Shown piece by piece: positions 1 to 64,000 of a DNA stretch of 64,000 nucleotides. Below the pieces are notes generated by a model that was given only the letters and a program-made list of their open reading frames with translations, was not told the origin of the DNA and did not search any database. Location of the stretch: contig CM028329.1 in NCBI GenBank assembly GCA_016647705.1, forward strand, positions 14,223,910-14,287,909. The letters run 5' to 3'. This DNA is from Eucommia ulmoides. Taxonomy: Eukaryota > Streptophyta > Magnoliopsida > Garryales > Eucommiaceae. The stretch's first letter is position 1, and each line of letters begins with the position of its first letter. A program made the translations under genes and the position numbers.

Positions 1-1710
1 AGAAAAAATGAAAGTTCTCCTTCATTTAGCCGGTGTATAGGAACTAGACTTATCTCCCAATGACAAAGTTTTTCAATTGATCCCATCCTTCTGATGGTTC
101 CTCTTTCACTACTTCATTCATCATTATCCCTAAAACTTCAATTTCTTGGGTCAGAGTTGTATATTCCTCATTCAAGTATGCTATCAAGATTTAGCATTCT
201 CTAAAACCAACATGAATTTAGGTCCCTCTTCATCTTCCTCAACTTCTAATTTTGTTACTTCAGCGATGAACAGAAAAGTGTCTCAAATATAGTTTGGGAG
301 CTAATTCTCCATGAGATAGGTTGTTGAACCTCATACGTTTCTATTGTTATCCTAACCCGTTAGTGTTTCACTTTTCCTTCTATCGTAGCGGGATCCACAT
401 TTGTATCCTATATTTTTCAAGGCCTATTTCTGGATTAAATTCCGTAGAACACATATGGGTGGCCGCATAACCATGGAGGTAAACAATCCTAATACCGATA
501 CAAACAACTAGGATTTGTGATGTTGAAGGCTTGGAATGATGTGACTAGCTAAGTCTGTTTCACCACTACCATTGGATTAGCTAGTGACCGATATATGGCG
601 TAATTATTCTCTACATGGACCATTATAGTGCTATCCTAGAACACAAACTTTAACATATGATGAAGATAAGAGAGTATTACTCCAACTATATGGATCCAAG
701 ATTGTTTGAGCAGGAGGTTGTAGGTGGCTGGTATGTATCAGATGTAAAGGTCTCTTTATAAGGTTATTAGCCAATGGCGTTTGGTGACATGACTTTCCCT
801 ATAGACTCCATCCTTGCCCATTTAATTTCATGATTGTTATGGTGGTACCCCTGACCCAATTGGTCTCAACGCTTATATTCTCCAGCATACTCAACGGATA
901 GATGTTGAGTATCATGTCGAACCATTATCTACGAGTACTAAAAATAGTAAAAAATCCTTATACTAGACAACTATATTCAATGATTTGGAAATATGACATA
1001 CAACTTGAGGTTGTATAGTGAAGATGGAAACTCCCTCGATGTATTGTTTTCGAATTGGCCTTTGGGTGTCTCTTCAAGTTGGAGTAATAGTGTCAGCCTA
1101 CCATGACTTGTTAGCGATCAAGACTAGCTTAAAGGTCCTGCTAAATTGTTATGAGATAATAATTAATAGATAATAATTATTATTATTTATTTAAGTATGA
1201 CTTTATCCACATTTAAATTATTATATTTTTTAAAATTTTAATTTAATAGATAAAGGTTTAAATTTTAAATATGGGATAATTTCAAAAGTATTCATATTTT
1301 TCGATTAATTTCATTTTAATATTGTGTTTTCATTTTTAATATAAATTGTATTAATTAAATTTATTGCACAAATATAACAAAGTCTGTCTTGCCAAATGGT
1401 AGGTTGCATGTTCAATTCTTTTAACATACACATTTTTATATTTTCGGGTATCTCAATCGTTACCTTCTATTAATATATAGTGCTCTAAAATAGTTGAATC
1501 GTTGCCTACCGATGGTAAGGAATTGTTCTAAGAGTTTCCAATGAACCAACATAACAGTTTCAACATAAACTCGTGAATAAATTATAAGAACGAACATGCC
1601 ATCTCGTAAAATGAACGAAATGTCGTCGTTTGAGTTGTCTTATTCAACAACCAGAAAACCCAGAATGAATAGTAATCAGTTTATATTTTCTCAACCTTTG
1701 AAAAATCATA
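1..1710. other. Unrecognised noncoding stretch
   Basis: No open reading frame, known transposon terminus or RNA gene could be supported here on either strand. The first 1.1 kb is of mixed composition and may be a decayed repeat. Positions about 1140-1400 are strongly AT-rich. It ends at the TAAAC target duplication of the next element. Confidence 0.5.
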
Positions 1711-2018
1711 TAAACTGTTGACCCAGTGATCTACCCAAGAGGGGGGTGAATTGGGTAGTAAAAAAAATTAAACTAATATTTATCTTTCAACACTTAAAAA
1801 TTTAAATAAGTAATTTATTCCTAAATTAATTATTATCTCTATATGACAGCGGATAAGTGTTATATAAACTAGATACATACCCAAACAACAGAAAATAAAT
1901 AAAGTAAGAATGCAGCACACCACAATATGTACTGATTCATCAAATTACTCTTGGCTAATCCAGTCATCCGAGCTCCACAAAGAGTCACACCCACAAAACC
2001 ACTAAGATTCCTTTAAAC

Positions 2019-2384
2019 AGGTAGGAATCAAACCTTTACACAATGATTCTTTTCACAAGCTCAGAATCAAGCTTTACAATTTCTTTTTCACAGGTTAAGG
2101 AAGAACCTCTATCTTTTTAATAGGCTAAAGATTAACCTAATTCTTTTATACTTAGGCTAAGAATCAAGATCTCGCCAAAATCACTCCAAGTATCATTTTC
2201 ACTGTTAAGGATGGAACCATTACAAAATCACACCAACCAATTCAAGAATAATTAACACCTATATCTTTTCATAGAAAAGAGTAACCTAACATTTTTATAC
2301 ATTAGCTAAAAATCTCAATCTCTTTACCGGAAGAGATTGAAACCCAGATACCTCTGATTAGATATTTCCAACAATATCTAATCC
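2019..2384. repeat. Series of short hairpins with differing arms (H1)
   Basis: Consecutive short inverted repeats with different arm sequences: AGGT/ACCT (2019-2035), AAGCT/AGCTT (2057-2074), AGGTT/AACCT (2092-2108), a one-mismatch AGGCT/AACCT (2122-2138), TCAATCTCTT/AAGAGATTGA (2315-2340, 10-bp arms, 6-nt loop) and GATTAGATATT/AATATCTAATC (2356-2383, 11-bp arms, 6-nt loop). Early loops share the word AGAATCAA or a variant. This corresponds in position to the regular array in copy H3. Confidence 0.75.
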
Positions 2385-3269
2385 GCAAACAACTCACCAA
2401 TTATAATAAATTGATAAGTTTCTTCTCACTCAGAGTTTCTACCACCTCAAGTTTATTTAAACTCAATTAATATCCCGATAAATACTAGTGACAGAATTAA
2501 GTGAGAAATTTAAAATCTAATTATAAAATAAGTGAGTAGCACACAATTGAACACGTAATCAGATTATCACCAAAATTGTTTTTTAAAATAATTTTTAAAC
2601 AATTTAAAGTTCAAAAACGATTTCACAATAATCTAGAATCCAAGCAAGAAATAATAATATGAAATAACAATTAAGAACAAAAGTTTGGAATGATCTTACC
2701 GGAATACCACTAAAAGAATGAAAATTGAATCGCATTAAAGCTTAGATCAGTGACAGTAAAATTCTCAGCACTGATTCTCAAGAACTTTTCTCAAGACAAT
2801 AAACTCTCGGTATAATATCAGAATAATGACTCTCAGAAAGCTCAGGAACTTATTTGTTCTTGATAGAATAATGTATCTCATAAGTGAAAAACGCATGTCT
2901 ATATAAACTGGTTTTAAACAAGCCCTTTAACGGCTAGTTCCCACAAGATATGACATTTAAATACTCATATAGATCCCATATATTAATATTACTCAATCTT
3001 GGTTCAATTCACTTGATTATAGCTTTTAAATCTTTCAATTTAGTACACCAAATATTTCTCAATCACAAATGAAACTAGATAGGAAGTATTGAATGTACCA
3101 ATTTGAGAAACACTTAAAATATTTGTACCATATCTATAGAGATATATAAGTATGAATGATATATCTATAAAATGTTCAAATCCCTAGAATATCTCCAAGA
3201 TATTAAGTAAAAAAGAGGCTAGTAACTGCTACTTTTAGGTAAAATCCTCGAAATCCTCAAATTTTGAAA

Positions 3270-3612
3270 CTGCATAGTCGGTTGACCGACCAAACCACCA
3301 TCAGTCGACCGATCGTTTCAGGTTGTAGCCCAAGCCATTTTCATATGCCAGTCGGTCGACCGATTTCCAATAGGTCGATTGACCGATCGATTCAGGATGC
3401 TCCTCAGGACATTTTTCGACCCTGGTCGGTTGACTGATCATCAACGGTCGGTTGACCAATCGATTCAGAGAGTTCACTTCTCATCCATCGGTTGATCAAT
3501 CTCTTTTGGTCGGTTAACCGATCGATTTAGAGACTTCTCCAATTCCCAGCCACTTCCCGTCGGTTGACCATTCTCTTTGCCATCGATTAACCGATTATTG
3601 CTAGATCTTCTT
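3270..3612. repeat. Cluster of GGTTGACC/GTCGACC-type palindromes (H1)
   Basis: About ten imperfect copies of a 12-14 bp palindrome of the form TCGGTTGACCGA or TCGGTCGACCGA are spaced 15-45 bp apart, for example near 3277, 3351, 3425, 3443 and 3508. The spacers differ from one another, so this is not a simple minisatellite. The same type of cluster lies in H2 (32419-32660) and H3 (48358-48662). Confidence 0.75.
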
Positions 3613-4069
3613 TCCTTCATTCATTTCAACTCCAATTTTCGATGTTTTTGACCCTTTAATCGATTTCTTTTCTTGGTTAACTTAATTGATACTATTAATC
3701 AATTTTAAATACATATCTTTCTTAGGTCAATTTTTCTTTTTCAATTTCGCATTAGAGAAAATATGTGAACTAATTAGGATCCTAATAAAAACATACATAA
3801 ATATAAATTCATTTTTGTGTCGTGTGTAATCCTAATCGGGATACATTAAGAGTAAAAATTAACTTTAGTTATTTTCACCTAGATTCTTCAGAATCTTCAA
3901 TCTCTTAATGTCCATTTCTTTGTATGTCTCATTGCATCCTTAGCATCCCTAGCAATTTCTTCATGATAACATCAATAATGGAACTTTTACACTGAAACAC
4001 TCAATAAACTCGTTAGTTCCACAAAAAATATCAACACAAGTCCATCAAAATCTTAGGATCAACATAAAC

Positions 4070-5300
4070 CAATCGTGAGTTCATATTTCATGAAATTTAT
4101 ATTATTAGACATATAATGAAACATAAAATATTTCTACATATTTTTTCCCTAAAATATTAAACTTTTTGAAAAATTATTTTTTGGCTATTGACAAAGAAAC
4201 AAATTTTCTTTCATGAAAATATATTGTTCATGCACCATAACAAAATAACTAGGCGAAATAAGTCTATAAAGTTCTGATACCAATGTTAACTAATGTAGAA
4301 ACATTAACCAGAAGGAAATTTTTTAGATTCAAAAGTCCCATTTACTACTCGTATTTCTTCATTCCTTCTCTTATTGGTAAAAAAAAACTACGTACTAGAG
4401 TATTTTTTCGTAATCTCCCCGTACTCACTAACCAATCTCACTCGAATAATCTATAATTTAATGAGATAAAAAAACGTTGGAAGTATTAAGGCCTATTAAT
4501 AGCATCAATTCTAAAGGTTTTACCCTTTTCAATGGACGTACATCAAATAGACTTGATATTTGAGATGAGGAATCATCTAATAAGAAAACGTAAAATTGAA
4601 AGACATGAACTTTAAATGAAAGAGAGCTCAAATTCCCTTTATCATCTTATCACATTGCTTCTTGTCTTAACCATTAATCATTGTCGTTGGTTGACCCCTC
4701 CATCGTCATCATAAATAAATACCCATTTATCATAAATTACCCACCACCATCATCATCATCATCAAATACCTGTTTCATCTCCTTGCCCTCTACCTCAAAC
4801 ATTTATGCCTTCACCATCATTATCAAATAACCATTTAATTTTTATCAAATACCCATTTCCCATCAAGTTCATATCAATTACCGATCATCATCGTCAAATA
4901 CCCATTCAACACTCTTCATTAATTACAAATTTCTACCACAAAGGCGTCTTCATCAATAAACCGTTTTAAACATCCTCCACCCAATCTACCATTTCGATTC
5001 TTTTTTTTTTTTTTTTTTTTTTTTTGTATATATAGAGATTTGAGGATTCTTCTTCGTTTATTATCTGCAACAACAAATTCAATTAAATAATTGATCAAAA
5101 AAATAGAGAGGCTTATATATGCTCAAGTTCCTTTTCCTCCATTTGTTTATTATCAATGGGATTTTTCTATTCTAATTATAGACCATTTTACTCAGTTTAT
5201 TCAAGAGTTATCCAGGAGCTATAACCTTTATTTGTGGTCTTTCTTAGGAAAGATGTATGCTACTGTGTTTAAGTAATTAAATAAAAAACTCTTCTATTTT
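4070..5300. other. AT-rich intergenic stretch with microsatellites
   Basis: No gene is seen. The stretch holds a CAT/ATC trinucleotide run near 4747-4766, loosely repeated phrases of the form ATCAAATACCCATT between about 4700 and 4910, and an uninterrupted T tract at about 5001-5025. The 61-codon frame at 5091-5276 has no recognisable domain and is treated as chance. Confidence 0.5.
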
Positions 5301-5414
5301 CTATGGATTATATAATTACCTTTTTGTTTGTGGGTCTATAATTTAATTTATTTTTTTATTTGTTGATGTATGAAAGTATATATAATTACATTTTTGTTTG
5401 TGGGTATAGGAATA
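5300..5414. repeat. AT-rich minisatellite, left part
   Basis: Repeats of the form TATATAATTA followed by a T run and GTGGGT. The same phrases continue at 12382-13060 after Copia-A, so the element inserted into a pre-existing array. The last five bases (GAATA) are the left target duplication. Confidence 0.6.
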
Positions 5415-5817
5415 TGTTGCATTATGGGGCGGGGCGAGTCGACACATGGAGCATCCACATGGGCCCCATATTTCATGGAGAGTCACCACATGAATGGGTG
5501 CACCTCTTGATCTTAAGGATCACGTCTTTTCGATAGAAACCTATTGGAACGAACATACCCTTTCGGTATGTACCTATTGGAACAGACACATTCTTTGGGA
5601 TTTTCTTTATAAATATCCGTTGATACATCAATGTCTCTATCCCATCATATTACAAATAATTTGATTGGTCTTGGTTAGTGAGTGTGTGGATATTATCGAA
5701 AAATACTCTAATAGTATTTTTTATGCCGACGAGAGAAAAAACCAGATACGGGTTGTAAACGAATCTTTCAAATCCGAAAGGTACACTTCCGTTTTAATGT
5801 TTTTGCATTTATCTACG
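5415..5817 (+). repeat. Copia-A 5' LTR
   Basis: 403 bp, starting TGTTGCATTATGG. The end reads CTACG here and CTATA in the 3' copy; both are explained by an ancestral CTACA terminus. A TATA-like TATAAATA near 5609 precedes the presumed transcription start. Confidence 0.93.
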
Positions 5818-5818
5818 T

Positions 5819-5830
5819 TGGTATCAGAGC
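5819..5830 (+). promoter_or_regulatory. Copia-A primer-binding site
   Basis: TGGTATCAGAGC, the standard plant copia primer-binding site complementary to the 3' end of initiator methionine tRNA, one base after the 5' LTR. Confidence 0.93.
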
Positions 5831-6806
5831 CCTGTAGACTCGTTTCGCCAAATCATAAAATCCATGGAAGATAAATCGTTTATTTCTCGTTCATGGTCGA
5901 TTTTTTTTTTTTAAAGTTCGATATTTCTAGAAAATTTTTATATAGAAAAATTCTACGTTTTATTGCGAGTCCAACAATATAAATTCATAAAATTGGGACG
6001 TATAGTTGATTTTATATGATTTTTTCAAGATTGAAAACGTAGAATTCCATAAACACTGTCATGGCCAACATACTGGTTCTGGTTGAGCATTGAAGACGAC
6101 GATCTAAATGACATCATTTTGTTTTTGTCCTATGAAAAGATATGAAGTGATTATAAGTTATTCACACACATTTCAACTGATAACTAATGTTGGATTGGCT
6201 CTTCTTCGAATTATAGCTGTTGAAGCGGTGAGGGTCCGCGGTTCCAGTCCCTGCATGTGCTTATTTTTTTTATTTTTTTAAATTAGACCTTGAAATAGCA
6301 AAAAACAGTAGGAAAAGGTGTGCCTAACTGAATTCTAACACCTACACTCAAGGACACTAAAGCCACATAATAACCGCCAGGGCAGTCCAAACAATATGTT
6401 CATGATACAGCAATGTTTATATGTAACACTTGCTGTTTAAGTTACAATATATCAATTATCATCCTTAATTGTATATCATGACAAGACATTTGATTTCATT
6501 ACTTGTGAGCATGAATTATATGTAAATTTTTCATGTTATTTAATTTGATATACATATCATGTTTTAGAAAAATATGAAATTAGAATTGTGGGTTATAATG
6601 AGTTGAAATATGTTTTTCTCATTTTTTTGTTTTGCGTATAATGTATCTATAAATGATATTTAAATCTATAAATGTAAGAGATGATTATGAGCATAGTGAA
6701 ATTTTCGATCTTGTACTATAGAAATATGTATTATTTTTAAATTCGATTATTGCGGCAAAATAATTAGTGTGTGCTAATATCCTAAATGTGCATAAAATAT
6801 TGTAAA

Positions 6807-7640
6807 ATGGCTTTAACGAATATAGCAGATCTTGCCAAAGTTAAGAAACTGGATGAGAATAACTATAATATTTGACATCGTAAGATCCAGTATCTCCTAA
6901 ATGAGCAAGAAATTCTGAAAACACTAACACATAACATGAAATTACCTCCCGAAAGTAATTCTGCCCAACACCGGCGTGAGATGGAAACCTATCAAAATTG
7001 GGCCAAGAAATATCGTAGTTCAAGATTCACTATGTTAAGCTATATGCACGATGATCTAATTGGTGATTATGAAGGTTATGCCATTGCACTAGAGATGTGG
7101 AATGCCTTGAAGTTCGCATTTGCCGGTACATCAGTAACTAGGTTGCCAGCCTTGACACTTAAGTTTGAAACTTATAAAATGTCTCCTAAAACAAAGATGG
7201 TTGAGCATTTTCGAAAAATGTCAGCTATGATACACGACCTAAAAGTAGCTGGTAACAACTTATCTTATGAGAAATAGATCCTAGCTGTGTTTTGCTCTTC
7301 GCCTGATTCTTGGGAGCAAATGAAGCTCACAATGAAAATATCCAAAATTTTACCCAATTACGGCGTCATTTGGAATTGGAGGCATAGAAGTTGGAAGCAT
7401 AAGGTAATACTTCTATGTTTGTTGCAGAGTCTAGCCATCGCCAGACATTTGGGTCCAAGCAAAAGTGGCAGGACAAAACGCAACAAGGAGGAATAAGATG
7501 ATCTGCTTATAAAAAGAAAAATGGCAGAAAGTATCAAAAAGGCAAGCATGGAGGAAAAAAGGACAAGTCTAAGCTGAAGTGTTACAATTGTAATAAACTT
7601 GGTCACTTCGCTCGTGAATGCACTGAGCCGAAGAAGGTAC
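6807..7640 (+). pseudogene. Copia-A gag remnant
   Basis: Retrotransposon capsid/nucleocapsid protein. The likely start is the ATG at 6807 (MALTNIADLAKV). The frame is cut by a TGA in place of the conserved Trp near residue 24, and then by a TAG at 7275. The capsid core (UBN2-like) spans about 6810-7450. A frame change follows before the CCHC zinc knuckle (CYNCNKLGHFARECT, starting at 7580), which is otherwise intact. No functional product is expected. Confidence 0.88.
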
Positions 7641-7649
7641 AAATCAACT

Positions 7650-9183
7650 CTATATTTCAAAATGACGCCTTTGTGTGCAGTCATGTCTTGGTTGCTCATT
7701 CATTTCCTGATTGGATTGTAGATACTAGAGCAAAAAGACATGTTGCAAAAAATCGAGTAGGGTTCATTGAGTATCGTAGAATTCCAATTGAGAGTCGACG
7801 TATTTACATGGGGAATAACACTAGCGAAGATGTGAAAGGAATTTGAACCTATCAATTAAAGATGTATTTTGGACGCACCGTGCTTTTCTATAATGTTCTC
7901 TATGCTCCTGGAGTTTGACGAAACTTGATGTCTGTTGCAGCCATGGCCGAACTAAGTTTTTCTTTCAGTTTCACTATAGACTCTATTTAATTTTATTTAG
8001 GCTCCGTGTTTTATGGTAATGGACACATAGTAGATGGATTCTATGTACTAAATGTTGACGATTTTTTATATTTTGATACATATTTAACTTTTAGTGATGA
8101 TGAGTCTATTACATCTACATCTGTTACATGGTATGCAAGACTTGGTCATATTGAGCAAGAAAGAATGACAAGGTTAGCTCGAGAAGGACTTTTAGGTCCA
8201 CCCTCTAGAGTTAACTTACCTGTTTGTGAATCTTGTTTGACTAGAAATGCCACAAGAAAGCCTTTTAGTAAGGCTAGAAGGTCTATATCTCCCTATCTCC
8301 CTTAGAGTTAGTCCATTCTGACATTTGCGGACCTATGAATGTTAGGACACGACATGGTGCTAATTATTTTATCACATTCATTGATGATTACTCACGTTTT
8401 GGTTATGTTTATCTCATTTCTCATAAATCAGAAGTATTGGATTGTTTCCAAATATTTGTTCATTTAGTTGAGAATCAAAGAAGTAAAAATCTTAAGATTT
8501 TACGTATTGACCGAGGACGTGAGTATTTGTCTGAACAATTCAAGGACTTATGTTATAATAGAGGCGTAATTAGACAGTTGACTATTTTCGGTACTCCACA
8601 ACAAAATGGAGTGGCTTAGAGTAGGAATCGAACTTTATTGAATATAGTGAGGTTAATGATGGCACATGCTAATCTACCCATCAATTTCTAGGGAGATGCT
8701 TTATTGAGAACAACCTATATCTTTAATAGAGTGCCCTCCAAGTCGGTACCATCTACAACATATGAGTTATGGACTAGTTTAAAACCAAAATTAGAACACT
8801 TGCAACAATGGGGATCTGCAGGTTATATTCGTGTTACATCACATGCACATGGAAAATTGAGCCCTAGTGCTCAAAAGGGCCTATTCGTTAGATATCATGA
8901 TCACTCCAAAGGATATGTAATGTTACATAAACGTTCTGATGGCGTACTGACTGAGATTGAGTCACGTGATGTCGAATTTATGGAAAATGAATTTCCAAGC
9001 AAAGGTGAACTAAGAGGTAGTAAAGAACTTTATGAGTTGAATGAGTCAAATGATAACTCTACACCATCACTCGTCGAGGGTGGAAAAATTAATTCTCATC
9101 CTTCTACAAGTATGCCAATGATCGCCGAGGATAGTGGGAGAGATTTAGAGAATAGTGGGAGTATACCACAAAATAATTCTTAA
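7650..9183 (+). pseudogene. Copia-A protease and integrase remnant
   Basis: The aspartic protease motif reads DTR instead of DTG at about 7720 (VDTRAKRHV), a loss of the catalytic triad. The integrase has the zinc-binding H/C region (LGHIEQERM, then CESC, at about 8145-8235), the first catalytic Asp in the HSDICGP motif near 8318 and the second in the RIDRGREY motif near 8510. The third catalytic residue, the Glu after GTPQQNGVA, is a TAG stop at 8617-8619. A second stop replaces a Trp at about 8690. The C-terminal part runs to 9183. Confidence 0.88.
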
Positions 9184-9192
9184 ACTCTTCAG

Positions 9193-10844
9193 CAGCGTAG
9201 AAGTCAACGTGGAAATATTCCTCGACGTCTATTTGGGATTGATGATGAATTTTTCATGTGTTATTCACTAGAGGAAGATTAACCTTTATCTTATAAAGAT
9301 GCCTTATCATTGCCTGCTACTAAAGAATAGATAACTGCAATGGAAAATGAGATTAGTTTTATGCAAAAGAATCAAGTATGGGAACTAGTTGATCTTCCGT
9401 CTGGACGAACATCTATTGGAAACAAATGGGTTTTAAAGATTAGATGTCAGGAAGATGGATCTATTGATAGGTACAAAGCTCATCTCGTGGCAAAAGGTTA
9501 CACTAAAAAAAAGGGTGTAGACTACGAGAAAACGTTTTCACCTGTTGTTAGGTTTGCCTCCATTCGCCTAATCCTAGCCATCGTCGCCCATTTGGATCTA
9601 AAACATTTTCAAATGGATGTTAAAACTACTTTTCTCAATGGCGAACTAGATGAGGAGATCTACATGGATCAACATATTGGTTTTGTGGCAAAAGGACAAG
9701 AGCGCAAAGTGTGCAAGCTAAAACGTTCTATTTATGGTATAAAACAATCATCTAGATAATGGTAGCTCAAATTTCATCAAGCCATAATTACTTTTGGCTT
9801 TATCATGATTGAGGAAGATCATTGTGTTTATATAAAGCAGTCAGAGAAGGGTTTCATTTTTCTTACTCTATATGTAGACGATATTTTATTGGCAGGAAAT
9901 GACATAGGGATGATTGTTTTCACTAAAGAGTGGTTGTCCTTTACTTTTGATATGAAGGATATGGGTGAAGCAAATTATGTACTTGGTGTTAAAATTATTC
10001 GAGACCGTTCTAAGAAACTTCTTACTTTGTCTCAAGAGACTTATATCAGGAAGGTACTTGAACGATTTCGAATGCATAATACTAAGCTTATAGACACTCC
10101 TGTTGAGAAATGTAGTACCTTGAGTTTTGATTTTTGTCTTAGAACTAATGCTGAAAAAGAAAAGATGTCTCGTACACCATATGCAAGTGTAATTGGAAGT
10201 CTAATATATGCTATGATGTGTACACGACCAAACATATGTTATGTTGTGGGGTTGGTTAGTCGTTTCCAGAGCAATCTAGAAATTGTTCATTAGAGAGCAG
10301 TTAAAAGGATCTTGTGGTACCTTCGTGGAATCGCAGACTATATGCTTTGCTAGCGTGGTGAAAATATATATTTGCAATGATATAGTGATGCAGATTAGAG
10401 TGGTGACTTGGATGAACGTAAGTCGACATCAGGATATGCTTTCATACTCAACAACAGTGTTGTTTCTGGTCTAGCAAAAAGCAATCATGCATACCACTAT
10501 CCACTATGGAAGCAAAATATGTTGTTTGTGCTTTAACAGTTCTAGAGATTGTTTGGTTAAAAAGATTTTTAGAAAGTTTTGAGATAGTACCACATTCTGC
10601 AGATCCTATAATCATACATTATGATAGTATGATTGCTCTCGCATATGTCAAGAATCCTAAGTATCATTAAAAGACGAAGCATATTCAAACTCGATATCAC
10701 TATATCCAAGATAGAGTCTCACATGGAGAAGTGGTACTCAAGCATATTTCTATGAGTAAAATGGTGGTTGATCCCTTAACCAAACATATTTCTAGAGATT
10801 TGTTCCAATCTCATGTAAGGCCTTTGGGTCTTCGTAGATTGTAA
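9193..10844 (+). pseudogene. Copia-A reverse transcriptase and RNase H remnant
   Basis: The reverse transcriptase includes FSPVVRFASIR, the conserved MDVKTTFLNGEL segment and an intact YVDD active site near 9871. In-frame stops occur near 9283, 9328, 9757 and 10291. The RNase H part (DERKSTSGYAF, then STMEAKYVV) is reached after several stops and a one-base frameshift near 10467. The frame ends at 10842-10844. No translation product is expected, but family membership is certain. Confidence 0.9.
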
Positions 10845-11979
10845 AAGATATGCTTGATTTATTGACTTCATATATTTGTATCACAATGCACATTTACAAT
10901 TTCATACTTTATTTGCATTTATTAAAAGTATGATAAATGATTTAGGATATTTGCTATAGCACACATTTTACCATGATGATAGATGTCACTAGATTAAATG
11001 GTTGGCTACTCACACAGCAACCAACCTTGATGTTGAGATAGCGTGTGAGATGAGATTTTTGGAATTCTGAAGATTGAGTTAGAGAATTCTTTATAATGTT
11101 GCCTTGGATGAGCCAAGATGAGGTTTATGAAAAATCGAACATGAAAGTTTCCCACACTTTATGTAGTCTGGGAATAACCGAATGTGAGATTTCAAGTGGA
11201 TACTCGAGGAGATACCAGCTTGAAGTTCTCAAGTCAATCACTTATGTAATGATTGGACTTAGATTCGTACGGTAATTTAAAATGATATTTTTATTTTTTA
11301 TGAGTATAATACCGTAGCATGTAAATCATACTACATGTGCTTTAAGACGATCACATAGCGAGTGAGAAATAGATCCTTATTTTCTTACTGTGTGAGCCCT
11401 ATATATGTAGATAATTAATAATGATCTAATTGAGCCCTTATGACTTTAAACTATGTTACGATTCGGAAATTTGATGTTGCTACTTTAGCTTGTTGTCCTA
11501 TGGCCATGAATGATGCAGTCTAAAGGGACATGTCTAGGAAAACAGTCAAATAGAAGTTGAGTAGCATGAGGATCAAAAGAAGATAATTTAGTAACACATC
11601 TTATTAAAATTGCAGTGTATAGTGCGTAATGGTGGCCACCACATATAAAGTTATTTTTTAAAATTTTATTATATATATTTTATTTTTTTGAAAATAAGCA
11701 AGCTACTGCAAAGGAGATTAAGCATGTTCTGAATTTTAAACTCTAGAGGGGTTAGAAATGCTTAATTTAATGTGACTGAATTGGTCTGGGACATAGACGA
11801 ATATTTTTATTTTGCAGTAGGATGTTGCCATATTAGTTTGATAGAAACTTAATATGATGCTCCCACATTGTTTGAAGACACTCGTCGGTTGCACACACCA
11901 TTAACCTATATGAAGAAGGTATAATACATGAGTTTAAAGAGAGAAACACATTTGGTGCCCATTGTGTCCGAGTGAGAGA
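10845..11979 (+). other. Copia-A 3' untranslated region
   Basis: About 1.1 kb between the RNase H stop and the 3' LTR with no coding signal. The purine run AGTGAGAGA directly before the LTR (11971-11979) is a degraded polypurine tract. Confidence 0.7.
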
Positions 11980-12381
11980 TGTTGGATTATGGGGCGGGGA
12001 GGGTCGACTTGTGGAGCGTCCACATGGGCCCCATATTTCATGGAGAGTCATCATGTGAATGGGTACACCTCTTGATCTTAAGGATCACGTCTTTTCGATA
12101 GACACTTATTGGAACGGACATACCCTTTCGGTATGTATTCATTGGAACGGACACATCCTTTAGAATTTTCTCTATAAATATGCATTGATACATCAAGGTC
12201 TCTATCCCATCAGATTACAGATAATTTAAGTGACCTCGGTTAGTAAGTATGTGGATATTATCAGAAAATATTTTAATAGTATTTTTCTTGTCGAGAGAGA
12301 AGAAACGAGAAACGGGTTGTAAACGAATCTTCCGAATCTGAAAGATACGCTTCCGTTTTAATGTTTCCGCATTTGTCTATA
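11980..12381 (+). repeat. Copia-A 3' LTR
   Basis: 402 bp, starting TGTTGGATTATGG and followed by the right target duplication GAATA. Confidence 0.93.
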
Positions 12382-13060
12382 GAATATTTATATAATTAAT
12401 ATTTTTTTATGGATGTATAAAGGTTTACATATTTTTTTGTGGGTGTATAAAGGTTTATGTAATTTTTATTTGGTGTGTAAAGCTTTATAAAATTATATTT
12501 TTTATTTTCAGATGTATAGTGGTAGATTGGTTATTTGGAGCCAAAAAAAAAGGATAGAAAAAATAAATAAAGAAAAGATAAGTTCGGAAGAAAAATAATA
12601 TGATAATAGATGATATTTTTCTGTGGGTGTAAAAAGTTAGATATAATTATATTTTTTTGTGGATGTACGAATGTTTATATAATTATATTTTTTGGATCTA
12701 TAAAGGTTTACATTTTTTTTTGGTGTATAAAAGTTTATATAATTATATTTTTATTTTTGGGTGTGTAATGCTTTATCAAATTATAAATTTATTTTGTCGG
12801 TATGTAACGGTAGCTTGGTTATTTGGAGAGATGATGGAAGATTGAGAAAAAGAGAAAATATATATATAAAAAAAAGATAAGGTGGAAAAAAAAGATATGG
12901 AAATAGTGGATGCATGTAATGAAAGGGTTTGTTGACTATATGAAGGTTTATATAATTATTTTTTTGTTTGTGACTGCATAAGTTTTGTATAATTATATTT
13001 TTGTTTTTTGGGTTTGTATATAATTATATTTTTATTTGGGAGTATAAGGCAAGTTGGTTA
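12382..13060. repeat. AT-rich minisatellite, right part
   Basis: Degenerate tandem repeats of about 35-45 bp built from GTGTATAAAGGTTTATATAA plus a T run and GTGGG; at least six recognisable copies. Two longer units contain GGTTATTTGGAGAGAT followed by GAAAGA-type purine runs. It continues the array interrupted at 5414. Confidence 0.65.
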
Positions 13061-13245
13061 TTTGGAGAGATCAAGGAAGAGAGGAAAGATAAAAAAAAAA
13101 TAAAAAAATGTGACCAAATCAAATAAGAAAAACTTAAATTCTTTATAAAAAGTGTTATAAACTTTATAAGTTTTTCTTTAAAAAGCATTAATTAAAAATT
13201 TCAAAACTTCTATTTTAATTTATTAATTTTCAGTTTTTATTTGAC

Positions 13246-13330
<85 letters not shown>

Positions 13331-14491
13331 TTTCACTTTTTATTTTTGTGTTTATTTTTGTGTTTATTGTCAATTATTGTATTTATTATTATTTTTGTAA
13401 CTCCTATAATGTTTTACACTATATAAAAAAGGTTGACTACTCTTTGAAAGATATGGAATTGTATTTTAAGAGTTCTTCCTACTACTAGTATATCTCTATA
13501 TAATATATTAAAGGGCAATTCGATAAAGACGGTTCATTAGTCTTTCAATGGACGTGAACCCCGAGAAGACGCGCTCGTGAGCAACCGTTGTGTCTTGGAG
13601 TGGCCATTGCCGTCAGAATCTTCAAGTAGGGAGATAATCGTTACTTTAGGATAACGATCATTCGTGCCTCTTTGAACTCATAGGTGAGTTAATTTTTCAT
13701 TTCTTAGTTTATTATTTATATTTTGGTGAAGTTTATTACTTATATTCTAGTGATAGTTTTTATTTATTTAAATTATTGTCAAAATCATATAATATTTCTA
13801 ACAAGAAGTGGAAAAAAAATTACATTAATATTTTTTTTTTACTTCAAAATAATTGCACTTACTTTGACTAAGTATATGATTTTTTCTCACTCTACTACAT
13901 ATACAAAAAATGAATTTGCAATTGCACGTCTATTTGAGATTAAAACTTTGTTTCAGTAAAATTTCATTATTCCATAAAACATTAAATAATACTCTCAATT
14001 TGAAAATATAAAACTAAAATGTTGATAATGTTAATTGAAAACAAATATTACGAAAAAAAACTAACTCTTAAATAATGTCAAGAAACCCAATAATACATAG
14101 TTAATCTACATAAGTAACTTAAAAAAATTTACTAACTTTTAACAAAACATTTTGTCAAATACAACAAATATAAAATTAAATTTATATAGTCAACTAAAAT
14201 ATACATATAAATTACTCTAAAATTAGTGTTTAACGTGAGTTTAAAATTAATATCCATTCTTATTCATAAAATTTAGAGTCGTCTGATGGTCAATCTGACT
14301 CACTTTATAATTTAACTAGTTAGATTTTCGAACGAAATTTGATCACCGTACCATGTTGGCCTAGCATATTCGGGCCGCGCTGTCCAGGAGCCGATGCCAA
14401 ACCGCAGTTCCCGCACATCGGGTCATGTTTGTATCCGCATAGTATGAGACGGAGATCTCTCTTCTTTACGCCCAACACTTCGTTTTCCGCC
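13061..14491. other. Upstream flank of the Twinkle gene
   Basis: No gene is recognised. It contains the AAT/ATT palindrome (13246-13327) and a GC-richer island at about 13530-13690 ending CATAG/GTGAGT, which could be an untranslated exon with a splice donor but is unsupported. From about 14340 the composition changes to GC-richer, transcript-like sequence, probably the promoter-proximal region and 5' UTR. Confidence 0.4.
13246..13327. repeat. Perfect 82-bp AAT/ATT palindrome
   Basis: A run of AAT trinucleotides (13246-13286) switches to ATT trinucleotides (13287-13327), giving two 41-bp arms with no loop. It encodes only isoleucine/asparagine runs when translated and is not a gene. Confidence 0.9.
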
Positions 14492-14506
14492 ATGGGTGAA
14501 GGTTGA
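14492..14506 (+). promoter_or_regulatory. Possible upstream ORF in the Twinkle 5' leader
   Basis: A four-codon frame (Met-Gly-Glu-Gly-stop) in favourable context (GCCATGG) ends 37 bp before the inferred start codon. If the transcript begins upstream of it, it could reduce translation of the main frame. Transcript start is not known. Confidence 0.4.
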
Positions 14507-14543
14507 AAAGGAGGCAAAATTGCAGGCCCTCTCGCTCTCAGTC

Positions 14544-14805
14544 ATGCTCTATTTTCCTCATCGCTGTTCTCTGCATAGATTCTTCCGCATCAGCACTCTC
14601 AGTATGTCCTCCAAATGCTTCCTCAAATCCACGACTCCATTCCATTTAATACCCACAGCTCTCCCTTCTGAAACCGGCCTATGCCATGCTTCTAGACTCG
14701 TTTCTTCTTTCTTACCTTCTAACTCCATCTCTCAAACAGCCCCCCTTTCGGCCATAACTTCTAGGGCTCCTGATAATAGACCCCATTCCATTAGCCCAAG
14801 TCCAG
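14544..14805 (+). CDS. TWINKLE: Twinkle exon 1 (residues 1-88, transit peptide)
   Basis: Starts [14 protein letters not shown], rich in Ser, Arg and hydrophobic residues with few acids, as expected for an organelle-targeting presequence. The donor is CCAG/GTACTT. It ends after one base of codon 88 (Val), completed by exon 2. Confidence 0.85.
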
Positions 14806-17800
14806 GTACTTCTCTTTGATCCCATGTACACATTCATGTAACCTCTATTTCTTGCCAAAAAAATAACTACTTGGATTTTTTTATAGGCTATGCTTTTATG
14901 GATTATCTTTACTGATTTTCTTAGTTCCGGACCTCTGGGGGTGTCTTTGAGGAACTAATTTGCTAATGTTTGTTTGTGCATATTTTGTGGCTGCATAAGT
15001 TGTTACAAAGATCATATGAATGTGGCTCTTTGGTTTTCTTTAGTTCTTAAAGAGTACACGATCCCCCTCTCCTCTTTGTTTTGGACGTGTATAAGGTGTA
15101 GTTTCAGAATCCAGAATCAGCAAAAGTACATATTAGCTATTTCTCAAGAGTTATTTACACTTCAATCATTAAAATAATCTAATGCTATAGGGTAAGGGAG
15201 AGCTATTTTCAGTGTCTTGTGGATTCTCCTTTGCTTACGACTTTCTTTGCACATATGTCCACCACTTGTATTTATTAGATGGTAAATTGCTGCTTGCACC
15301 CTTTTCTGATCCATACTATATAAGCCCCACTCAAAAAAAGTTCTACGCCCGATCCTTTTTGTTGACCCATACTCCCTTTTTTTGCAGGAAACATTTAATG
15401 TTACCTTCATTTTACAATTTTGATGTACATTTGAATGAAATATTTACAATAAATGCAATAAAAAATAATTGATTTACTTCCGAAGCAATGCATTTATTTT
15501 TGTATTAACAATAAGTCACATTTTTTTTTCTTCTAAATTTATCTCGACCAACATAAAATATTCACATGACATGAATCATTTAATGTAAAGGGAGTTTTTG
15601 GGGGATTTGACTAGAGGGCGGAATGTGAAGCCCATATTTGCATCAGTGGTTTGATTGCTGGGGAGGAAGAGGAAACTTTGTGCTAGGAGTTCCAACCTTA
15701 AAACTATATCGCTGCGTTTGGTACATGGGATTTGAGACGGGATTGGAATGGTCATGTGAATGGTCATTCCATTCCTATGTTTGGTACATGGGATTAAATC
15801 CCATTCCCATTACCAATAATTTCCTAATCCTACAAAACATGGGATTAGGTTTTAATCATTCATCAACCAGAAAATGTGATCAAATATTAACCAAATATTT
15901 GAATTGGAATGAAATTAAATTAAATTAACTATTATATTGTTTGAAAATTTAATTAAATTACTATTTTACCCTTTGATGTCATTCCAATATCACATGTAAT
16001 CCCTTTTGTTACCAAATATAGGAATGCTAATGACCATTCCATTCTATTACCATACTAATTTCAATTCTATTGTTATTCCATTCCATTCCAACGTACCAAA
16101 CGCAGCGTATGATGATAGGTGGAGTAGCTGTTTTGACATATGTGATGGGTTAAGGAGTCTCATGAAACCGATGTGGGGTGGCAATCTAACAAATATGTTC
16201 AAAAAGCACCCTTGTGTAATAAAAAAAAATATTTTCGCAATACCTGTAAAGCATCCATTTGTATTACTTATCCTCGTGAAGAAAATCCTGTAAAGAATTT
16301 AGATTATGCTGCTCATTTTTCTTTTAAAATATTTGTATTTGGAGAAGCCAGATAAGAAAGGTCTGTGACGCACCAGTGTCTACAGTTTGATTAAGAACAA
16401 TGACAGTGATGCAAATTTTTTATAAAAGATAACACACGCACATCTATGTTCTATGCCCATGTACTGGTTTGTGTAATTATAAAAAAGACTTATTTGGAGT
16501 ATGCTGTCTTGATTCTTTAGTTCCTGATGCCTATTTGGGGAACCGAGAAGAGACAATGCGTGATTCAGTAACTTTTGATAAACTGAAGAGGAGATTGGAG
16601 GTGATTGAAATTGATAGTGGTTCTTATAGGCCTGGGCAGTACTCTGGCTTGCTTTGTCCAAGGGTATGTAAGACTGACTAAATTGTTCCATTTTATTTTA
16701 TGTTTCCTCTTTTGCAACTATTCATTAGTTAATTTAGTGTTACTATTAAACCTCTCTTTATTTCATATCGGTTACAAATCTATATTCATTTCATATCAAT
16801 TACAAATATGTATTTTAGGTATTTAGAGATCATTTCATATCGGTTACAAATCTGTATTTTAGGAACAGTTACAACTTAACTCTTGTATAAATAGGATCAT
16901 TCTCTGTAATGAAAAACATGTAGATGTCATGCCACCCTTCCTCTCTGCTGTTGTCGCTCAGTCACAAATTCACTGCCTGATTCGTTTCATCTCCTGGCTC
17001 TGCCACTCTTGCTTAGTCCGTTCCTGCCTCCGCCGCTCAAATTCCTCAACCGTTCATAGCTCAGCTGCCGTCTGCCCTAGCCCTCACTGCCTTTGGTGAG
17101 TCTGGCCTTCAATTAAGCTCCTTGCTCAGTCGCTGTCTTCCTCTGTAGCTCAGCCGCCGGCTGCCCGAGTTGCGATCTCCTGCTGCTCCTTCTTGCTGAT
17201 AAGCTGCTGCCCCTTTTTCTTCTTTTCTTATTCCCTAATCTGATCGATTCTCACTGTCCCTTTTTTTTATTCTCTAAATTATAGAAACTACCCCAGTAGT
17301 TTCTAAAACTTACTGGACACCCTACAATTTATCAAATCAGCCCTATCTTTTTCTAAATTGTCCGTTCTTTTCCCTCTAATTTTCTACAAGTTCCTATTTG
17401 CATCCCCATTTATTCACGAATTACCATTTCACCTACCCTATATCAATCATGTCTACGAAGGCCAATAGCAGCTCCATCTCTACCGAATCCCAAAACCTTA
17501 CCATTCCCACTATTACCGACCTTATCACCGTTAAACTTATAGTTGACAACTTTCTTCTATGGTCTCACCAAATGGAAGCTTTTCTCTATGACCAATACCT
17601 TCTTTAGTTTGTTGATGGTTTCTATGCTTGACCTAGCGATGAACCTGACCGGTCTATTTTTCGTGGGACAATTCTCCTAGTTAAACACTGATTAGGACAT
17701 TAGATTTCATATAGTGAAATCTATATATATAGGAGGGAATTTTTTTTAAAAACAGTGATTTGAACAGATCTATGAAATCAATCTCCCATAACCTGTTTTT

Positions 17801-20800
17801 GATACCATGTTAAAGTAAGAAGATGATATGAAAAGAATGAGAAGATTTAACAATTATGTTAGTCTCTCCCTCTATTTATAATAGAAATTAGGAAACCATA
17901 TAGCAAACCCTAAACCGTACAGGAAACCCTAAATAATACAAGAAAGATATAAATACTCTTTAGCATATTTATTTACTTTTTTATTATTTAAGCTATTGTG
18001 CCTCCATGCTCCCCCCCCACCCTCTCCCCTTCTGTTTTCATTTATTTTTGGTTCTGTAGTGCCATGGTGGAGATTCAGGGGAGAAAAGCCTATCGCTCTT
18101 CATTGCGGAAGATGGGTATGTATTTTCTCTTCCCTCATACGCGTGAAATAATTGCTCTCATGCTTAACAATTCACTTGATGTATCTGCTGATGTACCTTA
18201 GGGGTGAAGCTAAATGGACGTGCTTTCGAGCAAAGTGTGGGTGGAAAGGCAGCACTAGGGTAATGTATAGTGCTTCGTGTGGTTACATCTGTTATCTGTC
18301 ATTGCTTCGTGCCTTCAATTAAAAGACCTAACCTGATGGCAGGCATTTTTTATTAAGTGAACTGTTTTATTTTGCAGGCCTTTGCGAATGTTAAATCTAC
18401 TTATAGTAAGATGAGCCAAAGCAGTAGAGTTAACGAAAAAAGGCAAATTACAGTGAATAGCTTGGAGTTGGAACCATTGTGTGATGAGGTAGTTTGGTTT
18501 CTTGTTGTTTTACCATGTCACAGTTTAGCTTGAACTTGAGATATAATTAGAAGCTCTAAGCAACTTGTATAGTTTGCCTTATTTTCTCCCTCACTTCTTT
18601 TCCTTTCTCCCTTCCTTTTTAGAAATAGCTGTACATATGATTTCTTGAAAACTATGTGATCTGTGGGGTGAAGTATGCAATTGTTCAATGTCTGTCTTCA
18701 TGAAGTTGGGACATTGCTTTCCGACTACTTGTGTAAAAAGAAATGTTGTTTTGATATTGCAAATGCTGTGCTTACACTTAAAAGCTCTGATTGTACCACA
18801 AGTTGACATGATTTTGCATTCCACGTTTCCAATAGCATGAAGCCTCCCACCCCTACCAGCTCGTGATTTCAAAACTAAAAATAAAAGAGTAAGAAAAAGG
18901 CTTAAACAATATGGAAAACCCTGAACAATATTGGAAATACGTAAATACTCTTTTAATACTACCCCTCAAGTTGGAGCATAAATTATATGCTCCTAACTTG
19001 TTACAAATATACTTTATCCTTGAGCCCCCTAACGGTTTAGTGAATAAATTAGCTAACTGATCAACTGACTTTACATGCTTAGTCTCAATCTGTTTTTGTA
19101 ATACTTTTTCTCGAATTGAAGTGTTGTCCTCTCATGGAAAATGGATTGGATGTAATGTAAAGTGTTGCTTGATTGTCACATACCAGATCTATCGGTGAAG
19201 AGTATTCGAATCCAAGTTCTTCCAACAAATGTTTCAACCAAGTTAACTCACAAGTGGTATGGGCCATCGCCCTGTATTCCGATTCTGCACTTGATCGCGC
19301 TACAATTGTCTGCTTTTTAGTCTTCCAAGAAATGAGATTGTCTCCAACAAATACACAATAGCCTGTGGTAGACTTCCTATCCGAGGGAGATCCGGCCCAA
19401 TCTGAATCTGTATATTTCTTAATTTGAGTGTGACCAAAGTTTTGATACAACAAACCATACCCTAGAGAACCTTTCAGATATCGAAGAATACGAATCATTG
19501 CATCCCAGTGATAAGTCGTGGGACGATCCAAGAACTGACTAATAACACTTACAACGAAGGAAATATCTGGTCTAGTAATCGTTAAGTAGTTCAACTTCCT
19601 AACTAACCATCTGTATTGCGCTGAATCTGTTAGTGGTACACCTTGATTTGCCAATAGTTTGCTGTTTGGATCCATAGGTGAATCAATCGGTTTTGCTCCT
19701 AATATTCTTGTTTCACTCAACAGATCAAAAACATATTTCCTCTGACATAGGTAAATACCTTGACTTGATTGAGCAATTTCAGTCCCCAAGAAATACTTCA
19801 ATTGACCCAAAGTTTTAGTTTGAAACTTGTTGTGCAAAAACGTTTTGAGTTCCTGAATACCTTGGTAGTCGTCTCCAGTAATCACGATGTCATCCACGTA
19901 CACAATTAACAATGTTCTCCCGATTTTACTGTGCTTGTAGAATACAGAATAATCAACTCCACAATGACAAAGATCAAATTCAGTGGCCACTTTATTGAAT
20001 CTTCCAAACTATGCTCGAGGAGATTACTTGAGGCTATAAATGGATTTCTTCAAGTGACATACCAAACCAGACTCCTCCTGAGCAACAAACTCGTGAGGCT
20101 GCTCCGTGTATACTTCCTCAGTCAAATCGCCATTTAGGAACATTCTTGATATCAAATTGATGCAATGGGCAACGAAAGGTGGCAGCCAAAGAGATGAACA
20201 GACGAATAGAAGCGAGTTTGGCAACCGGAGAAAAGGTCTTCGAATAATCAAGACCATATACCTGAGTGTAACCTTTAGCAACTAAACGAGCCTTGAGTCG
20301 AACAATGGTGCTATCCGGATGAACTTTGACTGTATACAACCATTTACATCCAACTATTGTTTTGTCAAGTAGAAGGAGACAAGATCCCAAGTACCATTCT
20401 GATGTAAAGCTAACATTTCCTCTTTCATTGCGGTCGTCCAACCAGGGTGAGTGGGAGCTTCTGTGACAGACTTAGGAATAAAAACAGATGATAGAGAAAC
20501 AACAAAAGAGGAATATGAAGGAAATAGATATGCATATGAAACAAAGTTAGAAATAGGATGTTGAGTACATGTGCGCTTACCCTTCCGAACAGCAATGGGA
20601 ATGTCCAAGTCAGACATGGATGGATGAACCGGAGAAGAATTTGAAGATACATATACGATGGGCTTGATGGCGGAGGCTACCTTCTGGCAACGAGAGTATA
20701 CCTGCAAAGGTGGTGAACGACGACTAGGCAGGATAGGTTCTGGAGTGAATGGAGATGGTGTCGGGTCTGGGAGGCTTGGTAAAGGAATGGTGATATCCAC

Positions 20801-23136
20801 ATCATCCCGAGGGGATAGGACAACAAAATAAGGGGTGGACTCAAAGAAGGTGACATCTGCACAAATGAAAGAGCGACGTAAAGAATGACTGTAACACCGA
20901 TATCTCTTTTTGTGTGCGAGAATAATCAATGAAGACACATTTTATGGCATGGGGATCTAACTTATCCTTACCGGGAGTCAACTGGTGAACAAATCAGACA
21001 CATCCAAAGATACGGGAGGTAAAGCAAACCAGGGTGACCGGGGAAAAATAATAGAATGAGGAACTTTGCCATTCAGGGTAGAAGATGGCATTCTATTGAT
21101 TAAGAAACAAGCTGTAAGAACTGCATCTGCCCAGAAGTGTTTGGGAACATTCATCTTAAACATCAGAGTTCGAGCCACTTCTAAGAGATGTCGATTCTTA
21201 CGCTCAGTGACTCCGTTTTGCTGCGGTGTATGATGACAAGAAGACTGATGCAATATACCAAACTGTGACATGAAGGAAGTAAAGGGTTGAGAAAAATATT
21301 CTTAAGCATTATCACTACGAAGTATACGCACGGACACATTAAATTGAGTTTTAATTTCAGCACAAAAGGCAGAGAAAATGGAGAACAATTCAGAACGATC
21401 TTTCATTAAATAGAGCCATGTAACCCTGGAGAAGTAATTGACAAACATGACAAAATAACGAAAGCCTAATGTAGAGACAATACGAGAAGGACCCCAAACG
21501 TCTGAATGCACTAAATTAAAAGAACTCGATGCTCGAAATTGAGTCGGGGAAGTAAATGAAGTAGATAATGTTTTCCCAACTGACAAGATTCACAATTTAG
21601 GGAGGACAAATGACGTAAACTAGGAACATGTACCTTTAGATTGGCAAGACATGGATAACCTAGGCGACAATGAATTTGGTGGGCAGATGCAACGGCAGGA
21701 CAGACAGTGGGCTGGATAACAGGTGTCTCGTTGTGATTGTTGAAGTAATAAAGACCATTTTTTTTCACGCTTTACGCCAATCGTCTTCTGTGTTTTAAAA
21801 TCCTGGATAATGACAGAATCAAGAAAGAAGCAAACAGAACAATGAAGTTATTGAGTAAGCTTACTAACGGATATCAAATTAAAAGTAAAAGAGGGAATAT
21901 ATAAGACAGATGATAAAGAGAAAGAGGGTGAAAGTTCCAAAGTGCTAATACCACGAACAAGGACGGTAGAACCATAAGCAACAGCAACAGGGGACAATGA
22001 GGGAGATGACTGAACATGCGTCATAAATAAAGAAGAGGTACTTGACATGTGATCGGTAGCAGCGGAGTCTATGATCCAAGGTATAGAAGTGGAAGGATGA
22101 AAAGAAAGACATGAAGTAGGGTTACCTCGTTGAGCTAGCGAAGTAATGGGGGTAGATGGCTGCTTGGATGCCTTAAACTTGAGGAACTGAACATACTCGT
22201 CATCAGAAATTGCCTTGGTAGGTAAAGAGTTGGATGCTGAAACGGGAGCAATTTGATTAGAAGTTGCCACATGAACGGACTTAGAAGAACGACCAACTCT
22301 ATACCAACATGTATCTTGGGTTTGATTTTTCTTGCCACAAAATGAGCACCGACGATTTTGACCACGACAATGACCACCTTGGCCACCTCGAAATTTATTA
22401 CTACGACTTCTTCGGCCACCTCGTTGCCCTTGATTGGTAACAACAACTTGTACAACTTTAGACCATTGTAAGTAATTGGTCCCGTTTAACTTGTGGATTG
22501 TTAACGGTTGTGGTGCAGCTGTCGACATTAGTACCCGTCAATACAATAACGAACACACAACTTGCACAAGGGAAACAAACTAACAACACAAACAACTCTA
22601 GGGCTTAAATGAAGAACATTATAAACAGAACAATACTCACGAACATGTGGGACATGAGATCTGGTCTAGAATAATTTCTTGAATCTGGATAATCGAATGA
22701 ATGGTGGCTCATGAACAAAACCCTTGTGTTACCATCAAATCTGGACAGAGACAGCAGCAGCAGTAGCTAGAGAGATCTAGGGTTTCGAAAGCAAAGGCAG
22801 TAGCGACGAACCTTGGAATCGCACTTATGGCGGCAGTGAACTTCGAATTAGTGGTGAATCAAAGTTGCGAAGGGAGAGGAAGCACTGGTCGACGGCAGAA
22901 CAATGCTGTGATTATGGGTTGATGGCGGCGAAGCTCGAAATAGCCGCGGCAAGGGTGGATTTAGCCTGAACAGTGGCGATTAGGGTTGAAGAGCAACGAT
23001 GCAGGTCGTCGATGGGTCCGATTGGCGGTGGCGAAGGTCAATTAATGACGGCGAAGATCGGATTTGAGTGGTAGGTGCAGTGGCGACGTGGTAGGGTTTC
23101 GGCCGCGGCAGTGGGAATGTTAGGGCTGTAAACGAT

Positions 23137-23168
<32 letters not shown>

Positions 23169-25728
23169 CAACAGAGGGAAAAGAGGGAAAATTTTTTATG
23201 GATCAACAGGACTACGGGATTAGTGTCCCATAACCTGCTCTGGATACCATGTTAAGGAGAAAAATGAATGAGAAGGCTTGTTCATTGTGTTAGCCTCTCC
23301 CTCCATTTATAATAGTAATTAGGGAATAATATAAGAAACTCTAAATAATATGGGAAATCTTGGACAATACTGGAAATACGTAAATACCCTTTTAACAGGC
23401 GTGTATGCTTTTGTGTGGTCTTAAGATAATTTTCATTCATATATTTTCCTATGCTAATCAATTAAGGGGAACTCGAAGTTTGAACACGAAAAAGAAAAGA
23501 ATTACATGAGTCACTTGAAGTTTGGTTTCATTATGTCATCCTTATCATGTGTTTTGTCCAACGATCTCATCTTGTATTTTGGGTTCCCAATAATGTGATA
23601 TTTAGCTTTTATGTATTGCATGTTACAACTTCATTTTGGAAACTAATACAACAGTTTGTCAAATAGAACAGCCCTTGCTGAAGCCTCCAACCCATCTTTG
23701 ACCTTAGTTGATTTTGAGTAGATTTATGAACTCACATTGTGTCTAAGAAGCACGGATTCTTCTGAAATCCTAAGGCACCTGAGTTTGCTACATGCCTAAC
23801 TTGGATTCTTTAAGAATTCTTAGGGAATCGTACGCAATTCATCTAAAACTGCATGAAAGTCCTTGCCACATTCGTATCACAAATTTATATAAATACCTGA
23901 ATCCCTGCATTCACACAGACTTGGATTCTTTAAGGATTCTTGTTGAATCATACCCAATTCACCTAAAACTACATAAACGTCCCCGCCACATCTGCATCAC
24001 AAATTTTTAGAAATACTTGAATCTCTGCATTCACACAATTGAATCGTGAGTCCCCGTACTTGTACTTGTGCTTCCTTGGATTGCGTCATATTCTAAATAA
24101 TGCAACTGATACTTTTTTTTGTTTTGGGGGGGGGGAAGGGACCTTAATGGAGCGAGGAAGGCTTTATTGATCTCTAAAAAAAGAATACAAAAATTCGAGA
24201 GGGGCACGACCTACCTCTGAACTGAAGCAATTAACAACTTATTATAATAAATACAACTAACAAGATAAACGAGTAAAAAGAATTAAAGCATAACAAACAA
24301 TTAAGAACTTCCCTTTAGTTTTTGGATATTAGGGAAATGAAGTTTATTCAGTCTTAGATTTCCACGAATAGATGCCAAACATTCTGTTTCATGGCAAAAA
24401 GATCGATTTTCACTAGCACTCCCAATCTTAGGCAACAAGTCTTCAACCGTGTTAGTTTTCCTGTAGCAATGCAAAATAGAAGCATGAACCTGAGAGGTCA
24501 GAATCCTTTTATTCCTAATCAGCTACATCAATCTCCATTGTACCTTAGATTTTCCAACAACATCGCGACCAGCTTGTCGGTGATCATTTCCACACCCAAT
24601 TGAAATCAACCCAAAGCTGTTGCACAATCTGCAAAGTTTGTTTCTGCAAGCGAACTAGAACCAAACCCAAGAAATTGAGGGAATCCAAACAATAAGGTCC
24701 CCTTAGCATCTTGTAGAGTACCACCATCACCAATTTAACCAGGGTTATCTCTAGAGCTTCCATCTAAGTTGAACACTTGTCTATCACAAGTAGGGTTCCA
24801 AAGAACCAATTGAATTTTAGATTTTTGTTTCCCCAAGGTTGAATCAAGACGACTCAAGGTTTGATAAATATTAAATAAAACTTGTTGAACATTATAGTGA
24901 GCCCAATCAAATCTAACCCTATTTCGCACCTTCCAAATTTCCCAGAAAAGCACAGAAGGCAAAATCAAGGCATGATGTTTTTGAAGAGTTAGAGATCTAT
25001 GGTACTGTCACCAATCAACTAATCTACCAAAAACATCTCCCATCCACGGGATTGCCCCAGAATCGGCTAACACACTCTTAGCCAACTCCCTTTGGGAGGA
25101 CAAATGATTCAATGACTTAGCCCGAGGCATACAACAACAATTACATCTAGAGTAGATTTTCACGTCTTTCTTTTAATTCGCCTCATCCATTGAAACAATA
25201 TGATTTAAGAGTCTCCACATAAAGATAGAAATCTTAATGGAAATGAACTTATGCCAAATCTTCCCAAAGAAATGATGGGCATCCTCCTGTTTCTTGACAA
25301 CTTCCAAAGTGAATTTGGCTGAGAAGATCCTGGAATTAAAAGGCCACCGACCATAACATCATGATCACATGCACTAAGCACCAAGATTTTAAATCGTGGT
25401 ATCGGGTTACGTAACAATAACAGTCGTAGTGTAACGATATTGGGAATATCGGCCTTTATGTAATGGAAATTGGCCGTAATAGTCGTGAATTTTTTAAAAT
25501 CACCAGAACATCCTCAAAAACTTGATTATAGTAATTATTTTATTCATTAAACCCTTAATTAACACATTCTAATAGATATTATGGCATTTAACGACATATA
25601 CAACACAATATGAAAAAAGATGAATTCTTTATTAATGCTGAAGAAAAGTTGAAATCTGAAGAGATGATGAATTTCCAGCCATCACATGGCCTCTGCACAA
25701 GGCTGACATTACAACTTGTTGGATGGGA

Positions 25729-25781
<53 letters not shown>

Positions 25782-28700
25782 AGAGAGGACCTGCACAATG
25801 CTAAATACAACTTGTATTTAATGGGAGAGGGCCTGCATAAGGCTGAATACAGTCTGTAGCAGCCGTAACGAAAAAAGACACCGTTACGGGCTTGTATAGG
25901 CCCGTGCGGATCAATTTGGTATGAATCGGCCAAAGCCTGTAATATCTGCCCGTAACCGTAACAGCGAGCCAATTTTCTGTTACGTATCGGCCGTTACGGT
26001 ACGTAACGGCCGATACTTAGAACCCTGCTAAGCACCTAAATATTCTCCAGTTTTCTCACATAATTATAAGAGATAAACGTAACGGTCGATACTTAGAACC
26101 CTGCTAAACACCTGAATATTCTCCAGTTTTCTCACATAATCATAAGAGACAAGTGTTTGAATAAGATGCATATTCCATTCTCCACTAGCTAATCAAGCAT
26201 CTTGAAGGTTAGTAAATCTCGCATCTACTGCCACCACCTCACCCAACGAAACTGAGGTAAGGTAAGTGCCCCACCAAAAGAAAACATGCCCGATACCTAT
26301 CAGGAACTGAATATGGAGGCATAAAATTTTCCTTCATGTAAAGCACCTAATACATGGCTTTTGATGAGAGGAATTTTTGCACTTAGCTATAGGTCTGACC
26401 CTACTGTATTTTACATTTCAAAAGCTGAGCCCAAAGAGTTAAACCTTCTTGAAACCTCTACCAAAGCTTCATTCGGAAAGCCTGAATGACATACTGAAAG
26501 TCCAAAATCCCAAGGACACGCTCATGAATAGGGAAACAAAGTTTACTCTATCGCTTCCAATGCAGTTTTTTCTTTAAGGCACAAAGAACCCAACCAGAAT
26601 CCTCTTAACTTCCCGAATAACAGAGACAGGGGAAGAGATCCCCATGAACAATCATAAAGTCATACTTTGAAGAAGATGTTTCAAAAGAATGAGTCTCCTA
26701 CCACTAGAAAGAAGTTTTTCTTGCCAATCTCCGACCTTCCGTCTAATCTTCCTTAGCAGATCATCAAACAGAGAATATTTTTTTCTACCTTCATTCAACG
26801 GACAACACAAGTAACTAAATGGAAAACTTCCTCTTTTGAAGCCTGTATGCCTCAACACCCAATGGAAGTGAGCAGGAGCTAAATTATCCGACAAGAAAAA
26901 TTGACTTTTTACCACATTCACCATCTGGCTTGAACATTACTCAAAATCCTTCAAGAACTTCAAAAAAATGTCAAGGGACTTTTTCTTGCCATTAAGAAAC
27001 ACCGCCACATCATCAATATAGGAGATATGAGAGATTGGATGATAATTCTCCGACTGCAAATACTTCTAAATATCTCTTGTTTCAATCAATTTTTTGATCC
27101 TCCTTGAGAATACTTAAACAACGATAATAAAAAGTTTAGGGGATAATAGATCCCCTTGTCTCACCCCTCTTACATTTTGAAAACCACCAACACCACCATC
27201 AACAAGCACTGAGAAATGGCAATTTGAAATAGCCCTGTGAACCATATCAATCCGAACCTCGCAAAATCCTAATTCCCTTAACACGACAATCAAGAAGTAT
27301 CAAGCAGCCCTATCATAAGCTTTAGCCATGTCTAGTTTAATGATAGCATTACCCCTTGAACCTTGTGCATAAATTTATGCACCATCTCCTGTGCTAAAAG
27401 AATGTTGGCCAGAATATTTCGACTTTGTACAAAAGCACTTTGCTTAGGCCAAAAAAAAAGGCAACAAGGAAACAATTCTATTAGCTAGGATCTTGGTAAC
27501 CACCTTGTTTGAGAAATTATATAAACTAATCGGCCTTAAATTTGCAGTTGACGTAGGGTTATCTTTCTTGGGGATTAGGGCAATCAAGGTACTAGTTAAA
27601 CTATTAGGCAACTCCGTACCACAGAAGAATCTTGTCACCATATTAAACAAATCCTCATTAATAATTTCTTTGCAAGTTACATAAAATCACCTGGTGAAAC
27701 CATTTGAACGAGGGTCACTCTTTCCATCCATATCCTTGACAACCTACTGCAACTTTTCCATGTCAAGATATTTCACCAACTCTCGATTTTCCTGCTCTAA
27801 CACAATATGAGGGATACAATGAATCAAATTGTTGTATTCCATGACTGAGGAGCAAAAAGGTAGTCGTGAAAGTGAGTAACCATTATATCCCGAATATCAT
27901 CATCATCCTCTATCCATTCCCCCCCTGAACTTTTTCTACTTTTTGATGTACATTTTTTCTCTTTTGGTTGACGCAAGTATGAAAATATTTTGTTTTTCTA
28001 TTTCGTTCTTTCAGCCATTTAATTCTAGATTTCTGCTTCTGGTAAGTTTCCTCCTGATTTAAGGCTTTAATCAGTTGGGTCTCTGTCTCTCGTTGCTGTG
28101 GGCCATGACTCGGATCAATTGCAACTTGCATTTCTAGATCATTCACCTCTTTTTTCATGCTTTCTGTCTTGGTAAAAAATATTCCTAAAAGTTTGAAGCG
28201 TTAGTCATGCAACACCATGCAACATCAACTGAAGCCTTTTCAATTTTTGATGCCACCTTTGGAAGGAGTTCCTCGAGGTTGGTTGAGTTCAAGGCTTCTT
28301 AACAATATTAAAAAACTCCCAATGCTGGCACTAGAAGTTTAGAAATTTAACGGAGCCCTTTCCTCTATGATGATTCCTTCCACACCTAATCAGTTGGGGG
28401 CTATGATCTGAGCAAGTTTTATTCAAATGACAGACCTTTGAAGCGTGAAAGAGATGCTGCCATTCATTATTTGCCAAGGTTTTGTCTAGGGGCCGGGTGT
28501 GCAAGGGTCGGATCGGTCCGGTTTGGTTGGGTGAGATGGGTCGATCCGAAATTCTTGGATTATTGAAAAAATGTCTTGATTTCGGAAATTTCGGATCGGG
28601 TGTGGTTGATGACATACCCAAAGAATCGCGTGTCGGTATTTTGGATGGGTCAGAAGCAAATCCGATCATAAACAAACGAAATGAAATCAGAAACAAACGA

Positions 28701-31700
28701 AATCGAAAACATACACAAGCTTGGAATCATCGTCGTCTTCAATTTAGAAGATCAAAATCGATTACAAACAAACGAAACGAAATAAAAAACATACTCGTAG
28801 ATTTGGCAGAAGCGTCGTCGTCGATTTGGAAGATGAAGATGCATATGTCGTCGTCATCAATCTGGAACTTGGAACATTTGGAAGGCAGTGAATGAGAGTG
28901 GAGACTCCACCAGAGCATTCAAGTTGCAGAGGATGAGAGTGAAGAAGATTAAACACAAGCTTTGCTATGGTGGAGAAGATTGAAGAAGAAAACCCTAAGT
29001 TCCTTACCTATGGTGCCATCGGCGGATGAATTGTGAGATTAGTGAAGTTTACCGGTGAAGAAGCTTTGTACTAGGTGACGTTCGAAGAATGAGAAAGAAA
29101 AATGAAAGAATCGCCTACGGTTTGCACTTTGCACTGCATAATGTATATTTATACATGTATGGAACGACAACGTTTTGACTTGGACCGGATCGTGTGAACC
29201 CATTAATTATTTCACTGATTTGAGCCCCGATCTGCACATTTTGGGCCTGTGTTTTGTTAGGCCGAATTCATCCATTTTCTGTGCAGTTTTTTAGAGGCGG
29301 GTCATTTCGGGTGGGTCCTGGGCTGGTTAGCGGGTTCATCAGGTATTTCCACACCCCTAGTTCTACCTAATCTGCTCCGTTTCTTCATCTATCTATGAAC
29401 TACACCAAGTGATTTATTTCCCAAAAACGGCAACTCGAAATGACTGCACATGTACATACGTTGATCATATCCGCAACAACTTAACTATCAAATCAAGAAC
29501 ACCCTAGCTGCTCCTATTTAACCAAGGAGACATTAAAATCTCCTCCATAAGCAACGAATAATCGAAATTATTATGCACCTCCCTAATCTACTCCATTCTC
29601 TTGCTTTTTGTACGTTTAGCATAAACCACTACTACATGGAATTCTTGTCATAAAAGCTTGTATTTTATCTTAGCTACCACCAGTTAATCTTTGCTAACCA
29701 GAATATCACATTGAATTGGATCTCTCCAAAACAACCAAATTTGCTAGCTTCATTGCTAAAGCCAACATCGAATGAAAAATCCCTTCGTATCTTTTCCGGA
29801 GCCTGAGTTTCCATTCTAGGGTCCAACAAGCCAATCAAAAAACAAGAAAAAAACGACACAACTTTTTAAGTTTTCTTCTAGTGGCTTAATTGGCAGCCCC
29901 CGAGCATTCCAAATAATTGATTTAAATATTTAAAGAGTTGGAGTGTTGGGCTTGACCGTTTGCCGCTGTAGATCTAGTCTGGATTATAGGTTCAAAACCT
30001 GATTTCCTGAATTTACCTTTTACCTTTTTACTTAGTAATCCACTCTAAATCACCCGAAGCTATAGAATAGTTGTTATCCATTACTCTAGGTAAAAGGGAG
30101 AGGCGTTGAACACCATTGTCAGTCTCCTATGCTGCACCGTGGAGAGATGACGAGGAGTCTTCTTCATCATTAGGTCTGACATTCTTATTATTCTTCATTT
30201 CATACACTAAAACTATACCTCTCTTTGTCTCTGACTTCTGAGTTATCAATATCCCATTCTTGATCGTCATTAGCATCATCTTCTTCATCCCCTTCAACCA
30301 CATTTGCATCCTTCAATTGGATAGCTTGTTTTAACTTTCCACCTTGCTACTCCAAGGTTCTTTTCTGCTGGTAGAAGTTCGTTTGCTGCATCTCCAACAA
30401 TCTTGTATTTGTTCCACCTTCTTACCATTCCCATATTTTCCTCTATCTTCTTAGGTTCGTCAAACTTTGCAGCCATTTTGGTTGGGGGATTCTCGTGTTT
30501 GAACTCACATTGTGTCTAGGAAGCACGGATTCTTCTGAAATCCGAAGGCAGCTGAGTTTGATACATGCCTAACTTGGATTCTTTAGGGATTCTTGGCGAC
30601 TCGTACCCAATTCACCTGAAACTACATAAAAGTCCTCGCCACATCTGTATCACAAATTTTTAGAAATACTTGAATATTTGCATTCACACTATTGAATCCT
30701 GAGTCCCTGCACTTGTACTTGTGCTTCCTAGCAATTGCGTGATATTCTAAATATTTGATATTAGCATGATATTTCATCTATCTTGCAGTATTTGCTGCAT
30801 TAATCATTGTTCTTAAAAGCATGCCTAGGCATAAGGCGCATCAAGGCACCTTCAAAGAGGCACTTGCCTCTCTGGCAGAATCGACAAGTGCAAGGCCCTG
30901 TTAAGGTGCACCTTGTGAATCTGGGTTCAATTATTCAGATTTTTAATTATATTGTGGGTGCCTCTTTGTTATTTTATAATTGTATTTTTTAAAATACAAT
31001 GTACACTTAAAAGTATAAAAACCACCACCACCAACAACAAAAACCCTAAGAGACCTGGTGAAGAGTGAGGATGAAGATGCTGTTGCATTTGTTGCGTTTA
31101 GATCGAATAAATCTAGACATGCCTTGTGCTGCTATTCCGCGTGATTGATTAGGTACCTCCTCCTTCACTTTCTTCTTCTTCTTCTCCTTCTTCTTCTGCT
31201 AGAGCTGCTGAAATTGAAGAAAGTAGCCAAATAAATAGAACAACATCAAGTTCAAAGGTGACAAAAAGTTCAAGATCATCTCATAGATGAGAAAGAAGCG
31301 GGATCTGATGAGACGGAAGAAGATAGTGCCGAATGGTACAAATTTGATGATTCTAGTGATAGTAGCTCGTTTGGGATCGAGGATTAGGATGACTAGTTTT
31401 TAGAGTTTAGATTTGGATTGTTTAATTTTTATGTTTGTTAGCTGCATGATTTTTTTGTTTGTTGAGTGACTAGTTATGTTTTTAGAGTTCAATTGTCAAT
31501 TGTTTTTTACTTCTGTTGGGAAATTGGAGTTGGATTTGAAATCCAATATTGCTTTAGACTACTTCATAGTGTTTTTTAATCATTGAACATCCAATATATC
31601 TACTACTGTGGTGAAATTTGAATGTATCATGAGTCCATGATAATAGAAGAGCATATATTTAAAATGTCCGGTTCGCTTTAATGAAGCTCCAGCCTCGCCT

Positions 31701-34700
31701 AGGCTCCACGAGGGTCATTGCACCATAGTGGGTGTTGGCCCAAAGGTCTACTCAAGAGAGGAGTGAATTGGATAGTTTTAAATTTAATCAAATCAATTAA
31801 ACGTGGCCGATTTTAATCTGATTAATTACGGAAGCAATATACTAAGCACATACAAACCAATAGGGATAGAAAGATGAGACACTAGAAATTTTATAGAGTT
31901 TGGAAAACTACTTTTGCCTATGTCTACTCCCATGAGCTCTCGTAGGGAATTAATTTACTCAACCATTGATTCTCTTACTAGATGAAAATTAAACCCGTAC
32001 ACTCCCAATTGAGTAAATTCGCTTTATACTCAATCACACTCTCACCCAGATCAGGTACATTTAGGTCTGAGCTAAAACCTTACAACAATACAAAAATAAA
32101 ATTCTTTGTTTTTTTCATAAAGAGTTTCTATCAACACTTAAAAAGATAAATTCAATTGAATGCCCGAATTAGGTGATAAAAGTGATCACGATTCAAAAGC
32201 TAAAAACATCAGTAATCGTGTTTTTTGAAATTTGGATTTTATCACAGTGGAGCTCGAAAATCACATATATCAGATAGTTCAAATCGTTGTTAACTCAATC
32301 GGATTTTCAAAAATAATGCCAGTGAGTTTTAAAAAATGATTTAGAAATATTAATCATGAAAACCGAGGCAAAAGATCTTCGAAAAATGTTCACGAAAGTT
32401 TGAAAATTAAGCCCAAAATAGTCGACTGCCACCGAAATAGGTCGATTGTTTGAAGATATGCCTCAAAAGTTCTGGGAACTTGTAATAACCAGTCGACTGA
32501 TTTCCTTGGTCAGTCAACCGTTTTGCTTCAAATCTCAAAATCTCTGGTCCCTTGAATCTATCGGTCGACTGTTTTCCAACTAGTCGACCGTTTCATCTCA
32601 ATTTTCAAAATACAGTTACAATCAGTTGACTGAATTTTTAGGCTAATTGATTGATTTTAACTAACTTAAGTTTTTAGCACATTTTAAGGCAAGTATTTAA
32701 GCACTTCTAAGCACATAATCACACACACATATATGCATATAAAAGCAGATTGGCGTGTGGTGAGTTATCCTAGTCGGGTTATGAAGAATTTAACAGTATA
32801 AGTGCTGTTTACCTTAATAATACAAAGCATAATTCTTGAAAAATGTCTTTTTCATCATGTATCTGAATTGCAGTGATCAGTCATATTTTTTGTTCCATGC
32901 TTCTCATTTCATCAAATCATTATCTTGATCCACTTTAAGTTTGGCTAATCATACTTAAAATACTGTAAACATATCTCAAACACAATATTAGTCCAGACAA
33001 ACATCTTAGTTAATTGAATCATCAAAACCATCAAAATTGGACTTGGATCCTTTAGAGTTAAGAGTGCGCCTTAAATAACAATGGCTTTAAGTTATTGGCC
33101 TTCCTCTCTTTATACCTTATTTTTTTTGGAAGATGGGTGGGTAAAATGATGACTTTTATGTGAGGGAGATTATGTTCCCTTGGGATATTTTGTGGTTGCT
33201 GTAGTAGCTTCTTTGCTTGGACACTTACTTGGAGGCTATTTTCATGGTTGATAATTTGAAGAGGAAAATCTTTTGGTTGCGGCGTACGTATGACGTGCTT
33301 GAATGTTGTGTTGTTGGGGCATCTTTTTATCTCGTCTAGTGGCCAGCAAGTTATGTTCTATGGTGTTCTCAGATGCCAAGATTACTGGTGCATGCCTAAT
33401 ATATGTAGAGAATTGATGTTTTACAGGAAAGGTGGATGCGCCACCAGAATATATATATATATATATGGGCGATGATCCCTTTTATCATGGTAAGATTAAC
33501 TCCAATATTTATGATGACATGGACCTCAAGATTAGAAACAAGGTTGCAGGGTAAAAAGGAAAACTGTTATCTTCTGGGGGTATGCTGCTCCTCATTAAAC
33601 ATGTGGCTCAAAGCATGAGTGTAATTGCTCATGGCCATTAACCCCCCTTGAAGATTATCAAGACTATGGAGATGATTTTTTTTCCCCAAAATTCCTTTTG
33701 GGGTCTACTCAGGAACAGAGGAGGAAGCATTGGAGGAAGTGGCTGACCTTTATCTTGGGTTTAATCAATCTCAGGATTGAAAGTTGCATTCTCTTCTTGG
33801 GGTGGACTCACCATGTCCCAGATGTCAACTGATTGCTCCTTCTGCTTCCCACTCTGGTTCCCCCCTCCTCTTCCTGAATCTGTTCATGATGGCCAAATTC
33901 TTCCGGCTGCATCTCCCATCCTTCCCCTTTTATTGTGGCCCAACAGTCCATCTTCTCTCTCTGTCCCCAGTTTCCAGTGATTTTTCCTCTCCCTGAGACA
34001 TTCACGGTCTGTCTTCCATTACAGATTCCTTAGGAGCTGCTACTTGGGGAATGATGTGATTGTTCATGGAATTGAAGATGCCAAGTTTACCTCCATTTTA
34101 ATTCCGGCACTTAGAATTACTGGCTATAGGAACTTCCTCAGTTTGTGCCTTTGTCATTCCAACCCTTTGTCCATTTGAACAATCTGTCCCTCAGAAAAAC
34201 AGGCTGTAGGACCCTTCACCGTCTGTGCATTTTCCTTAGCGGCATTGACCTTCAATAGAATAACTTTTGGTTGAATAATTTGTTTGCTTTGAGCTTTATG
34301 CTAATTATGTGTAATTTCAAAAGGGCACTCCTCTTTTGCATGACCTGGCCTCTGGCATTGTGAACAATATTTGAGCACATTCTCATACTTCATTTCCTGC
34401 CAAAACCTTTCATCACCACTTGCTATCCAGACTTTAATCAGAAGAGCTTGCAAGAAGTCAACTTCCATCGCACCCAAGCCAGACCATTCTAGTTGAATCT
34501 AATCTGATGGGCTTTATGGAAATTGTGCCTGATTTGTTGTAGAAATGGGTTGGCAAGTATGAGAGGGACGGCCTATGAGCATTGCAAGGTTCATGGTTGC
34601 TTGGAAAAGGACTCCATTTGAAAAGTCGCATTGGGTACCTGTTAAAGAACAGAATCTCTTAGAGCTACAATGTTTGGAAATCCTCCTCATTTTCCAACCT

Positions 34701-37700
34701 AATCAGCAGTATATATTGTATAATTTAACATTTGGCTAAGGGGCACATGCTCACTCATTAGTTTATCCTTTTCTTTTTTCTTGGATGATTTTTACTGCAT
34801 GTAGTTTGTACATGGCTTTTGTGTTGGAAATTATGGTAACAATACTAATTTAAATTAATATAATTAAATATTAATTAATATTATTTTTCAATAAAGATTT
34901 CTAAATATGTCAAATATATCTATACAATGAAATAATACTCATAAACTATAAAAATTCAACTCTTTGTGAAATTTGTTGTTGAATGTAACGTTTAGTAAAT
35001 ATTATAGAATGTAGAACAATTCACAACAAATATTTCTGAAACCCTTATATGCGATAGTAAATATTTCAGAACATAAAATTTACAATATTGAATATTATAG
35101 AACATTAACAAACATTATAAAATTATATTCTTCAACAATGAATTAAAATACATGAAATTGGTAAATAAATAAACTTATGCTTACAATCCTTTATGATGAT
35201 AATCTCATAAATTTATACCGATCGAGGTTATCGTTTAACTATATTTCCTTAAAAGGTGCTTACGGTTACTCACGCATTTGCTTACCAAGATACAATGATC
35301 ACAATCCTTCGATACTAGCACTCGAAATCAAAGAATACGGCGAACAAAATAGGTGTTGAACTCTCTCAAAATAATAGACTCAAAGTGTATGTGTAGTGCA
35401 ATATGTCCTAAATTTTTATGCCTAAATGATAATGCAAACTTATCTATTTATAGAGTAAACAAATGAATAACTCCAACACAGTAAACGTCTTACTTTAAAG
35501 TTACTAAGAATATTTTATAGTCACTAAAAATTAATTACATGTAACTCGTTGTAAAAAAATGAGTTATACATATGAAAAGACAAGTCTTGTTTGGTCAGGA
35601 AAATTACTAGAATCAATATAATGAAAATTCTAGAAAGAATTTTCTCTACTTGAATCAACTCAAGTCCAAACCCAAATCCACGACCCACTACCCTACCCGG
35701 CTCTGCAATCGAAAATAGATTATAAAAGTGGTATAAGTGTTTTTCATCAATCAATGTGGAATTACTCATTTTGCATACTTCAATCAATTTCATGGGACAA
35801 CAATTTTTCATTTATATTTTAATGATTTTTGACAAATCAATATTTCACGTTAGTATTCTCACTGAGAATAACGTATTGATATATGAAAATATATAAACAA
35901 ATAATTGAATCACATAAAAATAATTAGACTTAAAATAGTCTAAAATCATTTTTGTCTAACATTTTGCTCTACAAGGCATGGTCGGTTTGGCCCTTTATAT
36001 AACTATATCTCAGGTGTAGCTCAAGAAAAGCCCTGAAGCATGCTGAAGGAGGTTGCTTCAATGCATAAAAATAATCTTTTAATCTACAAACCACTTTGAC
36101 GGTCATGGAGGATACATGTACCTAGGAATATCCATATATTTGATATGACCATCGTCTTCCAAATGCCCAATTTTATATGCAAGTATATGGTTCTCGGAGT
36201 TATATTTCTTCAATACTTCTCTCTCTCTCTCTCTCTCTCGTTTTGCACCTGTGGAATGAATATATGGCAATGGTCCTGAGTTGATTGAGATTTTTACTTG
36301 ATATTTGTTGCCTTGTTCATGTTTTTTTATTGCTTTGGTAAACTTTGTACTGGGTTTCACAATTCTATGCACCGTTATTAATTTTTCTTTCCTCATTGTT
36401 TCAGCTAGTTGCATATTTAAATGAGCGTCTGATATCATTGGAAACATTGCAGCGTAATGGTGTCATGCAAAAGCGATCTGGTGATCAGGTGCAAAAGATT
36501 TGCTAGATTTACAAATATGCCTTTCTTATCTCTTATGTCGTGAGGCTTGCTAGTGCTGCTCACCTTCATCTTATAAGGTTCTATAACTTGTAGTGCTAGT
36601 GAGTCGATATGTTTATTTGTTATTTATTGTGCCAATAATTGAACCTCCTCAAACCATCAGTTACACTTTTGTTGAGCATTGTGATGTGTGTGAAAGTATT
36701 ACTATATTTTTGCTGAGCTGATGGGATATCACGACCTTGGTGGTTCTCTGGTGCAAAAAGTACCAGTTTAAATTTTGTAGTTTTCTCGTCTCCACAACAA
36801 ATTTCCTCTTTTTACTCCTTGTGCTATTGCAAAATGAAAAAGGAAAAGGTTGGGAAGAAAGGGGGAGGTAGGGAGGGGGAGGAAAAGATCCTGGGAAAGT
36901 GGGTCTTTCTTACAAGGCTGCTCCCTGGGAGGTCTTACTTGTACTGCATGAAGCCTTCGGATTATTTGATTGGTACCAGGAAATAATATGTATATATTGG
37001 GGTGATCTTTTGCTGAAAAATGTTGGCACTAATTGATGTCGGGTTGGCTTGCCCTTGTGATAAGCCAGATTTTGTTGATGATTTACATAGTTACATTATA
37101 CATTTGTCCCATGTTATGGGGATTATTGTGCTATTTACCACAATCTTTGACCTATTTGCATAAATTGAATACAATAATCAATTGAATTATTTTGTTAATC
37201 ATACAATATGAAACTACATATAGGAAAATATAGGAACCAAAAAAAGGTAACTAACTAATGACAATTAACTATTTTCCTAATATATATATTTGACTTCCTA
37301 TATACAAACAATCAATCAAATAATCAATTAATAATTAATTATTCCAACACTCCCCTTCAAGCATGTATGAAGATATCTTCTATTGTTAGCTTGCATACTA
37401 AGTAGTTGAATCTCTTCTTCAATAATCCTTTTGTTAGAATATCTGTGATCTGTTCGGTAGTCGGTACGTAAGGCATACATATTTGTTTATTCTCAATCTT
37501 TTCCTTAATGAAATGCTTGTCCACTTCAACATGTTTTGTCCGATCATGTAGCACCGGATTGTGGGCGATTGCAATGACTGATTTGTTATCACAGTAGACT
37601 TTCATAGGTTCTGGATTGAACATCTTCAACTCTTCTAGTAATCTGTTAATACATAACACTTCACAGATGCCGTGAGCTATGGATCTGTACTCCGCTTCTG

Positions 37701-40700
37701 AGCTACTTCTGGCTACGACATTCTGTTTTTTGCTCTGCCATGTGATGAGGTTCCCACCAACGAAAGTGTAATACCCGGATGTAGATCTCCTGCGCGTGAT
37801 GCTACTAGCCGAATCTGAATCAGTATATACCTCTACCAGTTGGTGGCCACGTTTTTTATACAAAATTCCTTTTTCGGGTGTACCCTTCAAGTACCTCAGG
37901 ATTCTATAGGCAGCTTCAAAGTGTTCTTGTTCCGTAGAGTGCATAAATTGGCTGATCATGCTAACCGCGAAATCTATATCTGGACGGGTATGTGAAAAGT
38001 AGATTAACCGCCCCACTAGTCTTTAATATTGTTCTCGGTTTATCACTGCTTCAAATTTTGCCGGTTGTAGCTTTTCATTCGATTCGCTTGGAGTTTTTGC
38101 TGCTTTGCACCCAAGTAGCCCTGTTTCATTTAGTAGGTCGAGTACATATTTCCTTTGACTCACAAATATGTATTCCTTTGATCTAGCGAATTCCATTCTA
38201 AGAAAATATTTCAACAGACCTAGGTCTTTGATCTCAAAGTCATACGCAAGTTTCCTTTTAAGTTTTCCCAATTCATCACTATCACTTCATGTTAAGATGA
38301 TATCGTCTACATAGATAATTAAAATAACAATCTTACCATCAATTGAGTGTCTATAGAATATAGTATGATCTGTTTGGCTTTGTTGATAACCATGACTTTT
38401 TACAGTAGTTCCAAAGCATTCAAACCACGTTCTAGGAGATTGTTTTAGGCCGTATAGTGATTTTTTTAGTTTGCACCCCTTTCCTTGTCCTATCTTTCTT
38501 TCAAAATCTAGTGGTAAACTCATGAACACTTCCTCCTCCAAGTCTCCATTTAGAAAGACATTTTTCACGTCTAATTGATGTAGTGGCCAATCAAGATTCA
38601 CTGCTCGGGACAATAGAATCCGAATCGAGTTTATCTTTGCAACTGAAGCAAACATTTCTTGATAGTCTATCCCATATGTCTGTGTGAATCCTTTAGTGAT
38701 GAGCCTTGCTTTATACCGCTCTATGCTTCCACTTGACTGTGAATACCCACTTGCACCCGACTATCTTTGTATCTTTTGGCGAATCAACTATTTCCCACGT
38801 ACCACTTCTTTTAAGAGCATTCATCTCTTCCAAAACTGCTAGCTTCTAACCTGGATCATCTAGTGCTTCCTCAATTTTCCTTGGAATAAACAAATTAGTA
38901 ACTTTAGAGATAAAGGCTCTATAAGGTTGGGAAAGTTTTGTGTAGGATACATATCTAGCTATGGGGTGATCGGTGCATGTTCTGACTCATTTCCTGATGG
39001 CTATAGGAATATTGAGATCTGAAGTAATACTGGACTGAGAAGGTTCACTAGGAGGTGGTAAAGAGATAGGATTACCTGAGTGAGTGGGTTTATTGGGAGA
39101 TGACAGAGAGATAGGATTACCTGAATCATTGCTTGGGGAGTCGGATTGACCTTGTGCTAGAATGGTAGGCTGATCTGTATTCTTCTTTGTATCTCTCTGA
39201 GTATAAACCCGCAACTCAGTACGTGATCGTGGTATTTCTTCATCTGTTCGTGAGGGAATTATACTAGTGTACTAGTAGGGATCCTTTTTTGTTTGTCAAT
39301 ATTTTCATCACTTGTTTTTGACTAATTTGGAGGAAAAATTTCTAAGACTGTAGTAGGAAGAGGATCATCAGTGACCAAAAAATTTTCTTCCATTAGATTT
39401 TCTCCCTGAAGGGGATTTTTTCAAAGAAAGAAACATGTTCCAAAAACTTGACATCCATATTAACATGAATTTTTTTTGTTTGTGGATTATAATACTTATA
39501 CCTTTTTTGATTTGGTGCATAATAGATGAAAACACATTTTTTAGTTAGGATCAAGTTTAGACCGAAATTGGCTGGGAATATGAACATAGGAGGTGCGGCC
39601 AAATACTTTAAGAGATAGGTCAACTGATTTCCTAGAAACTGAAAAATGTGTTTTGAAATTATCAAATGATGTGGTGTAGTTTAGAATACGTGTAGACATG
39701 CGATTTAGTAAATATGCAGCTGTTAAAAGAGCATCGCCCCACATGTATTTTGGAATATTCATAGAAAACATGAGTGCACGTGCGACTTCGAGTATGGGTT
39801 TATTTTTTCGTTCAGCGATGCCATTTTGTTGGGGTGTGTCACGGCATGTGGATTGATGTAGAATATCATTTGTTTTCAAAAAACTGTCTAAACGTTCAAT
39901 GAAATTTTCTGTTCCATTATCTGTGCGAAGAATGTTAGGTTTCATTTGAAATTGGTTTTTGTGCATAATGCAAAATTTTTTAAATAAAACTTTTACATCA
40001 GATTTTGCACGCATCAAATATGTCCAACATAAACGTGTGTGATCATCAATAAATGTCACAAACCATCTTTTTCCAGATAATGTTGTGATTTTTGATGGGA
40101 CCCCATATATCGATGTGAATTAAATAGATAGGTTTGGATGCATGATATGGTTTTGAAATATAAGAAGTACGCTGACTTTTTGCAAACAAACAACTTTCAC
40201 AATGAAAAGAAGAACAATTCACATTCTTAAATAAAGTCGGAAACAAATGTTTAAAATATTGAAAACTTGGATGTCCTAGTCTAAGATGCTAAAGGATGAT
40301 TTTATCACGAATAGACATTGAACTCATACAACTGGGGCCGTGAGTTGTTTTATTCCTTAAGAAGTTATCATTGAAGTAATAAAGGCTATCCACCAGTCTA
40401 GCACTGCCAATCGTCTTCCCCGAGCGTTGGTCCTGAAATAAACAATGAAATTCAAAGAACATGGCATGACAGTTAGAATCTCGTAATAGTTTACTGACAG
40501 ATAAAAGGTTACAAGTAAATTTAAGAACGTGAAGGACGGTTTTTAGATTAATACTATCTGAGATTTTTATTTGGCCTTTTCCTGTAATGGGTGAGAAACT
40601 TCCGTCTGCAATCCTAATTCTTTTGTTACCAGAACACGGTGAATAGATATTGAAAATGTGATAAAAACTTGTCATATGATTAGAAGCACCTGAATCGATA

Positions 40701-43700
40701 ATCCAAGGTGCTGAATTTAAGGAACAAGAAAAAGCTCTGGAGTTGTTACCTGTTTGAGCTAAGGAAGCATTAGGAGTAAGTATCGAATGATGGATTGACA
40801 ACCAGCAGTTTCAAAAGTTGATCAATCTACTTTTTGTTGAATGGAGTGGTTGCAACTTCATGCGCGGAAGGATAGGATCGGTTAGATTTTTCTCCTGACT
40901 TGTTGCTTTTCAAATTTGCTGGTTTCCCATGGATTTTCCAACATGTTTCTCATGTATGACGGGGATTGTTGCAGTAGTCACACCATATTCGAGGGCGTTC
41001 CTCTGCTTGGTGTTGAAACCTGCTGGAGCTAGCATTAGCGGCAGCCAAAGCGGACCTTGGGATGGATTCCGAGGTAACATCAGACATGGTGAAGGCAAGG
41101 GAAAAACATTGTCAGAGGTTGAGATTTGTCGGGTTGACCTTCAACGAATTAAGTTCGCGAGATGAAGGCCTGAACAACAACCGATTTCTTCTGCATTACT
41201 GCGATCGATCGATTTCCGGCTATAAGAGGCCCGTCGATGTTCGTCGTCGGCCGTAAGGGTTTCGGTGAGTGTTCGTCAGCGGCTATAGGAGACCGGCGAG
41301 GCTTCGTCGTCGGTTGTAGAGGGCCGGTGAGTTGTTTGTCGGCTGTAAGGAGGTTGCGATACGTTCGTTGTTGGCTGTAAGTGGCCGGCGAGTGTTCATC
41401 GGCGGCTGTAGGAGACCGGCGAGGCTTCGTCGTCGGTTGTAGAGGGCCGGTAAGTTGTTTGTCGGCTGGGAAGTAGGTCGGCGAGGCCTCTTCGCGGCTG
41501 TAGGATGCCGGTGGCTGCGTCGGTGGTGAAACAGGGCTGGCTAGGTCTAGGATTTTAATTTTAGCTCTGATGCCAAATTGAATACAATAATCAATCGTAT
41601 TTTTTTGTTAATCATACAATATGAGAGTACATATAGGAAAACATAGGAACCTAAAAAGATAACTAAATAATGACAATTAACTATTTTCCTAATCTATATA
41701 TTTGACTTCCTATATACAAACAATCAATTAATAATCAATCAAATAATCAATTAATAATTAATTATTCCAACATCATAGAATTCCTGGAATGCCATATGAG
41801 CCATGAAATACTATCATTGGGCATGCCAGCCAATAATTTTGCGTATTGGATTCTTAGGCACTCTCCTATGTTTATGTATAAATAAATATATGTGAGAATG
41901 AACAGAAAGATTGTTATAACTTATTGATAAACAAGAATTGGCCACTCTGTTGATGAAAGTGCAACCACTGCCCTGGATTATGCTCTCTTATAGTCTGCTT
42001 TATTTCATATGAGAAACATTACAAGCACATTTCAGGCCTCCATCTATTGCGTACTTTCTCTCTCTATTTATCTATCTATCTATGGAGGTGTGTCTGACAC
42101 TGTTGCCGGTGCCTATAACATAGAAATAAGTTTTGGACACAAGTTCTAAAATTACTCTTGCGCTCCCTGAAGAATGTAAGTAGAATCTGCTACATCTCTA
42201 TTTTTTCTCTCCATGCCATGACACTTGTAATGGAAATTTGAATTTGTAACTTTTTGTGCTAAGATTATGAATCCAAACATATTTATAAATCAAGTATTTG
42301 GTCATTACTTGTCATGCCGCTTGCAATTTTTATTTGATTCTTAATTTCATTGAACACTATTACCCGTTATACCATTTAATATGGGCTAGAATAAATATTT
42401 CATTCATTGTGTCCTCCTATATCCTACTTTTCTGAAATGTAGTTTTGGCATCTCCATGTGTTGTGTCATTTTGCCATGTGATGTTCATATCAGTGCTTCT
42501 TAGGCAGGATGTGCTGGTATTCAAGCAGCGGTTCTTCCTCAAGTCACCAGCTTGACTTGAACCTCTATTTTCTTATTTTACCTAAGCTAAGGCTAGTTTA
42601 TTGGAGAAACCGATCCATGCCTGTTCACTCAATGAAATAATGTGATAATTTAAGTTACGGTACCATCCCCTGCCCATTTTAACTATTTACCATGAGCGTA
42701 TTGCTTCTTCTTGATCATGCCAAATAAGAAAAGTATATCTCAGAGGAGGAGAACAGGCGCGATTCCCTGAATGTTACTTATTCAGTTTCAATTGCTGAGG
42801 AAGAGTAGATATTTATGTTTACATAGACTAACTCTATACTAACTTTGTTGGCAGGTTGTTATCGCTTTTCCTTATTGGCGAAATGGATCCCTTGTGAGTT
42901 GCAAGTATCGGGGTGTCGCGAAAACGTTTTGGCAGGTTATTGTGATTTAAGTTACTCCTTTTGTTTGTCATATACCCCCTCCCTACTTGGCAAGGAAATA
43001 TTATTTTGGATACTTAAGAAGAGTAATTAGGAAGCCTAGTTTTGTACAATTGCCATGTGCAGGTCAACTGAGATTGGAACCAGTGGGATGAATCTAAGGT
43101 CAATGTCTGGTCTCATGTTGGAAGTTTACCTAAGCTGTAGATCAGACTTTATGGTACCTAATATCTGTGGAATTCCTAAACTGACAAGTGACAATAATAA
43201 TGTAATTTGATCAGAAGGATTTGGAGGAGAAGAACAGCATTATTGTGCTGATTGTGTTTCTGATTTCTTTTGATGAATGTTACTTCCCTTGGATATCATT
43301 TTTACTCTTTCATGTTGCTTGAGACATGAGTATTGACACTATTGTTTCAAATTTTCTTTTTTGTCAATATGCAGGAAAAGGACACTGAAAAAATATTTTA
43401 TGGGCTGGATGATATAAAGGGTGCTACTGACATCATCATTGTAATATCTTAATGATTTACACGTTGCATGATTAAATCTCTTTTCTGTCCTACTGCATTT
43501 CATCAATTTTATTCGTGGTACATGTATCTCAAATCTGATCATAGGTTGAGGGTGAAATAGATAAGCTTGCAATGGAAGAGGCTGGTTTTCGAAACTGTGT
43601 GAGTGTTCCTGATGGTGCACCTCCTTCAGTCTCCACTAAGGAATTGCCTCCTGAAGAAAAGGTCTGTTACCTAAGCCTGAAAATCTTAACTTCTGTCACA

Positions 43701-46700
43701 AGGTGTAGACTCTGGATCTTTCCTGTTCTCCTAAATGGTGTTAGTCAATTTCTGTGACTGTAGAATCCTGGAATGAATTGAGTGCAAGTAGAAGAACTTC
43801 AGCATGAACAAAATCTGTCTCTCATCATTTCTGGATCTGGATCCTTTCTGCCGGGAAACATTTCATCTAATTTTCCCTTTTTTTTTTTGTTGTTTTTATA
43901 TATAAAACCAGGACAAAAAATATCAGTACCTTTGGAACTGTAAAGATTATCTAAAGAAGGTATGTTAATGTTCTTTTTTTTCCCTTTTCTTTCACCTAGC
44001 CCCTTTTAATAATTGAAAACGTAATTATTGATGGCATCATATTTTGATAGGCATCTCGCATAATACTTGCCACTGATGGAGACCCACCTGGTCAAGCATT
44101 AGCTGAAGAACTTGCACGCCGTCTTGGAAGAGAAAGGTTTATCTTGCGTACTGTAATGGTTCCGTCTTTACACTCTATGGCCATGATTTCTTTCGATGTA
44201 TTAATGCAGGGCTTTGGATGTTTCTGTGTTAACAGATGCTGGCGAGTCAAATGGCCTGAAAAGAATGAGAATGAAACTTGCAAAGATGCAAATGAGGTTT
44301 GGTAGCCATATTTTGTTACAGTCTTGGGTTTGTATTTGTTTGTTTCTTTTGACAATTAAGATGGGTACCAGAACCACTTTGTGCCAAGCGTTATATGGTA
44401 GAGTCTGGAGTCCTGTATAACACAGTGTTGTCATATCTGTTATGTAAGCAAAGATGCGTGCTTTAGAATTATGGTATGAATTTAGTTTGAAGACTGTCCT
44501 GGCTCACTTCAATAATAGGTAAAGTTTCATGTATTTTGTTCATGCAACAAGCTTGCAATGGAAAAAGTACACTAACATAATCTGTGTCCCTACAGTGTCT
44601 ATAAGGCATTGAGTAGCAATTCTGTGATTTTTTTAGGACTTGTCAGTATTTTTTTTTATAAATAAATTACTTGGATATGCTTGCATTATAATTGATCTAG
44701 GATTAGGGTTTTCTGTTTCGGTGAGAAGGAAAAGAGAAATGAATATAGAAAAGATAAGGAATCTGTTTGACGGTGATAGAATGTGGAGAAGTACAATTCT
44801 GTGGAGAAAATGAATGTTCCAACAACTCCCCTCAAGTTGGAGCATATCACTCTCTCATACATTTGCATACAATAGAATAAGAGAATTTAGTTCTTGGACA
44901 TCTGAGTTTTTTTGATGTGAGAAAGGTGTGTGGATCCATCTGGAATTGATCTCCCCTTTAATAAATTGTAGGTGGAGCTAAATATTCTTTGTTCTGTTAT
45001 TTTGAACTGGACTATGAGTGATATTATTATTGACCTCCTTTCTATCACAATGGAACCCCATATACTATTAAATCTTTCAGCAAAATTTGTATCAGAAGAA
45101 TTAATAGACTCCATGCGCCATAGCTGGGAACTCTGGTTCTGCACTTGACCACACCAGATTAAATTTTCTTTTGAAACGGTACAGTAAACTGAATTAGATC
45201 ATCTAATGTCTACAGTGACAGGAAATCTAGGTTAAAACGTAGTTGGAGTTAATTTTTTATTATAGCAGATTACAAGATTTCCCCATGTACTTTGATGGGG
45301 GTACAGTTTATTCTCGTCCACTTTTGACCTAAGCATTTAACTCCTCCGAACTATTCAGTATAGTGTAAAGTCACAAATCGTTAATTTTTGCAGATGCCCT
45401 TAAACACGTGCCTAAAGACCCTGCTCAGTTCAAATTGACTATTTCATAGATGATGATACATTTGTTTAATTTCAATATATATAAAATTAACTATGTGGAA
45501 ACTAAAAAGAAATGAATCCATAAAGGGAAAAAAGGAAAAAAAGTGTTGGCCTGGACTTGATCCAAGGGGCGGGGGATGAATTGTGTTATGGAATTTTTTT
45601 GTCTTTTCTTTTAACTCTTCAAGTTCAGATTACTTCAACCAATCGCTTTAATAGATAACGAATGTACAAATAATATGACGGCATTCATTTAATATATTGT
45701 TTGTCTCATTGTGATATATTCAACAATGTAATGCTGTGGAATAAAGTAATCACAATCCAAACAACACATAATAGTAAATCATAGGAGGATAGGGATCGAG
45801 AGAATCAACCAAATAACACACAAGGATTTTTATAGTAGTTCGGCAAAATCAATTTGCCTATGTCTACTCCTTCGAGCTCCCACGGAGAGTTTTAATCCAT
45901 TAAGTATTCGGATCTTCTTCCCCGATGAAGACCAAACCATTTCAATCTCTCACTAGGCAAGGTTGTTTATGCCTAGCTACTATCTCTCACAAGGTAAGGT
46001 CGTTTATACCTTGCTATACTCGCTCACAAGACAAGGTATGTTTTATGTCTTGTTACATTCTCTCACTAGACAAGTTACGTTTATATCTAGCTATAATATC
46101 TCACAAGGTAAGGTCGTTTACACCTTGCTACACTCTCTCACAAGACAAGTTACGTTAATGTCTTGCTACATTCTCTCACTAGACAAGGTACGCTTATGTC
46201 TAGTTACAATCTCTCACAAGGCAAGTTATGTTTATGCCTTGATACAATCTTACCAAGGTTCACGCCCCTGGATTTCCTAATCCCTTTCCCTAGGCAAAGA
46301 TCACGCCTAACCAAGGTTCACCACCTTTGATTTCTCAAGTACAACAATAATCAATACAACTCCCAAATAAGCAAATACATTTACAACAATAAGTACACAA
46401 AACTCAACTAATCCGTATCTACTCTTGAGATTATAGAGATTCAGTCTCCTGAATAATCTCTTCTCTGTAGAGATTTGGCCGATTAATTTATCGATTCTTC
46501 TCTTTGAGTTCCTCATCACTCGGCTCAACAAAGTTCTACCTTTCATCTTTTGAATAGCTTCCTGACAAGATGTGTATATGATATGCAAACGCTTGACTGT
46601 CTAAGTACACTGGATATGTGACTTCAGACTTTGTGAGCTGTCTCAAAGTTTGACAGAGCTTCTAAACACTCTTTTTAAAAATGTATATAAAAAATAAGCC

Positions 46701-49700
46701 ATCTTGTGTTTTCTACTCAATGTATATAAAAAATAAGCCATCTTGTGTTTTCTACTCACATGCCATGTACACTTTATTTCATGAGTGTTCTTCAAGTGCT
46801 AAGTGTAAACTAGACTAATGATATTCTCATTAAGGTTCAATTCTAGTTTTAAGATTCAACCCATTTATGTAAACATTCAATCACTTTTATTTGTCAATCA
46901 CACAAGGAGAATATAGCATGAATACGTGGTGAAAATGATCATGATGCACACAAGCGAGAGCGAGTAGGAAATCACAACATAATGTTCAAGCTAATTGGTT
47001 CGCCTTTTTCAACAAAGATCAACATGGGCAACTTTACGTTCATAATTAGCTTGGATGTAGTGCACACTTCATTACTTATATGATGTCATCAAGTAAGTAC
47101 ATGTGATACAAATATTCAATTTTTTACTACAGCTCAACGTATAGCATGTATGATTCTTTGCATTATAGAGCTAAGACACTCTTCAAGATAACAATTTCTT
47201 AGAAAGCCAAGTGAAAATGTCCAATTTAGCGCACCTCTTATTGGAATACGCGAGGGATTTAAGATTTCAATGAGTAACTTAATCTTGCTGGTGGTGCGAA
47301 TTCTTCCCGTGTCCAATAGACCAATTCCAATGAACTCATGATTAAGTAGAAAACCTTTTTCATGTATCTTAGAAAGCTCTTTAGGTTTTCCCAAAACGTT
47401 GGATTTTCCAAGTAATGTATTCAACTCTAATAAAGCACAATTTGAAAATTCATTGTTATCACACAATCAATTTTATATACTTTATCACCAAGAGATATAG
47501 ATATGACCAATATAAACAACTTCTAGTTGTATAAATGTGCATACAAGTAGATTAATCATCTCACCTAGCATGGATATACATAAAGTGTCTAGACAAACAA
47601 GTTGGAGCATGTAAAGCATGATCTAGACTTTTTCAATTAAGCACATTATAAACATGTTCCAAGATTTAAACAATTAAGCGCAAAGTAATGTATAATGAAA
47701 CAAACTCACCGGATGTAATGATAAATGTGGGCATGTTGCATCTTCCAGGATGACTAATTTTCCATCTGTTGAACTCCCTCGAAACCTTAGAGTATCAAAA
47801 GGTTTGGCTTGAAAGACCTACTCTAGGTTTGGCACTGATAAGATGACACTTTTGTTTTTGTAGTATTTTCACACACTATATCACTCATTTAAGAACAAAG
47901 AGGTGTCGCAAAAGGATGATAAATATATAGCAATAAAGTTCAGACCCTCATTCTTGTGAAATTTGTGCAATTAAGTGGGGTTTATATAGGGTTGGTCAAG
48001 GTAGTGACTGTTACACCAAATTTGGGATCAAAAGGCTGTTAATCTGTTACAATTAATTAATTAAACGTTATAGGCATGAAATATGATCACTAATGGTCAT
48101 CTATAACGTTTCAATTTGGTTAATTTGGGCAAGAACCCGTTGGGAGACAATGTGCATCAAGAAAGGCTGAAATTTAGGGTTCAGAAAATGGAAACATTTG
48201 AACATCAGATTTACCTTTTGATTTTGATTCATCTTTCGTAATTCTTGTTTCTAATGATAGGAAATATATTCAATTAAAGATTAAAACCATGTACAATAAA
48301 TTTGGTGTTCAAAATAAGGTCGAATTTGATTTTTCCCTCAATGTGTACCAACAGATCCGGTAGATCGGTTGGCGGGTTTGGCTAATCGGTTGACCAATGT
48401 CCTTGAAAGGTTATTCTGGAAATCCTACTTGTGTGATCGGTTGACTAAGTTAGATGGTCGGTTGACCGATTGCGCTGAATATACCTCTTTGAGACCTACA
48501 ACCATAATCGGTTGATTGGTGCACCTATCGGTTGACCTTCGATTGGAGTTTTTCTGTAACCGTTTAGCTAACTTGTGAAATCGGTTGACGGCTAAGGCTA
48601 TTTGGTTTTCATTTAGGCTAATGGTTGGATCGGTTGACCGGTTGGGGAAATCGGTCGACTACTTTATGCAGGATTTGGTTTTTTGCCTATTTTTACAGCC
48701 GATTCTTAATCAACCTCAATTATCTGTCTTATTTTCAATCTTAATCATTTTAGACATTTCAACACACATATTTTCAACAAATAAAAATGCCACATAATAA
48801 TGCAAGTGTGTTTGTTTCCTAGAGGCTTATCTTAATATACTTCTCAAGTTTGAGATTGTCATTACCTTAAGAATCGATCTTTGTAGTGGTGTAGCTTCTT
48901 GATCTTCTTCAGTGCAATGTCCCAATCTTCTTGTGCTTTTCATCTTTATGGTCTTTCTTCATTGTTCACAGTTTCTGTTGTGAGTTTGTACTTTGGTGCT
49001 TTGGTTTCTTGCAAGATCACTTACTTAAGACTACTATCATGATTAGTACATGGTTAATACAATCAACTTATTTAATCAAATATATTCCCGAATGATCTTG
49101 TGTACATAAACATAGCATATCTAAAGAATCTCAGGTAATCACATGTATCACATATGCATGAATAGTGATATCTTATGGATGACATAGATTGATATGGTGT
49201 AGTTGCATAATCACATAAAATATAAATATGTAGACATATAAGCATGATATAAGTATGATACAACTTAATCTATTACATTAATATCCATAGACATATAAGC
49301 ATGATACAACTCAGTCTGGCCCAGCTTCTCTTTCCTCTGCCTAAGATTTGACAACCTAGCCAGGCCTTGATCTGCAGCTGATCCAAACTTCACCTTTCAG
49401 TTCATAAATACACCCCTAATACTCTCCATTACCAAATATATTTTATTTTGGACAGAATGCTGCACCCCGTCAAAACAGATCTTACATCTCATTTTCCAGA
49501 TTTTCCAATGCTGAACAAAGGCACCACCTGATACAAAGCTCTAACCGAGGACCAGGTTTATGCCACCGAACAACAAGCAAATAAAATAAGGAACTAGTAG
49601 TCTAAGGCATGCCTTACATTACAGCAATATGTAACCAAATTTGCTGAGCAAATTCATCATTCTAAAAAAAATGAGCCAGTTTCTATAGCTGGGGCATTAT

Positions 49701-52700
49701 TACAGCATTAGCATTGAGTCACAACTTTTCGTTGAATATTATCCTGCACTGGGAAGCATTTGACTTGCATTTTCCACCACATCGGATATAGCTTCTTAGG
49801 AATATATTTGTTCCAAATTTTTGAATAAAACCAATGAGAAGATTTTGAGATCTTACCAGATTCTGAGCAAAACTGAGATCCACACCATGTCATCCTCATT
49901 TGCATACTCAATGCCTATGTACAGAAAAACTCTCTGCACCATCTCAGGGTTTAACATCTCAGACAGCTTAGCATTGACCCAAACTCCCTGAATCCTCAGC
50001 TCCTGGATTTCACACCTTGCTCCCCATCTGAAACTGAATGAATAGAACCTAGGGGTATATCAATTAACCATGTATACCACTAGAAGGAGATGTCTCCCTT
50101 ACCCACCATCCACAAAATCTGATACTAACCACGTCATTCACCTGCCACTTGCTGTACTAAGTGGCTGAAGCTGAAGCAGACAAGACCACCTGATTCACAT
50201 GTTTGACTTTACAAAGTTTAGCTTCCATAAACTGTGCCCACAAACAAGACCCTTTTCTAAATTTCCACCAGAGTTTGCATTGCATGACTCGTCTTTATAT
50301 ATTTTTGCAGACACAACCCTCTTAATTCCTAATATTACTAGAAGTGCCCCTCGGCATGTCCCACGTGTCCTCATGTATCCAAAAAGTGTCTAAACAATAA
50401 ACTCATTAAATAAATTATTAGGACACGGATTTAGGCGTACCCAAGCGTGTCCACAACATGTTGGATAAGGATATGTGGGCCTACTAATAGTTTTGGTGCT
50501 TCCTAGGTCAAGAAACAAGTGTGTTCAGGATGCTAAAAGTCCCACTAGTGCTCTTACACTAAACCTTGCAACAAGCAAAGTCGGCGTCCGAATAACCAAT
50601 TAAATCAAAGGGTATATGCCATTGACCTCTCCTATCATTTTGCACTATACTAGATATCTCCCTTGTCATTTTGTAAATACCAGAGACATCTCCTGTCTTT
50701 TTGCTCAAACACCACTTACCTCCCTTTGGACAAAATTGTCCTTAGGTTATTTTTAAAAAAAAATTCATTAGCACCCCTATATTTTAAAAATTATATTTTT
50801 TACCCTTATTTTTTTAAATAATTATATTTACCTCTCACCACTATCCAACTCGCACCACCGCCACCTCCCACCGCCGCCACCCAACACTACCTCCCAACTC
50901 CTGCCGCCACCTCCCACCACCCACCGCCCAACTCCCCTGCCTCCACCCATTGTCGCCACCACTACCCACCACTGCCGCCACCAACCCCCACCACCACCGA
51001 AGAGAGAGAGAAAATGGTTAATGAAAGGGTTAATTTTTTTTTTATTTTTTATTTTTTTTAATGAAATGGTTAAAAAAAAATATTTTTTAAAATGGGGGTG
51101 GGTAGTGGCAGTGGGATGTGGTGGGTGGCGGCGGTGGGAGGTGGTATTGGGTGGGAGGTGGCGGCGGGCGGCGGCGGGCGGCGGCGGCGACAGTGGTAGG
51201 AGGTGGCGATAAATATATATAAATTAAAGGGTTATTTATGTATTTTAGTTTTTTATTATTTAATTATTTTTTACATAATCAAGGGTAAAATTCGTATTAT
51301 AATAAATTTTTTATTATTTTTTAATCAATAAGAGAGGTAAGTTGTGTTTGAGCAAAAAGACAAGAGATGTCTCTAGTATTTACAAAATGACAGGGGAGGT
51401 ATCTGGTATAGTGCAAAATGACAGGGGAGGTCAATGACATATACCCTTAAATCAAATGACTCGTTTTTAGGATACGAGAAGCATAAATCACTAGATCAAA
51501 CAAGATAATCAAATATACGTTTAATTGCAATCAAATATAATTCTTTAGGACAAGAATGAAAACTAACATATAAAGCATACACTAAACATTATATCGAGCT
51601 TACTTGCGGTAAGATATAAAAGACATCCGATTATTTACCTCGATATAGGTTTTCGTCTACTTGTATTCCGTTTTCACCCATATCTAATTTGGTAGGAGTA
51701 ATAATTTGTGTGCTATATTCTTTGGTGACTTCCAAGCTGTATATCTTGAATAGGTCCTTGATATACTTCGATTGGTTTATTACGATGCCATCCTCGATTT
51801 CCATGATCTGCAATCATGCGAACAATTTAAGTTCTCCTATCATATTCATCTTGAATTCATCCCACATTACATTTGCAAACTCTTGGCACGAGATCATATT
51901 AGTGGCCATTGTTGACATAAATTTGCACAAGAAGAATATAAGAATTGGGGTGCTTTTTAGGTAGAGTAATATCTGTTAAACCTTGTTTTAAACCTTTTTC
52001 GAAAAGAAATCCACCTAGCATCTCATACCAAGCTCTTTGAGCTTGTTTGAGAGAATAGAGAGCCTTAGTTAATTTGAAAATATGGTTTAGAGATTTTTGA
52101 TCTTGAAAATTAGTGGTTCCTCAACAAAAGCTTGCTCGGAAATATAATCGTTATAAAAGCTTTTGACATTCATTTGAAAAAGTTTAAAAGTTTCGAGCAC
52201 ATGAAAGCACGAGCAACATACGTATAGGCTCTAATCTAGCAAATGGTGCAAACGTTTGGTTAAAGCTTTGAGATACTTGTCTTTATTATGCACACCTAGG
52301 CCCTACTCCTTTTTTTTTTTATTATGAAAAATCTATTTAGTACCAGTAACAGGATGCTCTCTAGCTCTCGAAACCCAAGTTCGAACATTGTTATTCTCAG
52401 ATTGGTTTAATTCCTTTTGTATCGCTGGAATCCAAGATTTATCGTTCTTGCCTTCACTAACATTTTTAGGTTCAATTTGAGAGAGAAAAACAAGATTACT
52501 AGCAATGTTATGAATAGAGGATTGATTACTTACACCACGATTGATATTGCCAATAATTTGCTGGTTAGGGTGATACGCATCCTTTTTTCAAGCGGTAGCA
52601 TTGCATTGTTCTTATTCGGTGGTTGTTCCTTGATATAGATTTGTTCTACAATTTTCATCTCTTCCTCCTCATTTTGCTCAAGGATTGATTTGTAAATCTG

Positions 52701-55700
52701 CAAAATCATCCTCTAAAGTTTTGCTAGAAGAGAATGGATTTTTTCCCTTGAAAACAACATGCATTTGATTCTTCCAAATTAGACTAGGTTTAAACATGAT
52801 AAGCTTTGCTAAAAGTAGAATAGCCAGGAAGTATACTTTCATTGGATTTAGCATTGAACTTACTGAGGTTTTCCTTGCCATTTAAGATAAAGCACTCACC
52901 ACATTAACAACAACAACAACAAAAATAACAAACCCTTAAGATAAAGCACTCGCAACACTTAAGTAGGATGAGCTACATGAATCTGTTTGCATCATAAAGA
53001 TTGTTCCAGAGTCATATTCTCAGTCAAGTTCAAGGCCATCAAATCTATTCCAATTGGTTTGTCTCAAGCTTTCCTAGGCCCCCCTCTTGTAGCACTTTAT
53101 ACTTGAATTAAATCACATTTTCTCATTGGTACTTCTCTGGATCTTTTATGCACATGTCCAAACCAGTGTAACCGATTTTCTCACATCTTCTCTTCAATGA
53201 ATACTATTCCTAAGTTCTCTTTAATATCATCATTCTTAAGTTTATTATTTCTTGTCTTACCACTCATCCACCCTAGTCGGGAAATATACCTTCACCCGAT
53301 TTAGCATTGAACTTGTTGAGGTTGTCCTTGTCATTTAAGATAAAGCACTTGCAACAACAACAACAACAACAAAGCCTTTGTCCCTCTTAAGTACGGTGGG
53401 TTACATGAACCTGTTTGCTCCATAAAGATTGTTCCAGACTCATCTTCTCAGTCAAGTTCTAGGCCATCAAATCCATTCCAATTGTTTTGTCCCAAGTTTT
53501 CCTAGGTTACCTCTCCCTCTTGTAGCACTTATGCTTGAATTAAATCACATTTCCTCATTGGTGTTTCTCTGGGTTTTTTATGCTCATGTCCAAATCAATG
53601 TAAATGATTTTCTTGCGTCTTCTCTTCAATGGGTGCTATTCCTAAGTTCTCTCTAATACATCATTCCTAATTTTATCAATTCTTGCCTTACCACTCATTC
53701 ACCTTAGCATCCTCATCTCCATCAACATGCTTCTTGTTTATATCCCAACATTATGAACTATATAGAATTGCTAGTCTTAATGTAGTCTTGTCGAATTTTA
53801 CTATCAAATTCAACGGTATCGTACGACCAAATATCAATCTTAGTGCACTTTTCCACTTTAACCATCCTGCTTTACTTTATGTGTACTATTATCCTCAATT
53901 TCTCCAACGCCCTGAATTATAGAACGTAAACATCTAAAATGATCAACCTCAGGGGCCTTTTGATCTCCAATTTTTACCATACCATCATCTCTATGACTAT
54001 TGCTGAAAATATAGTGCCTGTGTTCCACCTATTTCTGCTAATCCTTAAGCCCTTAATCCAAAGCTTCTCAACTTTTTAACTTAGTGTTAAGAGCTTTTCT
54101 AGTTTCATCAACTTGTACTATGTTATCCATAAACAATACAGTCTAGACTATGCCATCTTGAATATGTTTTGTGAGCTCATCTGTCACTAGGACAAAGAGA
54201 TAAAGACTCAAAGATGATCCTTAATGTAATCTTGTATTAATCGAAAAGGCACAAATATCACCTCCTACTGTTCGAACACTAGTGACTATACCTTCATACA
54301 TGTCATTCTTCAATATACGCATTTGATACTTGTTTCTTTTCTGAAGTAAACCACAATACTTCTCTGGGAACTTGATCATAAGCGTTTTCTAGGGCCGTGG
54401 AAATTACATGTAAATTTTTCTTATTTTTTCTATATTTCTCCATCAATCATGTGAGTAAATATATAGCTTCAATGGTTGATCGACTAGGTATAATCCAAAT
54501 TGATTCTCTTCTATGTTCATTTCATGTCTTACTCTATATTCTATCACTCTCTCCTAAAGTTTCATGTTATGAGAATTAAGTTTTATGCCCCGATGATTCA
54601 TACTTGAACATCTCTTTTATTTTTGCGAATAGGCGTTAAAAGTATTTGTCCTCCAATCATCTAGCTTTCTCTTATTTCTCAATATGTTATTCAAAAGTCT
54701 AGTCCACCAATCTATCACAAGATCTCCCAAATTCTTTCAAACCTTTATAAGGATCTCATTTGGACCTGCCACTTTCCCCTTCCTCATTTTCCTTAGTGTT
54801 CTTCTAATTTATGAAGTCCTAATTCTCCTACAAAACCTCTAAATCCGACCTGGAGGAAAACTACGTAGTTCTAATCTAGATCCCTCTGCATTGTTCTTAT
54901 TAAAGAAACTATAAAAATAACTTCTCCATCGTTTCGTATCTCTTTGTCCTTTATGTAAACCTTTTGGTCAACGTCTATGATGCTTTTATCACTTCCTATA
55001 TCTCTAGTCTTCCTTTATTGTCTCATAGCAAATTTATGTATATCTCTCCCTCCATCTTTTGCATTCAACTTTTGGTGCAAGTCGTGACAATCCATAAACT
55101 TAGATTCCTTAATGACTTCTGCCTCCCTTTGTGCGCTTTTGTACTTCGCCAAACTCTTACTACTGACACTTTTGCCTCTCCTTATAATTTTTTTTCGTCC
55201 CGAGTTGCTTTTTCGACCTCCTCATTTCACTACCAACTTTCTTTATATTGTGGTCCCCCTCCTCCACATACTTCTAACACTTCTATTTCAATATCTCTAA
55301 TACGACTTGCCTTATGCGCCTGCATTTTATTCACTTTGTCATGTCTCTTCCGTAACTCGTCCTTGCTAATTTTATCCTTTTACAACTTGTCTTTTATCTT
55401 TTTTAGATCTTTCCAACATATCCTCGTTTGCTGATTCACCTTAAACTTCTACTTTCACCCCTTAATCTTTAAATCGGTTACCATCAACTATGTTGAGTAG
55501 TGATACTCTCTCTTGTAATGATTTTGCAATACTTACCTACTAAACAATCACTCATTCTTGTAAGAACAAAGTCTTTTTGGCCACTCCTCCGTCCCGCTTT
55601 AAATGTCAAAAAGTGATCATCCCTTTTCCTAAAACATGTATTCAATAGCACTAAATCACGCTCCATTGCAAGTCCTCTCCCCCCTTTCGTTTTTCTCCTC

Positions 55701-57032
55701 CAAACCATGACCGCCGTTTACTTTCTCATAAATCCCACAATCCTTCCCTACACGTCCATTCAAATTCTCCCAATAAATAGTTTTTCTTTTGTAGGTATTT
55801 TTTTCTTCTTAGCCGTGTTGCATCCGGATACCTTGTTTAATTCACCAATATCCAAAGTGCAACTTAGCAAATTATGGGTTGAGCTTTTATGAAAACTAAA
55901 TGAATATTCTTATCGTTATATTCGGTCCTTGGCTTAGGACTCGAATCATCATTCTTTTTCGACCATTCCTTTTGGAACACACTATTTTACAATTTCTGGA
56001 TAACTTTTGAAATCCGAAGTGTTTTTTCCAAACTTAGATCAATTCACACATTTATAACTACTTTTATGTCTAGAACAATTATTTATGAATATTTTTGAAA
56101 ATATTTTCACACTTTGAGCTAAAATTTGAAAAATACCCCTTTTTGGATTAAGCTCATTTGAAGGCTTCGGGTAAGGGTAAAATGATTTTAACACATCAAA
56201 AATAATGTGTGCGCGCGCAACCTTGAGAGTTCAAGATGCATAAAAAATTGAAGTGTGTTGATTACCTATTACATAGAAAATAGAATATTACACTTCTTTC
56301 TTCTCTTAATATTTAGCTGTACACCTCTCTAACTTTCATCCTGTTTCACTATAAGAGAACTTGAAACGGCGTTGGCGCGCACAAAATATCAAATTGAGAT
56401 GTTATCATCAAAATCATATCTAGGGGTCCCTGATGGTCGAAACCATTTGGGCTAACAATATGGCATACATATTTATAAGAATCTATAGACTGTTCATCTG
56501 ATGCTCATAGCAAGGTTCATGAAGTGGCTCCTTCATTTTTCTCTTGATCAATGATTATAACTGCCTTGCATCTTCTGCTTTTTGGTTAATTATAATTATA
56601 TTATTATCTAACGTCGGTAAAGATAAGGCAGGTAGGTAGTTGGTCACTCGAGTTATAAAAAGTATTGAATGTAATAGCTTTTCCAATTGATTATCTCTTT
56701 GATCCATTTCTATTGATTGAGATCTGATATTTTTTATCCTTGATTTTTCTCTTGCTGGAAACTGTTTCCGTTTTCACATTCATAAGACATGTTTCAGTTT
56801 CTTCATCTATTGAGACTGATATCATCAGCATGACTTACCTTCTATGTAGGTGCTCATGTATTTGGGAGCTGAGGCGCTGAAGGAAGTCATTCAGAATTCT
56901 GAGCTATACCCTATTAATGGATTGTTCAACTTCCGCGATTATTTTCTTGAGATTGATGCATATTATAATCAGAAACTTGGTTACGAACTTGGAGTCTCAA
57001 CTGGATGGAGGGGTTTGGACAGATTATACAAC
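14544..57032 (+). CDS. TWINKLE: Twinkle homologue, organellar primase-helicase (5' 13 exons, gene continues past the window)
   Basis: Plant Twinkle proteins are T7 gp4-like primase-helicases that act in organellar DNA replication, in mitochondria and in chloroplasts. Thirteen exons (14544-14805, 16521-16663, 18060-18115, 18202-18259, 18378-18488, 36405-36488, 42855-42935, 43375-43440, 43545-43661, 43912-43959, 44051-44136, 44236-44296, 56850-57032) total 1356 nt, exactly 452 codons, all with GT-AG borders and matching phases. Residues 1-87 form a Ser/Thr-rich, acid-poor leader typical of a transit peptide. The zinc ribbon uses C133/C136 and C161/C166. Toprim motifs are VEGEIDK (288-294) and ATDGDPPGQ (349-357). 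Residues 392-452 lead into the helicase domain, ending [12 protein letters not shown]. The Walker A exons are not in the window. I expect about 700 residues in total from the Arabidopsis homologue. No stop or frameshift is seen, so the gene looks functional despite very long introns. The start is the first ATG in the exon 1 frame; ATG 14604 is an alternative. Confidence 0.93.
15710..16107. mobile_element. MITE with 15-bp terminal inverted repeats in Twinkle intron 1
   Basis: Perfect 15-bp inverted termini (CGCTGCGTTTGGTAC at 15710-15724 and its complement at 16093-16107) are flanked by the 3-bp direct repeat TAT. The 398-bp length, AT-rich core and subterminal GGAATGGTCAT-type repeats fit a non-autonomous DNA element. 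A 3-bp duplication suggests the PIF/Harbinger group, but that group normally duplicates TWA, so the superfamily is uncertain. Confidence 0.85.
16521..16663 (+). CDS. TWINKLE: Twinkle exon 2 (residues 88-135)
   Basis: The acceptor is TTCTTTAG/TTCCTG and the donor AAGG/GTATGT. It encodes the linker and ends at [10 protein letters not shown], which supplies the first zinc-ribbon cysteine (C133). Confidence 0.9.
17449..17685 (+). pseudogene. Copia gag fragment (+)
   Basis: Starts [14 protein letters not shown] and contains [18 protein letters not shown], which matches the N-terminal gag motif of plant copia elements (VKLnxxNYLLWKxQ). A TAG follows at 17605 and the similarity ends near 17685, so only the first 80 or so codons remain. 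It is the remains of a 5'-truncated or deleted element. Confidence 0.65.
17818..17965 (-). repeat. Copia-B family LTR relic (-)
   Basis: 148 bp, the same length and start (TGTTAA) as the 23250-23397 LTR and plainly similar across the central AGTCTCTCCCTCTATTTATA segment. It is preceded by TGATACCA (17810-17817), the reverse complement of a copia primer-binding site. Only about 80 bp of internal sequence survives to its left. Confidence 0.75.
18060..18115 (+). CDS. TWINKLE: Twinkle exon 3 (residues 136-154)
   Basis: Begins [20 protein letters not shown]136 completes the CPRC pair. A short 56-nt exon ending in the middle of a glycine codon. Confidence 0.92.
18202..18259 (+). CDS. TWINKLE: Twinkle exon 4 (residues 154-173)
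   Basis: Encodes [12 protein letters not shown], the second cysteine pair of the zinc ribbon (C161, C166). Introns on either side are only 86 and 118 bp. Confidence 0.92.
18378..18488 (+). CDS. TWINKLE: Twinkle exon 5 (residues 174-210)
   Basis: Encodes a variable linker and then [14 protein letters not shown], conserved in plant Twinkle proteins. The acceptor is TTTTGCAG. Followed by the 17.9 kb intron 5. Confidence 0.92.
18975..20938 (-). pseudogene. Copia-B reverse transcriptase and RNase H remnant
   Basis: The N-terminal reverse transcriptase ([23 protein letters not shown]) lies at about 20120-20330. The 301-codon frame 19085-19990 holds intact [14 protein letters not shown] and the RNase H segment [12 protein letters not shown]. 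The end of RNase H continues after a frameshift near 19100 to about 18975. At least three frameshifts in all. Confidence 0.9.
20978..21768 (-). pseudogene. Copia-B integrase remnant
   Basis: The zinc-binding H/C region ([24 protein letters not shown]) is followed by the core with HSDVWGP, RSDNA and [11 protein letters not shown], so all three DDE residues are present. Frameshifts separate the pieces at about 21550 and 21300. Confidence 0.85.
21848..22528 (-). pseudogene. Copia-B gag-protease remnant with internal deletion
   Basis: A 226-codon open frame. It starts with the gag N-terminus ([18 protein letters not shown]) but jumps almost at once to the Gly/Arg-rich nucleocapsid and knuckle ([15 protein letters not shown], where Gln replaces the zinc-binding His). 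About 200 residues of capsid are therefore missing. The protease site reads DSAATDH, with Ala in place of the active-site Gly. The frame stops after LISVSKLTQ. Confidence 0.85.
22529..23249 (-). other. Copia-B leader
   Basis: Untranslated region between LTR and gag, about 720 bp, GC-richer than its surroundings, with a T tract at about 23142-23168. No coding sequence. Confidence 0.6.
23250..23397 (-). repeat. Copia-B 5' LTR
   Basis: 148 bp; on the + strand it starts TGTTAAGGAG and ends CTTTTAACA, a perfect TGTTAA/TTAACA terminal inverted repeat. Confidence 0.88.
23729..24110. repeat. Left direct repeat flanking the LINE
   Basis: Shares about 245 bp with 30499-30750, from TGAACTCACATTGTGTC to ATATTCTAAATA. 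It carries an extra internal tandem duplication of 130 bp (the ACTTGGATTCTTTAA phrase at 23799 and 23929). Inside is a TIR-like unit bounded by CTAAGAAGCAC and GTGCTTCCTTG. Confidence 0.8.
25382..26027. mobile_element. hAT-like non-autonomous element inside the LINE
   Basis: 646 bp, flanked by perfect 8-bp direct repeats CTAAGCAC (25374-25381 and 26028-26035), the hAT duplication length. The termini CAAGATTTTAAAT and the complement of CAGGGTTCTAAGT form imperfect inverted repeats. The interior is rich in TAACGGCCGATA-type phrases and has a 47-T tract (25732-25778). No transposase. Confidence 0.85.
26002..26153. repeat. 76-bp tandem duplication across the hAT/LINE junction
   Basis: The segment from CGTAACGGCCGATACTTAG through the 8-bp target duplication and 40 bp of LINE is repeated at a 76-bp offset with few changes (GGCC to GGTC, AAGCAC to AAACAC). 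It arose after the hAT insertion. Confidence 0.85.
28487..29359. mobile_element. hAT-like non-autonomous element splitting the LINE endonuclease
   Basis: 873 bp, beginning TAGGGG and ending CCACACCCCTA. The left terminus appears to have a 5-bp insertion relative to TAGGGGTGTGCAAG. The flanking 8-mers GTTTTGTC and GTTCTACC match at 5 of 8 with three transitions, consistent with an old 8-bp duplication. The LINE endonuclease continues on both sides. Internal phrases AAACAAACGAAAT repeat several times. Confidence 0.7.
30120..30476 (-). pseudogene. LINE ORF1 start remnant
   Basis: Begins [14 protein letters not shown] about 20 bp inside the inferred LINE 5' end and stays open for 60 codons. No zinc knuckle is present before ORF2, so ORF1 is internally deleted. 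Assignment rests on position. Confidence 0.4.
30499..30750. repeat. Right direct repeat flanking the LINE
   Basis: The counterpart of 23729-24110 without the internal duplication. Within it, CTAGGAAGCAC (30516-30526) and GTGCTTCCTAG (30721-30731) form a perfect 11-bp inverted repeat bounding a 216-bp MITE-like unit. Confidence 0.8.
31733..33055 (+). mobile_element. Solo-LTR-like element, family H copy 2 (H2)
   Basis: Begins TGTTGGCCCAAAGGTCTAC, like H1 and H3, and shares with H3 the phrase TTTTGCCTATGTCTACTCC (near 31914 and 45853). The end is less clear: CCATCAAAATTGGACTTGG near 33028-33046 aligns with the H1 terminus but the final CAACA is not preserved, and no target duplication is found. 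Contains hairpins at 32008-32034 (8-bp arms ATTGAGTA/TACTCAAT) and 32047-32069 (6-bp arms with one G-T pair) and a palindrome cluster. Confidence 0.65.
32419..32660. repeat. Palindrome cluster (H2)
   Basis: About eight decayed copies of the GTCGAC/GGTTGACC-type palindrome (near 32420, 32440, 32492, 32507, 32561, 32582, 32626 and 32643). Confidence 0.65.
33230..33440 (+). pseudogene. Possible LINE zinc-finger (zf-RVT) relic
   Basis: Translation in shifting + frames gives VDNLKRK followed by CC, a decayed H/C region and [13 protein letters not shown], resembling the C-terminal zinc finger of plant LINE ORF2. Weak and short; it could be coincidental. Confidence 0.35.
33441..33699. other. Unassigned intron sequence with AT microsatellite
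   Basis: A TATATA run at about 33451-33466. Otherwise nothing recognised. Confidence 0.4.
33700..34690 (-). pseudogene. LINE ORF1 relic
   Basis: On the minus strand a CCHC knuckle [19 protein letters not shown] lies at about 34315-34375, preceded (higher coordinates) by a decayed RNA-binding region with [20 protein letters not shown] near 34480. This order matches the DUF4283 plus zinc-knuckle ORF1 of plant L1 elements. The C-terminal part runs to about 33700. Several frameshifts. Confidence 0.6.
34822..35961 (+). mobile_element. Solo LTR, 1140 bp
   Basis: Starts TGTTGGAAATTATGG, ends TTTTTGTCTAACA, and is bounded by the perfect 5-bp direct repeat TTTTG (34817-34821 and 35962-35966). There is no internal coding sequence. 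AT-rich; family not determined. Orientation follows TG to CA convention only. Confidence 0.88.
35967..36404. other. Intron sequence before exon 6
   Basis: Contains a CT dinucleotide run at about 36217-36238. No gene besides the adjoining exon. Confidence 0.5.
36405..36488 (+). CDS. TWINKLE: Twinkle exon 6 (residues 211-238)
   Basis: Encodes [18 protein letters not shown] and then [10 protein letters not shown]. The acceptor is TTGTTTCAG and the donor CAG/GTGCAA. It continues exon 5 in phase 0 across 17.9 kb of transposon-filled intron. Confidence 0.92.
36489..37165. other. Intron 6 sequence before Copia-C
   Basis: No repeat terminus or coding sequence recognised; probably original intron. 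Confidence 0.45.
37166..37349 (-). repeat. Copia-C 3' LTR
   Basis: 184 bp, followed (toward higher coordinates) by the PPT complement CTCCCCTTCAAGC. Confidence 0.88.
37357..38830 (-). pseudogene. Copia-C reverse transcriptase and RNase H remnant
   Basis: Reverse transcriptase has [19 protein letters not shown] and intact YVDD (about 38293-38310). RNase H is the 219-codon frame 37357-38016 with [14 protein letters not shown] and [17 protein letters not shown]. One stop (TAA at about 38022) and a frame change near 38280 separate the parts. The N-terminal part is decayed up to about 38830. Confidence 0.9.
39393..40260 (-). pseudogene. Copia-C integrase remnant
   Basis: Zinc region [11 protein letters not shown] and first catalytic Asp in HIDIWGP (about 40130); second Asp in RTDNGTENF (about 39915); Glu in [10 protein letters not shown] (about 39800). 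All three are kept. A frame change near 40060 breaks the frame. Confidence 0.88.
40289..40985 (-). pseudogene. Copia-C nucleocapsid/protease remnant
   Basis: Protease motif [10 protein letters not shown] (about 40670-40700) is intact in a 170-codon frame. The upstream zinc knuckle is [17 protein letters not shown], where CGA has become TGA. Capsid-coding sequence upstream is largely missing. Confidence 0.82.
41200..41530. repeat. GC-rich minisatellite in the Copia-C leader
   Basis: GGCGAGGCTTCGTCGTCGG-type units. Two long copies have a 123-bp offset (GGCTATAGGAGACCGGCG at 41281 and GGCTGTAGGAGACCGGCG at 41404), each made of shorter GGCTGTAAG/GGCCGG half units. Confidence 0.8.
41579..41772 (-). 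repeat. Copia-C 5' LTR
   Basis: 194 bp, with an extra AATCAATTAAT-type repeat compared with the 3' copy. Confidence 0.88.
41773..42854. other. Intron 6 sequence after Copia-C
   Basis: A TATC run at about 42066-42082. Nothing else recognised. Confidence 0.45.
42855..42935 (+). CDS. TWINKLE: Twinkle exon 7 (residues 239-265)
   Basis: Encodes [19 protein letters not shown] and GVAKTFWQ, the start of the conserved core before Toprim. The acceptor is TTGGCAG and the donor CAG/GTTATT. Confidence 0.93.
43375..43440 (+). CDS. TWINKLE: Twinkle exon 8 (residues 266-287)
   Basis: Encodes [19 protein letters not shown] and III, the first Toprim beta strand. The donor is ATT/GTAATA. Confidence 0.93.
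43545..43661 (+). CDS. TWINKLE: Twinkle exon 9 (residues 288-326, Toprim glutamate)
   Basis: Opens with [14 protein letters not shown], which carries the catalytic Toprim glutamate (E289 or E291), followed by [10 protein letters not shown]. The acceptor is ATCATAG and the donor AAAG/GTCTGT. Confidence 0.95.
43912..43959 (+). CDS. TWINKLE: Twinkle exon 10 (residues 327-342)
   Basis: A 48-nt exon encoding [16 protein letters not shown]. The acceptor is AACCAG and the donor AAG/GTATGT. Confidence 0.93.
44051..44136 (+). CDS. TWINKLE: Twinkle exon 11 (residues 343-371, Toprim DxD)
   Basis: Encodes [20 protein letters not shown]. The DGD (351-353) is the metal-binding Toprim DxD. Ends two bases into an Arg codon. 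Confidence 0.95.
44236..44296 (+). CDS. TWINKLE: Twinkle exon 12 (residues 371-391)
   Basis: Encodes [20 protein letters not shown], a highly conserved plant Twinkle block. Followed by the 12.6 kb intron 12. Confidence 0.93.
44297..44649. other. Intron 12, proximal part
   Basis: No exon, transposon terminus or RNA gene recognised. Confidence 0.4.
44650..45200 (-). mobile_element. Copia 3'-end fragment (-)
   Basis: GTTCCAACAACTCCCCTCAAG (TCC-CAACA LTR end plus PPT complement, near 44815-44836) matches the LTR/PPT junctions of Copia-B, C and D. The LTR-like part lies to the left (about 44650-44822); a decayed coding remnant follows to about 45200. The left LTR boundary is not resolved. Confidence 0.5.
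45201..45543. other. Intron 12 sequence between copia fragment and H3
   Basis: Nothing recognised. Confidence 0.4.
45953..46241. repeat. Array of eight 38-bp hairpin units with covarying arms (H3)
   Basis: Units start at 45953, 45990, 46027, 46066, 46104, 46141, 46179 and 46217. Each has 7-bp complementary arms around a loop of 10-12 nt related to AGGTCGTTTA, separated by about 14 nt with CTCTCAC. Left/right arms: CTAGGCA/TGCCTAG, CAAGGTA/TACCTTG, CAAGACA/TGTCTTG, CTAGACA/TATCTAG (one mismatch), CAAGGTA/CACCTTG (one mismatch), CAAGACA/TGTCTTG, CTAGACA/TGTCTAG, CAAGGCA/TGCCTTG. Two further decayed units follow at 46291-46309 (TAGGC/GCCTA) and 46313-46327 (AAGGT/ACCTT). Confidence 0.92.
46681..46758. 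repeat. Perfect 39-bp tandem duplication
   Basis: Two identical 39-bp copies (46681-46719 and 46720-46758) beginning ATGTATATAA and ending TTCTACTCA, within H3. Identity implies a recent event. Confidence 0.95.
48358..48662. repeat. Palindrome cluster (H3)
   Basis: Nine copies of ATCGGTTGACCGAT-type palindromes (near 48364, 48392, 48437, 48459, 48508, 48528, 48580, 48630 and 48650). GGTTGACC is the commonest core; GGTCGACT also occurs. Confidence 0.8.
49230..49315. repeat. Short direct repeat AGACATATAAGCATGATA
   Basis: An 18-bp phrase at about 49232 and again at about 49290, a 58-bp offset, followed by ACAACT in the second copy. A small duplication of uncertain origin beside the H3 end. 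Confidence 0.6.
49316..50160 (-). pseudogene. Probable LINE relic (-)
   Basis: Minus-strand translation across several frames gives [18 protein letters not shown] and [13 protein letters not shown], resembling the C-terminal region of plant LINE ORF2. A 67-codon frame 49708-49911 is part of it. No diagnostic catalytic motif is visible, so this is tentative. Confidence 0.4.
50161..50599. other. Unassigned intron sequence
   Basis: No supported coding sequence or repeat terminus. Confidence 0.4.
50610..51446. mobile_element. Foldback Mutator-like element
   Basis: 837 bp with long terminal inverted repeats of about 125 bp (50610-50735 against about 51320-51446), starting GGGTATATGCC and ending with its complement. 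The perfect 10-bp direct repeat TTAAATCAAA (50600-50609, 51447-51456; 9-10 bp depending on the border) fits Mutator-like transposition. The interior is a second inverted pair: a C-rich CCACC/CGCC block (50822-50998) and a G-rich GGTGG/GGCGG block (51094-51216). No transposase; the 63-codon Gly/Arg frame in it is low complexity. Confidence 0.88.
51480..52890 (-). pseudogene. Truncated copia pol relic (-)
   Basis: Minus-strand pieces of pol from a family distinct from Copia-A to D: the integrase C-terminal region ([11 protein letters not shown], 52678-52881), N-terminal reverse transcriptase, and the end of reverse transcriptase ([20 protein letters not shown] and DENLYRGK, 51631-51813). LTRs, RNase H and gag are absent. 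Heavily broken. Confidence 0.7.
52822..53720. repeat. 453-bp tandem duplication joining copia relic and RTE LINE tail
   Basis: The segment from GGATTTAGCATTGAACTT (52844) through the CAA-repeat LINE tail recurs at an offset of 453 bp (GATTTAGCATTGAACTT at 53298). The two copies differ at many positions. The duplicated unit begins inside the copia relic. Confidence 0.85.
53335..55900 (-). mobile_element. RTE-type LINE remnant (-)
   Basis: The 3' end has a CAA microsatellite (AACAACAACAACAAC near 53354 on the + strand) followed by AAGCCTTTGTCCC, typical of plant RTE LINE tails. On the minus strand, the endonuclease end reads [17 protein letters not shown] and [19 protein letters not shown] (55484-55640). 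Reverse transcriptase pieces include [14 protein letters not shown] (about 54350-54395), DMYEG-like and [14 protein letters not shown] segments (54150-54310). Many stops. Confidence 0.8.
55901..56849. other. Distal intron 12
   Basis: No recognised repeat or exon until exon 13. The 3' splice region is TTACCTTCTATGTAG. Confidence 0.45.
56850..57032 (+). CDS. TWINKLE: Twinkle exon 13 (residues 392-452)
   Basis: Starts [14 protein letters not shown] and ends [12 protein letters not shown], directly before the helicase Walker A exon of the family. The acceptor is CTATGTAG and the donor AAC/GTGAGA. The next exon is not in the remaining 7 kb. Confidence 0.93.
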
Positions 57033-57244
57033 GTGAGAAAATTTACTTGATATTGTGATTATCCTAATTACTTGTTGACCATATTTTTAAGCATCAAAAT
57101 GGTTACCAACTACTGACCATCATTTGCAAATGTTTGGAACATTTAAATAGAATTCTCAGAGGGTGTGTTTGGGTGAGTGATTTGATAAATCCATGGAATT
57201 TGTAAATGGTGGGATTTCAAAATTCTGGATTTTGAAATCCTATC

Positions 57245-57453
57245 TAACGAAGGAAAAGGTTTGAACGATTAACTTCTCATACATCATAATTATTGGTATA
57301 CAACAAATATATAGACTATTCTAGAAAGAAGAAAAGGAAACTAATCTACTTAAATTAGGAAAATAAGCCTAATGTTACAAATCCCTTGATTTAAGGGATC
57401 AAAATAATTCTCCTAACTAAATATATACAATGACAGCTGTATACAATTCAACA
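57245..57453 (-). repeat. Copia-D 3' LTR
   Basis: 209 bp, followed by the PPT complement CTCCCCCTCAAGCTGGAG. Confidence 0.93.
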
Positions 57454-57460
57454 CTCCCCC

Positions 57461-59520
57461 TCAAGCTGGAGAATAGATATCTTCCATTCTTAGCTTGTGA
57501 ATAATTCCACGAAAAGTTGCACTGTTGAGTCCTTTGGTCAAGATGTCTGCAAGTTGGTTCCCTGAAGGCACATAAGACATGCAAATCAGACCTGCTTCCA
57601 GCTTTTCTTTGATGAAGTGTCTGTCAATCTCGATATGTTTCGTCCTGTCATGTTGTACCGGATTGTGAACAATGTTTATTGTTGACTTGTTGTCACAATA
57701 CAACTTCATAGGACCTTCCCACTTGATTCTCATATCATCCAAGATGATCTTTAGCCACAACAATTCACACAATCCTTGGGCCATTGCTTTGAACTCTGAT
57801 TCAGCACTAGACTTTGCCACCACATTTTGCTTTTTACTCCTCCATGTTACCAAATTTCCACCAAGAAACATGCAATAGTCAGATGTCGATCTCCTATCTA
57901 TTGATGAACCTACATAGTCTGCATTTGTGTAGACTTCCAATGTGAGTTCATTATTCCTTTTGAATAGAACTCCTTTTCCCAGGCTACCTTTCAAGTAGTG
58001 TAACACACGGTAGGCAGCTTGTAGATGACTCTCTCTCGGATCATGCATAAACTGACTAATGACACTTACTGCGAATGCAATGTCTGGTCGAGTATGAGTA
58101 AAGTAGATAAGTTTTCCTACCAAACGTTGGTACATCTCCCTATCAACGGTTGGTTCTTCTTTTGCTTCCCCTAGCGTTTGGTTTGGTTCAATAGGTGTAA
58201 CTACTGGTTTACAACCAAGCTTCCCTGTTGCTTTCAAGAGATCCGTCATATACTTTTGCTGTGAGATAAAAATTCCTTGTCTTGATTATGAAACTTCCAT
58301 TCCAAGGAAATACTTGAGCCTTCCAAACTCATTTATCTCAAATTCCTAGATCAAACACTGTTTCAGATGTTGTTTCTCTCCCTCATCATTTCCTGTGACA
58401 ATAATATCATCAACATATACCAGGAGGGCTGTTACTCCTCCTGTTGCTGAATGTTTGATGAAGAGAGTTTGATCTTCTTGACTCTGTCTATATCCTGTTA
58501 CTTTCATTACTCTAGCAAATCTTCCAAACCAAGCTCTAGGCGATTGCTTTAGTCCATATAGGGCTTTTTTCAATCTATACACCTTGTTAGTCGTTCCCTT
58601 TCCTTCAAATCCTGGTGGAATACTCATGTAAATTTTTTCTTCTAGGTCACCATGTAGAAAGGCATTCTTCTCATCATATTGTTGAAGTGGCCAATTGAAA
58701 TGAGCTTCTAAGGGTAACAAAATTCTCACAGTGTTCATTTTTTCCACATGAGCAAATGTCTCCTGATAATCAACTCCATTAGTCTGAGTATAGCCCTTAG
58801 CAACCATTCTTGCTTTATATCTCTTCAGAGAACCATCGGCCTTGTATTTTAAAGTGAAAACCCATTTGCAACCCACTAGATTCTTCCCTTTTGACTTATC
58901 AACAATCTCTCGAGTATTTTTTTTTCCCAACGCATCCATTTCCTCTCTCATAGCATTTTGCCACTCCATTTTTGACAATGCCTCAGATAAAGTGTTTGAA
59001 ACAGAAATAGTGTATAGACTCACAATAAATTTTTTATGGAGTGGTGAGAAACGTTTAAGTGACACGTAGAGGGATAATGGATATAAATGACGTTTAGTGC
59101 ATTTTCTAGTACCTTTTCTAATAGCAATAGGAAGATCAAAATCCTTTTGTGATGTTTCAACAAATGGTATATGCAAGGGTGAATCAAAACTTACCATGTC
59201 TTCATTAGCAGGGCACAGGATGTCATTTTGATCTTTTGCCAGGTCTGGAACATCTGTTTTTCTTGAGTACACCTTAGGAAATCTATGAGAGTCATAAATA
59301 CGAATAGGCGCTGGAGTATGAACAGGTATTGGCGGGGGCACAGTTTCTAGGACAGACACGGACTCGGGAATTGAGACAGACTCGGACTCGGTGGAGGTTG
59401 GAACATTTTGTTTTTGAGTGGGTGGAGATGAAGTCGAGGGTAGATCAAGAGACCCAAAAGAACCAAGATCACCACTATAGTCCTTATTTTCCATAAGTGA
59501 AATCGCCCCTTGAAGATAAG
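57461..59520 (-). pseudogene. Copia-D reverse transcriptase and RNase H, nearly intact
   Basis: One minus-strand frame runs through 58346-59520 and 57461-58249, broken only by stops near 58346 and 58285. It has WVFTLKYKADGSLKRYKARM, the YDEKNAFLHGDLEEKIYM segment (Glu where most family members have Val), intact YVDDIIVTGND (about 58395-58415), SSAESEFKAMAQG and HDRTKHIEIDRHFIKEK. The Pro/Ser-rich linker before reverse transcriptase lies at about 59200-59450. Confidence 0.92.
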
Positions 59521-60300
59521 ATTGTGAAATATGGTTTGTTTTCAGTAAAGGTGACATCTGCAGATATGTAAAATTTTCTAGAAGGAGGATGATAACATTT
59601 ATACCCTTTTTGCGTAGATGAGTAGCCAAGAAACGCACATTTGATTGCCCTAGGGTCCAATTTTCCTTTATTTGGGCTATGAACATGGACAAAAGAGGTA
59701 CAACCAAAGACTCTAGGTACAAGACCATTTGATGTTTTGACGTGAGGATAAAATTTTACAAGGTTTTCTAAGGGAGTTTTGTAATCTAATGTTCGTGAGG
59801 GTAGTCTATTGATCATATATGGGGTAGTAAGAACAACCTCCCCCCAATAAGATTTAGGAACATTCCCTTGAAATAACAACGCCCGAGTAGTATTTAGTAA
59901 ATGGCCATTTTTCCTTTTAGCTACCCTGATAGGGACAAATTATTCATGACTCTTCTAGGTGTTTCAAGATAGTAGAAGTCGTTCCTTTCCTTAGTAAGTC
60001 CAATCTTCCTCCCTGAGCCCTGGTCCTGAAAAACACAGTAGGAGGGATGAAAAATTGCCTAACATTTTAGGTCTTCTGTGAGTTTTTTAATTGAGACAAG
60101 ATTTGCAGGCAATTTGGGTGCATGAAGAACTTTTTTAAGGACAAGGGAAGGTGTCACATGGATATCTCCTAACCCTGCAACTATAGCAAGGGAACCATTG
60201 GCAACAATAATTTTCCTACTACTAGGACACGGAGTATAATTTTTGGAAGACTGTGAGGTGTAAGTCATGTGATCTGTGGCCCCCCGAGTCAATTACGCAA
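59484..60300 (-). pseudogene. Copia-D protease and deleted integrase remnant
   Basis: The protease reaches IDSG and is then knocked out of frame by a sixth base in a C run at 60280-60285 (five would restore GATDHM). The frame 60059-60292 continues with LVSIKKLTEDLKC. The pre-integrase end (FYYLETPRR) near 59970 is joined directly to NGHLLNTTRALLF near 59900, so the zinc finger and the whole DDE core are missing. The C-terminal part (59484-59879: WGEVVLTTPYMINRLPSRTL) is intact. Confidence 0.88.
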
Positions 60301-60317
60301 GAGTTGGTTAAACACTT

Positions 60318-61406
60318 TTATGAGACATGTAATCCAAAAGGAAGTGAAGACTTACCTGAGAGTGCCAATGAACAATCACTAGAAGGAAGAGATCCTATTA
60401 AGCCTTTGAGTTTTTCAATCACTTCATTATTGAGTCCTCCTTTCTTATGTCCCTCGTTTTGGTTGATTTGTTCTGTCAAATGAGCCTGAGATTGAGTTCT
60501 CTGCTGACCTCCACGGTTTCCCCATTCTTGGCTAGGTGGTTCACCATTCAACTCTCTTTTGTATGCCTTGGTTTTTTAAAGTAGACACACAACAAATTAT
60601 CTCTGTTGTCCTTCCGTTGATTGGTTTTGTTGTCTCTACCCAAGGGCCTTGATAGGGCCGCTTTCCCTCTTTCTTGCCCCGGAGGTTGTTCAGTTTTAGT
60701 TGACAAAGTTGAACTGTGTAAAGCTTGAGGCTCGAGCATTACACCCGTTCGATTTTCTTCTGCGTGGATTAGAGAAATCGTCTCCTCCAAGGAAGGTGTT
60801 TCCTCCCTGCCGAGTATTTGAACCCTAACCTGATCAAATTCTGTCCAGCTAAGAAATCATATACATGGTCCTTCTCGATAAAGTTCTTCAAGGTGGTAGC
60901 ATGTTTTGAGCACTTCATCTCAAATACCTGGTAGTGATCAAGTTCTTGCCATAGATTTTTCAGCAAATTGGCATATTCTGTCACTATTTTGCCTCCCTGT
61001 TTGGCAGCACTTGTCTTCACTTTAATCTCATACACTTGGGCTGCATCACAAGCTTTTGAGTAGGTTCGCCAAATGGAATCACAAATCTCCTTTGCAGTTG
61101 TCAGAAACATACAAGTATCACTAATTGCAGGATCCATTGAGTCCCATAACCATGACATGATCATGGAATCAGCTTCGTCCCATGCATTAAACGTCGGATT
61201 CCTTGTTTTGGTCTTGTCCCGAGAAGATGGCTCAACCTCCCTTTGCCCTTCAGATACGTTTTAACAAACTGAGACCACTTGAGATAGTTTATTTCAGTTA
61301 ACCTATATGTAACTCGAACACTCTGCAACTCTCCAGTCATCGGATTCGAGTTGACCTCATCAGATGGAATAGAGGTATTTGAAATTGTGGTAGTTTCAGA
61401 GGCCAT
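60318..61406 (-). pseudogene. Copia-D gag remnant
   Basis: Starts MASETTTISNTSIPSDEVNS at 61406, with TYRLTEINYLKWSQFVKTYL (the capsid N-terminal motif), then WLWDSMDPAISDTCMFL and KTSAAKQGG after a frameshift near 61170. The nucleocapsid region with CVYFKKPRHTKES, where the first knuckle residues are altered, lies at about 60548-60600. Two or three frameshifts. Confidence 0.88.
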
Positions 61407-62107
61407 GGTGATCGGTAATGAAGGCTAAGCAACAGAGGAAAAAAATTCAGCTATGAAGGCTAGTAAAATGGGTGTTGGCTGGTTTGGGTTAGGGTTTCGG
61501 GGTGTACGACAGTTGCTGGTTAGGGTTTTAGGTTTTACAGAAAGTTATTGGAAAAGATCGTTAAATGCTAGAAAATATGGGTGGTTTCTGTAATTTCTGG
61601 AAAATAAGCAGAAGGTTTCTGTTTTGATAATTTTTGGGAAAGCCAAGGAATTTAAAAAAACCACAGGGTGGTTTCTGTAATTTGTAGGTGAGGTTTTAAG
61701 TGTACAGTAGCTGATTGGACTGCTCACACCAAGCCTTCGAAAACGATTCAAGGCTAGAGGGAGAGAATGGGTTGTCGAGGTAAAACCGAAGGCGAATTGG
61801 AGATGGAAGCTAGAATCGACGATGCAGACTAATTTGGCGAAGGATTTGGTGGCGGTGACGAAGGCTAGGGCAGTTCTTGGTTTCGGCAACAGATTTGGCG
61901 GCGGTGGCGGTTGCGGTGGCTAGGGCACAAATGAATTTCGTAATAGATCTGGCTGCGATTCCGGTAGCAGTAGTTGTGCCCAAACCCAGAAATTTTCTTG
62001 GCAATGAAGGCTGATTGAAGACCTAGAGACCTAGAAATTTTTCGGCAATGAAGGCCGATTGAAGATGGCGATTATGGCCAAGGGAAAATAGAGGATTGAG
62101 CCTTACA
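61407..62107 (-). other. Copia-D leader
   Basis: Untranslated sequence between the primer-binding site and gag, with GGCGGTGGCGG-type phrases near 61890-61920. The short open frames here have no domain. Confidence 0.6.
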
Positions 62108-62119
62108 GCTCTGATGCCA

Positions 62120-62328
62120 TAACGTAGGAAAAGGTTTGAATGATTAACTTCTCATACATCATAATTATTGGTATACAACAAATATATAGACTATTCTAGA
62201 AAGAAGAAAAGGAAACTAGTCTACCTAAATTAGGAAAATAAGCCTAACTTTACAAATCTCTTGATTTAAGGGATCAAAATAATTCTCCTAACTAAATATA
62301 TACAATGACAACTGAATACAATTCAATA
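62120..62328 (-). repeat. Copia-D 5' LTR
   Basis: 209 bp, ending CAATA where the 3' copy has CAACA. Confidence 0.93.
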
Positions 62329-62667
62329 CTATCATTTCTAAACTCCTTGTTTGGATTACTTTTTAAAACCAATAATTTATTTGTGTAATTTCACAATTAC
62401 ATTGTTTGATGTACAAATATTTGTAAACAAGAGAATTTTGAAATTCATGGAATCACAAAATAAAAATGGGGCTTAAAGTACAATTGCAAAATAAAAATTG
62501 GATTATTCATTTAATTTTATTGCTGCTCCTTCCTTTTGCTTTCCTCTCTGTCTAAAATCGAATTTAAATCTCAGATCTACGGCGGTTAGCTCTTCTTCCC
62601 CTTTCTCTCTCTCTCTTTGAAATCGAAGCGAGAGCTTAGATGAACCGCTTTTGATTTCATTGTTTAA

Positions 62668-62817
62668 ATGAAATCCCTCCTTGATCTGAGCTCCGCAATC
62701 ACCCCAATTGAGAAGTGGTACACACTCGAGGTGATCTTTAACCACCACAAGGACTCCGTTCGACACTATATCTGTCATGAGATCGAGATCCTAAGCGACG
62801 TCAACAACTTCTCTTGA
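62668..62817 (+). CDS. 49-codon frame, possible captured gene fragment
   Basis: Begins MKSLLDLSSAITPIEKWYTL and ends before the TGA at 62815. The sequence is GC-richer than its surroundings, has gene-like codon use and is followed by ACTCACATCCACCACGAAC-type sequence. I do not recognise the product. It sits in the same orientation as Twinkle, inside intron 13, and is not part of Twinkle. It may be an exon piece carried by a DNA transposon, or chance. Confidence 0.3.
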   Translation: MKSLLDLSSAITPIEKWYTLEVIFNHHKDSVRHYICHEIEILSDVNNFS

Positions 62818-63065
62818 AGGCACTCACATCCACCACGAACCTCTATCATCGATCTTACTTGCCAACTCCTCCCTAGCCTTGCCTACCTTTGCTGTCGGAG
62901 AATCGCCACTCTGATTTTCTTTTGTTCTACAAGAGCGAAGAGAGACAGAAGGGAGACGAGGGAGAAAATCTTTTAAATTGGGAAGTAATTTTTAAACGTC
63001 ATTTGACCCCCCTCAAATTCCTTTTCTGAAACCCCCTGAATGCACAAATCCTTTTCTAGCAATAT

Positions 63066-63565
63066 GTCACGGCCCAAGTTTTTAAGCCCTAACAAGTCCG
63101 ATTCTGACCCAGTCCAAGTACATAGGGAGGCCCAACCCAAGGAGGCTCTCCAGTTTCTAGAAGATTTCAGAGAACTCTAGGGTAGTCTACAGTAGATTGC
63201 CTTGTATATTTCTAGGTGTATATAGAGGATTCTGGAGAATTCTTCAGGAGATATTTTGTGGGAAGGTTCTAGCTCTTGATTGTGGATCGTTGGATCAAAT
63301 GGATCTTGACCATCCATTCTCATGGCCATGGCCTATATAAGGGGAGGATCTCGTTTGCTTTCTCGTTTGCTTCAAACTATCACCCAAGCTCTTAAAACTT
63401 AGCATCCTTGTATACTTCCTCTCTAGAGATTTAAAGAGATTCTTTCTCCCAATTCTTGCCTTCCCTAATTCCTTCCCTGTCTATTTCAAGTCTTTTGCTA
63501 GCGATAGAGTCGGTTAAGGCTTACTTAGCACTTCCAAATGGGTGAAATAACGCTAAGGTTGCACA
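63066..63565 (+). mobile_element. LTR-like insertion
   Basis: Begins TGTCACGGCCCAAG, has a promoter-like CCTATATAAGGGGAGG near 63331 and a CT-rich region downstream. This is how many plant gypsy LTRs look. The right end is unclear (TTAGCA at 63531 or GGTTGCA at 63564) and no target duplication was found. Confidence 0.4.
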
Positions 63566-63699
63566 GATTCTTGGGGTAAAATTTTATTCCATGACAAATA
63601 GCCTGAAAATGAATCTTGATAATGGAATTTCAGAAATTCCTTTCCTAAATGAAATCCCTTTCCCGAATCCTTTACCCAAACGCAACTGTAGCATGAAGA

Positions 63700-64000
63700 G
63701 TTAAACCCTAGCCGTACAGGCAGTATTGTAAAAGGCGTGGGCGTTGGGCGGGCATTTTGACCTGTCCGAGGTGAGGCATAAGCCCAATGATACATAATTT
63801 TTTTAAATTTTAGAAATATTATATATAATTAAAAGATATAGAAAATAAATACAAATAATATATACGAAAAATAGATATAGATAAAGTCATAGAAAATAAA
63901 TAAAAATGATATTTACGATAAATAGATATAGATAAATCATAAAATGACAAAAGTTATGAATCATAATACTATTTAATTGAAATTTTATGTTCCATATGAG
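63700..64000. other. AT-rich window end
   Basis: GGCGTGGGCGTTGGGCGGGC near 63734, then AT-rich repeats of the form AGAAAATAAATA...ATATTTACGA(A/T)AAATAGATATAGATAAA with at least two copies (63838 and 63892). No coding sequence. Confidence 0.45.

Follow-up and report, generated by a model that had tools for sequence, protein, structure and literature searches.

Tandem hairpins with matched stem differences in an old Sirevirus-type LTR of Eucommia ulmoides

The window (the whole stretch of 64,000 nucleotides of Eucommia ulmoides DNA analysed here, from contig CM028329.1 of assembly GCA_016647705.1) carries eight tandem units, each with two 7-bp arms that can pair across a loop, as the initial annotation had described them; the interpretation offered there missed the fact that the array lies within an LTR. 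A free-standing minisatellite is out: the array sits within a dispersed LTR of ~3.75 kb. Repeat detection with TRF places it at 45943-46250, with a period of 38 and 8.2 copies, and also finds a 113-bp (three-unit) period, so that the eight units amount to fewer independent cases. The units are 37-39 bp long and are laid out as a spacer (TCTCTCA, or near it, on the plus strand), a 7-bp arm, a loop of 10-12 nt mostly ending TTTA, and the second arm; loop and spacer are mostly similar from unit to unit, and the claimed likeness of the loops holds. The features of the LTR and its array are as follows (hairpins of units 1 to 8 from sequence and fold):

45543..49290, minus strand: Sirevirus-type LTR, ~3.75 kb, far end approximate (boundaries common to copies)
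45562..45582, minus strand: C-rich stretch near the LTR 3' end, like the Sirevirus "integrase signal" (judged by eye)
45824..45836, minus strand: TATA-like motif, sense ACTATAAAAATCC, following the array by ~110 bp in LTR sense (motif match)
45842..45858, no strand assigned: single hairpin GGCAAA-N5-TTTGCC beside the TATA-like motif (seen in the sequence)
45943..46250, minus strand: tandem hairpin array, 8 units (repeat detection, copy comparison)
45953..45976, minus strand: unit 1 hairpin, CTAGGCA-10-TGCCTAG
45990..46013, minus strand: unit 2 hairpin, CAAGGTA-10-TACCTTG
46027..46052, minus strand: unit 3 hairpin, CAAGACA-12-TGTCTTG
46066..46090, minus strand: unit 4 hairpin, CTAGACA/TATCTAG, one DNA mismatch (C.A), which is G.U on the minus strand
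46104..46127, minus strand: unit 5 hairpin, CAAGGTA/CACCTTG, one DNA mismatch (A.C), which is U.G on the minus strand
46141..46165, minus strand: unit 6 hairpin, CAAGACA-11-TGTCTTG
46179..46203, minus strand: unit 7 hairpin, CTAGACA-11-TGTCTAG
46217..46241, minus strand: unit 8 hairpin, CAAGGCA-11-TGCCTTG

In the window copy 54 of the 56 arm cells are Watson-Crick pairs. Six of the eight units pair perfectly while using five arm sequences, and three arm pairs vary on both sides; both statements had been made from the letters alone and both are borne out. Permuting the right arms among the units reaches 54 cells in 8 of 40320 arrangements and six perfect units in 16 of 40320; on the seven distinct arm pairs, 4 of 5040 permutations do as well. 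Read on the minus strand over 8 pairs with G.U allowed, 98.4% of the cells are paired, as against 26.6-50.0% when the partner is slid, and 0 of 500 shuffles equal this. Nine cells are changed on both sides, a count that 0 of 500 shuffles reach; the tallies of pairs altered in both arms (three; 183 of 500 shuffles as high) and of further pair types (six; 437 of 500) do not rise above shuffling. The right arm of one unit matches the left arm of the next at 4-6 of 7 pairs, as compared with 6-7 of 7 within a unit.

Searching the genome with the array gave 46 matches from the best 40 scored of 354 candidates, and an array-independent search with the flanks gave 17 further copies from the best 40 scored of 688 candidates. 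Among the 57 loci, 44 were kept (both flanks present, array of 100-600 bp) and 13 dropped. The 44 arrays align as nine ordered slots, many of them with one or more units missing or fused. The window array lacks the first slot (slot 0): most other copies have an extra unit at the 45943 side, with letters at all arm columns in 39 of 44 rows. Some arrays are longer: that of L061 measures 381 bp and has extra units, while that of L071, which L049 resembles, measures 414 bp, has its first unit repeated and contains an AT run. The tree of the copies built from their flanks is star-like, with long terminal branches, and among 322 ungapped units of the 44 arrays 53 pair perfectly by Watson-Crick rules, 115 as sense RNA with G.U allowed and 89 as antisense RNA.

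What kind of LTR is this? Similarity of the copies to the window spans 45543 to about 49290. The sense strand of the window LTR is the minus strand; its 3' end, ..GGCCAACA, lies at 45543, and the last ~30 bp at its far end, present in other copies, are not recognisable. In its sense the LTR ends ..CCAACA, followed in six of the 57 copies by ATTGG and a tRNA-Met-like PBS. The marks of a Sirevirus, in the accessible part of the source (PMC2829016), are the junction CA/ATTGG/TATCAGAGC, a TATA-type box and a stretch rich in C close to the end of the LTR. That junction form is found at the LTR ends of the same six of 57 copies (L005, L008, L016, L018, L020 and L023), with its ninemer 1-3 letters off: CA-ATTGG-TATCAAAGC in L018, CA-ATTGG-TATCACAAC in L016, CA-ATTGG-TATCAAAAC in L005 and CA-ATTGG-TAATGGAGC in L023; in some loci the loose junction pattern matched other places too. 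There is no PBS beside the window copy, which may for that reason be a solo or truncated LTR; a PBS junction is not expected beside solo and 3' LTRs. A C-rich stretch like the integrase signal, which in Sireviruses lies ~21 bp from the LTR 3' end, was recognised by eye; it is of the CACCCCCTCTCTTGGGTC type before several LTR ends and reads CATCCCCCGCCCCTTGG in the window copy. A polypurine-type stretch, AAAAAAAGAGAGATTGTTG, stands at the second LTR of one copy (the C2 element); as the same source has it in its accessible part, the Sirevirus PPT is followed by AT and the TG of the LTR, and several PPT copies occur (PMC2829016).

The array keeps its distance from a TATA-like motif. With up to two mismatches, ACTATAAAA occurs 105-110 bp after the array in 37 of the 44 copies, while a single shuffled control has a match anywhere within the searched 140 bp in 10 of 44; in form the motif is of the Sirevirus type (cTATAA/TAT/AAg-like). 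The fixed distance makes it most likely that the array is in U3, just upstream of the promoter ("promoter" being assigned from the TATA-like motif), and the genomic RNA of an LTR element carries U3 at its 3' end. Farther into the LTR, at 46680-46758, TRF finds an exact 39-bp duplication (100% matches), which is perhaps recent relative to the rest of the copy.

The insertions are old. Two elements have a partial second LTR downstream, at ~11.7 kb (C2) and at ~1.4 kb (C4), and in the stretches examined the array part was not seen in either of these second LTRs. K2P distances between the LTRs of a pair are 0.22 for C2, 0.25 for C4 and 0.36 for C28 (flanks only, and if it is one element), from which the age follows. 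The ~11.7 kb between the LTRs of the C2 element (L053, L055) show no copia domain or gag-pol in the pieces searched: tblastn of eight copia pieces of the window against L053-L056 gave no match, and of the 26 stop-to-stop pieces of at least 75 aa from L053 and L055, the 10 compared with Pfam contained no family. C2 is possibly a large non-coding derivative. Decayed copia pieces lie on the minus strand of the window at 36103-40801 and 57461-61164 (protease, integrase, RT and RNase H-like, by eye); no link was found between these pol pieces, on the same strand, and the array LTR.

The slots carry a small set of founder unit types. By position, the arms of slots 1-8 are CTAGACA, CAAGGTA, CAAGACA and CAAGGCA, with full partners except in slots 1 and 4, where TGCCTAG stands opposite CTAGACA; the resulting A.C mismatch (as DNA) is present in 18 of 37 copies at slot 1 and 23 of 41 at slot 4. 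As whole pairs these can be rare: CAAGGCA/TGCCTTG is seen in 2 of 30 copies at slot 8, and CTAGACA/TGCCTAG in 2 of 33 at slot 1. The founder types differ at three pairs, on both sides each time, and three matched changes in the active lineage are well supported. Two more, at slot 0, are on weaker ground. That slot is a mixture: pair 10-30 is A-T in 14 of 42 copies and G-C in 10 of 42, and pair 11-29 is A-T in 19 of 42 and G-C in 10 of 42; at position 30 the commonest right-arm letter mismatches the commonest left-arm letter; and the exact full pairs CAGAACA/TGTTCTG and CAAGATA/TATCTTG occur in 1 and 2 of 39 copies. When the slots are compared with one another, variation is seen at 9 of 14 arm positions and at 4 of 24 others (Fisher p 0.005); minus slot 0 the figures are 6 of 14 and 3 of 24 (p 0.05), and for the informative positions of the window copy alone 6 of 14 and 5 of 24 (p 0.27). 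Spacer and loop thus seem to have been held more than the stems, which seem to have changed both halves together, by few events, in the lineage that gave rise to the copies. Paired change in a stem around a conserved loop is the usual look of a selected hairpin, and the founder events are few.

The window also contains part of a second LTR of this kind:

31734..32080, minus strand: portion of another, related LTR, limits judged by eye (79% over 62 bp next to the TATA-like motif)
32008..32034, minus strand: hairpin ATTGAGTA/TACTCAAT of the second LTR (8-bp perfect stem)
32047..32069, minus strand: hairpin CAGATC/GGTCTG of the second LTR, one T.G (sequence)

Known from a single copy, this LTR has a TATA-like motif and then, at the place matching the array, two hairpins with array-like loops. 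The first is ATTGAGTA-AATTCGCTTTA-TACTCAAT; its loop, AATTCGCTTTA, is close to the AGTTCGTTTA of array copies, and its stem, as read from the sequence, has four pairs unlike those of the nearest array type, each of them matched. The second is CAGATC-AGGTACATTTA-GGTCTG, with its wobble on the antisense strand. An imperfect version of the GGCAAA-N5-TTTGCC hairpin occupies the same place in this LTR as in the first. Scanning 222 kb (the window and 16 loci, both strands) with the loop pattern found 27 perfect hairpins with at least six pairs. The four common arms account for 19 of them; the others are u1, the one of the second LTR, and six with other arms seen once each, which may include chance matches to the pattern.

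Was pairing still being kept after the copies had dispersed? Four near-duplicate copies were excluded from the decay test, leaving 40 of 44. The pairs that are constant across unit types in slots 1-8 (8-32, 10-30, 11-29 and 14-26) provide 1092 cells, with one side changed in 220, both sides in 22, and 11 matched doubles; shuffling the partners among copies leads one to expect 20.9 and 9.9 of the latter two. Matched doubles at constant pairs are at chance level. The variable pairs have 62 matched doubles versus 22.6 by shuffling, and slot 0 has 30 versus 18.8 (in each case 0 of 2000 shuffles as high, relatedness uncorrected); these seem to reflect mainly copies with another unit type in the slot. 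Loop length tends to switch together with the arms in slots 1 and 3 (at slot 1, ten-nt loops go with T-A/A.C in 12 of 12 and eleven-nt loops with A-T/G-C in 5 of 9), which suggests that units were swapped whole between copies; slots 2 and 8 are less clear. Counts on the tree give matched doubles in register of 7.8 on internal branches, versus 0 when slid, and of 36.7 on terminal branches, versus at most 1.4. Because many of these fall in copies that have a different unit type at that place, and because the tree is star-like, the shuffling counts are preferred. Within slots, the values for the arms and for the rest are 0.830 and 0.855 (p 0.04), and in slots 4-7 0.876 and 0.860: the arms decay slightly more than the rest, and overall nearly alike.

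The initial annotation had held that pairing itself is maintained, by selection on a hairpin or by templated repair within a cruciform; it had called for unit-by-unit alignment of the copies with a covariation test, and had named arms that vary without their partners as counting against it. Such arms are plentiful in the dispersed copies (the 220 one-sided cells) and leave the founder types unaffected. What survives of the claim concerns the time before dispersal, when stems changed among the founder types yet remained paired; it does not extend to the present copies. Cruciform repair in situ is unsupported. Copies as old as these (LTR pairs 0.22-0.36 K2P apart) should have undergone it in the chromosome, and the lack of any sign of it, with matched doubles at chance, argues against it.

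The explanation that we consider best, and to which we would give about an even chance, is that these are palindromic boxes in an old Sirevirus-type U3 whose stem pairing was selected during active transposition. The boxes would be hairpins with a 7-8-bp stem and a 10-12-nt loop, separated by a spacer, loop and spacer being mostly alike between units. In the active element, selection would have held the stems paired and let their letters change, as the matched changes between unit types and in the second LTR suggest. After insertion, decay would have gone on without a pairing constraint, with loss or exchange of what were probably entire units. Since all eight units pair singly on the sense strand, selection may have acted on the hairpins as RNA, at the genomic RNA's 3' end, where they might have served in packaging, dimerisation or 3'-end handling. 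This RNA form would be the less sure part of the reading, and the strand argument for it is suggestive only.

The strand argument runs as follows. When units are taken singly, all 8 pair as sense RNA and 6 of the 8 as antisense RNA. On the minus (LTR sense) strand, the mismatch in unit 4, that in unit 5 and the one inherited in slots 1 and 4 all become G.U. Single sense units all fold in the same register, at -7.4 to -11.5 kcal/mol; as antisense RNA, unit 4 is nearly lost, at -2.2 kcal/mol, and the folds of units 2 and 5 are shifted. Folded whole, the array reaches -84.8 (z -4.3) as sense RNA, -71.2 (z -4.0) as antisense RNA and -38.2 (z -4.5) as DNA. Only units 1, 5, 6 and 8 form in the whole sense array (mean pair probability 0.93-0.99), units 2, 3, 4 and 7 having pair probabilities of 0.04-0.14, and units cross-pair in the fold; the whole antisense array also forms four (units 1, 6, 7 and 8). 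A strand bias of wobbles as proof of selection on RNA was dropped: at constant pairs it is non-significant (sense 74 versus antisense 60, p 0.26), and on the tree the sense and antisense wobbles number 24.7 versus 23.5 on internal branches and 106.9 versus 84.8 on terminal ones. The array has no match to a known RNA family in Rfam; the two weak matches in 45400-49400 lie outside it and score far under the gathering threshold. The whole-array fold, with its four of eight, and the weak slot-0 types have lowered our confidence in selection on pairing. A bolder proposal is that the row of hairpins, with like loops and spacers and with stems kept paired but distinct from their neighbours, would constitute a new class of structured RNA within Sirevirus genomic RNA. 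Each hairpin would fold locally during synthesis, loop contacts would serve packaging or dimerisation, and two or more LTR types would have such a row. An equilibrium fold that forms only four of eight counts against it, its standing has been reduced accordingly, and we regard it as unlikely.

If pairing was not selected, why should the two halves of a stem change together? The main rivals are template switching in the active lineage and dyad-symmetric enhancers. 1) In the first, quasipalindrome correction, whether the work of DNA polymerase or a step in reverse transcription, would have rewritten one arm from the other with no selection on pairing. Such switching can make and mend stems with multibase compensatory changes, as the accessible text of PMC8794818 describes it, but the constant pairs of the old copies show no matched excess (11 versus 9.9), so that it has no visible rate on integrated DNA. 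The stem boundary on the loop side is constant, moreover, with unpairable A15 and A25 modal in all nine slots, where copying across arms might be expected to lengthen the stem at times, and most differences among unit types in the window involve a single pair. We judge this rival unlikely, while taking it seriously. 2) In the second, the boxes are DNA sites, dyad-symmetric enhancers for dimers of a transcription factor, and it is the symmetry and not the pairing that matters. The fixed distance of the array upstream of a TATA-like motif suits this proposal, as does a whole-array RNA fold in which the full set of hairpins is not favoured, and Sirevirus repeated motifs, palindromic and upstream of TATA, have been read as possible cis-acting activators (PMC2829016, in its accessible part). 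A fixed factor, on the other hand, prefers a fixed half-site, and the half-sites of the window differ at three positions while the centre is mostly alike; nor does symmetry alone explain the joint change of the two halves of a unit. It is somewhat less probable than the first. Least probable, and in our judgment very unlikely, is that nothing was maintained and that a few palindromic founders, arisen by chance or inverted duplication, were spread by tandem duplication, the covariation being shared ancestry of whole units: the three-unit period, the tendency of loop length and arms to switch jointly in slots 1 and 3, the decay of copies without matching and the small number of founder events all fit, but a shared spacer and most of the loop derive the unit types from one unit, and three (perhaps five) pair differences on both sides stand against about one matched double per 20 one-sided changes in decay.

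How does the reading favoured here, palindromic U3 boxes selected for pairing, sit with known systems? The array is like the palindromic repeated motifs (RM) of Sireviruses, as presented in the accessible part of PMC2829016, in being a cluster of palindromic LTR boxes upstream of a conserved TATA box, in an element with the Sirevirus 5'LTR/PBS junction and a C-rich stretch near the LTR end. RM are there said to number eight or more per element when LTR and linker are counted jointly; the window LTR has eight boxes. It is unlike them in the following respects: 1) its arms are without the CGG-CCG core, although Tnd-1, listed as RM, also lacks it (same source); 2) it is no CpG island (45943-46250 has a GC of 0.383 and six CpG, observed/expected 0.55), and some CpG may have been lost in so old a copy; 3) its arms are 10-12 nt apart, with several arm sequences per array; and 4) it lies at ~3041-3348, and its TATA-like motif at 3455, of 3748, in the last fifth of the LTR and not in the upper half and middle. 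The hairpin-forming palindromes of Sirevirus LTRs in a 2016 study, as relayed in the accessible part of PMC10760457, are alike in kind and place, but their motif is CACCGGACNNNGTCCGGTG, quite different from the array arms, and compensatory change between boxes is not described in that part. Template-switch hairpins share the matched changes in stems, but are the product of a mutational process, of which the old copies of the array show no sign (PMC8794818, as far as its accessible text goes). Tnt1 and Retrofit likewise have tandem repeats upstream of a TATA motif in a copia U3; these are not described as hairpins with covarying stems in the accessible part of PMC3601003. More broadly, the accessible portions of the open-licence literature on plant LTR palindromes, a narrow sample, do not describe covarying stems in LTR boxes. 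Sirevirus LTR palindromic boxes have been read both as enhancers and as silencing triggers. One can think of the array as a natural experiment in which the letters were altered and the pairing kept; together with an active relative, it could separate pairing from sequence. On our best reading, what is new here is the presence of several stems around one kind of loop in a single array; otherwise it is a variant of the palindromic repeated motifs of Sireviruses.
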